Source: Allonocardiopsis opalescens (GTDB lineage: Bacteria; Actinomycetota; Actinomycetes; Streptosporangiales; Streptosporangiaceae). Taken from it: a DNA stretch of 64,000 nucleotides. Below the pieces are notes generated by a model that was given only the letters and a program-made list of their open reading frames with translations, was not told the origin of the DNA and searched no databases. The translations under genes were made by a program, and so were the position numbers. Location of the stretch: assembly GCF_003002095.1 (NCBI RefSeq), contig NZ_PVZC01000001.1, forward strand, positions 496,001 through 560,000, given 5' to 3'. This document shows positions 1 through 64,000 of the stretch, in pieces (the stretch's first letter is position 1; every line of letters starts with the position of its first letter).

Positions 1-1
1 G

Positions 2-628
2 GTGTCGTGGCAGGCTCCGCCGCCGCCCGCGGGCTGCGGGCCCGATCTGGCGGGGCCGCTGGCGGCGCTGGGCGCGGATGCGCTGCGCTTCGCGTTCTGC
101 CATGGCGCCGCGGTGCCGGCGGGCGGGGCTCCGGCAGCGCCGGACCTGGTGCTGTGGTCGGCCCAGCGGCGCGGCAATCCGGTCTTCGACGTCCGCTACG
201 CCCACGCGCACGCGGCGAGTGCCCTGCGTCACGCCGCGGACCTGCGCCTGACCTGGGGCCCGCACAGCGCCGGCGACGCACTAGGCTGGCAGGTGGAGGA
301 GGGCCGGGAACGGCCCGACGGCGTCTCCGCGGCGTCCGCCCACCCGCTCGGCCATCCGTGCGAGCGCGCGCTGCTGCGGATGCTGTTCGCGTTCCCGGGC
401 GAGGTGGCGCTGGCCGCCCGCGGCGCGAAACCGCAGGCGCTGGTCCGCTATCTCGAAGAACTCGCCGACATCTACCACGACTTCCACGAGACCTGCCGGG
501 TGCTGCCGCGCGGCGACGACGCCGCCGACGGCACTGTGCGCGCCCGTCTGCGGCTGACCGCCGCGACCCGCACGGTGCTGGGCACGGGCCTGCGCCTGAT
601 CGGCGTGAGCGCCCCCGAGCGGATGTGA
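2..628 (+). CDS. nrtL: ArgS-related DALR anticodon-binding-like protein NrtL (5' end probably cut by window)
   Basis: The reading frame is open from the first bases and stops at 626-628. The protein carries the C-terminal signature of arginyl-tRNA synthetases: a DALRFAF segment near residue 26, NPVFDVRYAHA near residue 58 (NPVFYVQYAHAR in true ArgS), and an all-helical DALR-type end with LADIYHDFHETCRVLP. It also lies directly upstream of lysA, where actinobacteria carry the ArgS-related protein annotated NrtL. No catalytic HIGH/KMSK core is visible in the 208 residues present. The GTG at position 2 could be the start, but the one base before it does not allow a decision. A true argS 3' end is the alternative; the weak match of the YAHA motif favours the paralogue. 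Confidence 0.6.
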   Translation: MSWQAPPPPAGCGPDLAGPLAALGADALRFAFCHGAAVPAGGAPAAPDLVLWSAQRRGNPVFDVRYAHAHAASALRHAADLRLTWGPHSAGDALGWQVEEGRERPDGVSAASAHPLGHPCERALLRMLFAFPGEVALAARGAKPQALVRYLEELADIYHDFHETCRVLPRGDDAADGTVRARLRLTAATRTVLGTGLRLIGVSAPERM

Positions 629-733
629 CCCCGCCTCCGCACCGCACCGCCGCGGACCGGGGCTCCGCCGCGCCTCCCGGGGCGCCCCGCCGCACTCCTG
701 CCACGACCGAAGGGAACGAGGAGCGAGCCGACC

Positions 734-2119
734 ATGAGCCGTTACGCCCACCCCGCCGGGCCGCGTCACGCCGACGTGCTGCCCGGTGACCACCCGCCGG
801 CGCCGCCCGAGGACGTCAACGTCCTGGACGCGGCCGTGTGGCCGAGCGGCGCGCGCCGCGTCGAGGGCATGCTGACGGTGGGCGGGGTCGGCGTGAAAGA
901 CCTGGTCGCCGAGTACGGCAGCCCGCTCTACGTGCTGGACGAGGACGACTTCCGGGCCCGCGCCCGCGCCTTCCGCGACGCCTTCGGCGGCGCCGACGTC
1001 TACTACGCGGGCAAGGCTTTCCTGTGCAAGGCGGTGGCCCGCTGGGTGGCCGAGGAGGGCCTGGGCCTGGACGTGTGCAGCGGCGGCGAGCTGGCGGTGG
1101 CGCTGGCGGCGGGTTTCCCGCCCGCGCGCATCGGCATGCACGGCAACAACAAGTCGGTGCCCGAGCTGGCCCGCGCGCTGGACGCGGGGGTGGGCCGGAT
1201 CATCGTGGACTCCTTCACCGAGATCGACCGGCTGGCCGCCCTCGCGGCCGAGCGCGATGTGCGCGCGCAGGTGCAGGTGCGGGTCACCACCGGCGTCGAG
1301 GCGCACACCCACGAGTTCGTGGCGACCGCGCACGACGACCAGAAGTTCGGCTTCGCGCTCAGCACCGGCGCCGCGGCCGAGGCGGTGCGCCGGGTGCTGG
1401 AGTGCCCGCAGCTGGAGCTGGTCGGGCTGCACTCCCACATCGGCTCGCAGATCTTCGACACGGCCGGCTTCGAGGTGGCGGCGCGCCGGCTCACCGTCTT
1501 CCTGGCCGAGGTGCACGCCCGCCACGGCGTGGCCCTGCCCGAACTGGACCTGGGCGGCGGCCTCGGCATCGCCTACCTGCCCGAGGACACCCCGCTGGAC
1601 GTCACCGTCATCGCGGCGAACCTCCGCGAGATCGTCGCCCGCGAGTGCGCGGCGAACGGCCTGGAGGTGCCGCGGCTGTCGGTGGAGCCGGGCCGCGCCA
1701 TCGTCGGCCCGGCCGGCATCAGCCTGTACGAGGTCGGCACGGTCAAGGACGTCGAGGGGCTGCGCAGCTACGTCAGCGTCGACGGCGGGATGAGCGACAA
1801 CATCCGCACCGCGCTGTACGGCGCCGACTACAGCTGCGTGGTCGCCTCGCGTGCCAGCACGGCGCCGCCGATGCTGTCGCGCCTGGTCGGCAAGCACTGC
1901 GAGAGCGGCGACATCGTGGTGCGCGACCTCTACCTGCCGTCCGACATCGGCCCGGGCGATCTGGTGGCGGTCGCCGGCACCGGCGCGTACTGCCGTTCGA
2001 TGGCCAACAACTACAACCACCTCCCCAAGCCGGCGGTGGTGGCGGTGAGCGGCGGCCGGGCCCGCACGATCGTGCGGCGCGAGACCGAGGACGACCTGCT
2101 GCGGTTGGACGTAGGCTGA
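734..2119 (+). CDS. lysA: Diaminopimelate decarboxylase
   Basis: The product is a PLP enzyme that decarboxylates meso-diaminopimelate to L-lysine in the cytoplasm, the last step of lysine synthesis. The 461-residue protein has the fold-type III layout: the Schiff-base lysine is K94 in YYAGKAFLC, the HSHIGSQ loop is near residue 235, the [11 protein letters not shown] phosphate-binding segment is near residue 318, and the CESGD active-site motif from the partner subunit is near residue 385. The ATG at 734 follows a GAGGAG ribosome site by about nine bases. It is the first gene of a lysA-hom-thrC-thrB group, so lysine and threonine branches of the aspartate pathway sit together. The extra 40 residues before the barrel are usual in actinobacterial LysA. 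Confidence 0.97.
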
Positions 2120-2199
2120 CTCCTGGCCAGGTGGGGCCGCGGGTGCGCGGCCGGTCCGGCACGGCGCGGGACGAAGGTGGAGATGGGGAGCGCGGCGAC

Positions 2200-3492
2200 A
2201 TGGCACTGAAGGTGGCGCTGCTCGGCTGCGGTGTGGTCGGGTCCGAAGTGGTCAGGCAGCTGGCCCGGCAGGCCGACGACCTCGCCGCCCGCGTCGGCGC
2301 GCCCCTGGAGCTGGCCGGAGTCGCGGTGCGCCGCCCCGGCCGCGTCCGGCTGCCCGAGGTCGACCCGGCCCTGTTCACCACCGACGCCGCCGCGCTGGCC
2401 GTCCGCGACGACGTCGACATCGTCGTCGAGGTGATCGGCGGCATCGAGCCGGCCCGCACCCTGCTGCTGGACGCCGTCAAGGCGGGCAAGTCCGTGGTCA
2501 CCGCCAACAAGGCGCTGCTGGCCGAGGACGGCGCCACCCTGTTCGCCGCCGCCCAGGCGACCGGCGCCGACATCTACTACGAGGCCAGCGTCGCCGGCGC
2601 CATCCCGCTGCTGCGGCCGCTGCGCGAGTCGCTGGCCGGCGACCGGGTCGAGCGGGTGCTCGGCATCGTCAACGGCACCACCAACTACATCCTGGACCGG
2701 ATGGACGCCCACGGCTCGGGCTTCTCCGAGGCGCTGGAGCAGGCGCAGGCGCTCGGCTACGCCGAGGCCGACCCCACCGCCGACATCGAGGGCTTCGACG
2801 CCGCCGCCAAGGCCGCCATCCTGGCCGGCCTCGCCTTCCACACCCGCGTCACCGCCGCCGACGTGCACCGCGAGGGCATCACCGAGGTCAGCGCGGCCGA
2901 CATCGCCAGCGCGAAGGCGATGGGCTGCGTGGTGAAGCTGCTGGCCATCTGCCAGCGCTCGCCCGACGGCTCCAGCGTCGGCGTGCGGGTGCACCCGGCG
3001 ATGCTGCCGCGCGAGCACCCGCTGGCCGGCGTCAGGGAGGCATACAACGCGGTCTTCGTCGAGGCGGCGTCGGCCGGCCGGCTGATGTTCTACGGCGCCG
3101 GCGCGGGGGGCGCCCCCACTGCCAGCGCCGTCCTCGGCGACCTCGTCGCGGTGGCCCGCAACCGGCTGGCCGGGGCGCGCGGCCCGGAGGAGACCACCTA
3201 CGCGGGGCTGCCGGTCCACCCGATGGGCGACTCCGTCACCCGCTACCACGTCGCCCTCGACGTGGCCGACCGCCCCGGTGTGCTGGCCACGGTCGCCGAG
3301 AGCTTCGCGCGCAACGACGTGTCCATCAAGAACGTGCGCCAGGAGGGCCACGGCGACGACGCCCAGCTCGTCATCGTCACCCACATGGCCGCCGACGCCG
3401 CACTCGCCGCCACCGTCGACGACCTGCGCCGGCTGTCCACCGTCCGCTCGGTGGCCAGCGTGATGCGCGTCGAGGCGCTGGCCGACGGCTGA
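2200..3492 (+). CDS. hom: Homoserine dehydrogenase
   Basis: The product reduces aspartate semialdehyde to homoserine with NAD(P)H, at the branch towards threonine and methionine. The 430-residue protein has an N-terminal Rossmann motif ([11 protein letters not shown], residues 7-17), the VTANKALLA segment, the catalytic [11 protein letters not shown] and [11 protein letters not shown] motifs, and a C-terminal ACT domain from about residue 350 ([20 protein letters not shown]), which is where threonine feedback is sensed in this family. The ATG at 2200 follows GGGGAG at 2185-2190. A longer open frame upstream is antisense or off-frame noise over lysA. An imperfect inverted repeat (CGCACCC/GGGTGCG) lies in the 85-bp gap before thrC. 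Confidence 0.97.
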
Positions 3493-3577
3493 CCCGCGCC
3501 GCACCCCTCCCGGCCCGGCGGGCGGGTGCGCGGAACCGATCACGACCGGGACGACGCATAACACCGAAGGAGGCGCC

Positions 3578-4642
3578 GTGAGCGGCCCAGGGTCCTGGCG
3601 CGGAGTCATCGAGGAGTACCGCGAACGGCTGCCTGTCACCGCCGACACCCCGGTCGTCACGCTGCTGGAGGGCGGCACCCCGCTGCTGCCCGCCCCGCGC
3701 GTGTCCGCGCTGACCGGCTGCGAGGTCTTCCTCAAGGTCGAAGGGCTCAACCCGACCGGCTCCTTCAAGGACCGCGGGATGACGATGGCCATCAGCAAGG
3801 CGGCCGAGGCCGGCGCCAAGGCCGTCATCTGCGCCTCCACCGGCAACACCAGCGCCAGCGCCGCCGCCTACGCGGTGCGCGCCGGGATGATGTGCGCGGT
3901 GCTGGTGCCGCAGGGCAAGATCGCGCTGGGCAAGCTCGCCCAGGCGCTGGTGCACGGCGCCAAGCTGCTCCAGGTCGACGGCAACTTCGACGACTGCCTC
4001 GAACTCGCCCGCAAGCTCGCCGTCGACTACCCCGTCGCCCTGGTTAACTCGGTGAACCCCTTCCGGCTCGACGGCCAGAAGACCGCCGCCTTCGAGGTGG
4101 TCGACACCCTCGGCGACGCCCCCGACGTCCACTGCCTGCCCGTCGGCAACGCCGGCAACATCTCCGCGTACTGGATGGGCTACCAGGAGTACGCCGCCGA
4201 CGGCGTCGCCGCCCGCACCCCGAGGATGGCGGGCTTCCAGGCCAGCGGGGCGGCGCCGATCGTGCGCGGCGAACCGGTGCCCAAGCCGAGCACCATCGCC
4301 ACCGCGATCCGGATCGGCAACCCCGCCTCCTGGCAGCTGGCCGAGCGGGCCCGCGACCAGTCCCGCGGCCTCATCGACGCCGTCACCGACCGCGAGATCC
4401 TGGCCGCCTACCGGCTGCTCGCCCGCGAGGAGGGCGTGTTCGTCGAACTGGCCTCGGCCGCGAGCGTGGCCGGCCTGCTGCGCTCCGTCTCCTCCGGCGC
4501 GATCGAGCGCGGCCTGCGGGTGGTGTGCACAGTGACCGGAAACGGCCTCAAGGACACGGACTGGGCGCTTTCGGGCGCCCCGGCCCCCATCACGGTGCCG
4601 GTCGACGCCCACTCCGCCGCGATCGAACTCGGGCTGGCCTGA
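3578..4642 (+). CDS. thrC: Threonine synthase
   Basis: The product is a PLP enzyme converting O-phosphohomoserine to threonine. The 354-residue protein is the short form common in Gram-positive bacteria. The PLP lysine is in [12 protein letters not shown] (about residue 65), followed by [13 protein letters not shown] and the phosphate loop [13 protein letters not shown]. The GTG start at 3578 is preceded by a near-perfect AAGGAGG. The stop codon overlaps the thrB start (TGATG at 4640-4644), so the two are translationally coupled and their products act in reverse gene order in the pathway (ThrB then ThrC). Confidence 0.97.
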
Positions 4643-5694
4643 TGGGCGGCGCGGACCGCACCTGGCGCGAGGGCCCCGTCACGGTGCGGGTCCCGGCCAC
4701 CAGCGCCAATCTCGGCCCCGGCTTCGACGCGCTCGGCCTCGCCCTCGCCCACTACGACGAGGTCACCGCCGAGCTGAGCCCGGGCCCGAGCACCGTGAGC
4801 GTCAGCGGCGAAGGCGCCGACTCGCTGCCCGGCGACGACCGCCACCTGGTGCTGCGCACCATGCACACCGTCTTCGACACGCTCGGCGTGCCGCGGCCGG
4901 GCATCGCGCTGCGCTGCGTGAACCGCATCCCGCACGGCCGCGGCCTGGGCTCCTCGGCCGCCGCCATCGTCGCGGGCGTGCTGGCCGCGGGAGCGCTGCT
5001 GCGCGACGGACCCCTGGTCGGTCCCGGCCTCGCGGTGGCGCGCGAGCGCGTCTTCGCCCTGGCCGCCGACATCGAGGGCCACCCCGACAATGTCGCGCCG
5101 TGTGTCTATGGCGGCTGCACTATCGCCTGGCGCGGCGACTCGACGAGTGAGCGGAGTGGACCAAGTCCGATCGGTGCGACCGACTTCGTCCGCGGAGGGA
5201 GCGAGGAGACCAAGCCGCGCTGGGAGGCACAGCGCGGAGGCGGCGGCTGGGCGGCCGCCCGCTTCGAGCCCTTCGCCGGGCTCAGCCCGGTGCTGTGCGT
5301 GCCCGAGGAGCGGCTGGCCACCGAGCGCGCCCGCGGCCTGCTGCCCGAGCGGGTGCCGCACGCCGACGCCGCGTTCACCGCGGGCCGGGCCGCGCTGCTC
5401 GTCGCCGCCCTGAGCGGCCGCCCCGAGCTGCTGCTCGCCGCCACCGAGGACCGGCTGCACCAGGACTACCGCGCCTCCGCCATGCCGGCGACGGCGGCCC
5501 TGGTGGCCGAACTGCGCAAGCGCGGACTCCCCGCGGTCGTCTCCGGCGCCGGCCCGAGCGTGCTCGTGCTGGCATCGGGCGAAGACCACAGCGCGGTGCG
5601 AGATTCGACGGCGGGCGAACCGGGTACCGCATGGCATATAAGCCCGTTCGCTGTCGATCACACGGGCGCGCTCGTTACCTCCCCTGACGTGTGA
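4642..5694 (+). CDS. thrB: Homoserine kinase with an in-frame 34-codon repeat insertion
   Basis: The product is a GHMP kinase that phosphorylates homoserine with ATP to supply ThrC. The 350-residue protein shows VRVPATSANLGPGFDALG near the N-terminus, the GHMP ATP loop PHGRGLGSSAAAIV (about residues 98-111), EGHPDNVAP, and the C-terminal VVSGAGPSVLVLA motif. The ATG at 4642 overlaps the thrC stop. The segment from 5131 to 5232 encodes about 34 extra residues ([10 protein letters not shown] to WEAQ) between CTIAW and the conserved continuation GWAAARFEPF. Family members have no such insert, and its DNA matches the 102-bp tandem repeat downstream of prmC. Removing 102 bp restores a normal in-frame ThrB, so the insert is probably tolerated as a surface loop. 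Activity has to be inferred. Confidence 0.95.
   Translation: MGGADRTWREGPVTVRVPATSANLGPGFDALGLALAHYDEVTAELSPGPSTVSVSGEGADSLPGDDRHLVLRTMHTVFDTLGVPRPGIALRCVNRIPHGRGLGSSAAAIVAGVLAAGALLRDGPLVGPGLAVARERVFALAADIEGHPDNVAPCVYGGCTIAWRGDSTSERSGPSPIGATDFVRGGSEETKPRWEAQRGGGGWAAARFEPFAGLSPVLCVPEERLATERARGLLPERVPHADAAFTAGRAALLVAALSGRPELLLAATEDRLHQDYRASAMPATAALVAELRKRGLPAVVSGAGPSVLVLASGEDHSAVRDSTAGEPGTAWHISPFAVDHTGALVTSPDV
5131..5232 (+). repeat. Copy of 102-bp interspersed repeat inside thrB
   Basis: This stretch aligns without gaps to the 102-bp units at 11025-11330, with about 17 differences by eye. It shares long identical runs, including CGACTCGACGAGTGAGCGGA and TTCGTCCGCGGAG. The 3' part matches unit three best (ACCAAGCCG and GGGAGGCACAG). 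The sequence CGCGG occurs at its left edge and again immediately after its right edge. It is read in a frame without stops, so thrB stays open. Confidence 0.9.
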
Positions 5695-6110
5695 CGGCTT
5701 CGCCGTGACACGACACGCACCAGAGGAATAGCCGTGGCTCCTGGTGGTGTTAGGCTAGTGACTGCACCAGATGCCCCGATGCGGGGTGTGTGCTCGTCCG
5801 CTGCACAGCCTTCCGCGCAAGCACCGCATCCGGGCGGCTTCCGTGCCGCGATCGCGTCGAGACAGTGTTTCCATCGACAGTGGTTCCACGTCTTCCTCAA
5901 ACGCCGTTGGCACCAGTCGCGCGGGCTGACGATCCAGGACATCTGGCTGTACCCAGAACCCACGGTGCATGTAAAGGGGAGCGCTTCCATCGAAGCGAGG
6001 TCTGCCGCAACATACACGTGGAGCTCGATCCGGCCCCCCGCCGGACCGCACCACTGGGCTGCTGGTCCCCGACGGCCACGCCAGCCCGCTCCCTGGGAAG
6101 GACCCTTGAG
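5695..6110 (+). promoter_or_regulatory. Long upstream/leader region of rho
   Basis: No convincing gene is seen in these 416 bases. A TAGGCT -10-like hexamer at 5751-5756 is the best promoter element; no good -35 is visible. If it is used, the rho mRNA has a leader of about 350 nt, consistent with the long leaders known for autoregulated rho genes. A 126-codon open frame at 5734-6114 lacks a family resemblance and ends next to the rho start, so it was not annotated. Confidence 0.4.
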
Positions 6111-8090
6111 TTGAGCGACACCACCGAACTCCACCACGATGCGGACAACGCGGCGCCCGGAACGGCCGAGCCCGTATCGGGTGGAGCTGTCGACGCTGCC
6201 GCGACTCCCGCCACGTCGCGCTCCCGGAGCCGTTCGGGAACCGGCCTGTCCGCGCTGAAGCTCGCCGAACTGCAGGCCGTGGCGTCGCAGCTCGGCATCA
6301 CGGGCATCGGACGCATGCGCAAGAACCAGCTCGTAGCGGCCATCCAGGAGCAGCAGAGCGGCGGTAACGGCCAGGGCGCGGCCAACGGGCGCTCCGGCGC
6401 CGCCGCCTCGGCGGGCGCCGAGACCTCGCGCAACGGCAGGGAGAACTCCTCCGGCGCGGCGGCGGCCGCGACCGAACCCGGCCCGCAGAGCCCCGAGAGC
6501 AAGGACAGTACCGTTCAGACCACCATCGAGACCACGGCCGAGCCGGCGGCGTCGAGCGCGCCGGCGGGCTCCGCCGTCACCCGCAACCGCCGCGGCCGGC
6601 GCAACGCCGACGACGCGGCCCCCGAGAACGACGGCGGCGCCCAGCAGCAGTCCGCGCCCCAGCAGGGCGGCGCCGACCGCGCCGCCTCCGGCGAGCGCCC
6701 GGAGCGGCAGCGCAACCGCCGCAACCGCGACGGCGGCGACGGCGACGACCGCCGCCGCGCCCGCGACGACCGCCCCCGCGACGACGCCGAGCAGCAGCGC
6801 GGCGGCGACCACGGCGGCCGCGGCAACCGCAACGACCGCAATGACGACGATGACGACGGCGGCGGCCGCCGCCGGGGCCGCCGGTTCCGCAACCGCGACC
6901 GCAGGGGCGGGCGCGACCGCGTGGACCCCGAGCCCGTCATCAGCGACGACGACGTCCTGCTGCCGGTCGCCGGCATCCTGGACATCCTCGACAACTACGC
7001 CTTCATCCGCACCACCGGCTACCTGCCGGGCTCCAACGACGTCTACGTCTCGCTGGCGCAGGTGCGCAAGAACGGCCTGCGCAAGGGCGACGCGCTCACC
7101 GGCGCGGTGCGCCAGCCGCGCGAGGGGGAGCGGCGCGAGAAGTTCAACGCGCTGGTCCGCCTGGACACCGTGAACGGCCTGCCGCCCGAGGAGGCGCGCA
7201 ACCGCCCCGACTTCACCAAGCTGGTGCCGCTGTACCCGCAGGAGCGGCTGCGGCTGGAGACCGAGCCGAACATCCTGACCACCCGGATCATCGACCTCGT
7301 GTCGCCGATCGGCAAGGGCCAGCGCGGTCTGATCGTGTCGCCGCCCAAGGCGGGCAAGACGATGGTCCTGCAGGCCATCGCGAACGCGATCACCCAGAAC
7401 AACCCCGAGTGCCACCTGATGGTCGTGCTTGTCGACGAGCGGCCCGAAGAGGTCACCGACATGCAGCGCACGGTCAAGGGCGAGGTCATCAACTCCACCT
7501 TCGACCGCCCGGCCGAGGACCACACCACCGTCGCCGAACTCGCCATCGAGCGGGCCAAGCGCCTGGTCGAGCTGGGCCTGGACGTGGTCGTGCTGCTCGA
7601 CTCCATCACCCGCCTGGGCCGCGCCTACAACCTCGCCGCCCCGGCCAGCGGGCGCATCCTGTCCGGTGGTGTCGACTCCACCGCGCTGTACCCGCCCAAG
7701 CGCTTCTTCGGCGCCGCCCGCAACATCGAGCACGGCGGCTCCCTGACGATCCTGGCCACCGCCCTGGTCGAGACCGGCTCGCGGATGGACGAGGTCATCT
7801 TCGAGGAGTTCAAGGGCACCGGCAACATGGAGCTGAAGCTCAACCGCGGCCTCGCGGACAAGCGGATCTTCCCCGCCGTCGACGTCGACGCCTCCAGCAC
7901 CCGCAAGGAGGAGATCCTGATGTCGCGCGAGGAGCTCCAGGTCGTCTGGAAGCTCCGCCGGGTCCTGCACGCGCTCGACACCCAGCAGGCTCTCGAACTG
8001 CTGCTGGAGCAGATGCGCAAGACCCAGAGCAACGCCGAGTTCCTGCTCCAGGTCCAGAAGACCACCGTGGGCGGCTCGGACGAGAACTGA
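6111..8090 (+). CDS. rho: Transcription termination factor Rho with actinobacterial Asn/Arg/Asp-rich insertion
   Basis: The product is a hexameric RNA helicase that ends transcription. The 659-residue protein begins at TTG 6111, chosen because GGAAGGA lies 9-10 bases upstream and the sequence then reads MSDTTEL, the usual actinobacterial start. Order of parts: a SAP-like N-terminal helix-extension ([18 protein letters not shown], about 45-62), then a roughly 200-residue low-complexity region rich in N, R, D, G and Q (about 80-280), the cold-shock RNA-binding domain ([18 protein letters not shown], about 303-320), and the RecA-like ATPase with Walker A PPKAGKTM at about 411 and Walker [17 protein letters not shown]. 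The disordered insertion is known from Micrococcus and Streptomyces Rho, where it broadens RNA binding. A strong hairpin follows the stop. Confidence 0.96.
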
Positions 8091-8108
8091 GCCATGATCT
8101 CAGTACAG

Positions 8109-8147
8109 GGGATGCCCCGGACCAGTTGCGTTGGTCCGGGGCATCCC
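8109..8147 (+). terminator. Rho-independent-type hairpin after rho, shared with the RHH gene
   Basis: A perfect 16-bp stem (GGGATGCCCCGGACCA paired with its complement at 8132-8147) with a 7-nt loop. It lies 19 bp after the rho stop and about 70 bp after the stop of the minus-strand gene, so it can serve both convergent genes. No long T tract follows. Confidence 0.8.
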
Positions 8148-8214
8148 TGTCTCCTTAGTAGGTCCTACCCGGTCCTGCCTGCGCTCCAGCGCAATGAAGG
8201 CCCTGCATCGAGGA

Positions 8215-8496
8215 TCACTCCCACGGTGATGCGTTCTTCCTGCTCTGCTGCTCCTGCTCCGCATCGAATTGTCGGAGTTCGGCAACGGCCTCCTCGACCC
8301 ACTCCAGGTCCTCGGGGGTGGCGGTCGCCTCGGCCTTGGCGATCCACTCATCCCACAGGCGGTCGCTCTCCTGGTCGAGCAGTCGGCGGGCGACCAACGC
8401 GGCGAACCAACTGGGCACCGACTGCTCGCCGGCCGCTTCCTTGATCTCGGACACACGACTCTCCGGGACACTGATGACGATCCGCTTGAACGCCAT
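8215..8496 (-). CDS. Ribbon-helix-helix (CopG/VapB-like) antitoxin-type protein, no toxin partner
   Basis: The 93-residue protein starts MAFKRIVISVPESRVSEIKEAA, a beta strand plus helix typical of ribbon-helix-helix DNA-binding antitoxins, followed by an acidic helical tail rich in E, D and W that in this class wraps the toxin. The ATG at 8494-8496 is chosen over an upstream ATG (8526) because the latter would run through the palindrome at 8502-8521. That palindrome is a probable operator for autorepression. No toxin gene is found: downstream is the rho terminator, upstream 300 bp without a gene. It may be an orphan antitoxin acting in trans or a remnant. Its base composition is somewhat lower in GC than its neighbours. 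Confidence 0.75.
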   Translation of the reverse strand: MAFKRIVISVPESRVSEIKEAAGEQSVPSWFAALVARRLLDQESDRLWDEWIAKAEATATPEDLEWVEEAVAELRQFDAEQEQQSRKNASPWE

Positions 8497-8501
8497 GACT
8501 T

Positions 8502-8521
8502 GTGCATAAGTTCTTATGCAC
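8502..8521 (-). promoter_or_regulatory. Perfect 20-bp palindrome, probable operator of the RHH gene
   Basis: GTGCATAAGTTCTTATGCAC is a perfect inverted repeat ending 5 bp before the RHH start codon. Its A/T-rich centre contrasts with the surrounding DNA. RHH antitoxins normally bind such sites over their own promoters. Confidence 0.75.
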
Positions 8522-8822
8522 GGCATGTGCAGTCTCTAGGTCGGCCAAAGGTTGGACGTGCAGACTGTATAAGTGAAACGTTCGTCAAGCGACGTAATTT
8601 CAAGACGGATCGAGGCGTGCGAGCCGGCGACTGGTCCGTTCCGGTGAGCGCGGTCGGGGCGGCGGAGCGCAGTCGGAATACCGTCCGGTCCAGGCACGTT
8701 CCCGCATCTGGCAGACTGGACATCGACCGCTGCGGCACCGGTTCACGCTCATCCCCCGGGACAATCGCCCCACCGCGATCCGCGCTGAGCGCCCGGCGGC
8801 CGCCCGATGCGAGGAGACCCAC

Positions 8823-9032
8823 GTGAAGCCCGACATCCACCCCGAGTACGTGGTCACCACGGTGACCTGTACCTGCGGGAACACTTTCACCACCCGCAGC
8901 ACCGCGCAGAGCGGCACCATCCGTGCCGACGTCTGCTCCAACTGCCACCCGTTCTACACGGGCAAGCAGAAGATCCTGGACAGCGGTGGCCGGGTGGCGC
9001 GCTTCGAGAAGCGGTTCGGCAAGCGCAAGTAG
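8823..9032 (+). CDS. rpmE: 50S ribosomal protein L31 (zinc-binding form)
   Basis: The 69-residue protein has the L31 signature with four cysteines, CTCG near residue 16 and [13 protein letters not shown] near residue 38, so it is the zinc-containing (C+) type. It starts at GTG 8823 with GAGGAG nine bases upstream. It sits between rho and prfA as in most actinobacteria. The 296 bp upstream hold no gene; a purine-rich segment and the RHH promoter side lie there. C+ L31 is often replaced by a zinc-free paralogue under zinc starvation; no Zur site was recognised here. Confidence 0.97.
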
Positions 9033-9043
9033 CGGCCGCTTCC

Positions 9044-9076
9044 GCGCCGCGACCGCGCTCCGCGCGGTCGCGGCGC
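9044..9076 (+). terminator. Strong hairpin between rpmE and prfA
   Basis: A perfect 14-bp GC-only-rich stem (9044-9057 with 9063-9076) and a CTCCG loop, 12 bp after the rpmE stop. It lacks a T tract, so it may be a terminator or an attenuating or mRNA-stabilising structure before prfA. Confidence 0.65.
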
Positions 9077-9122
9077 ACGCGCGTCCGTCCGCTCTCGCCC
9101 GCCAGCCCCCAGGATCGCACCC

Positions 9123-10190
9123 ATGAAGCTTGACGAACTCGTCGGCGAGTACGCCGACATCGAGGAGCGGCTCGCCGATCCCTCGGTGCACGCCGACCAG
9201 AGCGCCGCGCGCCGGCTGGGCAAGCGCTACGCCGAGCTGACCCCGATCGTGCAGGCGTACCGGGAGCTGGAGCAGGTCGGCAACGACTACGAGACCGCGA
9301 TGGAGCTGGCGAGCGAGGACCCCGCCTTCGCCGAGGAGGCCAAGGAGCTGACCCGCCGCCGCGGCGAGCTGGAGGAGCGGCTGCGCCGGCTGCTCGTCCC
9401 GCGCGACCCCAATGACGACAAGGACGTCATCCTGGAGATCAAGGCGGGCGAGGGCGGCGAGGAGTCCGCGCTCTTCGCCGGCGACCTGCTCCGGATGTAC
9501 CTGCGCTACGCCGAGCGTCGGCAGTGGCGCACCGAGATCATCGACGCCACCCACTCCGACCTCGGCGGCTACAAGGACGTCACCGTCGCGGTGAAGGCGC
9601 GCGGCAACCCCGCGCCCGGCGAGGGCGTGTGGGCGCAGCTGAAGTTCGAGGGCGGCGTGCACCGCGTGCAGCGGGTCCCCGTCACCGAGTCGCAGGGCCG
9701 CATCCACACCTCCGCGGCGGGCGTGCTGGTGATGCCCGAGGCCGAGGCGGTCGAGATCGAGGTCAACGACAACGACATCCGCGTCGACGTCTTCCGCTCC
9801 TCGGGCCCCGGCGGCCAGAGCGTGAACACCACCGACTCCGCCGTGCGCATCACACACCTGCCCACCGGCATCGTCGTCTCGTGCCAGAACGAGAAGAGCC
9901 AGCTGCAGAACAAGGAGCAGGCGATGCGGGTGCTGCGCGCCCGGCTGCTGGCCGACGCCCAGGAGCGCGCCGACGCCGAGGCGCAGGCCGAGCGGAAGAG
10001 CCAGGTCCGCACGGTCGACCGCTCCGAGCGGGTCCGCACCTACAACTTCCCGGAGAACCGCATCTCCGACCACCGCGTCGGCTTCAAGGCGTACAACCTG
10101 GACCAGGTCATCGACGGCGCGCTCGACGACGTCCTGCGCGCCCTGCTCGACGCCGACATGGCAGAGAGGCTCAGCCAGGCCCAAGCATGA
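9123..10190 (+). CDS. prfA: Peptide chain release factor 1
   Basis: RF1 recognises UAA and UAG and triggers peptide release. The 355-residue protein has the catalytic GGQ at residues 230-232 within [20 protein letters not shown], and the anticodon-mimic domain in the preceding segment. The ATG at 9123 is close after the hairpin, with only a weak ribosome site (CCCAGGATC). The stop overlaps the prmC start (ATGA at 10187-10190), which couples RF1 to the enzyme that methylates its GGQ glutamine. Confidence 0.97.
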
Positions 10191-11044
10191 ACTTCCTGCT
10201 GGACGAGGTGGCACGGGCCACGCTGCGGCTGGCCGAGGCCGGCGTGGCCTCGCCGCGCTTCGACGCCGAGGAGCTGGCCGCGTACGTCCACGGCGTGTCC
10301 CGCGGCGAGCTGCACGCCGTCGCCGACGCCGACTTCGACGCCCGGTACTGGGAGGCGGTGGCCCGCCGCGCGGCCAGGGAGCCGCTGCAGCACATCACCG
10401 GCCGGGCCTTCTTCCGCTACCTCGAACTCCAGGTGGGCCCGGGCGTCTTCGTGCCCCGCCCCGAGACCGAGATGATGGTCGGCTGGGCCATCGACACCCT
10501 CCGCGACATGGACGTCGCCGACCCCCTGGTGGTCGACCTCGGCACCGGCTCGGGCGCCATCGCCATCTCGATCGCCCAGGAGGTGCCCCGCTCGCGGGTG
10601 CACGCCGTCGAGGTCGAGCCCGCCGCGCACCGCTGGGCCGCGGCCAACATCGAGGCCAGCGGCCACGCCGACCGCGTCACCCTGCACCTGGCCGACCTCG
10701 CCGCCTGCCTGCCCGAGCTGGCCGGCCGCGCCGACCTCGTCGTCAGCAACCCCCCCTACGTCCCCGAGGGCGAGCGCGAGCGGATGCCGCCGGAGTCGCG
10801 GGACCACGACCCCGCCTCCGCCCTGTGGGGCGGCACCGACGGCCTGGACGCCATCCGCGCCCTGGAGGGCACCGCCCGCCGGCTGCTGCGCCCCGGCGGC
10901 GCCCTCGCCGTCGAGCACGGCGACGGCCAGGGCCTGGACGTCCCCTGGGTCTTCGCCGAGGAACTCGGCTGGCGCGACGTCCGCAACCACAAGGACCTGA
11001 CCCGGCGGGACAGGTTCGTCACAGCACGGCGACTCGACGAGTGA
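10187..11044 (+). CDS. prmC: Release factor glutamine N5-methyltransferase
   Basis: The product methylates the GGQ glutamine of RF1/RF2 with S-adenosylmethionine. The 285-residue protein has the N-terminal five-helix RF-binding domain, [11 protein letters not shown] (about 90), the SAM motif [13 protein letters not shown] (about 119-131) and the catalytic NPPYVP (about 186-191). The start ATG overlaps the prfA stop. The last six codons (encoding ARRLDE or so) and the stop lie inside the first unit of the 102-bp repeat array, so the array fused to the extreme 3' end and may have replaced the original last few residues. Confidence 0.95.
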
Positions 11045-11369
11045 GCGGAGTGGACGAAGCGCGATTCGTGCGATTGGGTTCGTCCGCGGAGCGAGCGAGG
11101 AGACCGAGCCGTGCCGGAAAGCACTGCACGGCGACTCGACGAGTGAGCGGAGTGGACGAAGCGCGATTCGTGCGATTGGGTTCGTCCGCGGAGCGAGCGA
11201 GGAGACCGAGCCGTGCCGGAAAGCACTGCACGGCGACTCGACGAGTGAGCGGAGTGGACGAAGCGCGATTCGTGCGATTGGGTTCGTCCGCGGAGCGAGC
11301 GAGGAGACCAAGCCGTGCCGGGAGGCACAGCACGGCGACTCGACGAGTGAGCCGCGCCGGGAAACACGG
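11025..11369 (+). repeat. Tandem array of a 102-bp repeat: three full units and one shortened unit
   Basis: Units begin with CACGGCGACTCG at 11025, 11127 and 11229, each exactly 102 bp after the previous one; a fourth begins at 11331. Units one and two are nearly identical; unit three differs in its last 25 bp (ACCAAG and GGGAGGCACAG), resembling the copy in thrB. The fourth unit has lost its middle between two GAGC-containing stretches and runs to about 11364, followed by another CACGG. Each unit contains ACTCG-A-CGAGT and a GGACGAA/TTCGTCC inverted repeat around a 20-nt spacer. The 102-bp length is divisible by three, so frames stay open across the array. Confidence 0.95.
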
Positions 11370-11408
11370 CCGGGCGGCCCGGCCAGTGAACGAAGCACGG
11401 GAGAGGTA

Positions 11409-12215
11409 ATGAGCCGGTCCTACGACTGCTCGGTCGACTTCGAGCGCAAGGCGGGCCTGTCCGACGCCGCGTCGGTGGTACGCCGGGGCGAGCTGGTGGT
11501 ACTGCCCACCGACACCGTGTACGGGATCGGCTGCGACGCCTTCACACCGGGCGCGGTGCGCTCGCTGCTGGCCGCCAAGGGGCGCGGCCGCGAGATGCCG
11601 CCGCCGGTGCTGGTCGGCAGTGTGCGGGCGGCCACCTCGCTCATCACCGACCTCGGTGCCTTCGGCCAGGACCTCATCGACGAGTTCTGGCCCGGGGCGC
11701 TCACCATCGTGTGCACCGCCAATCCGAGCCTGTCGTGGGACCTCGGCGACACCCGGGGCACCGTCGCGCTGCGGATGCCGATGCACCCGGTCGCACTCGA
11801 CCTGCTGAAGGAGGTCGGGCCGATGGCGGTGAGCAGCGCCAACCGCACCGGCCGGCCGCCCGCGCGCACCGCGCAGGAGGCGCGCGAGCAGCTGGAGGAC
11901 CGGGTCGAGGTGTACCTGGAGAGCGGCCCGAGCGCCGACACGGTGCCGTCCACGATCGTCGACCTCACCTACGCGGTGCCGCGCGTGCTGCGCGAGGGCG
12001 CCATCCCGGTCGACCGGCTGCGCCAGGTGGTCGGCTCGATCCTGGGCGTGGACGAGGAGGACGGCGACGACGCCGCGCCGGCGGCCGACTCCGCCGCGGC
12101 GGCCCCCGACACCGAGTCCGCCGCGCCCCGCACCGACGCGGAGGAGGCGCCCGAGCGCGGCGACGGCGGCGAGCCGCCGCACCGCGACCACGGCCCGTCC
12201 GCCTCGGGTGACTGA
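11409..12215 (+). CDS. tsaC: L-threonylcarbamoyladenylate synthase (Sua5/YciO/YrdC family)
   Basis: The product makes threonylcarbamoyl-AMP from threonine, bicarbonate and ATP, the precursor of the t6A37 modification of ANN-decoding tRNAs. The 268-residue protein contains the YrdC fold: LVVLPTDTVYGIGCDA (about 30-45), KGRGREMPPPVLV (about 57-69), FWPGALTIV, and PMAVSSANRTGRPPA. It lacks the separate Sua5 domain; instead, a 60-residue acidic Ala/Asp/Glu tail follows from about residue 208. It sits after prmC as in Streptomyces. The start ATG follows GGGAGAGGTA closely. The tandem repeat array occupies the gap before it. Confidence 0.93.
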   Translation: MSRSYDCSVDFERKAGLSDAASVVRRGELVVLPTDTVYGIGCDAFTPGAVRSLLAAKGRGREMPPPVLVGSVRAATSLITDLGAFGQDLIDEFWPGALTIVCTANPSLSWDLGDTRGTVALRMPMHPVALDLLKEVGPMAVSSANRTGRPPARTAQEAREQLEDRVEVYLESGPSADTVPSTIVDLTYAVPRVLREGAIPVDRLRQVVGSILGVDEEDGDDAAPAADSAAAAPDTESAAPRTDAEEAPERGDGGEPPHRDHGPSASGD

Positions 12216-12376
12216 CGTGTGAAGGCTCGGTATCGTCCGGCGAAGCGGCTCCGGCCGCCGCGCCGCGGCTGCTAGTTTGGGGCAGGCTCTTTCCTCTTTG
12301 CTCTTCCGTATTCCTCGTTCCCCGTTTCCCCGGTTCCCGGTCCGGGCCGGGCAGATCGCGAAGGCGTAGCTGTCAC
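12216..12376 (+). promoter_or_regulatory. Promoter region of the wecA-like gene with a pyrimidine-rich tract
   Basis: A TAGTTT -10-like element is at about 12271. From about 12287 to 12340 the + strand is almost entirely C and T (short CTTT/TTCC runs), which is unusual in this genome and ends some 35 bp before the GTG start. No stable hairpin or known riboswitch was recognised. Confidence 0.35.
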
Positions 12377-13534
12377 GTGCGGGAGTACGCACTCACCATC
12401 CTGATCGCCGCGGCCGTCACCTACCTGTCGGTGCCGTTCGTCCGGTGGCTGGCGTTCAGGTTCGGCGCGTTCACCCCGATCCGGGCCAGAGACGTGCACA
12501 CCGTGCCCACCCCCCGCTGGGGCGGGCTGGCCATGTACGCGGGGCTGGTGGCGGCCTTCCTGGTCGCCGGGCAGCTGCCGAACCTGCGCGAGACCCTGGT
12601 CGACCAGTCCTGGCAGGGCGTGCTGCTGGCCGGGCTGATCATCGTGATCGTCGGCGTGGTGGACGACCGCTGGGACCTCGACCCGCTGAGCAAACTGGCC
12701 GGCCAGGTGCTCGCGGCCGGCGTGCTGGTCGGCAGCGGGGCGCAGCTGCTCTGGCTGCCGCTGCCCGACACCACCCTGGTGCTGCCGCCCGACGTGCACA
12801 CCGTGGTGTCGGTGGTGCTCATCGTGGTCACCATCAACGCGGTGAACTTCGTGGACGGCCTCGACGGCCTGGCCGCGGGCATCGTCGCCATCGCGGCCAG
12901 CGCCTTCTTCATCTACTACTACGCCGTCGCCATCCACCAGGGCTTCGACCGGCAGACCTTCCCGGCGATGATCGCCGCCGTGCTGATCGGCATCTGCGCC
13001 GGCTTCCTGCCGCACAACCTGCACCCCGCCCGCATCTTCATGGGCGACACCGGCGCCATGCTCATCGGCCTGCTGCTGGCCTCCACCACCATCACGGTGA
13101 CCGGCCAGTTCACCCCGAGCGTCGGCGGCGAGGCCGGCGGCCTGGTGGCGCTGCTGCCGATGCTGCTGCCGATCCTGGTGCTGGCGCTGCCCTTCCTGGA
13201 CCTGCTGCTGGCGGTGGTGCGGCGCACCCTGGCGGGCAAGTCGCCCTTCGCCCCCGACCGCAAGCACCTCCACCACCAGATGCTCGGCCTCGGCCACTCC
13301 CACGCCCGCGCGGTGCTGCTGATGTACCTGTGGGCCGGGATCATCGCCTTCGCCGCCGTCACCATGTCGATCTTCGCGGACCCGTGGGTCTTCCTGCTCG
13401 GCGCGCTGGGCGTCGCCGCGTGCGCTGTGCTCTTGGTCACCCTGCCCCGGCTGCGCCGCCGCCAGGAGCGGCTGCGCGAGGCGCGGGCGCGGGCCGCGGT
13501 CGGCGTCGGTCCCGGGCCGCGCGGCGGCGCATGA
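12377..13534 (+). CDS. wecA: Undecaprenyl-phosphate phospho-sugar transferase (WecA/TagO, MraY family)
   Basis: A multi-pass membrane enzyme of the polyprenyl-phosphate N-acetylhexosamine-1-phosphate transferase family, which starts wall polymer or glycan assembly on the lipid carrier. The 385-residue protein has about eleven hydrophobic segments. Diagnostic motifs are VVDDRWDLDPL (about 94), NAVNFVDGLDGLAAG (about 154), RIFMGDTGAMLIG (about 217) and RKHLHHQMLGLGHS (about 294), the HxHH loop that separates WecA/TagO types from MraY. A charged Arg/Ala tail ends the protein. It starts at GTG 12377. In Streptomyces and relatives a homologue also precedes the atp operon. The exact sugar is not visible. 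Confidence 0.88.
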   Translation: MREYALTILIAAAVTYLSVPFVRWLAFRFGAFTPIRARDVHTVPTPRWGGLAMYAGLVAAFLVAGQLPNLRETLVDQSWQGVLLAGLIIVIVGVVDDRWDLDPLSKLAGQVLAAGVLVGSGAQLLWLPLPDTTLVLPPDVHTVVSVVLIVVTINAVNFVDGLDGLAAGIVAIAASAFFIYYYAVAIHQGFDRQTFPAMIAAVLIGICAGFLPHNLHPARIFMGDTGAMLIGLLLASTTITVTGQFTPSVGGEAGGLVALLPMLLPILVLALPFLDLLLAVVRRTLAGKSPFAPDRKHLHHQMLGLGHSHARAVLLMYLWAGIIAFAAVTMSIFADPWVFLLGALGVAACAVLLVTLPRLRRRQERLREARARAAVGVGPGPRGGA

Positions 13535-13748
13535 TGTGCGTCTCAGCGGCGGATGAACACGGCTCGGCAACGATTTGACGGCTTCGGTCAGAACCCCGCT
13601 GACCTCGGGTTCCATTGCCTGGACGCCCGTTGGTGGCGAGGCGCGCCCGACAGCGGGCGCACCCGGGTCCCAACCGCCTAAATGGGACGCCGAGAGCTTG
13701 TGATACCTTTCACGAGCAGAGCCCTTCTTAACTTTCCGGAGTTCTTCT

Positions 13749-14153
13749 ATGCAGGGACACGACGCCCGGATCCTCCGCGGCGCCGCGATTCCGACAGTCA
13801 TCGCCGGCGCGCTAGCCGCGGCCGCCGCCTTCTTCATGGCCGGTACCCACGGCCTGTACGGAGCGCTGGCCGGCATCGTGCTGGTGATGGTCTTCTTCCC
13901 GCTCGGGCTCCTCGCGGTCTCCTACGTGGCGCGGATCAACCCGCAGCTGATGATGGCCGGCGCGCTCGGCAGCTACCTGCTCAAGGTGCTGGTCCTGGGC
14001 GTCCTGCTGGTCGCGCTGCGCGGTACCCCGCTGTTCGACCACACCGCGTTCGCCCTCACGGCGGCGCTGTGCGCGGTGGTGTGGATCGGCGGCCAGACCT
14101 GGGCCACCGCCACCACCAAGATCCTCTATGTCGACCCGGACGCGGGCCGATGA
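13749..14153 (+). CDS. atpI: ATP synthase protein I
   Basis: A small membrane protein that assists assembly of the c-ring or Mg2+ handling in other bacteria. The 134-residue product has four predicted membrane helices (about 15-33, 36-56, 68-92, 100-118) and no catalytic motif. It starts at ATG 13749 with GGAG eight bases upstream and is the first gene of the ATP synthase cluster. The 214 bp before it hold no gene. Confidence 0.75.
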   Translation: MQGHDARILRGAAIPTVIAGALAAAAAFFMAGTHGLYGALAGIVLVMVFFPLGLLAVSYVARINPQLMMAGALGSYLLKVLVLGVLLVALRGTPLFDHTAFALTAALCAVVWIGGQTWATATTKILYVDPDAGR

Positions 14154-14222
14154 AACCCGTCCGCCCCCGCCTTTCGGGCGATGTGCGGTACACCCGTACC
14201 AACTGCTATGTTCCGGAGCGAG

Positions 14223-14441
14223 ATGAACGATCGCCAGGGGTCCGACCGTGAGCCGGAACCCAAGGTCGACGCCATGGCGATCGTCGGAACTCTGCTGGCC
14301 GGCCCGCTGTGCTGGGGCGGGATCGGCTGGCTGGCCGACTGGCTCACCGATCGCGCGACCCCGCTGTTCCTCCCGATCGGCATCCTGCTCGGCCTCGGTG
14401 GCTCGATCTACCTGGTCTGGCGGCGGCTGCCCAAGCACTGA
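14223..14441 (+). CDS. Small AtpZ/AtpI-family membrane protein
   Basis: The 72-residue product has a charged N-terminus (MNDRQGSDREPEPK) and two membrane helices (about 17-38 and 46-64) in the AtpZ/AtpI pattern with GGIGWLADWLTDR between them. The ATG at 14223 has GGAG six bases upstream; a longer frame from 14181 lacks a ribosome site. It lies between atpI and atpB, so the operon carries two AtpI-like accessory proteins of different size, as in several actinobacteria. Confidence 0.75.
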   Translation: MNDRQGSDREPEPKVDAMAIVGTLLAGPLCWGGIGWLADWLTDRATPLFLPIGILLGLGGSIYLVWRRLPKH

Positions 14442-14510
14442 CACACAGCACGGGCACCGCAGTGCCCTCATGTACGAGGTCTTTGTTGAATCACGACGAA
14501 AGGGTTCGCC

Positions 14511-15359
14511 GTGAGCGCTAACGCACACGTCCTCGCGGCCGAGGACGGGGATGGCGGCCTGTTCACGCCGGGTGGACCGGGGTTCGCCCCGCCGACCACC
14601 GACATCTTCTTCCCGCCGCCCATCGTGGAGTTCGGGCCGTTCGCGATCTCCAAGTACACGGTGCTGCTCGCGCTGACCGTGGTGGTGGTGCTGGGATTCT
14701 GGTTCGCCACCACGTCGAAGATGAAGCTGGTGCCGAGCCGCTGGCAGAGCGTCGCGGAGATGGGGTACCTCTTCATCCGCGACCAGGTGGCCAGGCCCAC
14801 CATCGGCAAGCAGGGCGACCGGTACGTCCCGCTGCTGATCACGCTGTTCTTCATGATCCTGGTCATGAACCTCTGGGGCGTCGTTCCGCTGGTCGGCCAG
14901 CTGCCGGTCACCGCGAACACCGCGGTGCCGATCGTGCTGGCGCTGATCGTGTACGTGTTCTGGAACGTCGTGGGCATCCGCAAGCAGGGCGGCTGGCGCT
15001 ACTTCAGGGACATCCTGTTCATGCCCGGCGTTCCCTGGCCGTTCTACATCATCCTGACTCCGATCGAGGTCATTTCGACCCTGATCGTGCGGCCGGTCAC
15101 CCACGCCGTCCGACTCTTCGCGAACATGTTCGCCGGGCACCTGCTGCTGGCCACCTTCGCGGCCGCCGGCTTCTACATGTTCAACCCGGGAGCCCCCGAC
15201 GCCCTGCTGGGCGCGGTCTCGGTGGTCTTCTCCGGGTTCGCGTTCCTCGGCTTCTTCGCCTTCACCCTGCTGGAGATCGTCATCATGAGCCTCCAGGCGT
15301 TCGTGTTCGTGCTGCTCACCGCCGTGTACATCGGCGGCGCGGTCGAGCCGGCGCACTAG
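14511..15359 (+). CDS. atpB: F1Fo ATP synthase subunit a
   Basis: The membrane stator subunit that forms the proton half-channels against the c-ring. The 282-residue protein has the essential arginine in RPVTHAVRLFANMFAGH (about residues 200-216) and the C-terminal GFAFLGFFAFTLLEIVIMSLQAFVF helix pair. The GTG start at 14511 has AAGG upstream (GAAAGGGTTCGCC). The N-terminal 35 residues are hydrophilic and variable. Confidence 0.97.
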   Translation: MSANAHVLAAEDGDGGLFTPGGPGFAPPTTDIFFPPPIVEFGPFAISKYTVLLALTVVVVLGFWFATTSKMKLVPSRWQSVAEMGYLFIRDQVARPTIGKQGDRYVPLLITLFFMILVMNLWGVVPLVGQLPVTANTAVPIVLALIVYVFWNVVGIRKQGGWRYFRDILFMPGVPWPFYIILTPIEVISTLIVRPVTHAVRLFANMFAGHLLLATFAAAGFYMFNPGAPDALLGAVSVVFSGFAFLGFFAFTLLEIVIMSLQAFVFVLLTAVYIGGAVEPAH

Positions 15360-15438
15360 GGCGGACGTCTTACGTACCCGTCAACCGAAACCACTCCGGC
15401 GGACCGACCCGAGCACCGCCGGTCGTTGCAGAAGATAA

Positions 15439-15672
<234 letters not shown>

Positions 15673-15682
15673 CCCTCCCTGA

Positions 15683-16266
<584 letters not shown>

Positions 16267-16267
<1 letters not shown>

Positions 16268-17076
16268 TGCGAGGTGTGAGCCGCACCTCGCTGGCCGAGG
16301 TCACCGACCGCTTCAACACCGTCGCGCGCGACGCCGACGCGGCCTCGCTGGGCGGCGAGCTGTTCGACGTGGTGGCGCTGCTGGACCGCGAGCACTCGCT
16401 GCGGCGGGTGCTGGCCGACCCCTCCGTCGAGGCCGACCGCAAGTCGCGCTTCGCCGCCGACCTGCTCGAGGGCAAGGTCTCGCCGACCGCCGCCCTGCTG
16501 GTCGACGACGTCGTGCGGGCGCGCTGGTCGCGGGGCGCCGACCTCACCGACGCCGTGGAGCGGCTGGCCGTGTTCGCCACCGTGCTGGACGAGGAGCGGT
16601 CGGGGCGGCTGGACGACGTCGAGGACGAGCTGTTCCGCTTCGACCGGATCGTGGCGGCCGAGCCGGCGCTGCGCAGCGCGCTCACCGACCGCTCGGCCTC
16701 GGCCGAGCGCGAGGAGCGGCTGCTGGCCGACCTGCTCGGCACCCGGGCGAGCGCGGCCACGCGCCGCCTGGTCGGCGAACTTGTCACCCGTCCGCGGGGA
16801 CGTAACCTTGAGGTCGGGCTGGAGGCGTACAGCCGCCTGGTGGCCGAGCGGCGCCGGCGCCTGGTGGCGGTGGTGCGCAGCGCGGTCCCGCTCTCCGAGC
16901 GCCAGCGGGCCCGGCTGGTCAGCGCGCTGTCCAGCACCTACGGCCGTCCCGTCCACGTCAACATCGAAGTCGATCCCGAGGTGATGGGCGGGATGTCCGT
17001 CCGGATCGGCGACGAGGTCATCGACGGCACGGTCGCCGGCCGCCTGGCCGAGATCAGGAAGCGGCTGGCGGGCTGA
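16267..17076 (+). CDS. atpH: F1Fo ATP synthase subunit delta
   Basis: The 269-residue subunit links the b stalk to the top of F1. It has the six-helix delta N-terminal domain and the family motif near the C-terminus ([23 protein letters not shown], split here by positions about 236-258). It is longer than the E. coli protein (177) because actinobacterial delta carries an additional N-terminal repeat. The ATG overlaps the atpF stop. Confidence 0.95.
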
Positions 17077-17131
17077 CCCCCGACCGCACCTCACCAAGAG
17101 CCTGAAGACTTCTAGAGCAAGGACATACGAG

Positions 17132-18775
17132 ATGGCGGAGCTGACCATCCGGCCGGAGGAGATCCGGGACGCGCTGCAGCGCTTCGTCCAGTCGTACGAG
17201 CCTGAAGCCGCCGCACGCGAGGAGATCGGCACCGTCACCTACTCCGGTGACGGCATCGCCCGCGTGGCCGGCCTTCCCTCGGCGATGGCGAACGAGCTGC
17301 TGGAGTTCGAGGACGGCACCCTGGGCCTGGCCCAGAACCTGGAGACCCGCGAGATCGGTGTCATCGTCCTCGGCGACTTCGAGAAGATCGAGGAGGGGCA
17401 GCCGGTCCGCCGGACCGGCGAGATCCTCTCGGTGCCGGTGGGCGACGCCTACCTGGGCCGCGTGGTCGACCCCGTCGGCCGCCCGATCGACGGCAAGGGC
17501 GAGATCGCCAGCACCGAGCGCCGCGCGCTGGAGCTGCAGGCCCCCTCCGTGGTGCAGCGCCAGGAAGTGCGCGAGCCGATGCAGACGGGCCTCAAGGCGA
17601 TCGACGCCATGACCCCGATCGGCCGCGGCCAGCGGCAGCTGATCATCGGCGACCGCCAGACCGGCAAGACCGCGATCGCGATCGACACGATCATCAACCA
17701 GAAGGCCAACTGGGAGTCCGGCGACCCCAGCAAGCAGGTGCGCTGCATCTACGTGGCGGTGGGCCAGAAGGGCTCCACCATCGCGGGCGTGCGCGGCGCG
17801 CTGGAAGAGGCCGGCGCGCTGGAGTACACCACCATCGTGGCGGCCCCGGCCTCCGACCCGGCGGGCTACAAGTACATCGCCCCCTACACCGGCTCGGCCA
17901 TCGGCCAGCACTGGATGTACCAGGGCAAGCACGTCCTGATCATCTTCGACGACCTCACCAAGCAGGCCGAGGCCTACCGCGCCGTGTCGCTGCTGCTGCG
18001 CCGCCCGCCGGGCCGCGAGGCCTACCCCGGCGACGTCTTCTACCTGCACTCCCGGCTGCTGGAGCGCTGCGCCAAGCTCAACAACGAGCTGGGCGCGGGC
18101 TCGATGACCGGTCTGCCGATCATCGAGACCAAGGCGGGCGACGTCTCGGCGTACATCCCCACCAACGTCATCTCGATCACCGACGGCCAGATCTTCCTCG
18201 AGGCCGACCTGTTCAACCAGGGCCAGCGGCCGGCCATCAACACCGGTATCTCGGTGTCGCGAGTCGGCAGCGCCGCGCAGACCAAGGCGATGAAGAAGGT
18301 CTCCGGCCGGATGCGCACCGAGCTGGCCCAGTACCGCGAACTCCAGGCCTTCGCCGGCCTGGGCTCCGACCTGGACGCCGCGTCCAAGGCGCAGCTGGAG
18401 CGCGGTGAGCGGCTGTACGAGCTGATCAAGCAGGGCGTGTACCAGCCGCAGCCGATGGAGCGGCAGGTCATCTCGGTGTGGGCCGGCACCACCGGCCAGC
18501 TCGACGAGGTGCCGGTCGAGGACATCCGCCGCTTCGAGGCCGACTTCCTGGACTTCGTCGCCCGCGAGCACGGCGGCATCCTGGACGGCATCCGCGAGAC
18601 CGGCACCTTCGAGGACGAGACCGCCGACCAGCTCAAGAACGTCATCGAGGAGTTCAAGCGGAACTTCGAGACCAGCTCGGGCACCGTGCTGGGCTCCGAG
18701 GCCGAGGCCGAGGCGCTGGACAGCGACGAGGTCGGCCAGGAGACCATCAAGGTCGCCAAGCGCGGCGGGAGCTAG
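17132..18775 (+). CDS. atpA: F1Fo ATP synthase subunit alpha
   Basis: The non-catalytic nucleotide-binding subunit of F1. The 547-residue protein has the Walker A loop [13 protein letters not shown] (about 170-182), the [11 protein letters not shown] segment, the conserved [24 protein letters not shown] region, and the [19 protein letters not shown] motif. The C-terminus has an acidic tail of about 30 residues, a feature also seen in other actinobacterial alpha subunits where it can limit ATP hydrolysis. The ATG at 17132 is 55 bp after atpH. Confidence 0.98.
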
Positions 18776-18778
18776 CGG

Positions 18779-19705
18779 ATGGGTGCCGAGCTTCGCGTTC
18801 TGCGCCGTCGGATCCGGTCGGTCAAGTCGATGGCGAAGATCACCCGTGCGATGGAGCTGATCGCCGCCACCCGGATCACCAAGGCGCAGCAGCGTGCCGC
18901 GGCGGCGGGGCCCTACTCGCGGGAGATCACCCGCGCGGTGTCGGCGGTGGCCGGCTACCAGTCGACCGACCACCCGCTGCTGACCGAGGCCGAGCGGCCC
19001 ACCCGGGCCGCCGTGCTGCTGATCACCAGCGACAAGGGCCTGGCCGGCGCGTACACCTCCAACGCCATCAAGGAGGCCGAGAGCCTGACCGAGCTGCTCC
19101 GCTCGGAGGGCAAGGAGGTGCTGACCTACATCGTCGGCATCAAGGGCATCACGTACTACACCTTCCGGGAGCGGCCGCTGGCCGGCAGCTGGGAGAGGAT
19201 CACCGAGGTCCCCTCCTACGCCGACGCCAAGGAGATCGGGGACGCGCTGATGGCGGCGTTCACCACCCCGACGGAAGAGGGCGGCGTGGACGAGATCCAC
19301 ATCGTCTCCACCGAGTTCGTCTCGATGCTGTCCCAGCGGGCGGCGGCCCACCGCGTGCTGCCGCTGGAGGTCGAAGAGGTCAGCGAGCAGGAGCTGCGGC
19401 AGGCCCACGGCGGCCAGGCGCTCCCGCTGTACGAGTTCGAGCCCTCGGCCGAGGCGGTGCTGGACAGCCTGCTGCCCCGGTACGTCAACAACCGGATCTA
19501 CTTCGCCCTCCTGGAGTCGGCCGCCTCCCAGCAGGCGTCGCGCCGGGCCGCCATGAAGGCGGCCACGGACAACGCCCAGGAGCTGGCCAAGGTCCTGGCC
19601 CGCCAGGCCAACGCGGCCCGGCAGGCGGAGATCACCCAGGAGATCAGCGAGATCGTCGGGGGCGCCAACGCGCTCGCTGACGCTCAGGTGGGGAGTGAGA
19701 ACTAA
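18779..19705 (+). CDS. atpG: F1Fo ATP synthase subunit gamma
   Basis: The central rotor shaft. The 308-residue protein begins with the [29 protein letters not shown] helix (given here by position 6-34) and ends with the matching C-terminal helix ([21 protein letters not shown]-like, about 243-262, with [16 protein letters not shown]). Between, the actinobacterial loop around residue 170 (TEEGGVDE) is present. ATG 18779 follows GGGAGCTAGCGG directly after atpA. Confidence 0.97.
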
Positions 19706-21148
<1,443 letters not shown>

Positions 21149-21163
21149 GGCCGGCCGCCCGCC

Positions 21164-21191
21164 GCGGCGGGCGCCACACGGCGCCCGCCGC
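21164..21191 (+). terminator. GC-rich hairpin between atpD and atpC
   Basis: An 11-bp stem (GCGGCGGGCGC at 21164-21174 with its complement at 21181-21191) and a 6-nt loop, placed 15 bp after the atpD stop. No T tract. It may cause partial termination or mRNA processing and thereby lower expression of the epsilon subunit. Confidence 0.55.
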
Positions 21192-21231
21192 GACACGGCC
21201 CGTCCAGGTGCGCGGACAACCGGAGGAATGA

Positions 21232-21621
21232 GTGGCTAAGCTGCAGGTCGAGCTGGTCTCGCCGGAGCGCGAGCTCTGGTCGGGCAGTGCCGACATGGTG
21301 GTCGCCAAGACCCTTGAGGGGTCGATCGGCGTCATGCCGGGACACGTCCCGGTGCTGGGCGTGCTGGAGCCGGGCGGCGTCGTCGCGGTGCACACCGGCG
21401 ACGGAACGGTGTCGGCCGCGGTGCACGGCGGCTTCATCTCGGTGGCCGACGACAAGATCTCCATCCTGGCCGAGGTGGCCGAGATGAGCGACGAGATCGA
21501 CGTGGCCCGCGCCGAGCAGGCGCTGGAGCGCGCGCAGAGCGGCGACACCGCCGACGAGGAGGTGCGCGCCGAGATCGCCCGAGCCCGGGCGCGGCTGCGC
21601 GCCGCCGGCCGGGAGTCCTGA
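21232..21621 (+). CDS. atpC: F1Fo ATP synthase subunit epsilon
   Basis: The 129-residue protein has the N-terminal beta sandwich ([38 protein letters not shown]) and a C-terminal helical hairpin of about 45 residues ([15 protein letters not shown] to RARLRAAG), so it is a full-length inhibitory-type epsilon. The GTG at 21232 is preceded by CGGAGGAATGA. Confidence 0.96.
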
Positions 21622-21669
21622 GCCGGCGCGAGCGGAGACTGAGCAGGCAGCGCGGAGACCGAGGACGCC

Positions 21670-22128
21670 ATGGAGACCGGCGCAGCGATCCTGACCGTGG
21701 TGACCGCCGCGGTCGTGGTGGTGCTGGCCGGACTCCTGCTCGTCACGGTCCGGCGCTACCTGCTGGAGCGGGGCGGCGGCACGGTGGAGTGCAGCCTCCG
21801 CCAGGATCCAGGCGGCAAATGGCGGCTGGGTTTCGCCCGGTACCACGTGGACGATCTGCGCTGGTACCGGGTTTTCGCATTGTGGCCGTGGCCCTCGGTG
21901 GTGCTGTCGCGCCGCGGCCTGATCGTCGACAGCCGGCGCCGCCCCACCGAGGCCGAACTGGTCGACCTCACCCCCGACTCGGTGGTGGTGGCCTGCGCCG
22001 CCCTGGTCAGGGAGACCGGGCCCGGCACCGAGCCGGTGGCCGAGCTGGCCATGTCGGAGGCGGCCGTCACCGGTTTCCTGTCCTGGCTGGAGTCCTCCCC
22101 GCCCGGCACCCACTTCGAGAAGTACTGA
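21670..22128 (+). CDS. DUF2550 family membrane-anchored protein
   Basis: The 152-residue product has one N-terminal membrane helix (about 6-27) and a soluble domain with the DUF2550 pattern ([33 protein letters not shown]). Its function is unknown. It follows atpC by 48 bp, the same place as in Mycobacterium and Streptomyces, and may be transcribed with the atp operon. The segment GCGGAGACCGAGGAC before the ATG provides the ribosome site. Confidence 0.88.
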
Positions 22129-22154
22129 CCCACCCCTCACCAGGAGAGCACGCC

Positions 22155-22448
22155 ATGCTGGTCGCCTTCTCTGTCAGCCCGATGGGCAGCGGCCCGTCCG
22201 TCGCCCCGGCCGTGGCCAGGGCGGTCCAGGTGGTCCGCGAGAGCGGGCTGCCCAACCGCACCGACGCCATGTTCACCACGGTCGAGGGCGAGTGGGACGA
22301 GGTCATGGACGTCGTCCGCCGCGCCACCGAGGCGGCCGGTGAGGGCGCCGAGCGGGTCAGCCTGGTGCTGAAGGCCGACATCCGGGCCGGGGTGACCGAC
22401 GCGATGACCGCCAAGGTCGACCGGGTCGAGGAGCTGCTGAACCCCTGA
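22155..22448 (+). CDS. MTH1187/YkoF-like thiamine-binding family protein
   Basis: The 97-residue protein matches the small ferredoxin-like family (DUF77/MTH1187, thiamine-binding): [24 protein letters not shown], then [23 protein letters not shown] 22155 follows AGGAGAGC. Members bind thiamine-like ligands in some structures, but the cellular role is unknown. It is placed 26 bp after the DUF2550 gene and is convergent with pduO. Confidence 0.85.
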
Positions 22449-22455
22449 GGCCGCC

Positions 22456-22483
22456 GCCGGGCGGCTAGCGCTCGCCGCCCGGC
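22456..22483 (+). terminator. Bidirectional hairpin between convergent genes
   Basis: A 10-bp stem (GCCGGGCGGC at 22456-22465 with complement at 22474-22483) and 8-nt loop that spans the pduO stop codon and follows the upstream + gene. Confidence 0.65.
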
Positions 22484-23067
22484 TTCCACAGCAGCTCGCC
22501 CGCGTCGCCCGCCGTCCGCCTGGCCAGGATGAACAGCAGGTCCGACAGCCGGTTGAGGTACCGCGCCGGCAGCGTGCTCACCGAGTCGCCGTGCTCGTGC
22601 ACCGCGGCCCAGGCCGAGCGCTCAGCGCGGCGGACCACCGTGCGCGCCACGTGCAGCAGCGCCGTGCCCGGCGCGCCACCGGGCAGCACGAAGCTGCGCA
22701 GCTTGGGCAGATCGGCGTTGTAGTGGTCGCAGGACTCCTCGAGCCGGTCGACGTACTCCTGCTCCACCCGCAGCGGCGGGTAGGGCGGATCGGGCACCAC
22801 GGGCGCGCAGAGGTCGGCGCCGACGTCGAAGAGTTCGTTCTGCACCCGGGACAGCAGCCGCGCGATGTCGGGCGCGATGTCGGCCCCGCCCAGGGAGAGG
22901 GCGGCGCCGATGGCGGCATTGGCCTCCTCCACGTCGGCGTAGGCGATGAGCCTGGGGTCGGTCTTGCCGGTGCGGCTGCCGTCGCCGAGCGCGGTGGTGC
23001 CGTCGTCGCCGGTTCGGGTGTAGATGGTGGACAGCACCACGGGCTGGTCGTCGCGTCTGCGGGCCAT
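22465..23067 (-). CDS. pduO: Cob(I)alamin adenosyltransferase, PduO type
   Basis: The product adenosylates cob(I)alamin to coenzyme B12. The 200-residue protein has YTRTGDDGTTALGDGSRTGKTDPR (ATP-binding N-terminus, about residues 16-39), EANAAIG, and the C-terminal signature ARTVVRRAER (about 136-145) with LNRLSDLLFILAR. It starts at ATG 23067. Adenosylcobalamin would serve methylmalonyl-CoA mutase, whose accessory genes mce and meaB lie 13-15 kb away. No cobalamin riboswitch was found upstream. Confidence 0.93.
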   Translation of the reverse strand: MARRRDDQPVVLSTIYTRTGDDGTTALGDGSRTGKTDPRLIAYADVEEANAAIGAALSLGGADIAPDIARLLSRVQNELFDVGADLCAPVVPDPPYPPLRVEQEYVDRLEESCDHYNADLPKLRSFVLPGGAPGTALLHVARTVVRRAERSAWAAVHEHGDSVSTLPARYLNRLSDLLFILARRTAGDAGELLWKPGGER

Positions 23068-23386
23068 GGCCCCACCCTACGGCCCGGCCGCGCCGCCGGC
23101 GCGGCCGGAGCGCGGCACCGGATCCGGCCGCCGGCGCGGTCGCGAGCGCGGTAACACAGGGTAACGATCTCGTCACGGAGCTTTGACCGCTCCGCTCCGC
23201 GTCGTCGCCGCTGCGGCCGGTCTGCCGCTCTGACCTGCGGCGACACCCTTTACCTCGCCGTGTATCCGTCAGTGGCGCCCAGGAAGAACGCCCGCTTGGG
23301 GTATTCACAAGATCGCTACGATGTGGCATCTTTACATCACTGACCGTAATCAAGGCCGGTCATGACGCCGGAGATTTTTCCGTCTC

Positions 23387-23512
23387 ATGGGCAACTGGCT
23401 GGATAGAATCCGCGTCTTCACAGGTAGAGGCCCATACGAAGGCCCATTGACAACACAGGCGGTGGACCGCGAAACCGGTACCGAGTCGCCACCCGTCCCA
23501 CGCAGGCTATGA
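23387..23512 (+). CDS. Possible 41-residue hypothetical protein
   Basis: The frame starts ATG GGC AAC TGG CTG and encodes MGNWLDRIRVFTGRGPYEGP, then a Thr/Pro-rich tail ending VPRRL. An amphipathic start and moderate GC content make it more gene-like than its surroundings, but the ribosome site (GGAG, 13 bases away) is poor. No family is recognised. Confidence 0.3.
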   Translation: MGNWLDRIRVFTGRGPYEGPLTTQAVDRETGTESPPVPRRL

Positions 23513-23554
23513 CGGGTAGGCGTTCCCGGGAAGAGCCGACAGCGAGCCGCGCAT

Positions 23555-23615
23555 GGCGACTGGTTATGGGGGTAGGCAGTCGCCGTCGCCGACGATCTTG
23601 GGGGAGACGTCGGCG
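23555..23615 (+). ncRNA. Tandem hairpins with G-rich loops, candidate structured RNA
   Basis: Hairpin one pairs GGCGACTG (23555-23562) with 23577-23584 around a 14-nt loop. Hairpin two pairs CGCCGACG (23587-23594) with 23608-23615 around a 13-nt loop. Both loops contain GGGGG. Stems are perfect and separated by two bases. No known riboswitch class fits. Strand is assumed from the downstream + terminator. Confidence 0.35.
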
Positions 23616-23780
23616 TTCGCGGCGGATCGGCTCGATCGCGGCAGCAATCACCGCCCGCCCCCACGCCCGGATCGAGGTCCGGCCGTGGGAACGCCATCGC
23701 GCGGACGCCGCCGAACCGGCCATGACCCTGCCGGAGGCCGCGTCCGGAACGGCACATCACCGCCGAACGCGATGCGCGAT

Positions 23781-23821
23781 AACAGCTCCCGGCGGATCTC
23801 GGGGGCCCGCCGGGAGCTGTT
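23781..23821 (+). terminator. Hairpin ending a putative + strand transcript
   Basis: A perfect 15-bp stem (AACAGCTCCCGGCGG with 23807-23821), 11-nt loop. The A/T at the stem base gives A-stem-T symmetry typical of bidirectional terminators. Confidence 0.65.
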
Positions 23822-23830
23822 CAACGTGAC

Positions 23831-23865
23831 GGAGCCCCGCGACCCATCAAGGGTCGCGGGGCTCC
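23831..23865 (-). terminator. Terminator of the M28 peptidase gene
   Basis: A perfect 15-bp stem (GGAGCCCCGCGACCC with 23851-23865) and a 5-nt ATCAA loop, 48 bp after the peptidase stop. Confidence 0.75.
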
Positions 23866-23913
23866 GCCGTGCCGTGCGGCCGCCGAGCGGCGGGGCCGGG
23901 GCGGTCGTGCCCG

Positions 23914-25410
23914 TCAGCGCAGGAAGAGGTCGCCCTGCCGCTCGAACTGCGCGGGGGCGGTGGCCTGCGCGGTGCGCAGCACGCCGTTCACCGGCAGGGT
24001 GCTGCGGGCGTAGGTCTCCACCGCGTAGGCGGCGGCGTCGGACAGCTCGTCCAGGCTCTGGCGGTTGATGTTGTCGAGGTCGTCGGCGGCGGTGTGGTAG
24101 TTCGGGTCGTAGGACTCACCGGCGGTGCCGCCGTACCACTCGACCTGCTCCTCGGTCTTGACGCCCTCGGCGCCGGAGAACAGCCCGCCGGACGGGATGC
24201 CGGCGTTGATGAAGCCGGAGTAGTCGGAGCGGCCGTTGAACTCGGAGTCCTCGCTGACCATGCCCTGGGCGTCGAAGTAGCGGTGGAACAGGGTCTCGAT
24301 CGCCCCGGAGCCGGCCGGCGGCGGGGTGATGGAGCCGCCCAGGGAGTCGTCGCCGTCCAGCACGAAGCGCGCGTAGTTGGGCGAGCCCACCATGTCGAAG
24401 TTCAGGTACAGCGCGATGTCGTCGATCTGCTCCTCGCTGAGGGACTGCACGTACTCGGTCGAGCCGATCAGGCCCTCCTCCTCGGTGCCCCAGAAGGCGA
24501 AGCGCACCGCGTTGTTGAGGCGGTTCTCGTTCAGCCGCGGCAGCTGGCGGGCGATCTCCAGCACCGTGGCGACGCCGCTGCCGTTGTCGTTGATGCCGGC
24601 GCCCTCGCGCACGCTGTCCAGGTGCGCGCCGACCACCACGACGTTGTCGTGGCGGCCGGTCTCTGTCTCGGCGACCACGTTGAAGGAGCTGCGGGTCTCG
24701 ACCACGGAGTCCACGGCCACGCGCAGCTCCAGGCCCTCGGTGGCCGCCAGGGCCTCGCCGAGGTCGTTGCTGGTGCCCACCACCGGGATCTCCGAGAGGC
24801 CGCCGACGGTGCCCAGCACCGGCTGCTCGAACTCGGGGGCGCCGCCGCTGTTGAAGATGATCGCCGCACTGGCGCCGGCCTGGGCGGCGAGGTCGGTCTT
24901 GATCTGGAAGGTGCAGCTGCCTCTGCGGATCAGGGCGATGGCGCCCTCGGGGAAGCCGGCGAACTGCTCGGCCGTGCAGCCGCTGTCGGCGGCGCCGGTG
25001 TTCACCGGCACGACCGGGGCGGTGACCTCGCCGGCGACCGAGTAGGTGAAGGTCAGGAAGTCGGTGCCGTACTCGTAGGCGACCTGCTCGGGAGCGACCT
25101 GCTCGATCTCGGAGGGGCTGACCTCGCTCCACGACTCGTAGTCGTACTCGTGCACCTCGGGTTCGTAGCCGGCCCGCTCCAGCTGGTCGATCACGTACTG
25201 GGCGGCGACCTGGTAGCCGGGCGTTCCGGTGGCGCGGTTGCCGCCGTTGTAGTCGGCGATGGTGGCGAGATTGTCGAGGTGGCCCTCGATGCGGTTGACG
25301 TTGACCAGCCTCGGCAGCCGGCCCGCGTCCGCGGGCTCGGCCTGTGCCGTTGGGGCCATCACGAGACTCGCGACGACGGCCAGCGCGGCCCCGGTGGCGA
25401 TCTTGCGCAC
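23914..25410 (-). CDS. Secreted M28 family zinc aminopeptidase with PA domain
   Basis: An exported di-zinc peptidase of the Streptomyces griseus aminopeptidase type. The 498-residue precursor has a Sec signal peptide (MRKIATGAALAVVASLVMAP, cleavage after AQA near residue 24), a PA domain (about 130-235, with GCTAEQF and ALIRRGSCTFQIK), and the M28 catalytic domain. Metal ligands visible are H263 in VVGAHLDSV, D275 in INDNGSG, the EEEG acid pair near 310, D339 in NFDMVG, and H in YHTAADDL near 455. The GTG at 25410 has GGAGGAACCT upstream, which decides the start over an in-frame upstream ATG. It probably supplies amino acids from extracellular protein. Confidence 0.94.
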   Translation of the reverse strand: MRKIATGAALAVVASLVMAPTAQAEPADAGRLPRLVNVNRIEGHLDNLATIADYNGGNRATGTPGYQVAAQYVIDQLERAGYEPEVHEYDYESWSEVSPSEIEQVAPEQVAYEYGTDFLTFTYSVAGEVTAPVVPVNTGAADSGCTAEQFAGFPEGAIALIRRGSCTFQIKTDLAAQAGASAAIIFNSGGAPEFEQPVLGTVGGLSEIPVVGTSNDLGEALAATEGLELRVAVDSVVETRSSFNVVAETETGRHDNVVVVGAHLDSVREGAGINDNGSGVATVLEIARQLPRLNENRLNNAVRFAFWGTEEEGLIGSTEYVQSLSEEQIDDIALYLNFDMVGSPNYARFVLDGDDSLGGSITPPPAGSGAIETLFHRYFDAQGMVSEDSEFNGRSDYSGFINAGIPSGGLFSGAEGVKTEEQVEWYGGTAGESYDPNYHTAADDLDNINRQSLDELSDAAAYAVETYARSTLPVNGVLRTAQATAPAQFERQGDLFLR

Positions 25411-25669
25411 AGGTTCCTCCTGCGTCAAGGAGAGGTGTAAGGAGCACCACCGGGTCTTTCGGGCGCGCCGGGCGGACGGGTCGGGCGCGTTCACACTCCG
25501 GTGGATCTGCGCAGCCTGTCACCATATCGTCGCGGCAAGCAAGGGAAGCGCGCGTGGAAAGTAGTCGTATTGCCACTTCCGGCCACCGGGCTGGGAACCC
25601 GCCTTCCCTTTGCGGCAGAATGCCGGATTTTCCCGGCTTGGTCGCCGCGAATTCGCGACTGGAGAGGGG

Positions 25670-25703
25670 GCAGGGCCGCACCGGTTCGCCGGTGCGGCCC
25701 TGC
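25670..25703 (-). terminator. Terminator of the xylanase gene
   Basis: A 15-bp perfect stem (GCAGGGCCGCACCGG with 25689-25703) around a 4-nt loop (TTCG on +, CGAA on the transcribed sense), 24 bp after the xylanase stop. The rest of the 316-bp gap to the peptidase start holds no gene and presumably the peptidase promoter. Confidence 0.8.
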
Positions 25704-25726
25704 CGGGACGGAGCGCCAGGGCGCCG

Positions 25727-27154
25727 CTAGGTCGTGCAGGCGGTGCCGTTGAGGGTGAAGGCGCTCGGTGCGGTGTTGGTGCCGGAGTGGCTGAGCTGGA
25801 AGCCGAAGGAGACGCTCGACCCGGCGGCGATGGTCTGGTTCCACGACGCGTTGGTCGCGGTGACCTGTGTGCCGTTCTGGGTGGCGCTGGCGTTCCAGGC
25901 GCTGGTGACGCGCTGGCCGCTGGGGAAGCTCCAGACGACCGACCAGCCGTTGATCGGCGCGGTGCCGTTGTTGCGGACCGTCACATTGGCGGTGGCGCCG
26001 TTGTTCCAGCTCGATGTGGTGGCGTAGGTGACGGTGCAGCCGCCCACCGGGTCGGGGCCGGGGCCGGGGCCCGGGTCCTCGCCGCCGAGCGCCTCGTACA
26101 TCGCCCAGTAGGCCGGCTTGGCGTTGTAGTTCTCGTCGATGGGCAGGGCCGCGCCCTGGCCCGGGAAGGTGTCGGGGACCCAGGAGTAGCGGTCGGTGAC
26201 GCCCCAGACCGTCACGCCGGTGCAGGCCGAGACGTTCAGGCAGGCGTTCATGACGGCGCGGTAGTCGTTGCCCTGCTGCTGGATGCTGGCGTTGCTGGCG
26301 GGCGTCGGCACGCGGATGTCCAGCTCGGTGATGGTGACCTCCAGGCCGAGGTCGGCGAAGCGCTGGATGTTCTGCTGCATGGTGCTGGGCACCTGGCCGC
26401 CGATCAGGTGGGCCTGCATGCCGATGCCGTCCAGCGGCACGCCCTGCTGCAGCAGCCGCCGGGCCAGGTTGTACAGGCCGTCGCTCTTGGCGTTGATGCC
26501 CTCGACGTTGTAGTCGTTGATGTAGAGCCGGGCGTTGGGGTCGGCCTGGTCGGCCCAGCGCAGCGCGTCGGCGATGTAGCTCTCGCCGAGGGTCCGGTAG
26601 AAGACGGAGTCGCGGAAGGTGCCGTCCTCGTTGAACGCCTCGTTGACCACGTCCCAGGCGTAGATCTCGCCCCGGTAGCGGCCGCCGAGCGCCGCGATGT
26701 GCTCCTGCATGACGGTGCGCAGCTGCGTGGCGCTCATGCCGCCGTCACGCACCCAGCTGGGCAGCTGGCTGTGCCAGATCATGGTGTGGCCGTAGACGAT
26801 CTGGTCGTTCGCCTGCGCGAAGTTCACCACCTGGTCCGCGCCGCTCCAGTTGAACTGGCCGCGCGAGGGCTGGATCGTCTCCCACTTCATCACGTTCTCG
26901 GCCGTGATGGAGTTGAACTGCTCGATGGTGGTGTTGCGGTAGTCGGCCTCGTTGTTCAGCCGGTTCGGATCGACGGCGGTACCGATCCGGAAGCCCTGGG
27001 CACCGGGCAGGTCGCGCAGGCTCCCGTCGATGTCGGCCTGTGCGGGCAGCGCGACGCCGAGGGCGCACAGCACGGCGAGGAGGGGGACGGCGAGTCGGCG
27101 GGCGAGGCGCGCCAAGCGGCCCGGCCCGTCGGTGCGGTTGCGGTTGTCAGGCAC
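25727..27154 (-). CDS. Secreted endo-1,4-beta-xylanase, GH10 catalytic domain plus CBM2
   Basis: The enzyme hydrolyses internal xylan bonds outside the cell. The 475-residue precursor has a signal peptide (about 1-40, ending ALPAQA), the GH10 barrel (about 45-355), a short Pro-Gly linker (GPGPGPDP, about 361-369) and a C-terminal family 2 carbohydrate-binding module from C373, with the two terminal cysteines that form its disulphide. Acid/base E172 lies in WDVVNEAF and nucleophile E277 in TITELDIR; HSQLPSW and AENVMKWE of the substrate cleft are also present. The GTG start has GGGAA upstream. A perfect CebR/CelR palindrome 61 bp upstream indicates repression relieved by cello-oligosaccharides. 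Confidence 0.96.
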   Translation of the reverse strand: MPDNRNRTDGPGRLARLARRLAVPLLAVLCALGVALPAQADIDGSLRDLPGAQGFRIGTAVDPNRLNNEADYRNTTIEQFNSITAENVMKWETIQPSRGQFNWSGADQVVNFAQANDQIVYGHTMIWHSQLPSWVRDGGMSATQLRTVMQEHIAALGGRYRGEIYAWDVVNEAFNEDGTFRDSVFYRTLGESYIADALRWADQADPNARLYINDYNVEGINAKSDGLYNLARRLLQQGVPLDGIGMQAHLIGGQVPSTMQQNIQRFADLGLEVTITELDIRVPTPASNASIQQQGNDYRAVMNACLNVSACTGVTVWGVTDRYSWVPDTFPGQGAALPIDENYNAKPAYWAMYEALGGEDPGPGPGPDPVGGCTVTYATTSSWNNGATANVTVRNNGTAPINGWSVVWSFPSGQRVTSAWNASATQNGTQVTATNASWNQTIAAGSSVSFGFQLSHSGTNTAPSAFTLNGTACTT

Positions 27155-27577
27155 GTCAACTGTTCCCTTCGAATGCGTTTCCGGATCGCGGGGGCCATTC
27201 CGGATGGGCAGACGTGGGAGCGCTCCCAGAGATGTGCCGTGAACTTAACATGAGTAACCGGGCGATGGCAGAGGTGTTTCGTCCCGAAAACTTTCGGTTT
27301 GCGGGGACGGTGCACCGGGCGCGGCCTTCGGTGGGCGAGGGCGCGCGGCCGCCCGGTGTGCGGGTGCGGCGGCCGGAGTCACCGCACGGCGCGACCCTCG
27401 CATTCCGGTGCGAATGGCGCGAATCAGTTTTGTCCGGCGCGCCTTCTCCGTCATGCCACGTCACGGCGCCGGAACCGGCCGCAGGCCGGGCAGGGCGGCG
27501 GCCGGCGGCGTTTGTGCCGGAGCCCGCCGGGCACACGGGGCCCAACGCCGGAAGGCGAACAAGGAAGGAGCCCCGCC
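27155..27577. promoter_or_regulatory. Divergent promoter region of the xylanase and DUF4236 genes
   Basis: The 423 bp contain the CebR-type operator at 27215-27228. No further gene is convincing. The part next to the DUF4236 gene ends with AAGGAAGGAG. Confidence 0.5.
27215..27228 (-). promoter_or_regulatory. CebR/CelR operator
   Basis: TGGGAGCGCTCCCA is a perfect 14-bp palindrome, identical to the operator bound by the LacI-family cellobiose sensors CelR (Thermobifida) and CebR (Streptomyces). It lies 61 bp upstream of the xylanase start. The regulator gene is not in the window. Confidence 0.9.
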
Positions 27578-27757
27578 ATGGGCGTGATGTTCCGCAAGCG
27601 GAAGAGGATCGGCCCGGTGATCCTCCATTTCACCGAGAACGGTTTCTCTTCGTGGAGCCTCAGGATCGGCCGCTGGTCGTGGAACTCCCGAGCGCGCCGG
27701 CACCGGGTCGACCTGCCCGGGCCCCTCTCCTGGAAGCAGGACAAGGGACGCTCCTGA
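27578..27757 (+). CDS. DUF4236 family small protein
   Basis: The 59-residue protein begins with the DUF4236 pattern of basic residues and beta strands (MGVMFRKRKRIGPVILHFTE) and ends DLPGPLSWKQDKGRS, like Streptomyces members that end NLPGPFGW-type. ATG 27578 has an excellent AAGGAAGGAG site. The role is unknown. It stands alone between divergent secreted-enzyme genes and nucS. Confidence 0.8.
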   Translation: MGVMFRKRKRIGPVILHFTENGFSSWSLRIGRWSWNSRARRHRVDLPGPLSWKQDKGRS

Positions 27758-27921
27758 CAAAGACGCGGAACGGCGAATGCGCACCCGCGCGCCATCGGCG
27801 GGAGAGCGCGGACGCCGCACGCGAATTCGGTCGGAACGGCGGGCGGTCCGGTTTCCCTGATTTCGTTGATCTGCCTCGGCACGCGAATTCAGGACGCACC
27901 GGAGGCCCGCCGCCCGCCTGT

Positions 27922-28602
27922 CTAGAACAGCCGCAGCTCGTCGCTCACAGTGCCGCGCAGCGCGTCGTAGTCCAGGACGACGCAGCGGATCCCCCGGTCC
28001 TCGGCCAGGGTGCGGGCCTGCGGCGCGATGCTCTGCGCGGCCAGGATGCCCTGGACCGGCGCGAGCAGGGTGTCGCGGTTGAGCAGTTCGAGGTAGCGGG
28101 TCAGCTGCTCCACCGCGTCGATGGTGGCGCGCCGCTTGATCTCGGTGGCCACCGTGCCGCCGTCGGCGTCGCGGCACAGGATGTCGACCGGGCCGATCGC
28201 GGTGGGGTACTCGCGGCGGATCAGCTTCCAGCCCGCCCCGAGGGTGGTGATGTGCTCGGCCAGCAGCTCCTGGAGGTGCGCCTCCACACCGTCCTTGCGC
28301 AGGCCGGGATCGGCGCCGAGTTCGTGCGCGAAGTCGTGCACGACCTCCTCGATGCGCAGGATCAGCTTCTCGCCGGACTTGCCGTGGGTGACCGTCCAGA
28401 CGGCCGCCTCACCCTCCCCACCGGGCTCCTCACGTAGGGTGCATGGCGGATTCATCCAGTTCAGCGGTTTGAACGCGCGGTCGTCGGCGTGGATCGACAC
28501 CGAGCCGTCGGCCTTGATCAGGATCAGCCGCGGGGCCATGGGCAGGTGGGCGGTGAGCCGGCCGACATAGTCGACGCTGCAACGGGCGATGACGAGACGC
28601 AC
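27922..28602 (-). CDS. nucS: Mismatch-specific endonuclease NucS/EndoMS
   Basis: NucS cleaves both strands at mismatches and performs non-canonical mismatch repair with the sliding clamp in actinobacteria, which lack MutS/MutL. The 226-residue protein has the N-terminal DNA-binding domain ([21 protein letters not shown], residues 1-21) and the C-terminal RecB-like nuclease motif: [12 protein letters not shown] with D and VATEIKRR with E and K (about 155-178). The C-terminal LRLF probably serves as the beta-clamp peptide. GTG 28602 matches the conserved family start. The divergent 245-bp gap to the next gene holds a small 8-bp hairpin at 28636-28654. Confidence 0.95.
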
Positions 28603-28847
28603 GGAAACGCACGTTACTAGCAATCCGTACCGAGGGTGGCCGGAAACCGGCCACGGGACTTGAGAACGAGAACGGTTCCCGCGCCCTTGTCAACGGGCCC
28701 GGCGGGTACGCATGTGTGACCTCCAGGGTAGCCAGATCTGACGTGCGATGCCCGTCCGATGGGGTTTAGCGTCGAAACGTTGTCCGCTGGCCGGGTCGCG
28801 CCGCTTGAGGCCGAGGCGGACACCCTTGCCCGTTCGAAAGGATCTTC

Positions 28848-29234
28848 ATGTCGCTCACCGTCTCGACCGAACTCCTGCAGCAGGCACAGTCCGGCGAAGT
28901 CGACGACGCCGATTTCCTCGCCTGCGTCCGCACCTCGCTTCCCTACGCCTGGGAGGTGATCAGCGGCCTCGCCGAGCGGGTGCAGGACACCGGGGCCGCC
29001 TACGAGGCCAACGAGGTGCCGCCCCCGGACGAGCAGGCCAGGGGCCAGCTGCTGCGCGCCCTCGCCAGCGACGCCATGCGCGGCGCCTTGGAGCGCCACT
29101 TCGGGTTCCGTATCGCCTTCCAGAACTGCCACAAGGTGGCCCTCTTCCAGCCCGCCGCGCACGACGAGTACCGAGCCTTCGTCACCCCGCGCGCCCAGCT
29201 GCTGAACCAGTCGCCCGAGCTGGTCGACTGCTGA
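28848..29234 (+). CDS. SCO5389 family protein
   Basis: The 128-residue protein matches the actinobacterial family named after S. coelicolor SCO5389: LPYAWEVISGLAERV, the run PPPDEQARGQLLRALASDA (about 59-77), and the ending QLLNQSPELVDC. It has no membrane segment and no known activity. ATG 28848 follows GAAAGGATCTTC. As in Streptomyces it sits beside nucS. Confidence 0.9.
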   Translation: MSLTVSTELLQQAQSGEVDDADFLACVRTSLPYAWEVISGLAERVQDTGAAYEANEVPPPDEQARGQLLRALASDAMRGALERHFGFRIAFQNCHKVALFQPAAHDEYRAFVTPRAQLLNQSPELVDC

Positions 29235-29376
29235 ACCCCCGCCCGTGCGCGCCCGGCGACGCGCCGGGCGCGCACGGGCGTCTCTACAAGGTCTCGCCTA
29301 TTCTCGCCAGTACCGAGAAACGGCGACGAGTGACAGTTCCTTCTGGTTGCATTCCGTACCAGGAGGTGACGCAGAG

Positions 29377-29958
29377 ATGAGCGTGGCTGCGATCGAACCC
29401 GAATCCAGTACGAACGGGCTACTGCGCGCCTGGCGAGAGCTGGACGTGCCCGACGGTTGGCGGGCCGAGATCATCGGAGAGGGAATCTCCCTGATGCCGC
29501 CGCCGAAAGGCAAGCACAACCGCATCGCGGACCTGATACAGCGGCAGCTGTACCGGGTACTCGCCAGTGACTGTGGTATCTACCAGACGCTAGGGATCTG
29601 GATCGGCATGCTCGACCAGCTCTATGTGCCGGATCTGGTCGTGATGCCCGTCGACCTGCTGGACGACGGGGAGGACCCCTATCCGGCCGACGCGGCGCTG
29701 CTGGTCGTTGAGGTGACTTCGAAGGGCAATGCCGACACCGACCGCAAGACGAAGCTGTGGGGCTACGCACACGCGCCCGTCCCGCTGTACCTGCTGGTCG
29801 ACCGGTGGAGCGCGGACGGCCCCTCCGTGACCCTGTACTCCGAGCCGTCCAGCGGCAGGTACCGAAGCATGGTGCGGGTGCCCTTCGGCAAGCCGATCCC
29901 GCTGCCCGAGCCCTTCGGGCTGGACCTGGCCACGGACGAGTTCCCCGCAGGCGACTGA
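29377..29958 (+). CDS. Uma2 family PD-(D/E)XK endonuclease-like protein
   Basis: The 193-residue protein has the DUF820/Uma2 nuclease fold: RAEIIGEGISLMPPPKGKHN (about 29-48), VPDLVVMP (about 84-91, with the acid) and AALLVVEVTSKGNADTDRKTKLWGYA (split across about 107-132, with the E-x-K-like core). ATG 29377 has AGGAGGTG eight bases upstream. Uma2 proteins are numerous in filamentous actinobacteria and cyanobacteria; substrates are unknown. No mobile element is seen around it. Confidence 0.88.
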   Translation: MSVAAIEPESSTNGLLRAWRELDVPDGWRAEIIGEGISLMPPPKGKHNRIADLIQRQLYRVLASDCGIYQTLGIWIGMLDQLYVPDLVVMPVDLLDDGEDPYPADAALLVVEVTSKGNADTDRKTKLWGYAHAPVPLYLLVDRWSADGPSVTLYSEPSSGRYRSMVRVPFGKPIPLPEPFGLDLATDEFPAGD

Positions 29959-30017
29959 GTTCACGCCGCATGACCCTCGGCGGGGCGGCGGGCACGGGCA
30001 CCGGAGCGATCGCACCC

Positions 30018-30023
30018 TAGGAT
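30018..30023 (+). promoter_or_regulatory. -10 box (TAGGAT) for a leaderless 3-hydroxyacyl-CoA dehydrogenase mRNA
   Basis: TAGGAT ends six bases before the ATG at 30030, so transcription would start at or next to the A of the start codon. There is no ribosome site before the ATG. Confidence 0.5.
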
Positions 30024-30029
30024 CGGCCC

Positions 30030-31295
30030 ATGACCGACGACATGGGCGCGGACGGCGCGCGAACCGGGACGGAAGCGGCGGCCGACACCGCGGAAGGGGC
30101 CGCGGCGGTGCGGACCGTGGGGGTGGTCGGGCTCGGCACCATGGGGGCCGGGATCGCCGAGGTGTTCGCCCGGGCCGGTCTGGACGTGGTGGGGGTCGAG
30201 GCGGACGCGGCGGCGCTGGACGCGGGGCGGCGGCGGCTGGACGCCTCGCTGGCGCGGGCGGTGCAGCGCGGCCGGCTCAGCGACGAGGACCGCGACGGGA
30301 TCGTCGGACGGATCGCCCTGTACACCGAGCGGGCGGCGCTGGCCGCCGCCGACCTGGTGGTCGAGGTGGTGCCCGAGCGGATCGAGGCCAAGCGCGAGGT
30401 CTTCGCCGAACTCGACCGGATCGTGCCCGAGGGCGCGGTGCTGGCCACCAACACCTCCTCGCTGGCGGTCACCGAGATCGCCGCCTGCACCACGAGGCCC
30501 GAGCGCGTCGTCGGCATGCACTTCTTCAACCCCGCGCCGGTGATGGAGCTGGTGGAGGTGGTCACCACCGTGCGCACCGAGCCCGCCGCCGCCGCCCTCG
30601 CCTCCGGGCTGGCCGCCCGGGTCGGCAAGACCCCCGTCACGGTGGGCGACCGGGCCGGCTTCGTGGCCAACGCGCTGCTGCTGCCCTTCCTCAACCACGC
30701 CGTCGTCCTGCTGGAGGAGCGGGTCGCCTCCCGGGACGACATCGACGCGGCCGTCCGCGACGGCATCGGCCTGCCGATGGGGCCGCTGGCCCTGCTCGAC
30801 CTGATCGGGCTGGATGTCTCGCTGGCCGTGCTCGACGTGCTCTGGGCGGAGTTCCGCGACCCCCGCTACGCCGCCGCGCCGCTGCTGCGCCGGATGGTCG
30901 CGGCGGGGCTGCTCGGCCGCAAGACCGGTCGCGGCTTCCACCGGCACGCCGACGACGGCGCGCAGGAGCCGGAGTTCACCGCGAGCCCGCTCGGCGAGGT
31001 GCTGGGCGGCCCGAACGCCGTCACCACCCTGCTGCTGCTCGCCCACATGAACGACGCGGTCCGGATGGTGCAGTGCGGCTACGCCACCCCCGACCAGGTG
31101 GAGACCGCGATGCGGCTGGGCTGCGGCTACCCGCGCGGACCGCTCGAACTGCTCGACGGCATGGGCCTGGACAATGTGCTCAAGGGCCTGGAGGTGTGCC
31201 ACCAGACCACCAGGAACTCCGGCTTCCTGCCCACCGCGCTGCTGCGCCACCTGGTGGACCAGGGCGCGACCAGCCTGCGCGCCTCGGTGGGCTGA
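30030..31295 (+). CDS. 3-hydroxyacyl-CoA (3-hydroxybutyryl-CoA) dehydrogenase
   Basis: An NAD-dependent dehydrogenase of beta-oxidation or butyryl/acetoacetyl-CoA metabolism. After a 26-residue acidic Ala/Glu/Asp extension the Rossmann fold begins with VGVVGLGTMGAGIAEVFA (about 29-46). NTSSLAVTEIA and VGMHFFNPAPVMELVEVV hold the catalytic histidine. Two C-terminal 3HCDH domains follow (DRAGFVANALLLPFLN near 210, and a second from about 315). The second domain makes it longer (421) than the minimal 290-residue enzyme. It has a leaderless-type promoter. Confidence 0.93.
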   Translation: MTDDMGADGARTGTEAAADTAEGAAAVRTVGVVGLGTMGAGIAEVFARAGLDVVGVEADAAALDAGRRRLDASLARAVQRGRLSDEDRDGIVGRIALYTERAALAAADLVVEVVPERIEAKREVFAELDRIVPEGAVLATNTSSLAVTEIAACTTRPERVVGMHFFNPAPVMELVEVVTTVRTEPAAAALASGLAARVGKTPVTVGDRAGFVANALLLPFLNHAVVLLEERVASRDDIDAAVRDGIGLPMGPLALLDLIGLDVSLAVLDVLWAEFRDPRYAAAPLLRRMVAAGLLGRKTGRGFHRHADDGAQEPEFTASPLGEVLGGPNAVTTLLLLAHMNDAVRMVQCGYATPDQVETAMRLGCGYPRGPLELLDGMGLDNVLKGLEVCHQTTRNSGFLPTALLRHLVDQGATSLRASVG

Positions 31296-31342
31296 GCGGG
31301 CACGCGTCCGCGGCCGGCCGGGCGTCTCCTACCCTTGTCGGT

Positions 31343-31654
31343 ATGAGCCCGCGCCGCAACGCACGCCGCCGCGACGAGCCGCCGCCCACCGGCCGCATCG
31401 GCGGCATCCCGCGGGCGGAGTCGGGACCCGACGGCGACTGGGTGGTGCGGGCCGTCACCGGCGCGGCGGCCGACAAGACCTATGTCTGCCCCGGCTGCGA
31501 GCAGCGCATCGGCGCCGGCGTCCCGCACACGGTGGCGTGGCCGTCGGGCGACCGCGGCGCCGAGAACCGCAGGCACTGGCACACCAGCTGCTGGACCAAC
31601 CGGCTCAACCGAGGCCCCCGGGTGCGGCGGAGCCGCGACGCGCCCCGCTACTGA
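31343..31654 (+). CDS. Small CxxC protein of unknown function
   Basis: The 103-residue protein has an Arg-rich start (MSPRRNARRRDE), then YVCPGCEQRIGAGVPHTVAWP (split about 47-67) and RRHWHTSCWTNRL, giving a CxxC plus H-W-H-x-x-C arrangement that looks like a zinc site. Homologues in Streptomyces are annotated only as hypothetical or ATP/GTP-binding protein; no nucleotide motif is visible here. TACCCT at 31330-31335 lies seven bases before the ATG, suggesting a leaderless mRNA. Confidence 0.75.
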   Translation: MSPRRNARRRDEPPPTGRIGGIPRAESGPDGDWVVRAVTGAAADKTYVCPGCEQRIGAGVPHTVAWPSGDRGAENRRHWHTSCWTNRLNRGPRVRRSRDAPRY

Positions 31655-31678
31655 CCCCTGACACACCGAGGAGCCCCC

Positions 31679-32416
31679 GTGCAGATCCGCGCGAGTACGG
31701 TGCTGCCCGCCGAGCGCGAGCCGATCACGCTGCAGACCGCAGACGGGCTGCGGCTGGTGGGCGAGCTGGCCCGCCCCGCCGGCCGCGAGCCGGTCGCGAC
31801 GCTGCTCACCCTGCATCCGCTGCCGACCCACGGCGGCATGATGGACAGCCACGTCTACCGCAAGGCCGCCTACCGGCTGCCCGCGCTGGCCGGGGTGGCC
31901 GTGCTGCGCTTCAACACCCGGGGCACCTCCTCGCGCCAGGGCACCAGCGAGGGCGGGTTCGGCGACGGCGAGACCGAGCGCTACGACGTGGCCGCCGCGA
32001 TCGAGTATGCCGAGTTCGCCGAGCTGCCGCACCCCTGGCTGGTGGGCTGGTCCTTCGGCACCGAACTGGCGCTGCGCTGGGGCGCCGACCCGCTGGTGGA
32101 GGGCGCCGTGCTGCTCTCGCCGCCGCTGCGAAGAGCCGGCGACGCCGACCTGGACGCCTGGGCGGAGTTCGGCCGCCCGCTGGTGGCGCTGGTGCCGGAG
32201 TTCGACGACTACCTGCGGCCGCCGGAGGCGCGCGAGCGCTTCGCCCGGGTACCGCAGGCCGAGGTGCTGGGCGTCGAGGGCGCCAAGCACCTGTGGGTCG
32301 GCGAAAGCTCGGTGCGCACCGTGCTGAACGAGATCGTGCGCCGGGTGGCGCCCGCCGCCCACCCGCTGCCCACCGAGTGGGACGGCCCCTACGAGACGGA
32401 CAGCGCCTTCGACTGA
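31679..32416 (+). CDS. Alpha/beta hydrolase
   Basis: The 245-residue protein has the hydrolase fold: LLTLHPLPTHGGMMDSHVY with the oxyanion region (about 41-59), LRFNTRGTSSRQG, and the nucleophile elbow GWSFGTE (serine near residue 122). The acid is likely in the ALVPEFDDY region and the histidine in GAKHLWVGES (about 200). It resembles dienelactone hydrolase-like esterases. GTG 31679 follows GAGGAGCCC 24 bp after the small CxxC gene, so the two probably form an operon. Confidence 0.85.
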   Translation: MQIRASTVLPAEREPITLQTADGLRLVGELARPAGREPVATLLTLHPLPTHGGMMDSHVYRKAAYRLPALAGVAVLRFNTRGTSSRQGTSEGGFGDGETERYDVAAAIEYAEFAELPHPWLVGWSFGTELALRWGADPLVEGAVLLSPPLRRAGDADLDAWAEFGRPLVALVPEFDDYLRPPEARERFARVPQAEVLGVEGAKHLWVGESSVRTVLNEIVRRVAPAAHPLPTEWDGPYETDSAFD

Positions 32417-32434
32417 GACGCCTGACGCGCCGAA

Positions 32435-32464
32435 GGCCGGACCGCCACCGGGGCGGGTCCGGCC
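32435..32464. terminator. Bidirectional hairpin between convergent genes
   Basis: A 9-bp stem (GGCCGGACC with its complement at 32456-32464) and a 12-nt loop in the 64-bp gap between the hydrolase and AI-2E transporter stops. Confidence 0.6.
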
Positions 32465-32480
32465 GTCCGAGCGGAAGCGG

Positions 32481-33800
32481 TCAGCTCCGCTCCTGGAGCG
32501 GGATCACCACCCGCTTGAGGATCAGCGCGATGGCCGCCGCCGTCGGGATCGCGATCAGGGCGCCGAGCAGGCCGAGCAGCGCGCCGCCGATCAGCGCCGC
32601 GGTGATGGTGACGGCCGGGGCGACGTCCACCGAGCGCTGCATGATCTTCGGCTGGATGACGTAGTTCTCGAACTGCTGGTAGCCGATGATCACGCCGATG
32701 GTGGCCAGCCCGGCCCACGGGTTGAGCGCCGCCACGATCAGCGAGACCACCACCGCGCCGATGGTGGCGCCGACCAGCGGGATCAGGCCGGTGAACAGCA
32801 TGATCAGCGCCAGCGGCAGCGCGTAGTTGACCTCCAGGACGCCGAACAGGTACAGCGCGGTCAGGTAGATGAAGCCGAAGGCGCCCGCGATGGTGGCCAG
32901 GGTGACCTGGCCGCCGATGTAGCCGCCGACGCGGGTCAGGATCTCGTCGCCCAGCTCCTGGAAGCCCGGCCGCCGCGAGCGCGGCACCAGCCGGTAGAAC
33001 AGCTCCTTGATGCTGGGCAGCGCCGCGAGGAAGTAGAGGGTCAGGATCAGCACGGTGAAGGTGGCGACCAGGGTGTTGGCCACCGCCTGGCCGACGCCGA
33101 GCAGCCCGCCGAAGGCCTGCTGGCCCAGCGCGGCGTAGTCCAGATTGCTGATGTACTCCCTGGCCTGCTCCAGCACGCCGTACTGGGCGTCGAGGTCGGC
33201 GAGGGTCTGGTTGTTCTGCAGCTGGTCCACGTAGTCGGGCAGCCGGGAGATGAACGCGGCCGTCTGCTCGGTGAGCGGCGGCACGATCGCCACGCCGAAG
33301 CCGGCGAAGACGGCCACCATCGCGAGGAACACCGCGAGAATCGCGGCCCAGCGCGGGAGGCCGTGCCGCCGCAGGAACTCCACCAGCGGGCTCAGCCCCA
33401 CCGCGAGGAAGAGCGCGATCAGGATCCACAGCAGCACGGCCTGGGCGTTGATGGCCGCCTGGATCAGCAGCCAGGCGGTGGCCACCCCGAGGGTGCCGGT
33501 GAAGCCCATCACGAAGAAGTTCGGCCGGCCCGGTCTGCGGTCGGCGAAGGGCAGCCCGGTCTTGGGGTCGACGACAGCGGTGCCGTCGCCGCCGCCGCGC
33601 GCCGCGCCCGCGCCGCTCGACCCTTCCGGGACGGACCCGCCCGGCGCGAACCCGCTGCTGCTCGGGAACCCGCCGGTCGCCGACCCGCCCGGCGTGAAAC
33701 CGCTCGATCCGGAGGACTCGGGGGCCGCCTCCTGCCCGGCGGAAGCGCCGCCTCCGCCGGGGGTGGTGCGGGCGTCGGGGGCGTCCTTGTCAGCGGCCAC
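32481..33800 (-). CDS. AI-2E family transporter
   Basis: A polytopic membrane protein of the AI-2 exporter/Na+-H+ antiporter-like superfamily. The 439-residue protein has a long Gly/Ser/Pro-rich cytoplasmic N-terminus (about 1-90), then about eight membrane helices with the family features GLSPLVEFLRRHGLPRWAAI (split near 133-152), a soluble middle region (about 180-230), LTLYFLAALP and LIPLVGATIGAVVVSLIVA. GTG 33800 begins the frame. The substrate is unknown. Confidence 0.9.
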   Translation of the reverse strand: MAADKDAPDARTTPGGGGASAGQEAAPESSGSSGFTPGGSATGGFPSSSGFAPGGSVPEGSSGAGAARGGGDGTAVVDPKTGLPFADRRPGRPNFFVMGFTGTLGVATAWLLIQAAINAQAVLLWILIALFLAVGLSPLVEFLRRHGLPRWAAILAVFLAMVAVFAGFGVAIVPPLTEQTAAFISRLPDYVDQLQNNQTLADLDAQYGVLEQAREYISNLDYAALGQQAFGGLLGVGQAVANTLVATFTVLILTLYFLAALPSIKELFYRLVPRSRRPGFQELGDEILTRVGGYIGGQVTLATIAGAFGFIYLTALYLFGVLEVNYALPLALIMLFTGLIPLVGATIGAVVVSLIVAALNPWAGLATIGVIIGYQQFENYVIQPKIMQRSVDVAPAVTITAALIGGALLGLLGALIAIPTAAAIALILKRVVIPLQERS

Positions 33801-33881
33801 GGCTCACCTCATCCAGAAAGCTCACGGAAAGGACGCTATCGGATCCGCGGCGCTCCGCGCCCGGTGGAGCGGGCGGAGACG

Positions 33882-33919
33882 GCGCTGCCCGGCCCCCTCG
33901 CGAGGGGACCGGGCAGCGC
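33882..33919 (-). terminator. Terminator of the filP-like gene
   Basis: A long hairpin, about 18 bp with one mismatch (GCGCTGCCCGG arms plus CCCCTC/GAGGGG), 28 bp after the stop at 33947. Confidence 0.75.
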
Positions 33920-33946
33920 GCGCACCGCACGGACGGACCTGGGCGG

Positions 33947-35269
33947 CTACTCCTGCCACCAGCTGTCGTCGTCCTCGTCCTTCTTGGCTCCGGCGCCGTT
34001 CGCCTTCGCCTTGGCCGCCACCGGCTTGCGGGTCTCGGCGGGCACCGGCTGGGTGGCCGACTCGGCCGGAGCGGCGGAGATGGCCGGGGTCTCGGCGGCC
34101 GGAGGCGCCGAGATCTCGCTGCCGAAACCGCCGCCGCCCCCGCCCAGCAGCTGGCGCAGCTGGTTGAGGTGCGACTGGATGCTGTCGCGCTGGCGGGTGA
34201 GCTCGTCGACCTGGCGCTGGGCGGCGGTGCGCACGCGCTCGGCCTCGGACTTGGTGTCGGACAGCAGGTGCTCGGCCTGCGACTTCGCCTCGGACACGAT
34301 CTGGTCGGCGTTCTTGCGGGCGGTGGCCACCAGCTGCTTGGAGTGGCTCTCGGCCTCGCGCCGGGTCTGCTCGGCCTGGGCGCTCGCCTTGGTGGCGCGC
34401 TGCTCGGCGGAGGCGGCCCGCTGCTCGGCCTCGGCCACCAGCTTCTGGGTGGCGGCCTGCGCCGCAGCCAGTCGCTCGGCGTCCTGGCGCTCGGTCTCCT
34501 CGCGCCGGTTGGCCAGCTGGATCTCGAACTCCGCCTCGGCCTGGGCCCGCTGGGCCTCGCCCTCTTCGAGGATGCGCTGCGCCTGCGCGCGCATCTCGTC
34601 GGCCTGTCGCTTGGCGGTGGTCAGGATCTCGTCGCGCTCGCGCTTGGTGGAGGCGCGCAGCTGGGCGACCTCGCGCTCGGTGGTGGTGCGGAGCTTGGCG
34701 ATCTCGCGCTCGACCCCGGCGCGCTTCTCGGCGATCTCGTGGTCGGCGGTGGCCCGCTTCTTGGAGACCTCGCGCTCGGTGGTGCTGGTCAGCTCGTCGC
34801 TCTCGCGGCGGGCGGTGGTGCGGATCTCCTCGGCCTCGCGCTCGGCCTGGCCGCGGAGGTCGTCGGCCTCGCGGTTGACGTTGGCGCGCAGCTCCGCGAC
34901 CTCGTTCTCGACGCTGGCGCGCAGTTCGGCGGCGTCGACCTGGGCGGCGGCCTTGATCTCGTTGGCCTCGGAGCGGGCGGCCTGGACGAGCTCGGTGGCC
35001 TGCTCCTCGGCCAGCCGCAGCAGCTGCTCGATGCGGGCGCCCAGACCGGAGTAGGTGGGGCGCTCCTGCTCCTGGAGCTGCCGCTGGACGTCGGCGGTCT
35101 CGCGCTGGGAGGACTGGAGCTGCTCGCGCGACTGGCGCAGGTCGGTGTCGAGCTGCTTGATGTAGGAGTCGACCTGGTGGCGGTCGTAGCCGCGCAGCAC
35201 TACGTCGAACTCGCGCGGCGGGGTTTCCTCGAAGAAGTTGCTGAGCTGGGCGTCGATATCGGACTGCAT
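33947..35269 (-). CDS. filP: FilP/Scy-type coiled-coil cytoskeletal protein
   Basis: A filament-forming protein of the polar growth machinery. The 440-residue product begins with a DivIVA-like N-terminal motif (FDVVLRGYDRHQVDSYIKQLD, about 21-41), followed by an almost continuous heptad coiled coil (about 42-375, rich in A, E, R, Q). It ends with a Gly run and an Ala/Pro/Lys tail closing with DEDDDSWWQE. ATG 35269 was preferred to TTG 35278 because AGGA is ten bases upstream of the ATG. Streptomyces has FilP (about 310 residues) and the giant Scy (over 1300) side by side before mce; here only this intermediate-length gene is present. Confidence 0.85.
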   Translation of the reverse strand: MQSDIDAQLSNFFEETPPREFDVVLRGYDRHQVDSYIKQLDTDLRQSREQLQSSQRETADVQRQLQEQERPTYSGLGARIEQLLRLAEEQATELVQAARSEANEIKAAAQVDAAELRASVENEVAELRANVNREADDLRGQAEREAEEIRTTARRESDELTSTTEREVSKKRATADHEIAEKRAGVEREIAKLRTTTEREVAQLRASTKRERDEILTTAKRQADEMRAQAQRILEEGEAQRAQAEAEFEIQLANRREETERQDAERLAAAQAATQKLVAEAEQRAASAEQRATKASAQAEQTRREAESHSKQLVATARKNADQIVSEAKSQAEHLLSDTKSEAERVRTAAQRQVDELTRQRDSIQSHLNQLRQLLGGGGGGFGSEISAPPAAETPAISAAPAESATQPVPAETRKPVAAKAKANGAGAKKDEDDDSWWQE

Positions 35270-35636
35270 GAGGCTCAATCCTGAAGCGTGGTGGTACGGG
35301 GGATCACCCCCACCCTTGGTGTGGGGCTAGGTCGAGACCTGGCGGGTCCTACTGGGAGGTTACTGCCGACCCGGACCCAACGGGACCGGAACGGCCGATG
35401 CGACGGGGATTCCCGGCGGATCCGCGGTACTCGGACGGCGACTCGCAGTTAAGAAGGGAGGCGGTGCAAGGTAGGGCAGAGCTGGGAAACGGTGACAGAG
35501 ACGAACACAGGCCAGGGGCTTGCCGTGTCAACGTGCGACGACCCGGCAGAAAGCCGACTTTAGCAAGCCGGAGCCGACACGACAGCGGTATCCCGGGGTT
35601 TTCTCGGTGACTTGGGTGCTTTGCGTCACGGTCCGG
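35270..35636. other. Intergenic region upstream of filP
   Basis: The 367 bp hold no convincing gene. A GGGGG-ATCA-CCCCC hairpin lies at 35298-35311, within what would be the filP leader. The rest presumably carries the filP promoter and the end of the mce transcript. A 70-codon frame at 35398-35610 is not supported. Confidence 0.4.
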
Positions 35637-36074
35637 TCACGTAGGGTCGGCGGCCTCGGGCGCCTGGACGAGTTCGGTGAGCACGCCGCCGCAGTCCTTG
35701 GGGTGCAGGAAGGCGATGGCCGAGCCCGAGGTGCCGCGGCGCGGCTCGGCGTCGAGCACCCGCACGCCCGCCTCGCGCACATCCGCCGAGGCGCCGCGCA
35801 CGTCCGGGGTGCCGAAGGCGATGTGGTGCACGCCCTCGCCCCGGCTGTCCAGGAACTTCGCGACGGGGGAGTCGGCGCGGATCGGCTCCAGCAGCTGGAT
35901 GCAGGTGCGGTGGCCGTCGGAGGTGCCGTTCACCTCCAGCATCGCCTCGCGGACGCCCTGCTCCTCGTTGACCTCCTCGTGGGCGATCTCGAAGCCGTAG
36001 ACGCGCCGGTAGAACGCGGCGGTGGCGTCCAGGTCGCGGCAGGCGATGCCGATGTGGTCGATCCGGGTGAACAC
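35637..36074 (-). CDS. mce: Methylmalonyl-CoA epimerase
   Basis: The product interconverts (2R)- and (2S)-methylmalonyl-CoA in propionate metabolism. The 145-residue protein is a vicinal-oxygen-chelate fold: [21 protein letters not shown] (metal His, residues 2-22), [18 protein letters not shown] with a second metal histidine, and VLTELVQAP with the metal glutamate. GTG 36074 has GGAGGG upstream, and family members start here. It is divergent from the thiolase gene and near meaB, which fits one methylmalonyl-CoA pathway locus; the mutase itself is outside the window. Confidence 0.95.
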
Positions 36075-36231
36075 GTGGCGCCCTCCGCTGCCGGCCGGTG
36101 CGGCGTGGTGGTCGGGGTGCGGGCGGCGCCCGCGCTTGGGAGGGTACCGATACCCCGCCCGGCGCGCGGGCACGGGGCCGGGCCCTGGGTATCGTGGCAG
36201 GGCAGGCGCCCCCGCGACCCTGGAGGAGACC

Positions 36232-37419
36232 ATGCCCGGATCCGTCATCGCCGCAGGGGCGCGCACCCCGACCGGCCGGCTGCTCGGCTCGCTCGCCGCC
36301 CTGCCCGCCGTCGACCTCGGCGCCGCCGCGATCCGCGAGGCGCTGCGGCGGGCCGGACTGCCCGGCGACCGCGTCGACTACGTGATCCTCGGCCAGGTGC
36401 TCCAGGCCGGGGCGGGGCAGATCCCGTCCAGGCAGGCGGCGGTGAAGGCCGGCATCCCGATGACCGTCCCGTCCATCACCGTCAACAAGGTGTGCCTGTC
36501 CGGGCTGGACGCGATCGCGCTGGCCGACCAGCTCATCACCGCGGGCGAGTTCGAGGTGGTGGTCGCGGGCGGCATGGAGTCGATGACCAACGCCCCCCAC
36601 CTGCTGCCCGGCTCGCGCAAGGGCCACGGCTACGGCTCCATCGAGGTGCTGGACGCCATGGCGCACGACGGCCTCACCGACGCCTTCGACGGCGAGTCGA
36701 TGGGCGCCAGCACCGAGCGGCACAACGCCAAGCTCGGCATCACCCGCGAGGAGCAGGACGCCTACGCCGCCCGCTCCCACCAGCGCGCCGCCGCCGCCAT
36801 CGCGGCCGGGCGCCTGGCCGAGGAGATCGTGCCCGTACAGGTGCCCCAGCGCCGCGGCGAGCCCGTCACGGTCGACACCGACGAGGGCGTCCGCGCCGAC
36901 AGCACCCCCGAGAGCCTGGCCCGGCTGCGGCCCGCGTTCGCCGAGGGCGGCACCATCACGGCCGGCTCGTCCTCGCCGATCTCCGACGGCGCCGCCGCCG
37001 TGGTGGTGGCCGGCCGCGAGGCCGCCGAACGGCTCGGCCTGCCGGTGCTGGCCGAGATCGGCGCGCACGGCAACGTCGCCGGACCCGACAACTCGCTGCA
37101 GTCCCAGCCCGCCAGGGCGCTGGCCCGCGCGCTGGAGCGCGAGGGCCTGCGCCCGGGCGACCTGGACCTGGTCGAGATCAACGAGGCCTTCGCCAGCGTC
37201 GCCATCCAGTCCACCCGCGAACTCGGCCTGGACGAGGAGCGGGTGAACGCCGACGGCGGCGCCATCGCGCTGGGCCACCCGATCGGCGCCTCGGGCGCCC
37301 GGCTCGCGCTGCACCTGGTGTACGAGCTGCGCCGCAGGGGCGGCGGCCTCGGCGGCGCCGCGCTGTGCGGCGGCGGCGGCCAGGGCGACGCCCTCCTGCT
37401 ACGCGTCCCCGGGGCGTGA
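36232..37419 (+). CDS. Acetyl-CoA C-acetyltransferase (thiolase)
   Basis: The product condenses two acetyl-CoA or cleaves acetoacetyl-CoA. The 395-residue protein has nucleophile cysteine in [11 protein letters not shown] (about residue 87), [32 protein letters not shown] with the catalytic histidine (about 347), and the second cysteine in [13 protein letters not shown] (about 378). ATG 36232 follows TGGAGGAGACC. It is followed after two bases by meaB, so both are co-transcribed. Confidence 0.95.
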
Positions 37420-37421
37420 GG

Positions 37422-38408
37422 ATGCCGGCGCGCCGCACCGATCCCGCCGAGCTCGTCGAGCGGGCCGCCAAGGGCGAGCCCCGCGCGGTGGCCCGGCTGA
37501 TCAGCCTGGTCGAGAACGACGCGCCGCAACTGCGCGCGGTGATGGCCGCGCTGGCCGGGCGCGGCGGCCGGGCCCGGGTGGTCGGCCTCACCGGCGCCCC
37601 CGGCGTCGGCAAGTCCACCACCACCAGCGCGCTGGTGGCCGGGCTGCGGGCGCGGGGGCGGCGGGTCGGCGTGCTGGCGGTCGACCCCTCCTCGCCGTTC
37701 ACCGGCGGGGCGCTGCTGGGCGACCGGGTGCGCATGCAGGACCACGCCACCGACCCCGGCGTCTTCATCCGCTCCATGGCCAGCCGCGGGCGGCTCGGCG
37801 GCCTGTCGTGGGCGGCCCCGCACGCGCTGCGGGTGCTGGACGCGGCCGGCTGCGAGGTCATCCTGGTCGAGACGGTCGGCGTCGGCCAGGCCGAGGTGGA
37901 GATCGCCGGGCACGCCGACACCACCCTGGTGCTGGCCGCCCCCGGCATGGGCGACTCCGTGCAGGCGGCCAAGGCGGGGGTGCTGGAGATCGCCGACATC
38001 CTGGTGGTGAACAAGGCCGACCGCGAGGGCGCGCAGGCCACCGTGCGCGACCTGCGCACCATGGTGGGCCTGGCACCCTCGGAGCCCGGCGGCTGGAAGC
38101 CGCCGGTGGTGGCGGTGTCGGCCGCGCGTGCCGAGGGCGTCGACGAGCTGCTGCGCCAGCTCGACCAGCACGAGCGCTGGCTGGAGGAGTCCGGTGAGCT
38201 GCGCCGGCGGCGGCGGGCGCGGGCCAGGGCCGAGGTCGAGGCGATCGCGCTGGAGGCGCTGCGGGCCAGGATCGGTTCGGTCCGCGACCACCGGCTGCTG
38301 GACGAGCTTGCCGAGCGGGTGGCCGGCGGCGGTACCGACCCCTACGCGGCCGCCGACGAGCTGGTCGCCGCGGTCGCCGGGGACGTCCCCGCGCCGCTCA
38401 GCCGCTGA
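37422..38408 (+). CDS. meaB: Methylmalonyl-CoA mutase-associated GTPase MeaB
   Basis: A G3E GTPase that loads and protects adenosylcobalamin in methylmalonyl-CoA mutase. The 328-residue protein has Walker A GLTGAPGVGKSTTTSAL (about 56-72), VDPSSPFTGGALLGDRVRM (switch region), ETVGVGQAEVE (Walker B side) and NKAD for guanine specificity. The C-terminal dimerisation helices follow from about 255. It starts two bases after the thiolase stop and overlaps the convergent hypothetical gene by 11 bp. Confidence 0.95.
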   Translation: MPARRTDPAELVERAAKGEPRAVARLISLVENDAPQLRAVMAALAGRGGRARVVGLTGAPGVGKSTTTSALVAGLRARGRRVGVLAVDPSSPFTGGALLGDRVRMQDHATDPGVFIRSMASRGRLGGLSWAAPHALRVLDAAGCEVILVETVGVGQAEVEIAGHADTTLVLAAPGMGDSVQAAKAGVLEIADILVVNKADREGAQATVRDLRTMVGLAPSEPGGWKPPVVAVSAARAEGVDELLRQLDQHERWLEESGELRRRRRARARAEVEAIALEALRARIGSVRDHRLLDELAERVAGGGTDPYAAADELVAAVAGDVPAPLSR

Positions 38409-39021
38409 GCCGCCAGAACAGCATTCCGCCCGCCACCACCACGCAGGCCGCGACCACCAGCGCCACGCCGGCGATGAGCTGCGGGCTGAGGCCCGCGGCC
38501 GGCTCCCCGGCCGCCGGCGCCGCGGCGGGCGGCGACGCCTGGACCGAGGGCGACGGAAGGAGCGGCTCGGCCGAGGGCGACGCGCTGGGCGAGCGGGACG
38601 GGCTCGGGCTGGGACTGGGCTCCGCCGACGCCTCGCTCGGCCGCGCCGAGGGGCTGGGGGCGGGCGCGGAGCCGGTGGCCGGCGGGCGCTCCGGCTCCGA
38701 ATCCCCGCCGTCGCCGCGGGTCTGCTGCGGCTCGGCCGGTTCCTCCGCGCCGCCGGTCTCGCCGTCGCCGGGCTCCTGGGACGGCTCGGGGGTCGGCCGC
38801 TGATCCGGGACCAGCCAGTCCCACCAGTCGTCTTCGCCGCCGCCGTCGCTCCCGGTGTCGGCGGCGGCCTGCGGCCGGGCGCCGTCGGCCAGGGCGGGCG
38901 CGGCGCCGGCCGCGGCCGCCGGCCAGCACAGGAGGGCCGCCGCCGCGGCGAGCGCCCAGCCGCGCCGGGGGCGCGCGCGGCGGCGCGGTCCCGCCGCCGC
39001 CTCGGCCGCCTGTGGCGCCAT
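38398..39021 (-). CDS. Exported Pro/Ser-rich protein with C-terminal membrane anchor
   Basis: No family is recognised. The 207-residue product has a basic N-terminus and hydrophobic segment (GWALAAAAALLCWPAAAAGA, about 21-40) that looks like a signal peptide, a long linker of P, S, A, E and Q (about 60-165), and a C-terminal membrane helix (about 178-202, AGVALVVAACVVVAGGMLFW) with a few residues after it. The layout suggests a cell-wall-spanning anchored protein. The low-complexity composition makes the frame less certain, but the two hydrophobic ends are hard to explain by chance. Confidence 0.6.
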   Translation of the reverse strand: MAPQAAEAAAGPRRRARPRRGWALAAAAALLCWPAAAAGAAPALADGARPQAAADTGSDGGGEDDWWDWLVPDQRPTPEPSQEPGDGETGGAEEPAEPQQTRGDGGDSEPERPPATGSAPAPSPSARPSEASAEPSPSPSPSRSPSASPSAEPLLPSPSVQASPPAAAPAAGEPAAGLSPQLIAGVALVVAACVVVAGGMLFWRLSG

Positions 39022-39240
39022 CCCGACCCCTTCGCCCTACCGGATGCGGGTGGCCCCGCGATTGATGGCAGAACCTACCATGTCGGATATAGGCGGGATG
39101 GGTGGTTCAGGGGTGGCGGCTGTGGCACGGCCGCCCGCGCCGCCGGGGTAGGCTCGCGCACGGGCGGACGCGCCCGTCGGCAGGTCAGCGGCCCGGGCCG
39201 CCCGCGTCCGGGCACGAGGTCGACGAGGGGGAGGGGCACC

Positions 39241-40182
39241 GTGGGCAAGCGCAGCCGCGGCGGCCAGGCGGTCCGCGAGCGCAACGCGGCCGAACCGCCG
39301 CCCGCTCCCGCGCCGCTCGGCGCGCCGGTCGCCGACAGCCACACCCACATGGACATGCAGACCCCCGACGTCGCCGAGATCGTCGCCGCCGCCCAGGCCG
39401 TGAACGTCACCACCCTGATCCAGGTGGGCGTCGACACCGCCTCCTCGCGCTGGGGCGCCGAGACCGCCGCCGCCCACGACCGCGTCTGGGCCACGGTCGC
39501 GCTGCACCCCAACGAGGCCCCCCGCATCTGGCACGGCGACGGCCACCCCGGCGTCGAGGCCGACGGCACCGACTGGGCCGGCCGCGCCCGCCCGCCCGGC
39601 GGCGAGGCCGCCCTGAGCGCCGCCCTGGCCGAGATCGACGCGCTCGCCGCGCTGCCCCAGGTCGTCGGGGTCGGCGAGACCGGCCTCGACTACTTCAGGA
39701 CCGGCCCCGAGGGCGTCGCCGCCCAGCAGGAGTCCTTCCGCGCCCACATCGCCATCGCCAAGCGGCACGGCCTCGCCCTGATGATCCATGACCGCGACGC
39801 CCACGACGACGTGTTCCGGCTGCTCGACGAGGAGGGCGCCCCGGACCGCACCGTCTTCCACTGCTTCTCCGGCGACGCCGCCATGGCGCGCCGCTGCGCG
39901 GACGCCGGCTACTACATGAGCTTCGCCGGCAACGTCACCTTCGCCAGCGCGCAGAACCTGCGCGAGGCCGCCGCCGTCGCCCCAGCCGAGCTGATGCTGG
40001 TCGAGACCGACGCGCCCTTCCTCACCCCCAGGCCGCACCGCGGCCGCCCCAACGCCCCCTACCTGATCCCGCTCACCCTGCGCGCACTCGCCGAGGCCAA
40101 GGACATGGACCCCGACGAACTCGCCGCCGCCATCGGCGCCAACACCGCCCGCGCCTTCGCGCTGCCCGGCCCGGTCGGGTGA
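39241..40182 (+). CDS. tatD: TatD family metal-dependent deoxyribonuclease/hydrolase
   Basis: A TIM-barrel hydrolase with DNase activity in characterised members. The 313-residue protein has the metal motif DSHTHMD (about 33-39), GETGLDYFR (about 146-154), FHCFSGD (about 203-209) and LVETDAPFLTPRPHRG (about 254-269). GTG 39241 has GGGAGGGG upstream. The N-terminal 28 residues (GKRSRGGQAVRERNAAEPPP) are specific to actinobacterial members. It is upstream of rpfB as in Streptomyces, except that a CoA transferase gene is inserted on the opposite strand. Confidence 0.93.
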   Translation: MGKRSRGGQAVRERNAAEPPPAPAPLGAPVADSHTHMDMQTPDVAEIVAAAQAVNVTTLIQVGVDTASSRWGAETAAAHDRVWATVALHPNEAPRIWHGDGHPGVEADGTDWAGRARPPGGEAALSAALAEIDALAALPQVVGVGETGLDYFRTGPEGVAAQQESFRAHIAIAKRHGLALMIHDRDAHDDVFRLLDEEGAPDRTVFHCFSGDAAMARRCADAGYYMSFAGNVTFASAQNLREAAAVAPAELMLVETDAPFLTPRPHRGRPNAPYLIPLTLRALAEAKDMDPDELAAAIGANTARAFALPGPVG

Positions 40183-40194
40183 GCCCCGGCCCCC

Positions 40195-41307
40195 TCACAC
40201 GTCCTCCAGGCCCCAGGCGCGCAGGGTGTCGGGCAGCGACGGGGTCGGCTCGGCCGGGTCGCGGGTGACCCGGCCCGGGGTGCGGCTGAAGCGCGGGGCG
40301 GCCCCCGGGAAGGTGGCGCCGCCGCGCCGCAGCACCGAGCCGCGTGCGGCGATGTGCGGATGGCCGGGCGCCTCCGACGGCGACAGCACCGGCTGCACGC
40401 ACGCCTCGGTGCCCTCGAACAGCCGCGCCCAGTCGTCGCGGGAGCGGGCGCGGAAGCGCTCGGCCAGCACCGCCCGCAGCCGGGGCCACCCCTCCCGGTC
40501 CCACTGCGCGGGCAGCCCGGCCGGATCCAGCTCCAGCCCGGCCAGCAGCGCCGCGTAGAAGCGGTCCTCGATCGCGCCCACCGACACGTGGCCGCCGTCC
40601 GCGCACTCGTACACGTCGTACCAGGGGGCGCCGGTGTCCAGGTAGTTGGTGCCCGGCTCCCGCGTCCACAGGCCCCGTTCAAGGTCGTCGTGGATCATCG
40701 CGGTGAGGAAGGCGCTGCCGTCCACCATGGCGGCGTCCACCACCTGGCCGCGCCCCGAGGAGCCGCGCTCGATCAGCGCGGCCAGCACCCCCGTCACCAG
40801 GAACAGCGCGCCGCCGCCGAAGTCGCCCACCAGGTTCGCCGGCGGCACCGGCGCGGAGCCGGCCCGGCGGAAACCGTGCAGCGCGCCGTTGAGCGAGATG
40901 TAGTTCAGGTCGTGCCCGACCCGCCGCGCCAGCGGGCCGTCCTGGCCCCAGCCGGTCATCCGCCCGAACACCAGCCCCGGGTTCACCGCCCAGCAGTCGT
41001 CGGGACCCAGCCCCAGACGCTCCATCACCCCGGGCCGGAAGCCCTCCACCAGCACGTCGGCCGCGCCCGCCAGCCGCAGCGCGCGGTCCCGGCCGGCCGG
41101 GGACTTCAGGTCCAGGCCCAGCACGGGCCGGCCGTGGCTCATCTGCGGGCGCTCGGTGCGCGCGGCCGGGCCGCCGTCGGCGCCCGGCGCCTCCGGACGG
41201 TCCACCCGCAGCACGTCCGCCCCGAGGTCGGCCAGCAGCATCGCGGCCATCGGCCCGGGGCCGATCCCCGCGAACTCCAGCACCCGTATACCGTCGAGTG
41301 GCCCCAC
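40195..41307 (-). CDS. CaiB/BaiF CoA transferase, alpha-methylacyl-CoA racemase-like
   Basis: A family III CoA transferase. The 370-residue protein starts GPLDGIRVLEFAGIGPGPMA, the racemase-type N-terminus (first 20 residues after GTG), followed by LADLGADVLRVDRPE, LDLKSPAGRDRALRL, and the catalytic aspartate in GRGQVVDAAMVDGS (about 190-200). GTG 41307 has GGGAGAGGATGG ten bases upstream and matches the family start; an ATG at 41349 would add 14 unusual residues. It probably epimerises branched acyl-CoAs for beta-oxidation. It is convergent with tatD and divergent from rpfB. Confidence 0.88.
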   Translation of the reverse strand: MGPLDGIRVLEFAGIGPGPMAAMLLADLGADVLRVDRPEAPGADGGPAARTERPQMSHGRPVLGLDLKSPAGRDRALRLAGAADVLVEGFRPGVMERLGLGPDDCWAVNPGLVFGRMTGWGQDGPLARRVGHDLNYISLNGALHGFRRAGSAPVPPANLVGDFGGGALFLVTGVLAALIERGSSGRGQVVDAAMVDGSAFLTAMIHDDLERGLWTREPGTNYLDTGAPWYDVYECADGGHVSVGAIEDRFYAALLAGLELDPAGLPAQWDREGWPRLRAVLAERFRARSRDDWARLFEGTEACVQPVLSPSEAPGHPHIAARGSVLRRGGATFPGAAPRFSRTPGRVTRDPAEPTPSLPDTLRAWGLEDV

Positions 41308-41499
41308 CTGCGAACCATCCTCTCCCTCGCGGTGCGCGTCCCCGCCCATTGTCGCGCCGCCCGGCGCCGCGCCGCCGACCGGCCCGCCGCCCGCCACCAG
41401 GACACCACCCGGCGGCGGGCGGCACCACCCGGCGCCGCGGCCCGCTCCCGGCCGGGCCCCGGGGCAGGACGCGAACCGGACACGGATTGACAGATCCGG

Positions 41500-41529
41500 T
41501 TGAGCGGCACCGGCGGGCTCCGTTAGGGT
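41500..41529 (+). promoter_or_regulatory. Candidate rpfB promoter
   Basis: TTGAGC at 41500-41505 and TAGGGT at 41524-41529 are separated by 18 bp. Transcription would begin near 41536, leaving a leader of about 105 nt. The remaining 334-bp gap from 41308 to 41641 shows no gene and no ydaO-type (c-di-AMP) riboswitch, which precedes rpf genes in some actinobacteria. Confidence 0.4.
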
Positions 41530-41641
41530 CCAGGTTTCGTAGCCGGAGTGTCGATCCACGGGACCACTCCGCGCCCGCCGCTTCCTCCGGCGCCGAGCCC
41601 GCCGGAGAGTTCCCGCCGTTCCTCACCCCACAGGGGGCGCT

Positions 41642-42874
41642 GTGTCTCGTTCGCGACGTCGTGGCCGCAGAACCCGTCTCACCGTGCCGGGACTCGGCGC
41701 GGTGACCGCAGCCGCGGGCCGGCTGCGCCCGCCCCGCCTGCCGGCCCTGCCGCTGCCCGGCTTCCTGCGCTCGCGCACCGTGCAGATCATCGCGGCCGCC
41801 GTCGCCGCAGTCGCCGTCGTGCTGGGCGGCTTCGCGGTGGTGAACCAGCGGGTCACCCTCGTCGTCAACGGCGAGAGCCGCAGCGTGTTCACCCTGGCCG
41901 GCACCGTGCAGGAGGTGCTCGCCGACAACGGCGTGCCGGTCGCCGAAGGCGACCTCGTCGCGCCCGCCCCCGCCACCGCCCTGGCCGGAGGCGCCCGGAT
42001 CGAGGTGCTGCACGCCCGGCCGCTCACCCTCACCCTCGACGGCGAGACCCAGACCCACACCGTCGCGGCGCTCACCGTCGGCGAGGCACTGGAGCGGCTG
42101 GAGCTGGCCGACGCCGCCGCCGAACTCTCCGTCGACCCCGCCACCCCGCTGCCCCCCGACGGCCTCGAAGTGGACATGCGCAGCGCCCAGCGGCTGGCCA
42201 TCCTGCTCGACCAGACCCGCATCGTGGCCGCCACCACCGCGCCCACCGTCCGCGACCTCCTCGCCGAGTACGAGATCCCCGTCGGCGAGCACGACTTCGT
42301 CGAGCCGGGCCTGGACGAGGCGCCCGAGACCGGCATGGTGGTCCGCGTCTGGCAGCTGCTGGAGGAGCCGGTCACCGAGGAGGAGGAGATCCCGGCCGAG
42401 ATCGAGGAGCGCGAGAACGCCGAACTGGAGCAGGGCACCGAGAACGTCGTCCGCGAACCCGAGCCCGGCCTGCGCGAGATCACCTACGGCTACGTGATGG
42501 AGGAGGGCGAGCGCACCCGCCGCGTCATCTCCGAGGAGGTCGTCCGCGAGCCCGTCAACGGCATCACCGAGATCGGCACCATGGAGCCCGAGGAGCCGGA
42601 GATCGACCCCAACGTGGGCGGCGACGCCGACAGCCTGAACTGGGCCGGCCTGGCGGAGTGCGAGTCCGGCGGGAACCCCACCGCCGTCAACCCGGCCGGC
42701 TACTACGGCCTCTACCAGTTCTCCACCAGCACCTGGGCGTCGGTCGGCGGCAGCGGCCTGCCCAGCGAGGCCAGCCCCGACGAGCAGACCATGCGCGCGA
42801 AGATGCTCTACAACGCGGTCGGCGGCAACTGGCAGAGCCAGTGGCCGCACTGCGGAGTGCACCTGTTCGACTAG
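41642..42874 (+). CDS. rpfB: Resuscitation-promoting factor RpfB
   Basis: A secreted or anchored peptidoglycan-cleaving lytic transglycosylase that helps dormant cells and spores resume growth. The 410-residue protein has a basic start and one membrane/signal helix (about 47-66), three DUF348 repeats (about 69-100, 128-155 and 184-213), a G5 domain (about 235-312) and the C-terminal Rpf catalytic domain (about 335-410), with catalytic glutamate in LAECESGGNP and the YYGLYQFSTSTW groove. The GTG at 41642 follows ACAGGGGGCGCT. Usually rsmA follows in the same direction; here rsmA is on the opposite strand. Confidence 0.95.
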   Translation: MSRSRRRGRRTRLTVPGLGAVTAAAGRLRPPRLPALPLPGFLRSRTVQIIAAAVAAVAVVLGGFAVVNQRVTLVVNGESRSVFTLAGTVQEVLADNGVPVAEGDLVAPAPATALAGGARIEVLHARPLTLTLDGETQTHTVAALTVGEALERLELADAAAELSVDPATPLPPDGLEVDMRSAQRLAILLDQTRIVAATTAPTVRDLLAEYEIPVGEHDFVEPGLDEAPETGMVVRVWQLLEEPVTEEEEIPAEIEERENAELEQGTENVVREPEPGLREITYGYVMEEGERTRRVISEEVVREPVNGITEIGTMEPEEPEIDPNVGGDADSLNWAGLAECESGGNPTAVNPAGYYGLYQFSTSTWASVGGSGLPSEASPDEQTMRAKMLYNAVGGNWQSQWPHCGVHLFD

Positions 42875-42893
42875 GCCCCGGCCGGGCCCCCGC

Positions 42894-42919
42894 CCCGCCC
42901 GGTCTCAGGACCGGGCGGG
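42894..42919. terminator. Bidirectional terminator between rpfB and rsmA
   Basis: An 11-bp stem (CCCGCCCGGTC with 42909-42919), 4-nt loop. It includes the rsmA stop codon in its loop and lies 20 bp after the rpfB stop. Confidence 0.7.
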
Positions 42920-43792
42920 CGCGCCGGCCGGGCGGTGCTCGGCGATCCGGGCGAAGTCCTCGATCCGCACCGCCTCGCCGCGCGCCGACGGGTCCACTCC
43001 GGCGGCGCGCAGCGCCGCCTCGGCCGCCGCGGCAGAGCCCGCCCAGCCCGCCAGCGCCGCCCGCAGCGTCTTGCGGCGCTGCGCGAAGGCCGCGTCGACC
43101 ACGGCGAAGACCTCGTCCCGGCGGGCCGGGGTGCTGGGCGGCTCCCGCCGCTCCAGCGCCACCAGGCCCGAGTCGACCCCCGGCACCGGCCAGAACACGG
43201 TGCGGCCCACCGAGCCCGCGCGGCGCACCCGCGCGTACCAGGCCGCCTTCACCGACGGCACCCCGTACACCTTGCCGCCCGGGCCCGCGGCCAGCCGCTC
43301 GGCCACCTCCGCCTGCACCATCACCAGGCCGCGCCGCAGCGAGGGCAGCACCTCCAGCAGGTGCAGCACCACCGGCACCGCCACGTTGTAGGGCAGGTTC
43401 GCGACCAGCGCCGTGGGCGGCGGCCCGGGCACGCCGCCGATCCGCAGCGCGTCGGCGGCCACCACCTCGAGCCGCTCGCGCAGCCCCGGGGCGCGCTCGG
43501 CGACCGTGCCCGGCAGCGCGGCGGCCAGCACCGGGTCCACCTCCACCGCCACCACCCGCCGCGCCGCCGCCAGCAGCGCCAGCGTCAGCGAGCCCAGACC
43601 CGGCCCGACCTCCACCACCACGTCGCCGGGGCCGACCCCGGCGGTGCGCACGATACGGCGAACCGTGCCCTGGTCGATGACGAAGTTCTGCCCGAGCGTC
43701 TTGGTGGGGCGCACGCCCAGCCGGTCGGCCAGCGCGCGGATCTCGGCCGGCCCGAGCAGCCGGGCGGCGGGGGCGTCCTCAGAGGGGGTCAC
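42905..43792 (-). CDS. rsmA: 16S rRNA (adenine1518/1519-N6)-dimethyltransferase
   Basis: The product dimethylates two adjacent adenines in helix 45 of 16S rRNA. The 295-residue protein shows [11 protein letters not shown] (about 30-40), the SAM motif [16 protein letters not shown] (about 58-73), and the catalytic [10 protein letters not shown] (about 129-138). GTG 43792 overlaps the stop of the upstream kinase (GTGA), so the two are translationally coupled. In Streptomyces and Mycobacterium rsmA lies in the rpfB-rsmA-ispE direction; here it has been reoriented with the kinase gene. Confidence 0.95.
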
Positions 43793-45720
43793 CCCCTCAT
43801 GGTGCCAGCCTCCTGGCCCTCCACGGGGTCCTGCGGCCCGTCAACGCCCTGGCACTCGACGGGTGTGGCGAGGTCGTCCAGGTTGAAGCGGGCGACGTCG
43901 AAGCGCTGCGCCTCATCGCTGCCGTCGGTGCGCAGCGACACCTCGCACAGCGGATCGATCGTGTTCAGCGGGAAGGCGACCGCCACCTGCAGTTCGTCTC
44001 CGGCCTGGACCAGCACCTCGGGGCTCGACGCCCCCTCCGAGATCAGCAGCAGCGTCTCGCCGTCGGTGCGCATGGGGCCCGCGGTCGTCAGCTGCTGGTC
44101 GGGGGCGATCAGCGACACCAGGTCCTGGCCGTCGTTGGCGACGTCCACCACCACCCAGCACATCCCGGGCCCCCCGGGCCAGTCGGTGGCGGGCGCGGCG
44201 GGCTCCCGCGGCGGGCGCTGCACCGCGCCGGAGGGCACGCAGTCGATGTAGCGGGGGGTGAACTGGGTGCCGGCCGGCTGCTGCGCGTCGGCCCCGGGCG
44301 CGGGCGCCTCGGCGCCGCCGCCATTGCCCTGGGTGAGGGCCGAGCTGAGGGTGATGGCGCCCGCCGCCAGCAGCAGCAGCACGATCACGGCGATGATCAG
44401 CGCGATCACCAGGCCGGAGCGGCGGCGCGGCTGCGAGATGGAGGTGTGCGGGCGCGGCGGCACCGGCGGCACGTACGGGCGCGCGCCCGTCGCCATCTCG
44501 CCCGCCGGACCGGTGGCGCCCTGGTAGCCGACCCGCGGGATGTCGCCGGTGACCGGGCCGCCCGGCGGCGGACCGGCCGGACGGGGACCCAGCGAGACGG
44601 GGCCGCTGGTCAGCGGTCCGGCCGGCATCCGCCCCGACGCCATCGGGCCGCCCTGCGGCGCGGGACCGTGCGGCACCGGCGGCATCCGGCCGGTGTGCGG
44701 GCCCTGCGGCGGCGGGCCCGGATGCGGCGGGGGCGGCCGGAACTGCTGCTGCGGCGGCATCGGCGGCGCCCCCATGCCCGGCGGCAGCGGCGGCGGCCGC
44801 CAGGAGTGGTTCAGCGCCTCGCTCACCACGGCGTTGGGATCCTGCGGCGCCGAACCGCCGCCCACCAGTTCCAGCAGCAGGTCCTGCGCCGACGGGCGCT
44901 GGTTGGGGTCCTTGTTCAGCGCCCGCGCCACCAGGCGGTCCAGCGGCGCCGACAGGCCGCTGATGTCGGGCTCGGTGAACAGCACCCGCTTGCCCAGGGT
45001 CATGGCGTCGCCATTGCCGAACGGGTGCTTGCCGGTGCCGGCGAAGGCGACCAGGCAGCCCCAGGCGAAGACGTCGGCCTTCGGGGTGACCTGCTCCTCC
45101 ATCAGCTGCTCGGGCGCCATCCAGCCCGGGCTGCCCATCACGATGCCGGCCCGGGTGTGGTCGTTGGCGCCGTGCAGCGCGCGGGCGATGCCGAAGTCGA
45201 TGACGCGGGGCCCCGACAGGGACAGCAGCACATTGGCCGGCTTGAGGTCGCGGTGCACCAGCCCGGCGCCGTGGATCGCGGCCAGCGCCGCCGCCACGCC
45301 CAGCGCGAAGCCGTGCAGGGTGCCGGAGTCCAGCGGGCCCCGCTGCGCCACCTGGTCCGACAGGGCCGTGCCCGAGATGTACTCGGTGACCATGTACGGG
45401 CGGCTCTCGAAGGTGCCGAAGTCGAGCACCTTCGCGGTGCAGAAGGACGCCACCCGCTGGGCGTTCTGCATCTCGTCGCGGAACCGGGCCCGGGTCGCCT
45501 CGTCATGGGCCAGCTCGGGCCGGATCACCTTGATCGCCGCGAGCTGGCCGGAATCGGGCAGCTTGGCCAGGTACACCGTGCCCATACCGCCGGAGCCGAG
45601 CTTTCCGGCCAGCACGTAAGAGCCGATCGCCGCCGGATCCCCGGCGGCTAGCGGCTCCACGTTCTCTGGGAGCTCGTCCGACCGCAAGCCACCCTCCACG
45701 GCGGTGTCCATGCTGTCCAT
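43789..45720 (-). CDS. Transmembrane Ser/Thr protein kinase (no PASTA domain)
   Basis: A Hanks-type receptor kinase of 643 residues. The kinase domain (about 33-290) has the Gly loop [10 protein letters not shown] (41-50), K64 in AAIKVI, the catalytic HRDLKPANV (D158), DFG (D175) and MAPEQ. A proline-rich linker (about 305-425) leads to one membrane helix (about 435-460), then a 180-residue extracellular domain containing three cysteines ([17 protein letters not shown]) without PASTA, WD40 or NHL repeats, resembling ligand-type domains of unknown specificity. ATG 45720 is the first plausible start; another ATG is three codons later, and no strong ribosome site separates them. Its stop overlaps the rsmA start. 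Confidence 0.92.
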
Positions 45721-45941
45721 TGCAAGGTCTCGGACCCAAAGTATCGGGCTCCCGCCCCAGATACCCACAACAGACTCGATTTCGGACCCCTGGGCGCTGC
45801 CGCGTCCCGGGACCGACCGGGTCCGCCGAGGTAGCTCCGGCGGGCGCGCTGGTCAAATGTACCCGGCTTCACACCGCCTTCAGCCGGGGCCGTCAGGGCC
45901 GGCGGGCCCGTTCGGCGCGGTACGGAGGGCGGGACCGGCTA

Positions 45942-45955
45942 CGATCTGCAGATCG
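45942..45955 (+). promoter_or_regulatory. Palindrome at the ispE start
   Basis: CGATCTGCAGATCG is a perfect 14-bp palindrome ending at the first base of the GTG start. A TACGAT -10-like hexamer overlaps its left edge (45940-45945). It could be an operator or simply chance. Confidence 0.35.
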
Positions 45956-46869
45956 TGACCGCCGTTACCGTGAGCGCGCCCGCCAAGGTCAACCTTCGCC
46001 TGGCGGTGGGGCCGCCCCGACCTGACGGATACCACGATCTCGTCAACGTGTTCCACGCCGTGTCCCTTTTCGACGAGGTGACCGTCACCGCCGCGGGACG
46101 GACCACCATCCGCATAGACGGCCCCGGCGCCGACGCGGTTCCCACCGACGGCCGGAATCTCGCCGCGATGGCCGCCGAGCGGCTGGCGCGCCGCCTCGGG
46201 GTGCCCGGCGGCGCCGCCATCCGGATCCGCAAGCGGATACCCGTGGCCGGCGGGATGGCCGGGGGCAGCGCCGACGCCGCCGCCGCCCTGCTCGCCTGCG
46301 CCGAACTGTGGGGCGCGGGCCTGAGCCGCGCCGAACTGATGCCCATCGCCGCCGAACTCGGCAGCGACGTGCCCTTCTCCCTGCTCGGCGGTACCGCCGT
46401 GGGCGCCGGGCGCGGCGAACTGCTCACCCCCGCGCAGGTCAACGGCGGCTACCACTGGGTCTTCGCCCTCGCCCACGGCGGCCTGTCCACCCCGGCCGTG
46501 TACGCCGAGTGCGACCGGCTGCGCGAGGAGGCCGGGCACCGGCCCGGCCCGCCCGCGCACGACGACAAGCTGATGGCCGCGCTGCGCGAGGGCGACGCCG
46601 CCGCCGTCGGCACCCGCCTCGCCAACGACCTGCAGGACGCCGCCCTGTCGCTGCGGCCCGAACTGGCGGGCGTCCTCGCCGCGGGCCGCGAGCGCGCCGC
46701 GCTGGGCGCGCTGGTGTCCGGCTCCGGCCCCACCTGCGCCTTCCTGGCCGAGTCGCCCGAGCACGCCGACGACATCGCGGCCGGGCTGCGCGCCTCGGCC
46801 GCCTGCCGCGGCACCGTCACCGCCCGCGGGCCGGTGCCCGGCGCCGCCGTCGTCCCCGGTCCCGGCTGA
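45955..46869 (+). CDS. ispE: 4-diphosphocytidyl-2-C-methyl-D-erythritol kinase
   Basis: A GHMP kinase of the non-mevalonate isoprenoid pathway. The 304-residue protein has VSAPAKVNLRLAVGPPRPDGYH (catalytic lysine region, about 6-27), the ATP loop PVAGGMAGGSADAAAAL (about 96-112) and GSDVPFSLLGGTA, plus VSGSGPTCAF near residue 260. GTG 45955 has no strong Shine-Dalgarno site. Confidence 0.96.
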   Translation: MTAVTVSAPAKVNLRLAVGPPRPDGYHDLVNVFHAVSLFDEVTVTAAGRTTIRIDGPGADAVPTDGRNLAAMAAERLARRLGVPGGAAIRIRKRIPVAGGMAGGSADAAAALLACAELWGAGLSRAELMPIAAELGSDVPFSLLGGTAVGAGRGELLTPAQVNGGYHWVFALAHGGLSTPAVYAECDRLREEAGHRPGPPAHDDKLMAALREGDAAAVGTRLANDLQDAALSLRPELAGVLAAGRERAALGALVSGSGPTCAFLAESPEHADDIAAGLRASAACRGTVTARGPVPGAAVVPGPG

Positions 46870-46935
46870 GCCTCCGCCGCCCCGGGGCGCCCGGGCGGCG
46901 CCGGGCGTACCGGGGAGCCCCGATAATGGGAGGCG

Positions 46936-48729
46936 ATGAACCTGGTCAATCTGGAGAACGTCAGCCTCGCCTACGGCCCCAACGTCCTGCTCGACTCCGT
47001 GTCGCTCGGCCTCGACGACACCGACCGCGTCGGCGTCGTCGGCCGCAACGGCGGCGGCAAGTCCACCCTGATGGGGGTGGTGTCCGGCCGCGTCGAACCC
47101 GACTCCGGCCGCGTCACCCACACCCGCGCCCTGCGCCTGGGGCAGCTGCTCCAGCGCGACGAGTTCCCCGCGGGCGCCACCGTGCGCGGCGTGGTCCTCG
47201 GCGACCGCGCCGAGCACGACTGGGCCGGCGACCCCCGGATCCGCGACGTGCTCACCGGGCTGCTGCCCGGCTGGGACCTCGACGTCCCGCTGGCCGAGCG
47301 CTCCGGCGGCGAGCGGCGCCGGGTGGCGCTGGCGCGGCTGCTCATCGGCGAGCACGACCTGGTGATCCTGGACGAGCCCACCAACCACCTCGACATCGAG
47401 GCCATCGACTGGCTCGCCCGCCACCTGCGCGAGCGGCGCGGCGCCCTCGTCGTCGTCACCCACGACCGCTGGTTCCTGGACGCCGTCACCACCCGCACCT
47501 GGGAGGTCTCCGACGGCCAGGTGCACCGCTACGAGGGCGGCTACGCCGCCTACGTCCTGGCCAAGGCCGAGCGGCAGCGCCAGGCCGCGGCGGCCGAGGA
47601 GCGGCGGCAGAACCTCATCCGCAAGGAGCTGGCCTGGCTGCGGCGCGGCCCGCCCGCCCGCACCTCCAAGCCGAAGTTCCGCATCGACGCGGCCAACGCG
47701 CTGATCGCCGACGAGCCGCCGGTGCGCGACACCGTCGAACTGGTCACCTTCGCCGCCACCCGGCTCGGCAAGACCGTCTACGACGTCCTCGACGTCACCG
47801 TCCGGCTCGACAGCGGCCAGCCCCCCATCTTCGACCACCTCACCTGGCAGCTGGGGCCGGGCGACCGCATCGGCCTGGTCGGGGTGAACGGCGCAGGCAA
47901 GACCACCCTGCTGCGGCTGCTGGCCGGGGAGGTCGCGCCGGAGGCCGGCCGGGTGGTGCGCGGCAAGACCGTGCGGCTGGGCCACCTCTCCCAGGAACTG
48001 GCCGAACTCGACCCGGCGCGGCGGGTGCTGGAGTCCGTCGAGGAGATCCGCCAGCACGTGCGGCTCGGCAAGCGCGAGTTCACCGCCGGGCAGATGCTGG
48101 AGCGCTTCGGCTTCCGCGCCGACCGGCAGTGGACCCCGATCGGCGACCTCTCCGGCGGCGAGCGGCGCCGGCTGCAGCTGCTGCGGCTGCTGATGGACGA
48201 GCCCAACGTGATCCTGCTCGACGAGCCCACCAACGACCTCGACATCGACACCCTCAACGAGCTGGAGGACCTCCTCGACGGCTGGCCCGGCTCGCTGGTG
48301 CTGGTCAGCCACGACCGCTACTTCCTGGAGCGGATCACCGACCGGGTGCTGGCCCTGCTCGGCGACGGCGGGCTCGCGATGCTGCCCGGCGGCGTCGAGG
48401 AGTACCTGGAGCGGCGCCGCAGCGGCGGCGCGGTGGCGCAGATCCCCGGGCGCCGCGAGGCCGAGCAGCGGGCGGCCGAGACGCCGCGGCCCGCCGCGGC
48501 GGGCCCCTCGGCGGCCGAGGTGCGCGCCGCCCGCAAGGAGATGCAGCGGGTGGAGCGCCGCCTGGAGCGGCTGGGCTCCCGCGAGTCCGAGCTGCACGAG
48601 CAGCTGGCCGCCAGCGCCGCCGACTACGCCAGGCTGGCCGAGCTGGACGCTGAGCTCAAGGCGCTGCTGGCCGAGAAGGAGCAGCTGGAGGAGGAGTGGC
48701 TGAGCGCCGCCGAGGGGGCGGGGGAGTAG
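46936..48729 (+). CDS. ABC-F family ATPase (Uup/EttA-like)
   Basis: A soluble translation-associated ATPase with two nucleotide-binding domains and no membrane part. NBD1 has Walker A GRNGGGKS (about 36-43), signature RSGGERRR and Walker B LVILDEPTNHLD; NBD2 has GVNGAGKT (about 316), LSGGERRRLQLL and VILLDEPTNDLD. The interdomain linker (about 205-275) is the P-site tRNA interaction motif. A C-terminal coiled coil of about 75 residues, rich in E, R and L, is Uup-like. The 597-residue gene follows ispE by 66 bp with GGGAGGCG before the ATG, as in other actinobacteria. Nothing indicates antibiotic-resistance type over housekeeping type. Confidence 0.92.
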   Translation: MNLVNLENVSLAYGPNVLLDSVSLGLDDTDRVGVVGRNGGGKSTLMGVVSGRVEPDSGRVTHTRALRLGQLLQRDEFPAGATVRGVVLGDRAEHDWAGDPRIRDVLTGLLPGWDLDVPLAERSGGERRRVALARLLIGEHDLVILDEPTNHLDIEAIDWLARHLRERRGALVVVTHDRWFLDAVTTRTWEVSDGQVHRYEGGYAAYVLAKAERQRQAAAAEERRQNLIRKELAWLRRGPPARTSKPKFRIDAANALIADEPPVRDTVELVTFAATRLGKTVYDVLDVTVRLDSGQPPIFDHLTWQLGPGDRIGLVGVNGAGKTTLLRLLAGEVAPEAGRVVRGKTVRLGHLSQELAELDPARRVLESVEEIRQHVRLGKREFTAGQMLERFGFRADRQWTPIGDLSGGERRRLQLLRLLMDEPNVILLDEPTNDLDIDTLNELEDLLDGWPGSLVLVSHDRYFLERITDRVLALLGDGGLAMLPGGVEEYLERRRSGGAVAQIPGRREAEQRAAETPRPAAAGPSAAEVRAARKEMQRVERRLERLGSRESELHEQLAASAADYARLAELDAELKALLAEKEQLEEEWLSAAEGAGE

Positions 48730-48748
48730 CGGGCGCCGCGGCCCGCCG

Positions 48749-49282
48749 TCAGCCGGAGAAGACCTCCGGGAAGGCGGCCGCGATCCGGCGCACCGACTCC
48801 GCCACCGTCTCGGCGTCGTTGTCGATCCGCAGGTAGCGGTAGTCGGCGCCCGGCGCGGCGGCGAGCGAGGCGTCCTCGGGGCAGGCCAGGTCCACCCGGT
48901 CGCGCCACTGCGGGCTGCTCGGCTTGGACCGGCGGACGCGCCGCAAATCCCGCACCGGCTTGGCGGCGCACAGTTGCACCACGTACATGTGTGCGTCCGT
49001 GTCGACCAGCGGGCGGAAGCGCAGGTACTCGGCATGATCGTCCAGGAAGCTGCCGGCGAGGACGGTGCGGTACCCCGCCCGCCAGAAGTTCTCGGCGAGC
49101 GCGGCGACATTGGCGCGCAGTAGTTCGCCGAAGGCGTCGTCCATGACCCAGGGGTTCACCTGGCCGAGGTCCTCGGCGTCGATCCGCGCTCCGCGCGGGG
49201 TGTGCGGCAGCAGCGCGCGGACCAGCGTGGACTTCCCGGCGCCCTCCTGCCCGGTGACGATCACCATCTGCCGCTCCGGCAC
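48749..49282 (-). CDS. P-loop AAA/kinase-like ATPase
   Basis: The 177-residue protein starts MVIVTGQEGAGKSTLVRALL, a P-loop (residues 6-25), followed by RIDAEDLGQVNPWVMDDAF and a lid-like basic region (RRVRRSKPSSPQWRDRVDL). The last part (ADYRYLRIDNDAETVAESVRRI) resembles small nucleotide or zeta-toxin-like kinases that act on nucleosides or sugars. No exact family is recognised. GTG 49282 has a perfect AAAGGAGGT site, so it is well translated. Confidence 0.75.
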   Translation of the reverse strand: MPERQMVIVTGQEGAGKSTLVRALLPHTPRGARIDAEDLGQVNPWVMDDAFGELLRANVAALAENFWRAGYRTVLAGSFLDDHAEYLRFRPLVDTDAHMYVVQLCAAKPVRDLRRVRRSKPSSPQWRDRVDLACPEDASLAAAPGADYRYLRIDNDAETVAESVRRIAAAFPEVFSG

Positions 49283-49308
49283 GGGCGGACCTCCTTTCGC
49301 GCGCCGGG

Positions 49309-49890
49309 CTAGGCGCCGCCGCCGGACCGGCCGGCGAGGGTGCGCAGGGCGTCGGCGGCCTGGGCGCCGGTGGGCAGCGAATCAGGGTCCAGCAGCGACT
49401 GCACCGCGAAGCCGACGACCAGCGCGTACACCACCGAACCCGTGGCCCGGGCGGTGTCGGCGCCGGCCCGGGCGGGGTCGATGCCCAGGACGAGCGCGGC
49501 CAGCTCCCTGCGCGCCTCCCGGCTCGCCTCGGTCATCGTGCCGCGGATGTCGTCGGCGAACTCCACCTGCGCGTAGGCCTGCGTCGCGGCCACGATCAGC
49601 TCGCGCTGGCGGGGGAGCGCGGCCAGCAGCTCGTCCAGCGCGATGCGCAGCCGGTGCGGCGGGCCATCCGCCTCCGCGGACCGCACCACCTCGGCGATCA
49701 TCTCGCCCCACTCGTCCTGCATCTGGAGCGCGGCCAGGTTCATCAGGGCGTCCTTCGACCCGAAGTGGTAGCCGATCGAGGCGAGGTGCGCTCCCGAGGC
49801 GGCGGCGATGTCGCGGGCGGTGGTGCGGGAGTACCCCTTCTCGACGAGGCACTTCTTCGCTCCGGCGATCAGGTCGTCGCGTTGGCTCAT
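49309..49890 (-). CDS. TetR family regulator, divergent to an MFS pump
   Basis: The 193-residue protein has the TetR HTH (LIAGAKKCLVEKGYSRTTARDIAAASGAHLASIGYHFGSKDAL, given by position 8-50) and a helical C-terminal ligand domain. It is divergently placed 70 bp from the MFS gene with two CGTACGTACG sites between, so it probably represses the pump and itself. A TAGGCT -10 box (49902-49897) ends six bases before the ATG, indicating a leaderless mRNA. Confidence 0.93.
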   Translation of the reverse strand: MSQRDDLIAGAKKCLVEKGYSRTTARDIAAASGAHLASIGYHFGSKDALMNLAALQMQDEWGEMIAEVVRSAEADGPPHRLRIALDELLAALPRQRELIVAATQAYAQVEFADDIRGTMTEASREARRELAALVLGIDPARAGADTARATGSVVYALVVGFAVQSLLDPDSLPTGAQAADALRTLAGRSGGGA

Positions 49891-49896
49891 GGCGGC

Positions 49897-49952
49897 AGCC
49901 TAGCAGTTGGACGTACGTACGATTGACAGCATCATTTGTACGTACGTACGAT
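49897..49952. promoter_or_regulatory. Divergent TetR/MFS operator-promoter
   Basis: Two CGTACGTACG palindromes at 49912-49921 and 49941-49950 are spaced 29 bp apart. On + the pump promoter is TTGACA (49923-49928), 18 bp, TACGAT (49947-49952), with the second operator covering its -10. On minus TAGGCT (49902-49897) is the tetR -10. Both transcripts would start at or within a few bases of their start codons. Confidence 0.85.
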
Positions 49953-49960
49953 CCAGGGCC

Positions 49961-51493
49961 ATGAGCTTCCTCCGCCACGACCGCCCGCCCCGCGCCACCG
50001 CCCGCACCTGGACCGGCCTCGCGGTACTGCTGCTCCCCGCCCTGCTGATCTCGATGGACATCTCCGTGCTGTTCGTCGCGGCCCCGGCCATCACCCAGGC
50101 GCTCCAGCCGACCGCCGGCCAGTGGCTGTGGGCGATGGACATCTACGGCTTCGTCATGGCCGGACTGCTCATCGCCATGGGCGGCCTCGGCGACCGCATC
50201 GGCCGCAGACGGCTGCTGCTGCTCGGCGCCGCCCTGTTCGGCGCCGCCTCGCTCGCCCTCGCCTACGCGCCAACACCCGAACTGCTGATCGCCGGCCGCG
50301 CGCTGCTGGCCGTCGCCGGCGCCACCCTCGCGCCCTCCACCCTCGCCCTCATCCGCAACATGTTCGCCGACGAGCGGCAGCGCGGCGCCGCGGTCGGCGC
50401 CTGGACCATCGCCTTCACCGGCGGCTCGGTGGCCGGCCCCGTCATCGGCGGCCTGCTGCTTGAGCACTTCTGGTGGGGAGCCGTCTTCATCATCAACATC
50501 CCGGTCATGGTGCTGCTGCTGGCGGCCGGCCCGCTGCTGCTCCCCGAGTCGCGCGACCCCGCCGGCGCGCCCTTCGACCTCCTGGGCGCCGCCGCCTCAC
50601 TCGTCGCGGTGCTGGCCGCCGTCTTCGCCGTCAAGCACACCGCCGAGCACGGCGCCGACGCGGTCGGTGCCGCGTCGGCCGGCTGCGCCATCGTGGCCGG
50701 CGCCCTGTTCGCCCGCCGGCAGCGCCGGGTGGCGCACCCGCTGATCGACCTCTCCCTGTTCCGGACCCCCGCCTTCTCCGCCGCCATCGGCGCCAACATC
50801 GCCGTCACCATCGGCACCGTCGGCCTGGGCGCCCTCGCCTTCACCTACCTGCAGAGCGTGCACGGGCTCAGCCCGCTGGAGTCCGCGCTGCACGCCCTGC
50901 CCACCTTCGCCGGCACCGCGGCGGGCGCCACCGCCGCCGGCGCGCTCACCGCCCGGCTGCCCGCGGCCGCGCCGCTGGTCGGCGGACTCATCGCGGCCGC
51001 GGCCGGCCTCGCCACCGTCGCCGCGGCCGCGCCGCACGGCGGTGTGTGGTCCTTCATCGGCGGCTACACGGTGCTGGCCTTCGGCATCGGCGCCGCCGCA
51101 ACGGCCGCCAACGCCACCGTGCTGGCCACCGCGCCGCCCGAACGCGCCGGAGCGGCGTCGGGCATCGCCGAGACCAGCACCGAACTCGGCGGCGCCCTGG
51201 GCATCGCCCTGCTCGGCACCGCCGCGAGCGCCGCCTACCGGATCGCCATGGCCGGGCCCGCGCAGGGCGGACCCGCCGCCGAGAGCATCGCCGGCGCCGC
51301 CGCCCAAGCCGCGGACCTGCCCGAACCCGCCGCCTCAGCCCTGCTCGACACCGCGGCCGCCGCCTACACCGGCGGCGTCGCCACGGCGTCGGCGGCCGGC
51401 GCCGCCCTCATCGCCGCCGCCGCGGTGCTGACCGCCGCCGCGCTGCGCACCGCCCGCCGCCGCGAGCGGGCCGCCCGCGCCCTCAGCCGATGA
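49961..51493 (+). CDS. MFS transporter, DHA2 family (14 TMS drug efflux)
   Basis: A proton-coupled efflux pump of the QacA/SmvA type. The 510-residue protein has about fourteen hydrophobic segments, motif D1 near residue 28 (LISMDISVLFVAAPAI), motif A GDRIGRRRLLLLGA (about 77-90), and motif C GGSVAGPVIGGLLLE (about 147-161). ATG 49961 lies nine bases after the -10 box; no ribosome site precedes it. It is convergent with the lipoprotein gene and overlaps it by 11 bp. The substrate is unknown. Confidence 0.93.
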   Translation: MSFLRHDRPPRATARTWTGLAVLLLPALLISMDISVLFVAAPAITQALQPTAGQWLWAMDIYGFVMAGLLIAMGGLGDRIGRRRLLLLGAALFGAASLALAYAPTPELLIAGRALLAVAGATLAPSTLALIRNMFADERQRGAAVGAWTIAFTGGSVAGPVIGGLLLEHFWWGAVFIINIPVMVLLLAAGPLLLPESRDPAGAPFDLLGAAASLVAVLAAVFAVKHTAEHGADAVGAASAGCAIVAGALFARRQRRVAHPLIDLSLFRTPAFSAAIGANIAVTIGTVGLGALAFTYLQSVHGLSPLESALHALPTFAGTAAGATAAGALTARLPAAAPLVGGLIAAAAGLATVAAAAPHGGVWSFIGGYTVLAFGIGAAATAANATVLATAPPERAGAASGIAETSTELGGALGIALLGTAASAAYRIAMAGPAQGGPAAESIAGAAAQAADLPEPAASALLDTAAAAYTGGVATASAAGAALIAAAAVLTAAALRTARRRERAARALSR

Positions 51494-52424
51494 CCTCCAG
51501 GAACACGTCCGCGATCCGCCGGTAGCCCTCGTCATTGGCGTGGATGTCGGGGCCCTGCGGCGCGGCCGCGCACATCCACGTCCACGAGCAGATCCGCGCC
51601 ACATTGCGCGGAGTGCCCTCGGCCGCCGCCGCGACGCCCTCGGCGTCCGCCGCCGGAGCGGGCTCGAAGTCCTCGCTGTCGAAGGCGGCGGCCACGTCCG
51701 CCACCTCGACGCCGTGCCGCTGGTACGCCGCCACCAGCGCCTCGTTCAGCTCCGGCAGCAGCTCGGCCGACTCCTCGGCCAGCTCCCGCTCCTCGCCGCC
51801 CAGCAGCCAGCCCGCCAGGAACGGGTTGTAGTAGGTCATCCCGACGATCCGCACATCGGGCCCGGCCGCCTCCCGCAGCCGCCCGGCGATCTCCTCGACG
51901 TCGTCCGCCGCCACCGCCAGGCCCTCGTCCACGCACTCGGAGTCCAGCTCGGCCACCAGCTCGCCGTCGCGCACCGCGCACGGCACCAGGTTGTTGGCGC
52001 CGATGTCGAGCACCACCAGCTCCACCGCGCCGGCGTTCTCCGCCAGGAAGGCCTCGGCCGCGGCGATCTGGGAGTCCGCGCCGTGCTCTTCCACGTAGTC
52101 GCAGCGGCCGCCGTCCAGCATCGTGCCGGTGTCCTCGCCGCCGCAGCCCAGCTTCACCAGCCGCAGCGTGGAGTCGGTGTCGTACAGCTCCCGGTGGATC
52201 ACGTCGGCGTAGCCGCGCGGGGTCTCCTCCGGGGTGCCGTTCTCGTCGGGCTGCACCCCCACCGCGAGGGAGTCGCCGAGCGCCAGGATGTGGCGCACCT
52301 CCGGCTCCGGCGGGCCGCCCGAGCAGCCCGCCAGCAGCGCGGCCGCCGCCGTCGCGGCGGCCAGGGCGCGCCACCGCGCGCCGGAGGGGAGCGTCGGACG
52401 GCCGGACGGCGGGCGCACGGGCAC
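51483..52424 (-). CDS. SGNH/GDSL hydrolase lipoprotein
   Basis: A secreted lipid-anchored esterase or lipase. The 313-residue precursor has a signal sequence with lipobox LLAGC (C34). The SGNH blocks are ILALGDSLAVGVQPDENG (serine near residue 52), the Gly in LGCGG, GANNLVPC, and DIHANDEGYRRIAD with the catalytic Asp and His (about 292-305). GTG 52424 has AAGGAGGTG upstream. Paired cysteines (LGC/GRC, CAV/SEC, ICSW/WMC) suggest disulphides as in Streptomyces scabies esterase-like enzymes. Confidence 0.92.
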   Translation of the reverse strand: MPVRPPSGRPTLPSGARWRALAAATAAAALLAGCSGGPPEPEVRHILALGDSLAVGVQPDENGTPEETPRGYADVIHRELYDTDSTLRLVKLGCGGEDTGTMLDGGRCDYVEEHGADSQIAAAEAFLAENAGAVELVVLDIGANNLVPCAVRDGELVAELDSECVDEGLAVAADDVEEIAGRLREAAGPDVRIVGMTYYNPFLAGWLLGGEERELAEESAELLPELNEALVAAYQRHGVEVADVAAAFDSEDFEPAPAADAEGVAAAAEGTPRNVARICSWTWMCAAAPQGPDIHANDEGYRRIADVFLEVIG

Positions 52425-52492
52425 GGGGGCACCTCCTTGTGGCGGCCCATGCTAGTTCCCGGCGCGCCCCGCGACCACGGGGGCCGCCCGCC

Positions 52493-52990
52493 TCAGGGCG
52501 CGGCCTCGTCCATCGGACCGAGGATCGTGCGCAGCAAGCGGGCGAGTTCGCGCTGGTCGCCGCCTGACAGCCCGGCCAGCAGCTCGCGCTCGCGGCGCAG
52601 CAGGTCGACGAAGGCGGCGTCCACCCTCGCCCGCCCCTCCGGGGTCAGCTCCACCAGCACGCCCCTGCGGTCGGCCGGATCGGGCAGCCGCCGCACCAGG
52701 CCGCGGCCGGCCAGCCGGTCGATGCGGTTGGTCATGGTGCCCGAGGTGACCAGAGTGGCCCGCAGCAGCCGGCCCGGAGTCAGCCGGTAGGGGGCGCCCG
52801 CGCGGCGCAGCGCCGTCAGGACGTCGAACTCCCAGTTCTCCAGGTCGTGCCGGCTGAACGCGGCCCTGCGGGCGCGGTCGAGGTGCCGGGCCAGCCGCGA
52901 CACGCGGCTGAGGACGTGCAGCGGCGCGACGTCGAGGTCGGGGCGCTCGCCCCGCCACGCGTCGACCAGCCGGTCCACCTCATCCCGCAT
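52493..52990 (-). CDS. MarR family regulator
   Basis: The 165-residue protein has the winged HTH: FDVLTALRRAGAPYRLTPGRL, LVTSGTMTNRIDRLAGRGLVRR and the wing DPADRRGVLVELTPEG (about 98-113). A 20-bp inverted repeat covers its promoter, and TATACT ends six bases before the ATG, so its mRNA is probably leaderless and autorepressed. The neighbouring lipoprotein gene lies downstream on the same strand after 68 bp and could be co-regulated. Confidence 0.92.
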   Translation of the reverse strand: MRDEVDRLVDAWRGERPDLDVAPLHVLSRVSRLARHLDRARRAAFSRHDLENWEFDVLTALRRAGAPYRLTPGRLLRATLVTSGTMTNRIDRLAGRGLVRRLPDPADRRGVLVELTPEGRARVDAAFVDLLRRERELLAGLSGGDQRELARLLRTILGPMDEAAP

Positions 52991-52996
52991 GGCGGA

Positions 52997-53020
52997 AGTA
53001 TATCTCTTGACATCGAGATA
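52997..53020 (-). promoter_or_regulatory. MarR operator and marR -10 box
   Basis: TATCTC (53001-53006) and GAGATA (53015-53020) are inverted around an 8-bp centre. The site overlaps TATACT (53002-52997 on minus), the -10 box six bases before the marR ATG. Confidence 0.75.
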
Positions 53021-53143
53021 AAACGAGGGGGCGCCGAGGACCCCGCCAGCCTAGCCAAGCCCCCCGCCCCGCACCGGCGCGCCCGAGCCCGGACAGGCGA
53101 ACCCCCGGGAGACCGCGGACACCGGCCCCGGGGGCGAACGGCC

Positions 53144-53962
53144 TCAGCCAGGCGACGGCGCCTCACCCTCCGAACCGATCCGCGGCTCAGGCCGGGCGGC
53201 CCCCGCACGCTCGGCCCGAACCGCCTGCCGCTCGGCCTGGCGCTGCGCCTTCTGCTGCTCCCTGGCCTCGCGCTGCTGCTCCTTCTCACGGGCGCGCTCC
53301 GCCCGCGAGCGCTCACGGTCCAACTCCACCGAGACCAGCCCCGGCTTCGGATCCATACTGCCCAGACCGTTCCACGCCAGGTTCACCAGATGCGCCGCCA
53401 CCACCTCCCGCTTCGGCCGGCGCACCTCCAGCCACCACTGGCCGGTCAGCGCCACCATCCCCACCAGCGACTGCGCGTACATCGGCGCCAGCTTGGGGTC
53501 ATAGCCCCGGACGGTGAACTCCTCCGCCAGGATGTGCTCCACCTGAGTGGCGATATCGCTGATCAGACTCGCGAAACTCCCGGTGCCCGAGGCGGCGTGG
53601 GAGTCGCGCGCCAGGATGTGGAAACCCTCGCTGCTCTCCTCGATGTAGCGCAGCAGCGCCAGCGCCGCACGCTCCAGCTTCACCCGGGGATGGTCGTCGA
53701 CCAGCGACTCGGCGACCATGTCCAGCAGCCGCTGCATCTCGCGGTCCACCACGACCGCGTAGATGCCCTCCTTCCCGCCGAAGTGCTCGTACACGACCGG
53801 CTTGGACACACCCGCCCGGGAGGCGATCTCCTCGACCGACGCGCCGTCGAAGCCCCGCTCGGCGAACAGCCTCCGGCCGATGTCCAGAAGCTGCTCCCGG
53901 CGTTCCTGTCCGGTCATGCGCTTTCGGCGGGACCGGGGTGACTGCTCGCTCACGGCTCCCAT
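53144..53962 (-). CDS. TetR family regulator co-transcribed with the desaturase
   Basis: The 272-residue protein has a basic start (SEQSPRSRRKRMTG), then the TetR HTH (RREQLLDIGRRLFAERGFDGASVEEIASRAGVSKPVVYEHFGGKEGIY, positions about 20-68) and a helical effector domain, ending in a charged E/R/Q/A-rich coiled tail of about 55 residues. ATG 53962 is eight bases after the desaturase stop on the same strand, so both form one operon. It is a candidate for the repressor binding the CCTACG/CGTAGG palindrome upstream. GTG 53953 is an alternative start. Confidence 0.88.
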   Translation of the reverse strand: MGAVSEQSPRSRRKRMTGQERREQLLDIGRRLFAERGFDGASVEEIASRAGVSKPVVYEHFGGKEGIYAVVVDREMQRLLDMVAESLVDDHPRVKLERAALALLRYIEESSEGFHILARDSHAASGTGSFASLISDIATQVEHILAEEFTVRGYDPKLAPMYAQSLVGMVALTGQWWLEVRRPKREVVAAHLVNLAWNGLGSMDPKPGLVSVELDRERSRAERAREKEQQREAREQQKAQRQAERQAVRAERAGAARPEPRIGSEGEAPSPG

Positions 53963-53970
53963 GATGGCCG

Positions 53971-54936
53971 TCAGCTCACCCGCTTCGCAGCAAGGCGTTC
54001 CTCGTTCGGCCACCGGACATTGCTCGCCCAGCCCCACTTCTCGAAGAACCAGATGATCCGCGCGCTGATGTCGATCTGCCCCTTGAGCACACCGTGCCGG
54101 GCGCAGGTCGGGTCGGCGTGGTGCAGGTTGTGCCAGGACTCGCCGAAGGACGGGATCGCCAGCCACCACACGTTGCGCGACTTGTCGCGCACCTCGAACT
54201 TCTCGTCGCCGATCATGTGGCACACCGAATTGATCGACCAGGTCACCTGGTGCAGCAGGGCGGTGCGCACGATGCTGCCCCAGAAGAACGCGGTCAGCGC
54301 GCCCTGCCACGACATCGTCCACAGGCCGCCGATCAGCGCCGGCGCCAGCAGCGAGGCGACGACGATCGGCACGAACAGGCGGTCGACCCGGTGGATGTCG
54401 CGGTCGCGGATCAGGTCGGGGGCGAAGCGGCGCACGTTCGTCTTCTCCTGGCCGCCCATCCAGCCCATGTGCGCCCAGACGAAGCCCTTGGTGATCGCCC
54501 AGAAACCGGTGCCGAAGCGCCACGGCGAGTGCGGGTCGCCCTCGGCGTCGGCGTACTTGTGGTGCCGGCGGTGGTCGGCCACCCACTTGATGATCGGACC
54601 CTCGATCGCCATGCTCCCGGCGATCGCGAGCGCCACCCGCAGCGGGCGCGCGGCCTTGAACGAGCCGTGGGTGAAGTGCCGGTGGAAGCCGACCGTGATG
54701 CCCAGCCCCGCCACCAGGTAGAACGGCACCGCGATCACGAGATCGCGCCAGCTCAGCCAGCCGGACAGCGCCATCGGCACCGCCAGCAGCACCAGAGCGA
54801 GGAACGGCCCGATCACGAACGTCATCACCACGATGCGGTCGCTCAGGCTGTTGCCCTCAGGGTCGAGGTCGGGCTCGGGCCCGCGCCTGACGGGCTCGGT
54901 GGGCGGGGCCAGTACGGCCGTGTCCGGTGGGGTCAT
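53971..54936 (-). CDS. Acyl-CoA delta-9 fatty acid desaturase
   Basis: A membrane di-iron desaturase that introduces a double bond into acyl-CoA. The 321-residue protein has four hydrophobic stretches and the three histidine boxes HRHFTH (85-90), HRRHH (122-126) and HNLHH (about 268-272, in SWHNLHHADP). It is the SCD/DesA3 type, probably adjusting membrane fluidity. Its transcript starts beyond a perfect palindrome and continues into a TetR gene. Confidence 0.95.
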   Translation of the reverse strand: MTPPDTAVLAPPTEPVRRGPEPDLDPEGNSLSDRIVVMTFVIGPFLALVLLAVPMALSGWLSWRDLVIAVPFYLVAGLGITVGFHRHFTHGSFKAARPLRVALAIAGSMAIEGPIIKWVADHRRHHKYADAEGDPHSPWRFGTGFWAITKGFVWAHMGWMGGQEKTNVRRFAPDLIRDRDIHRVDRLFVPIVVASLLAPALIGGLWTMSWQGALTAFFWGSIVRTALLHQVTWSINSVCHMIGDEKFEVRDKSRNVWWLAIPSFGESWHNLHHADPTCARHGVLKGQIDISARIIWFFEKWGWASNVRWPNEERLAAKRVS

Positions 54937-54983
54937 GTCTCATCACCTTCGCTTCGGGCGCTAACTTTCACCTACGTAACCGT

Positions 54984-55003
54984 AACCTACGCCATCGTAG
55001 GTT
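54984..55003 (-). promoter_or_regulatory. Perfect palindromic operator upstream of the desaturase
   Basis: AACCTACGCCATCGTAGGTT has 8-bp perfect arms around a 4-bp centre, 47 bp upstream of the desaturase ATG. A further CCTACGTAAC half-like site lies next to it at 54971-54980. Such spacing fits a TetR dimer site over the promoter. Confidence 0.75.
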
Positions 55004-55193
55004 GAGAGGCCACACGCGGATCGCCGCAGGTCGCTCGGGTTCCGTCTCCGGACTGCTTAGGTATGCCTGATCCGCAGGTGAAGAGGTGTCGACGCAGTCG
55101 GTGTGATCTGCGTCATGGCGGATTGCGGCTATCGGGTCGGTCTGGTTACGGAAATCGGTTGAGTGATCACGGTGGGTAGTGAATGATTCGAGC

Positions 55194-56708
55194 ATGAGTT
55201 CGGACACCCGCGGTGCCCGGGAGACAGGCACCCCGACCGTTCCCGACGACCTCGCCGCCCAGGCCCGACGGCTGCGCGACGAGGGCATGAGCCGCCCGGC
55301 CATCCAGCGCGCCCTCGGCCTCACCGCCTGGCAGCTCACCAAGCTCTTCGACCGCGAGAAACCCATCGAGTCCCTGCGCACCCAGGCCAAGGACGCCGCC
55401 AGGGAGACCGCACGCGCACTCCGGCTCCAGGGCGCCTCCTACAACGAGATCCGCGAGCACGTCCAGGTGTCGAAGTCGACCCTGTCGCTGTGGCTGCGGG
55501 ACCTGCCCACCGAAGCGCTCGACCCGGACAAGGTCGCCCCGCGTCGCGCCAGGGCGGCCGAGCGGCAGCAGGCCGGGCGACGCGAGACCTTCCGGAAGAA
55601 GCGTGTACCGCTCGACCAGGAGATCGAGGACGCCGCCGCCGAGATCGGACCGCTGAGCGACCGGGAGATCCTGATCGCCGGAGCGATCGCCTACTGGTGC
55701 GAGGGGGCGAAGGCGCGGCCGAAGAACTCGGTCACGGTTCATTTCAGCAATAACGACCCTGGCCTGATCGCGCTTTTCCTGCGGTTCCTGAGCGTGTGTG
55801 ATATATCTGCGGATCGCATCGGATTCCGGTTGCAGATCCACAAGGACGCCCAACTCGAACGCGCGTACTCGTTCTGGAGCGACGCCGTCGGTGTTTCGCA
55901 TGCCGACTTTCTGCCGACCACGTTCAAGACCGGAAATCCCGAGACCCGGCGCAAGAATGTTGGCACCGGCTACACCGGATGCATGTCCGTGCGCGTTCTG
56001 CGCAGTAGCGAGCTCTATCGGAAGATCGAGGGCTCGGCCAAAGGAGTCATGGGGGCGATCCCAGATGAATGGCGACATGAGTCTGACCTGCTCTATCCCG
56101 ACCGTGCCGACGTGAAGGGGTGGTGGTACGGTCGGGCCGCCCGGCTGTTGGCGCGGCGCAGGCAGCGGCTTGCCGCAGCCCGGTCGATCGGTGATCTGAA
56201 TGAGCGCGAGATCCGCATCGCCGGTGCGATCGCCTATTGGTGTGAGGGGGCGAAGAGCAAGCCATGGCGACGGAGCCACCAGATGGTATTCGCAAACAGC
56301 GATCCCGATATGATCATCTTCTTCCTGCGTTTCTTGGAGATGTGCGGAATCGACAGGGATCAGATAGTCGTCTGTATCTCGATCCACGAGAGCGCGGACG
56401 TTCCAGCGGCGGAGAAGTTCTGGGCGGAGATCACCGGCTTGCCGCGCTCGTCCTTCCAGAAGGCCGCGATCAAGCGGCATGCGCCCCGGACCGATTGGAG
56501 TGGAGGCGGACCCGGTTACCACGGATGCCTGTTCCTCCGCGTACGCCGAGGAGCCGCCCTGTACCGGCGGATCGAGGGGTGGGCGCGTGGAGTCATGCAG
56601 GCGTCGAGGGGCGCATCAGCACCGGTCGGCGGCCTTGTGCCAGTGGACGAGACTGTAGAACCTGTTGGCTCTGAGTCCCGTGCGCCTACTACTATGGACG
56701 CGCAGTAG
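55194..56708 (+). CDS. Two-HTH protein with duplicated LAGLIDADG-like domain
   Basis: A 504-residue protein of a poorly described actinobacterial family. The N-terminus has two helix-turn-helix segments (about 24-51, and 72-101 with VSKSTLSLWLRDL). Then two homologous blocks follow: 154-286 and 335-468. Each begins with an identical IAGAIAYWCEGAK (161-173 and 342-354), a LAGLIDADG-like helix with an acidic residue, followed by N-x-DP, FLRFL, an H-rich strand (LQIHKDA; ISIHESAD), FW, a basic segment, GY-x-GC and LYR-IEG. Relatives I recall have one block. Downstream of about 55740 codon use becomes AT-richer than neighbours, suggesting transfer. The last 25 residues look non-conserved and overlie the tRNA promoter. 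ATG 55194 or GTG 55179 may start it. DNA binding or cleavage is inferred. Confidence 0.8.
   Translation: MSSDTRGARETGTPTVPDDLAAQARRLRDEGMSRPAIQRALGLTAWQLTKLFDREKPIESLRTQAKDAARETARALRLQGASYNEIREHVQVSKSTLSLWLRDLPTEALDPDKVAPRRARAAERQQAGRRETFRKKRVPLDQEIEDAAAEIGPLSDREILIAGAIAYWCEGAKARPKNSVTVHFSNNDPGLIALFLRFLSVCDISADRIGFRLQIHKDAQLERAYSFWSDAVGVSHADFLPTTFKTGNPETRRKNVGTGYTGCMSVRVLRSSELYRKIEGSAKGVMGAIPDEWRHESDLLYPDRADVKGWWYGRAARLLARRRQRLAAARSIGDLNEREIRIAGAIAYWCEGAKSKPWRRSHQMVFANSDPDMIIFFLRFLEMCGIDRDQIVVCISIHESADVPAAEKFWAEITGLPRSSFQKAAIKRHAPRTDWSGGGPGYHGCLFLRVRRGAALYRRIEGWARGVMQASRGASAPVGGLVPVDETVEPVGSESRAPTTMDAQ
56665..56695 (+). promoter_or_regulatory. Candidate tRNA-Gln promoter inside the upstream gene
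   Basis: TTGGCT (56665-56670) and TACTAT (56690-56695) are 19 bp apart; a TACTAC at 56687-56692 gives 16 bp. Transcription would start about 45 nt before the tRNA. Confidence 0.4.
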
Positions 56709-56747
56709 ACAAGAAAGTTCCGCGATACCCCTTGACGGGGGGCGAGA

Positions 56748-56823
56748 TCCGGGGTAGTGTAACAGGCAGCACGCCGTCCTTTGAAGTCGGTTATTAGTCA
56801 GGGTTCGAATCCCTGCCCCGGAG
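56748..56823 (+). tRNA. tRNA-Gln (anticodon TTG) with enlarged variable loop
   Basis: A cloverleaf can be drawn: acceptor TCCGGGG/CCCCGGA (56748-56754 with 56116-equivalent end 56122, i.e. 56816-56822), D arm GTGT/GCAC, anticodon stem CCGTC/GTCGG with one T-T mismatch, loop CTTTGAA with anticodon TTG at 56781-56783, T arm CAGGG-TTCGAAT-CCCTG, discriminator G. CCA is not encoded. The variable region is eight bases (TTATTAGT) instead of five; it looks like TTAGT with a duplicated TTA. A tRNA-Gln upstream of glmU is the usual actinobacterial order. Confidence 0.8.
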
Positions 56824-57132
56824 CTAGGAAATATAGGAAATAGCTGCTTGCTGCGGATCGAGCGAATGCGCGCCCTCAAGCAGCTTTTTCATGTGCCCGG
56901 CTTCGGTAACACCCGCTGTCCCGCCCCCAGGTTGCCGGGCGGTATCCTGCCGGTGTCGGGCGTGTGGGCCGGTGCGCGAAGCGGCTGGTCAGCGTGGTGA
57001 TCCGCGTGGCGCGGGGCCCGACCGGGGCTATGTGAGCGATCGACGGGTACGGTGCCAGCGCGAGGCCGCCGCCGTCGGCTGGCGGCCCTGCGCAGCCTTC
57101 CACCAAACGATATGTGCGAGGAGTCTCCGCCC
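56824..57132 (+). other. Gap between tRNA-Gln and glmU
   Basis: The 309 bp contain the tRNA terminator and presumably the glmU promoter; no gene is supported. GAGGAG lies just before the glmU GTG. Confidence 0.5.
56842..56889 (+). terminator. Intrinsic terminator of tRNA-Gln
   Basis: AGCTGCTTG (56842-56850) pairs with 56877-56885 and is followed by TTTT, with a 26-nt loop between. The T tract is one of only two obvious ones in the window. Confidence 0.7.
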
Positions 57133-58599
57133 GTGAGCGTGAGCCGTCCGGCCGCCGTAATCGTCCTCGCGGCTGGCGAGGGCACCCGAATGAAGTCCCG
57201 TCTCCCCAAGGTGCTGCACGAGATGTGCGGCCGGAGCATGCTCGGCCACGTGCTGGCCGCCGCCGAGGAGGTGGCGCCGCAGCGGGTGGTGGTGGTGGTC
57301 GGCCACGGCCGCGAGCAGGTCGGCGCGCATCTGGCCGAGGCGGCGCCCAAGGCCGAGACGGCGGTGCAGGCCGAGCAGAAGGGCACCGGCCACGCCGTGC
57401 GCATGGTGATCGAGCAGCTGGGCCCGGTCTCGGGCACGGTGGTGCTGGTCTACGGCGACACCCCGCTGCTGCGCGGGCGCACCCTCACCGATCTGGTGGC
57501 CGGGCACGAGGAGGCGGGCAACGCCGTCACGGTGCTGTCGGCGCGGGTGCCCGATCCGCACGGCTACGGCCGGATCGTGCGCGATGCCGAGGGCGCCTTC
57601 ACCGGGATCGTGGAGCACGCCGACGCCGCCCCCGAGCAGTTGGCGGTCGACGAGATCAACTCCGGTATGTACGCCTTCGACGGCGCGCTGCTGTCGGAGG
57701 TGGTGCACCGGCTGTCGACCGACAACGCCAAGGGCGAGGAATACATCACCGACGCGGTGGCGATCCTGCGGGGCGACGGCCACCGGGTGGGCGCGGCGCT
57801 GGCGCGCGACTGGGTGGAAATCCAGGGTGTGAACGACCGGGTGCAGCTGGCGCAGGCGCGCCGGCTGCTGAACGACCGGCTGCTGGAGGACGCGATGCGC
57901 GCGGGCGCGACGATCGTGGATCCGGCGACGACCTGGCTGGACGCGGGCGTGTCGATCGGTCGCGACGCGGTGATCGAGCCGCAGACCCAGTTGCAGGGCG
58001 CCACTTCGGTGGGGGAGGACGCCCATGTGGGGCCGGGCACGGTGCTGCGCGACACGGTGGTGGGCGCGGGCGCGGTGGTGAGCAACACGGTGGCGCATGG
58101 TGCGCGGATCGGCGCGGGCGCGCTGGTGGGCCCGTTCAGCTATCTGCGGCCGGGCACGGTGCTGGGCGACCGGGCGAAGGCGGGCACCTTCGTGGAGATG
58201 AAGAACGCCGTGGTGGGCGAGGGCTCGAAGGTGCCGCATCTGACCTATGTGGGCGACGCGGAGATCGGTCGCGGCTCCAATATCGGTGCTTCTTCGGTGT
58301 TCGTGAACTACGACGGTGTGGGCAAGCACCGCACCACGATCGGCGACCACGTCCGCACCGGCAGCGACAACACTTTCGTGGCGCCGGTGGAGGTGGGCGA
58401 CGGCGCTTACACGGGTGCGGGCACCGTTGTGCGTGAGAACGTGCCGCCGGGTTCGCTGGCGGTGTCCGCGGGCGGGCAGCGTGTCATCGAGGGCTGGGTG
58501 GAGCGCAAGCGGCCCGGTACCGCGGCGGCGGAGGCGGCGCGGGCGGCGCGTGAGGACGCGGCGGCCGAGCTGCCCGAGATGTCGAACAAACCCGAGTAG
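57133..58599 (+). CDS. glmU: Bifunctional GlcNAc-1-P uridyltransferase / GlcN-1-P acetyltransferase
   Basis: The product makes UDP-GlcNAc for peptidoglycan. The 488-residue protein has the pyrophosphorylase domain (AAVIVLAAGEGTRMKSRLPKV, about 7-27; QKGTGHAV; YGDTPLL; about 1-235) and a C-terminal left-handed beta-helix acetyltransferase (about 255-460, with LRPGTVLGDRAKAGTFVEMKN and the catalytic His/Asn region NIGASSVFVNYDG). A 30-residue Ala/Glu/Arg tail follows. GTG 57133 has GAGGAG nine bases upstream. Confidence 0.97.
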   Translation: MSVSRPAAVIVLAAGEGTRMKSRLPKVLHEMCGRSMLGHVLAAAEEVAPQRVVVVVGHGREQVGAHLAEAAPKAETAVQAEQKGTGHAVRMVIEQLGPVSGTVVLVYGDTPLLRGRTLTDLVAGHEEAGNAVTVLSARVPDPHGYGRIVRDAEGAFTGIVEHADAAPEQLAVDEINSGMYAFDGALLSEVVHRLSTDNAKGEEYITDAVAILRGDGHRVGAALARDWVEIQGVNDRVQLAQARRLLNDRLLEDAMRAGATIVDPATTWLDAGVSIGRDAVIEPQTQLQGATSVGEDAHVGPGTVLRDTVVGAGAVVSNTVAHGARIGAGALVGPFSYLRPGTVLGDRAKAGTFVEMKNAVVGEGSKVPHLTYVGDAEIGRGSNIGASSVFVNYDGVGKHRTTIGDHVRTGSDNTFVAPVEVGDGAYTGAGTVVRENVPPGSLAVSAGGQRVIEGWVERKRPGTAAAEAARAAREDAAAELPEMSNKPE

Positions 58600-58627
58600 T
58601 CCCGATCTGGTAGGGGGATCAGCCAAG

Positions 58628-59605
58628 GTGACCGGTATCAAGGCGACGGGCGAGAAGAAGCTGATGCTCTTCTCGGGGCGGGGCTATCCGGAGCTGGCCA
58701 CCGAGGTGGCCGACTGCCTGGACATCGAGACGACTCCGGCGGCGCTGTACGACTTCGCGAACGGCGAGATCTTCGTGCGCTACCTGGAGTCGGTGCGCGG
58801 GAGCGACGCGTTCGTGCTGCAGAGCCACACGGCGCCGGTGAACGACCAGATCATGGAGCAGTTGATCATGGTGGACGCGCTGAAGCGCGCGTCCGCGAAG
58901 CGGATCACGGTGGTAGCCCCGTTCTTCGGCTACGCGCGCCAGGACAAGAAGCACCGGGGGAGAGAGCCGATCTCGGCGCGGCTGATGGCGGATCTGTTCC
59001 GTACGGCGGGGGCGGACCGCTTGATGGCGGTGGATCTGCACACGGCGCAGATCCAGGGTTTCTTCGACGGGCCGGTGGACCATCTGTTCGCGCTGCCGAT
59101 CCTGGCGGAGTACGTGGCGCGGAAGCTGGATCTGTCGGAGGTCACGGTGGTGGCGCCGGACGCGGGGCGGGTGCGTACGGCGGAGCGGTGGACGGACCGG
59201 CTGGGCGCTCCGCTGGCGATCATCCACAAGCGCCGCGATCCTGAGGTGGCCAACCAGGTGAAGGTGTTCGAGGTGGTGGGGCATGTCAGGGGCCGCACGT
59301 GCGTGCTGGTCGACGACATGATCGACACCGGTGGCACGATCGTGAAGGCGGCGGAGGCGCTGTTCGAGCAGGGGGCGTCGCGGGTGCTGGCGACGGCGAC
59401 GCACGGTGTGCTGTCGGGTCCGGCGGTGGACCGCTTGAAGAACTCGCGGATCTCCGAGGTGATCCTGACGAACACGCTGCCGATTCCGGAGGAGCGGCGG
59501 TTCGACAAGCTGACGGTGCTGTCGATCGCGCCGCTGATCGCGCGGGCGGTGTCGGAGGTGTTCACCGACGGCTCGGTGACGAGCCTGTTCGAGGGCGACA
59601 GCTAG
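58628..59605 (+). CDS. prs: Ribose-phosphate pyrophosphokinase
   Basis: The product makes PRPP from ribose-5-phosphate and ATP. The 325-residue protein has the ATP flexible loop APFFGYARQDKKHRGREPIS (about 97-116), the metal-binding DLHTAQIQGFF (about 134-144) and the PRPP loop VLVDDMIDTGGTI (about 226-238). GTG 58628 follows GGGGGATCAGCCAAG, 28 bp after glmU, a conserved actinobacterial pair. Confidence 0.97.
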   Translation: MTGIKATGEKKLMLFSGRGYPELATEVADCLDIETTPAALYDFANGEIFVRYLESVRGSDAFVLQSHTAPVNDQIMEQLIMVDALKRASAKRITVVAPFFGYARQDKKHRGREPISARLMADLFRTAGADRLMAVDLHTAQIQGFFDGPVDHLFALPILAEYVARKLDLSEVTVVAPDAGRVRTAERWTDRLGAPLAIIHKRRDPEVANQVKVFEVVGHVRGRTCVLVDDMIDTGGTIVKAAEALFEQGASRVLATATHGVLSGPAVDRLKNSRISEVILTNTLPIPEERRFDKLTVLSIAPLIARAVSEVFTDGSVTSLFEGDS

Positions 59606-59869
59606 CCCGGGGACGCGCCGCGGGGATGCCGTGGCCGGCGGGGCGGGCGGGGCGAACGCGCTGTCATCGGGGGGCGCGGAGTCCGCTAGACTGCGATAGC
59701 TACGGGCACGTGAATCGCGTTGCGCGTACCCGGAAACCGGCGACGTACGGTTGGGCCGCGGGTGTGTTCCCGGCCCGTCCCCCCAACGCATCCCGCATCC
59801 CGGGGTCACGCCTGATCGTCGCCCCGAACGCCGAATCTGCGACAAGCAAGCTGCACGAGGAGTATTGCC

Positions 59870-60508
59870 GTGTCTGAGGTACGCATCGCCGCCGAACCGC
59901 GCACCGAGTTCGGTAAGGGTGCGGCGCGCCGCACCCGTCGCGCGGGTAAGGTGCCGGCTGTCCTCTACGGCCACGGCACCGACCCGCGCCACATCAACCT
60001 GCCCGGCCACGATCTGATGCTGGCCCTGAAGACCCCGAACGTGCTGCTGCGCGTCGACGGTGTCGAGGGCGGCTCGGAGCTGGCGATCCCCAAGAGCGTC
60101 CAGCGCGACCCGATCAAGGGCTTCCTTGAGCATGTCGACCTGCTGCTGGTGCGGCGGGGCGAGAAGGTCTCCGTCGACATCGCCGTGGTCACCACCGGTG
60201 AGATCGCGCCCGGCGGTGTGCTGGAGCAGCCGCTGGTGCAGGTGTCGGTGGAGGCCGAGGCCACCCGGATCCCGGAGTCGGTCGAGGTCGACGTCGAGGG
60301 CATGGCGGTCGGTACCCAGGTCACCGCCGGTGAGCTGAGGCTGCCGGCCGGCACCGAGCTGGTGACCGATGGCGAGGCGCTGGTGCTGCAGGTGACCGCC
60401 GAGAAGACCGCTGAGCAGCTGGAGGCCGCGCTGGAGTCGGAGGCGCAGCCGTCCGAGCCCGCTCCGGCCGCCGAGGCCGAGGCTCCCGCCGAGCGGGACG
60501 CCGAGTAG
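59870..60508 (+). CDS. rplY: 50S ribosomal protein L25 (general stress protein Ctc type)
   Basis: A 5S rRNA-binding protein. The 212-residue long form has the L25 core ([28 protein letters not shown], positions about 9-36), the TL5 C-terminal domain (about 95-185) and an acidic Ala/Glu/Pro tail. GTG 59870 follows GAGGAGTATTGCC. The 264-bp gap before it holds no gene but a TAGACT -10-like box at 59687-59692. Confidence 0.96.
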
Positions 60509-60611
60509 GGCCCGCCGCGCCGTGCCGGCCGACGGCCCCCTGTCCCGCCTGCTGGGGCGGTTGGGGGGCCGTCGTGCGCCGGTGCCCGAGACGATCCCTG
60601 ACGGAGGCGCG

Positions 60612-61190
60612 ATGAGCGGGGCGGACCGCTGGCTGGTGGTGGGGCTGGGCAATCCCGGTCCGAAGTACGCGGGGAACCGGCACAATGCCGGGTTCATGGT
60701 GGTGGAGTCGCTGGCGGCCCGGATGGGCGCGCGTTTCTCCTCGCACCGCTCGCGGGCGGAGCTGGCCGAGGGGCGGCTGGTGGGCACTCCGGTGGCGCTG
60801 GTCAAGCCGCGTTCGTACATGAACCTGTCGGGTGGACCGGTGGCGGGTGTGGCGAACTACTTCAAGGTGGATCCGGCGCGGATCGTGGTGGTCCACGACG
60901 AGCTGGACATCCCGTTCGGGGTGCTGCGCTGCAAGCGGGGCGGCGGTGCGGGCGGGCACAACGGGCTGCGGTCGGTGTCGGCCTCGCTGGGCACGCCGGA
61001 GTACGTGCGGGTGCGCTTCGGGATCGGCCGGCCGCCGGGGCGGCAGGACGCCGCGGATTTCGTGCTGACCGATTTCTCGTCGGTGGAGCGCAAGGAGTTG
61101 GGCGTGCACGTGGAGCGGGCCGCCGACGCGGTGGAGACGATCATCGCGAAGGGCCTGGAGGCCGCGCAGAACCTCTACCACGCGGCTTGA
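60612..61190 (+). CDS. pth: Peptidyl-tRNA hydrolase
   Basis: The product recycles stalled peptidyl-tRNA. The 192-residue protein has [21 protein letters not shown] (catalytic His, about 8-28), [25 protein letters not shown] and [15 protein letters not shown] 60612 has CGGAGG five bases upstream and fits the family; an upstream GTG at 60522 would add 30 atypical residues. It completes the glmU-prs-rplY-pth order. Confidence 0.96.
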
Positions 61191-61246
61191 GCCGCGTCTC
61201 GCGCCCGTAGGTGGCTGTACGGGCCGTGCGCCGTGCGGGTGCACGG

Positions 61247-61252
61247 TACAAT
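61247..61252 (+). promoter_or_regulatory. -10 box for the DAHP synthase leader transcript
   Basis: TACAAT ends six bases before the leader-peptide ATG at 61259. No clear -35 is visible. The leader peptide would be read from a leaderless 5' end. Confidence 0.6.
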
Positions 61253-61258
61253 CGCGTC

Positions 61259-61321
61259 ATGATTCGTTGCTATACGCGCTTTAGCCGGGCTCTGGGTGGA
61301 GCCCGTCGCGTGCGCGTGTAA
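61259..61321 (+). CDS. Probable 20-residue leader peptide of the DAHP synthase gene
   Basis: A short open frame encodes MIRCYTRFSRALGG followed by six residues rich in Arg and Val, then TAA. It contains Tyr and Phe codons near its start, just before a 7-bp hairpin (CGGGCTC/GAGCCCG) within the frame. It is followed by a canonical intrinsic terminator and then the aromatic pathway entry enzyme, so it probably senses translation speed at aromatic codons. The family is not recognised and only one Tyr and one Phe codon are present, which is few for an attenuator. Confidence 0.55.
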   Translation: MIRCYTRFSRALGGARRVRV

Positions 61322-61346
61322 CGACGACTCCCCCAGGGCCAGGCCG

Positions 61347-61377
61347 GACAGAGGCGACCCGCCTCTGTCTTTTTGTT
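61347..61377 (+). terminator. Intrinsic terminator in the DAHP synthase leader
   Basis: GACAGAGGCG (61347-61356), 3-nt loop, CGCCTCTGTC (61360-61369), then TTTTTGTT. It is the most canonical terminator in the window and lies 26 bp after the leader-peptide stop and 54 bp before the DAHP synthase start, as expected of an attenuator. Confidence 0.85.
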
Positions 61378-61430
61378 GTGCGACGGGCGGGCCCGCCTCG
61401 TGGGGACGGCCTGCCGAAGGAAGGATTGGC

Positions 61431-62501
61431 ATGCCGGAGTCCACGGACAGGTCGACGAACAATCTGCGGGTGCGGGGCTACCAGCCGCTGGTGGCGCCGG
61501 ACGCGCTCCTCGCCGAGCTGCCGCTCGATACGCGGGAGGCCGAGACGGTGCGCCGGGCGCGCGCCGAGGTGCTCGGGGTGCTGGACGGTTCCGACGACCG
61601 CCTGCTGGTGGTGGTGGGGCCGTGCTCGGTGCACGATCCGGAGGCGGGGCTGGAGTACGCGCAGCGGCTGGCGGGGCTGGTGCCGGAGCTGAGCGGCGAT
61701 CTGGCGGTCGTGATGCGGGTGTACTTCGAGAAGCCGCGCACCCGGGTGGGCTGGAAGGGCCTGATCAACGATCCGGGCCTGGACGGTAGCCATGACGTGC
61801 ACCGGGGGCTGCGCACGGCGCGCAAGCTGCTGCTGGACATCACGGCGCTGGGCCTGCCGGTGGGCTGCGAGTTCCTGGACCCGATCACGCCGCAGTACAT
61901 CTCGGACACGGTGGCGTGGGGGGCGATCGGCGCGCGTACCACCGAGAGCCAGGTGCACCGCCAGCTGACCAGCGGTCTGTCGATGCCGGTGGGTTTCAAG
62001 AACGGTACCGACGGCGGGGTGGAGGTGGCGGTGGACGCCTGCCACGCGGCGGCGGCCAGCCACACCTTCTTCGGTGTGACGGGGGACGGCCGCGCCGCGG
62101 TGGTCACCACGGAGGGCAATGCGGACTGCCATGTGATCCTGCGGGGGGGCCGTCCGGGTCCGAACTACGGTGCGGAGCATGTGGCGGCGGCGCTGGGCGC
62201 GATCGAGCGGGGCGGGCTGCCGCGGCGGGTGATGATCGACGCGAGCCACGGCAACAGCGGCAAGGACCATGTGCGGCAGGCGGTGGTGGCGGGTGAGATC
62301 GGCGCGCAGGTGGCGGCGGGGCAGGCGGGCATCGTCGGGGTGATGCTGGAGAGCTTCATCGAGGCGGGCCGCCAGGAGCTGTCGGATCCGGCTTCGCTGA
62401 CCTACGGGCAGAGTGTGACGGACGCGTGCATGAGCTGGGAGACGACCGTCGGGGTGCTGTCGGGGCTGGCCGAGGCGGTGCGGGAGCGCCGCAAGGGCTG
62501 A
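61431..62501 (+). CDS. 3-deoxy-7-phosphoheptulonate (DAHP) synthase, class I (AroF/G/H type)
   Basis: The product condenses PEP and erythrose-4-phosphate, the first step to aromatic amino acids. The 356-residue protein is the E. coli AroG/F/H type: VVVGPCSVHDP (about 60-70), MRVYFEKPRTRVGWKGLINDP (about 92-112), QVHRQLTSGLSMPVGFKNGTDGG (about 179-201) and DASHGNSGKDH (about 268-278). Many actinobacteria have a class II enzyme instead. ATG 61431 has GAAGGAAGGA upstream. A leader peptide and terminator precede it. Confidence 0.96.
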   Translation: MPESTDRSTNNLRVRGYQPLVAPDALLAELPLDTREAETVRRARAEVLGVLDGSDDRLLVVVGPCSVHDPEAGLEYAQRLAGLVPELSGDLAVVMRVYFEKPRTRVGWKGLINDPGLDGSHDVHRGLRTARKLLLDITALGLPVGCEFLDPITPQYISDTVAWGAIGARTTESQVHRQLTSGLSMPVGFKNGTDGGVEVAVDACHAAAASHTFFGVTGDGRAAVVTTEGNADCHVILRGGRPGPNYGAEHVAAALGAIERGGLPRRVMIDASHGNSGKDHVRQAVVAGEIGAQVAAGQAGIVGVMLESFIEAGRQELSDPASLTYGQSVTDACMSWETTVGVLSGLAEAVRERRKG

Positions 62502-62786
62502 GCCGGTGGCCGCGGGGTGGGGCCGCCGTGTGCGGGCGGCGGCCGCCACCCGGATCGTTTGGTCGCTGACGGTGATTCTCTCGCTACCGTCCGGATTCCT
62601 CGGTTAGGATCGGGCCTGTCGAGCGGCCGGTCCCGCCGCCTCCCATTCTTCGTCGCCGGATCCCGGTTCTCCGCGCCTACGCGCGGGGAGCCCGCTGGTC
62701 CGTGCCCGGATCCGGAGGGCGCCGGCCGCGGAGACCGCCCGGCGGCAGCGGCCGCCGGGCCGGGGAGCCGACCGACCGGGAGAGCC
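62502..62786 (+). promoter_or_regulatory. Upstream region of the sugar transferase gene
   Basis: The 285 bp hold no gene. TAGGAT at 62605-62610 is the best -10 element, giving a leader of about 170 nt. Confidence 0.35.
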
Positions 62787-64000
62787 GTGGCCGTCATCGA
62801 GCAGCGCCGTGCCGGCGCACCGGCGCCGCCGGGGCCGCGCCGCGACTGGATGCGCGGGTACGTCCGCCGGCTGGTGGCCGCGGACTTCTGCTGCGGCGCG
62901 GTGGCCGGGGTGTTCGCGCTGGATCTGCGCTTTGCGGACCTGCTGGCGCCGTTCGTGCTGCCGTATCTGCTGATCACGGTGGCGCTGCCCTTCGTGTGGG
63001 TGTCGGCGGCCGCGCTGGCGCGCTGCTACGAGCCGCGCTTCCTCGGGCTGGGCTCGGAGGAGTTCCGGCGGGTGTTCAGCGCGGGGCTGCTGCTGACGAC
63101 GGCGGTGGCGATCCTCGCCTATGCCACCAAGACGGATCTGGCGCGCGGGTACGTCGCCGTGGCGCTGCCGGGGATGACGCTGCTGACGCTGGCGGCCCGG
63201 TTCGCGCTGCGCAAGCGGCTGCACCGGCTGCGCCGGTCGGGCCGCTGCATGCGGCGGGTGGTGGCGGTGGGGCACCGCGACGCGGTGCGGGCGCTGCTGC
63301 GGCAGTTCCGGCGCGAGCGCCACCACGGCATGCAGGTGGTGGCGGCCTGCCTGCCGGCCGGGCAGGCCAATCCGGAGGTCGGCGATATCGACGGCTGCCC
63401 GGTGCTGGGTGATTTCGGCATGGTGACGGAGGCGGTGCGCCGGGCCGGTGCCGACACCGTCGCGGTGCTGGCCTGCCCGGAGCTGGACGGGACCGCGCTG
63501 CGCCGGCTCACCTGGCGGCTGGAGCGGACGGGTACCGAGCTGTGCGTGGCTCCGGCGCTGATGGAGGTGGCCGGGCCGCGCACCACGATCCGCCCGGTGG
63601 CGGGGCTGCCGCTGCTGCACGTGGAGCATCCGGAGTTGGCGGGGGCGCGCAAGCTGGTCAAGGAGGTGGTGGACCGGATCGCCGCGGTGGCGGCGCTGGC
63701 GCTGCTGGCGCCGCTGTTCGCGGTGATCGCGGTGCTGGTGCGGGCCGGGAGTCCGGGGCCGGCGTTCTTCCGGCAGGTGCGGGTGGGCAAGGACGGCCGA
63801 CTTTTCACACTGGTGAAGTTCCGTACGATGGTGGTCGGCGCGGAGACGCTCAAAGCCGAGCTGGCTCAGCGCAACGAGCACGACGGCGTGCTCTTCAAGA
63901 TCAGGCGGGACCCGCGGATCACCCCGGTCGGCGGCTGGCTGCGCCGCTACTCGCTGGACGAGCTTCCTCAGCTGTGCAATGTCGCACTCGGCCACATGTC
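62787..64000 (+). CDS. Exopolysaccharide polyprenyl glycosylphosphotransferase (3' end beyond window)
   Basis: A membrane enzyme that transfers a sugar-1-phosphate to undecaprenyl phosphate to begin exopolysaccharide repeat units. The frame is open from GTG 62787 (GGGAGAG site) to the window end, about 404 codons. The first 180 residues contain four to five hydrophobic segments, then a Rossmann-like CoA-binding-type region (RRVVAVGHRDAVRALL, about 160-175). A membrane hairpin near 295-320 leads into the bacterial sugar transferase domain (FFRQVRVGKDGRLFTLVKFRTM, split near 328-350, and RRYSLDELPQLCNV). WcaJ/WbaP type. It suggests an exopolysaccharide cluster to the right. Confidence 0.92.
   Translation, partial: MAVIEQRRAGAPAPPGPRRDWMRGYVRRLVAADFCCGAVAGVFALDLRFADLLAPFVLPYLLITVALPFVWVSAAALARCYEPRFLGLGSEEFRRVFSAGLLLTTAVAILAYATKTDLARGYVAVALPGMTLLTLAARFALRKRLHRLRRSGRCMRRVVAVGHRDAVRALLRQFRRERHHGMQVVAACLPAGQANPEVGDIDGCPVLGDFGMVTEAVRRAGADTVAVLACPELDGTALRRLTWRLERTGTELCVAPALMEVAGPRTTIRPVAGLPLLHVEHPELAGARKLVKEVVDRIAAVAALALLAPLFAVIAVLVRAGSPGPAFFRQVRVGKDGRLFTLVKFRTMVVGAETLKAELAQRNEHDGVLFKIRRDPRITPVGGWLRRYSLDELPQLCNVALGHM

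Follow-up and report, generated by a model that had tools for sequence, protein, structure and literature searches.

A gene of Allonocardiopsis opalescens probably encodes a free-standing LAGLIDADG homing endonuclease that resides at tRNA-Gln(UUG) and moves as a unit with a tRNA of its own that resists its cleavage. The gene lies in the window analysed here, a stretch of 64,000 nt (GCF_003002095.1, contig NZ_PVZC01000001.1, positions 496,001-560,000 of the forward strand). tRNA genes are commonly regarded as slow and vertically inherited, and as passive landing sites for integrases. In the present case, the whole of an essential, single-copy tRNA appears to undergo replacement inside a single genus, along with a nuclease domain linked to it. 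This pattern of wholesale replacement points to a testable mechanism for tRNA turnover, and would constitute a bacterial parallel to the WHO elements of yeasts.

The window protein and its tRNA neighbour

The open reading frame (55194..56708; all features given here are on the + strand) starts with the ATG at 55194, an in-frame GTG also being present at 55179, and codes for a protein of 504 aa with the order HTH-HTH-LAGLIDADG-LAGLIDADG. The two helix-turn-helix (HTH) segments, residues 18-53 (55245..55352) and 64-100 (55383..55493), appear as helices in the structure model and have weak Pfam matches to HTH_7/HTH_38/HTH_23; HTH_7 weakly matches the first segment, and for the second HTH_23 is the usual Pfam match in one-domain relatives. 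There follow two LAGLIDADG-like domains, assigned from the model and from structural matches: residues 156-285 (55659..56048, with the E170 codon at 55701-55703) and residues 337-473 (56202..56612, with the E351 codon at 56244-56246). Taken at ~139 aa each, the two copies are 45.7% identical, and both begin with the same 13-residue string, IAGAIAYWCEGAK. GC content at third codon positions is as high in the HTH part as in glmU (0.92 for both), and lower in domain 1 (0.79), domain 2 (0.78) and the tail (0.55). An initial annotation, made from the nucleotides alone, had described the two HTH segments, the duplicated domain with its shared start, one acidic residue per motif helix and AT-richer codons in the 3' two-thirds of the gene; each of these is borne out, the acidic residue being Glu (E170 and E351), not Asp, in both copies.

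The LAGLIDADG domain has no sequence match in Pfam, NCBIfam, PHROGs or PDB sequences, where the HTHs alone are matched, and the fold call is made from VIA-align comparisons together with a matching catalytic register. The full-length model (mc42cd2506955, pLDDT 82) matches I-DmoI with Z 11.1 over both repeats (rmsd 3.4, 171/183 residues, about 16% identity); the next matches are WhiA (Z 9.9/8.8), I-Tsp061I (9.3) and PI-SceI (8.1), and unrelated folds reach Z about 5.6 at most. For the model of L005, a one-domain relative (pLDDT 86), the best match is the second I-DmoI repeat, at a middling Z of 6.6. Foldseek alone gave nothing below 1e-3 for either model, the list for the full window protein being headed by I-DmoI entries that likewise lie above this value.

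I-DmoI is an archaeal, intron-encoded, monomeric LAGLIDADG endonuclease with catalytic residues D21 and E117. Assuming an ungapped motif helix, as the aligned ranges imply, E170 of the window protein aligns with D21, and, on the same assumption, E160 and K163 of the one-domain model align with E117 and K120. Invariant in 91/91 relatives are E160, K163, K165, N177, D179, H207, W219, K236 and R244, the acidic, presumably metal-binding residue that ends the motif helix being Glu throughout. The likeness to I-DmoI lies in its being the best structural match over both repeats, with acidic residues at equivalent positions; unlike that intron-encoded enzyme, the window protein is free-standing, carries two N-terminal HTHs and has Glu at both sites. 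We read the window protein as a predicted LAGLIDADG pseudo-dimer, and the conserved residues, taken with the modelled fold, support an active nuclease, presumably an endonuclease. The initial annotation had proposed comparing a predicted structure with I-DmoI and WhiA, and had named the lack of a LAGLIDADG fold as speaking against its reading; the fold is found in the model, and the idea of a homing-type endonuclease is supported by the predicted pseudo-dimer together with the fixed placement at tRNA-Gln(UUG) and the non-vertical pattern described below.

WhiA (DUF199) is a conserved developmental regulator, and the structural match to it (Z 9.9) raises the possibility that the window protein is a domesticated, non-cutting DNA-binding regulator of the adjacent tRNA-Gln(UUG)/glmU, co-evolving with the tRNA promoter. 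WhiA likewise combines a LAGLIDADG fold with an HTH and is found in actinomycetes. In WhiA, however, an N-terminal LAGLIDADG domain is followed by a C-terminal HTH, whereas here the HTHs come first, the catalytic Glu and Lys are invariant and the family is patchily distributed; we consider a regulator unlikely, and return to it where further evidence bears on it.

The tRNA-Gln(UUG) of the window (anticodon TTG; 56748..56824, identified by ARAGORN), putatively both resistant partner and target locus, begins 39 bp past the stop codon of the LAGLIDADG gene and has a variable region of ~8 nt and a U-U mismatch in the anticodon stem, which agrees with the earlier description of a tRNA-Gln close downstream with an altered variable loop. 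A tRNA census found no second tRNA-Gln(TTG) in the window genome. In the genomes checked tRNA-Gln(UUG) is single-copy, and a pattern scan of gene-bearing relatives turned up, as tRNA-Gln(TTG), the copy adjoining the gene.

In Streptomyces, the promoter-like GGCATAGT lies within the 3' end of the gene and is probably the tRNA promoter, since the rare Ile codon ATA is kept there in 37/46 copies; a promoter in this position would suit a regulator of the tRNA as well. By analogy, the possible promoter at 56665..56695 of the window (TTGGCT, 19 nt, TACTAT), read by eye in the 3' end of the gene, may serve the window tRNA; a scan for consensus promoters detected none there. According to a review on phage T4, endonuclease genes are more readily retained when promoters are embedded in them (PMC2988022).

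A fixed site with patchy occupancy

The initial annotation had proposed a survey of the family for one- and two-domain forms and for tRNA adjacency. Relatives are mostly one-domain proteins of about 290 aa, and the two-domain forms differ in their order: HTH-HTH-D1-D2 in the window, HTH-D1-D2 in L002 and HTH-D1-HTH-HTH-D2 in L013/L015/L020 (L numbers denote loci). A single old duplication behind all two-domain forms was considered and rejected: with low support, the window domains do not group with the D1/D2 of the Actinomadura type. In 120/120 distinct actinomycete loci, tRNA-Gln(UUG) stands at the 3' end of the gene, an adjacency far beyond chance. The random placement, universal two-domain architecture and vertical descent that the initial annotation had set against its own reading are thus not what is seen, one-domain forms being in the majority and descent not simply vertical.

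The gene is not intron- or intein-encoded, the tRNA being uninterrupted and the gene a separate open reading frame adjoining it. The order of the slot, desaturase(-), tRNA(+), glmU(+), prs, rplY, is kept in genomes without the gene, which is therefore an insertion there. The gene-tRNA block occurs in four layouts: the gene lies either upstream of the tRNA in the same direction or downstream and convergent with it, and each of these two arrangements also occurs inverted as a block. Two gene-less loci (L137 and L159) have tRNA-Gln(TTG) in inverted orientation with respect to glmU, an arrangement shared with some of the loci that carry the gene and perhaps left behind by its loss. Locus L241 (G540:C15:184800-190100) is a palindrome of the form tRNA-gene-gene-tRNA, in which two tRNA-Gln(TTG) surround two overlapping inverted gene copies; this may reflect either a genuine inverted duplication or an error of assembly.

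Occupancy of the site is patchy. The gene is present in 15/60 genomes of the relatives set and in 104/199 Streptomyces, and roughly one in four of the Streptomyces copies has been truncated, split or interrupted by a stop. Of 20 gene-less Streptomyces examined, nearly all retain the last ~90 bp of the gene, including GGCATAGT; we therefore regard these loci mostly as losses and reject them as pre-invasion empty sites. Outside Streptomyces, 26/27 gene-less loci are clean sites with no gene remnant. In some gene-less genomes the tRNA sequence is identical to that of gene-bearing ones; this counts against the homing reading, though it would fit secondary loss. Presence and absence at a fixed site, with decay and loss, are characteristic of free-standing homing elements, and such patchiness and frequent decay count against a regulator. 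No phage, viral or plasmid relatives of the protein were found, and mobility via known phages or plasmids is unsupported.

More distant relatives occur in Patescibacteria, where a profile search found them in 105 of the 380 genomes from the phylum to which the Microgenomates MAG L025 belongs. A tRNA gene stands at the 3' end in 58 of the 72 distinct loci, for 16 isoacceptors. With few exceptions it shares the strand of the gene, and in many cases it overlaps the stop codon. Given ~45 tRNAs per ~1 Mb genome, we estimate chance adjacency at 1% or less, so that the tie to tRNA genes belongs to the family as a whole and not to a single locus. That 16 different tRNAs adjoin these relatives also argues against a regulator of tRNA-Gln(UUG)/glmU. 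The gene often ends inside the tRNA (L201:1342-2085, L283, L202), tRNA bases ~8-10 appearing to give the stop codon. In L302, L318, L319 and L342, relatives lie within a tRNA cluster of the order Thr-Tyr-Thr-gene-Trp, which suggests a recurrent target.

Joint exchange of tRNA and LAGLIDADG half in Streptomyces

Across 65 gene-bearing Streptomyces loci, six main types of tRNA-Gln(TTG) can be told apart, their median identity being 67%. Within the same genomes, mean edit distance is 5.8 for tRNA-Gln(UUG) against 2.4 for tRNA-Gln(CUG), and, in 26 genomes, the segment from anticodon to T arm is 2.4x as variable in tRNA-Gln(TTG) as in tRNA-Gln(CTG), and the T arm about 7x. Pairs of close species that differ in tRNA type reveal where this variation is confined. 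Between L250 and L247, glmU is 98.5% identical, upstream DNA and flanks are mostly 92-100% identical and the HTH half 95-98%, whereas the LAGLIDADG half and the tRNA are only 58-83% identical, with identity back to 100% right past the tRNA. A like pattern, with varying left ends, is seen in L255/L244, L251/L243, L248/L224 and L268/L233. The LAGLIDADG half and the tRNA have been exchanged together, in a lopsided segment that ends within ~30 bp of the tRNA 3' end but on the other side takes in some 500-850 bp of the gene. An exchanged segment of equal extent would fit the AT-richness seen toward the 3' end of the window gene.

The association is also evident across loci. In partial Mantel tests on 63 loci, tRNA distance is correlated with that of the LAGLIDADG domain (r 0.17, p 0.0005) but not significantly with that of the HTHs (-0.04) or glmU (0.05). 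The tRNA type is common to a locus and its nearest relative in 52% of cases when relatives are chosen by the LAGLIDADG domain, 32% by the HTHs and 27% by glmU, with 17% expected by chance (paired tests: LAGLIDADG versus HTH, p 0.007; versus glmU, p 0.004). The tie between tRNA and LAGLIDADG domain is clear but moderate, correlations being modest (r about 0.2), and the HTH half has a history partly separate from the rest. Such joint swapping with the tRNA body would not obviously be expected of a regulator.

Part of this linkage could be plain physical proximity: the LAGLIDADG half is nearest the tRNA, and proximity alone therefore yields some correlation. Taken further, recombination might be concentrated at this locus, its tRNA alleles diversifying and the gene being carried along with no functional tie, and the weakness of the correlations is in line with this. 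However, the exchanged segment is lopsided, stopping within ~30 bp of the tRNA 3' end on one side and extending ~500-850 bp into the gene on the other, and adjacency is universal in the 120 actinomycete loci and recurs at other tRNAs in Patescibacteria, so passive linkage seems to us quite unlikely. It might also be argued, from the fact that the sole tRNA-Gln(UUG) is the divergent partner and that the nuclease half is linked to it, that the protein is a toxin that cleaves or inhibits ordinary tRNA-Gln(UUG), with the adjacent divergent tRNA as an immune replacement. The predicted fold and the HTHs are, however, typical of DNA-binding homing enzymes, and the tRNA types are shared with gene-less genomes; we regard this explanation as very improbable.

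A homing model and its known parallels

Under the homing endonuclease model that we prefer, the N-terminal HTHs and a dimer of LAGLIDADG domains, formed between two identical subunits in one-domain members and as a pseudo-dimer within the single chain of the window protein, would recognise and cut foreign tRNA-Gln(UUG) alleles, and donor-templated repair would copy in the nuclease gene as one unit with the tRNA promoter and the divergent tRNA of the donor. This donor tRNA would substitute for the essential tRNA and would resist the enzyme; being both replacement and resistant, it would therefore keep nuclease and tRNA linked. Repeated invasion, decay and loss would then lead to fast turnover of tRNA-Gln(UUG). 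What we infer in this model is DNA cleavage, its exact target, that the resident tRNA resists it and that homing is driven by repair; the model explains the fixed site, patchiness, decay, tRNA diversity, block structure and joint exchange, the last of these agreeing, if indirectly, with inheritance biased by double-strand break repair. With somewhat less assurance, we favour the broader view that these genes form an undescribed, widespread family of tRNA-gene parasites, which would cut essential tRNAs and install resistant ones (tRNA-Gln(UUG) in actinomycetes, at least 16 isoacceptors in Patescibacteria) and drive turnover of otherwise conserved tRNAs. A published description of the family was not found in the literature searched, itself incomplete. 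What would be new here is a homing element that swaps an entire essential tRNA, and the family would provide many naturally matched pairs of enzyme and target for studies of LAGLIDADG specificity.

Among known systems, SegB of phage T4 is likewise a free-standing homing endonuclease gene in a tRNA region, with intronless homing and co-conversion of neighbouring tRNAs (PMC2988022, PMC13096335). In contrast to SegB, which is a phage-borne GIY-YIG enzyme with a target between tRNA genes, the present family is chromosomal, has a predicted LAGLIDADG fold with no GIY-YIG domain and, in actinomycetes, is tied to one isoacceptor. The closer parallel in mode of action is with the WHO elements of Torulaspora/Lachancea yeasts, intein-zinc finger fusions with demonstrated cleavage, through which the 3' end of FBA1 gives way to a resistant version (PMC7282813). 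As in those elements, a LAGLIDADG-type homing nuclease gene lies beside an essential gene, divergent alleles stand between near-identical flanks, as though a resistant version of the target were swapped in at each homing event, and pseudogene remains are common (PMC7282813). A nuclease linked to an exchanged divergent allele of its target is found here too, with the tRNA as the presumed target. The WHO elements are, however, fungal and exchange only the 3' end of a protein gene, whereas the bacterial element would exchange a whole tRNA body and its promoter; its architecture is HTH-HTH-LAGLIDADG and not an intein-zinc finger fusion, so it appears to work like WHO but is not a member.

Leftover target fragments such as those at WHO loci were also considered, a T-arm-like motif just 3' of the tRNA being ~12-fold enriched. 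We rejected this reading because in Streptomyces the motif is one arm of a terminator-like hairpin: most Streptomyces loci (L203-L282) have a strong GGGTCCTGACC...GGTCAGGACCC hairpin 3' of tRNA-Gln(TTG), probably a terminator. Only L158 (5410-5521), a locus of inverted layout, retains an exact 19-nt match to the 3' end of the tRNA; this copy, of the T-arm/acceptor part, lies 16 bp past the intact tRNA and is possibly a leftover of a replaced tRNA.
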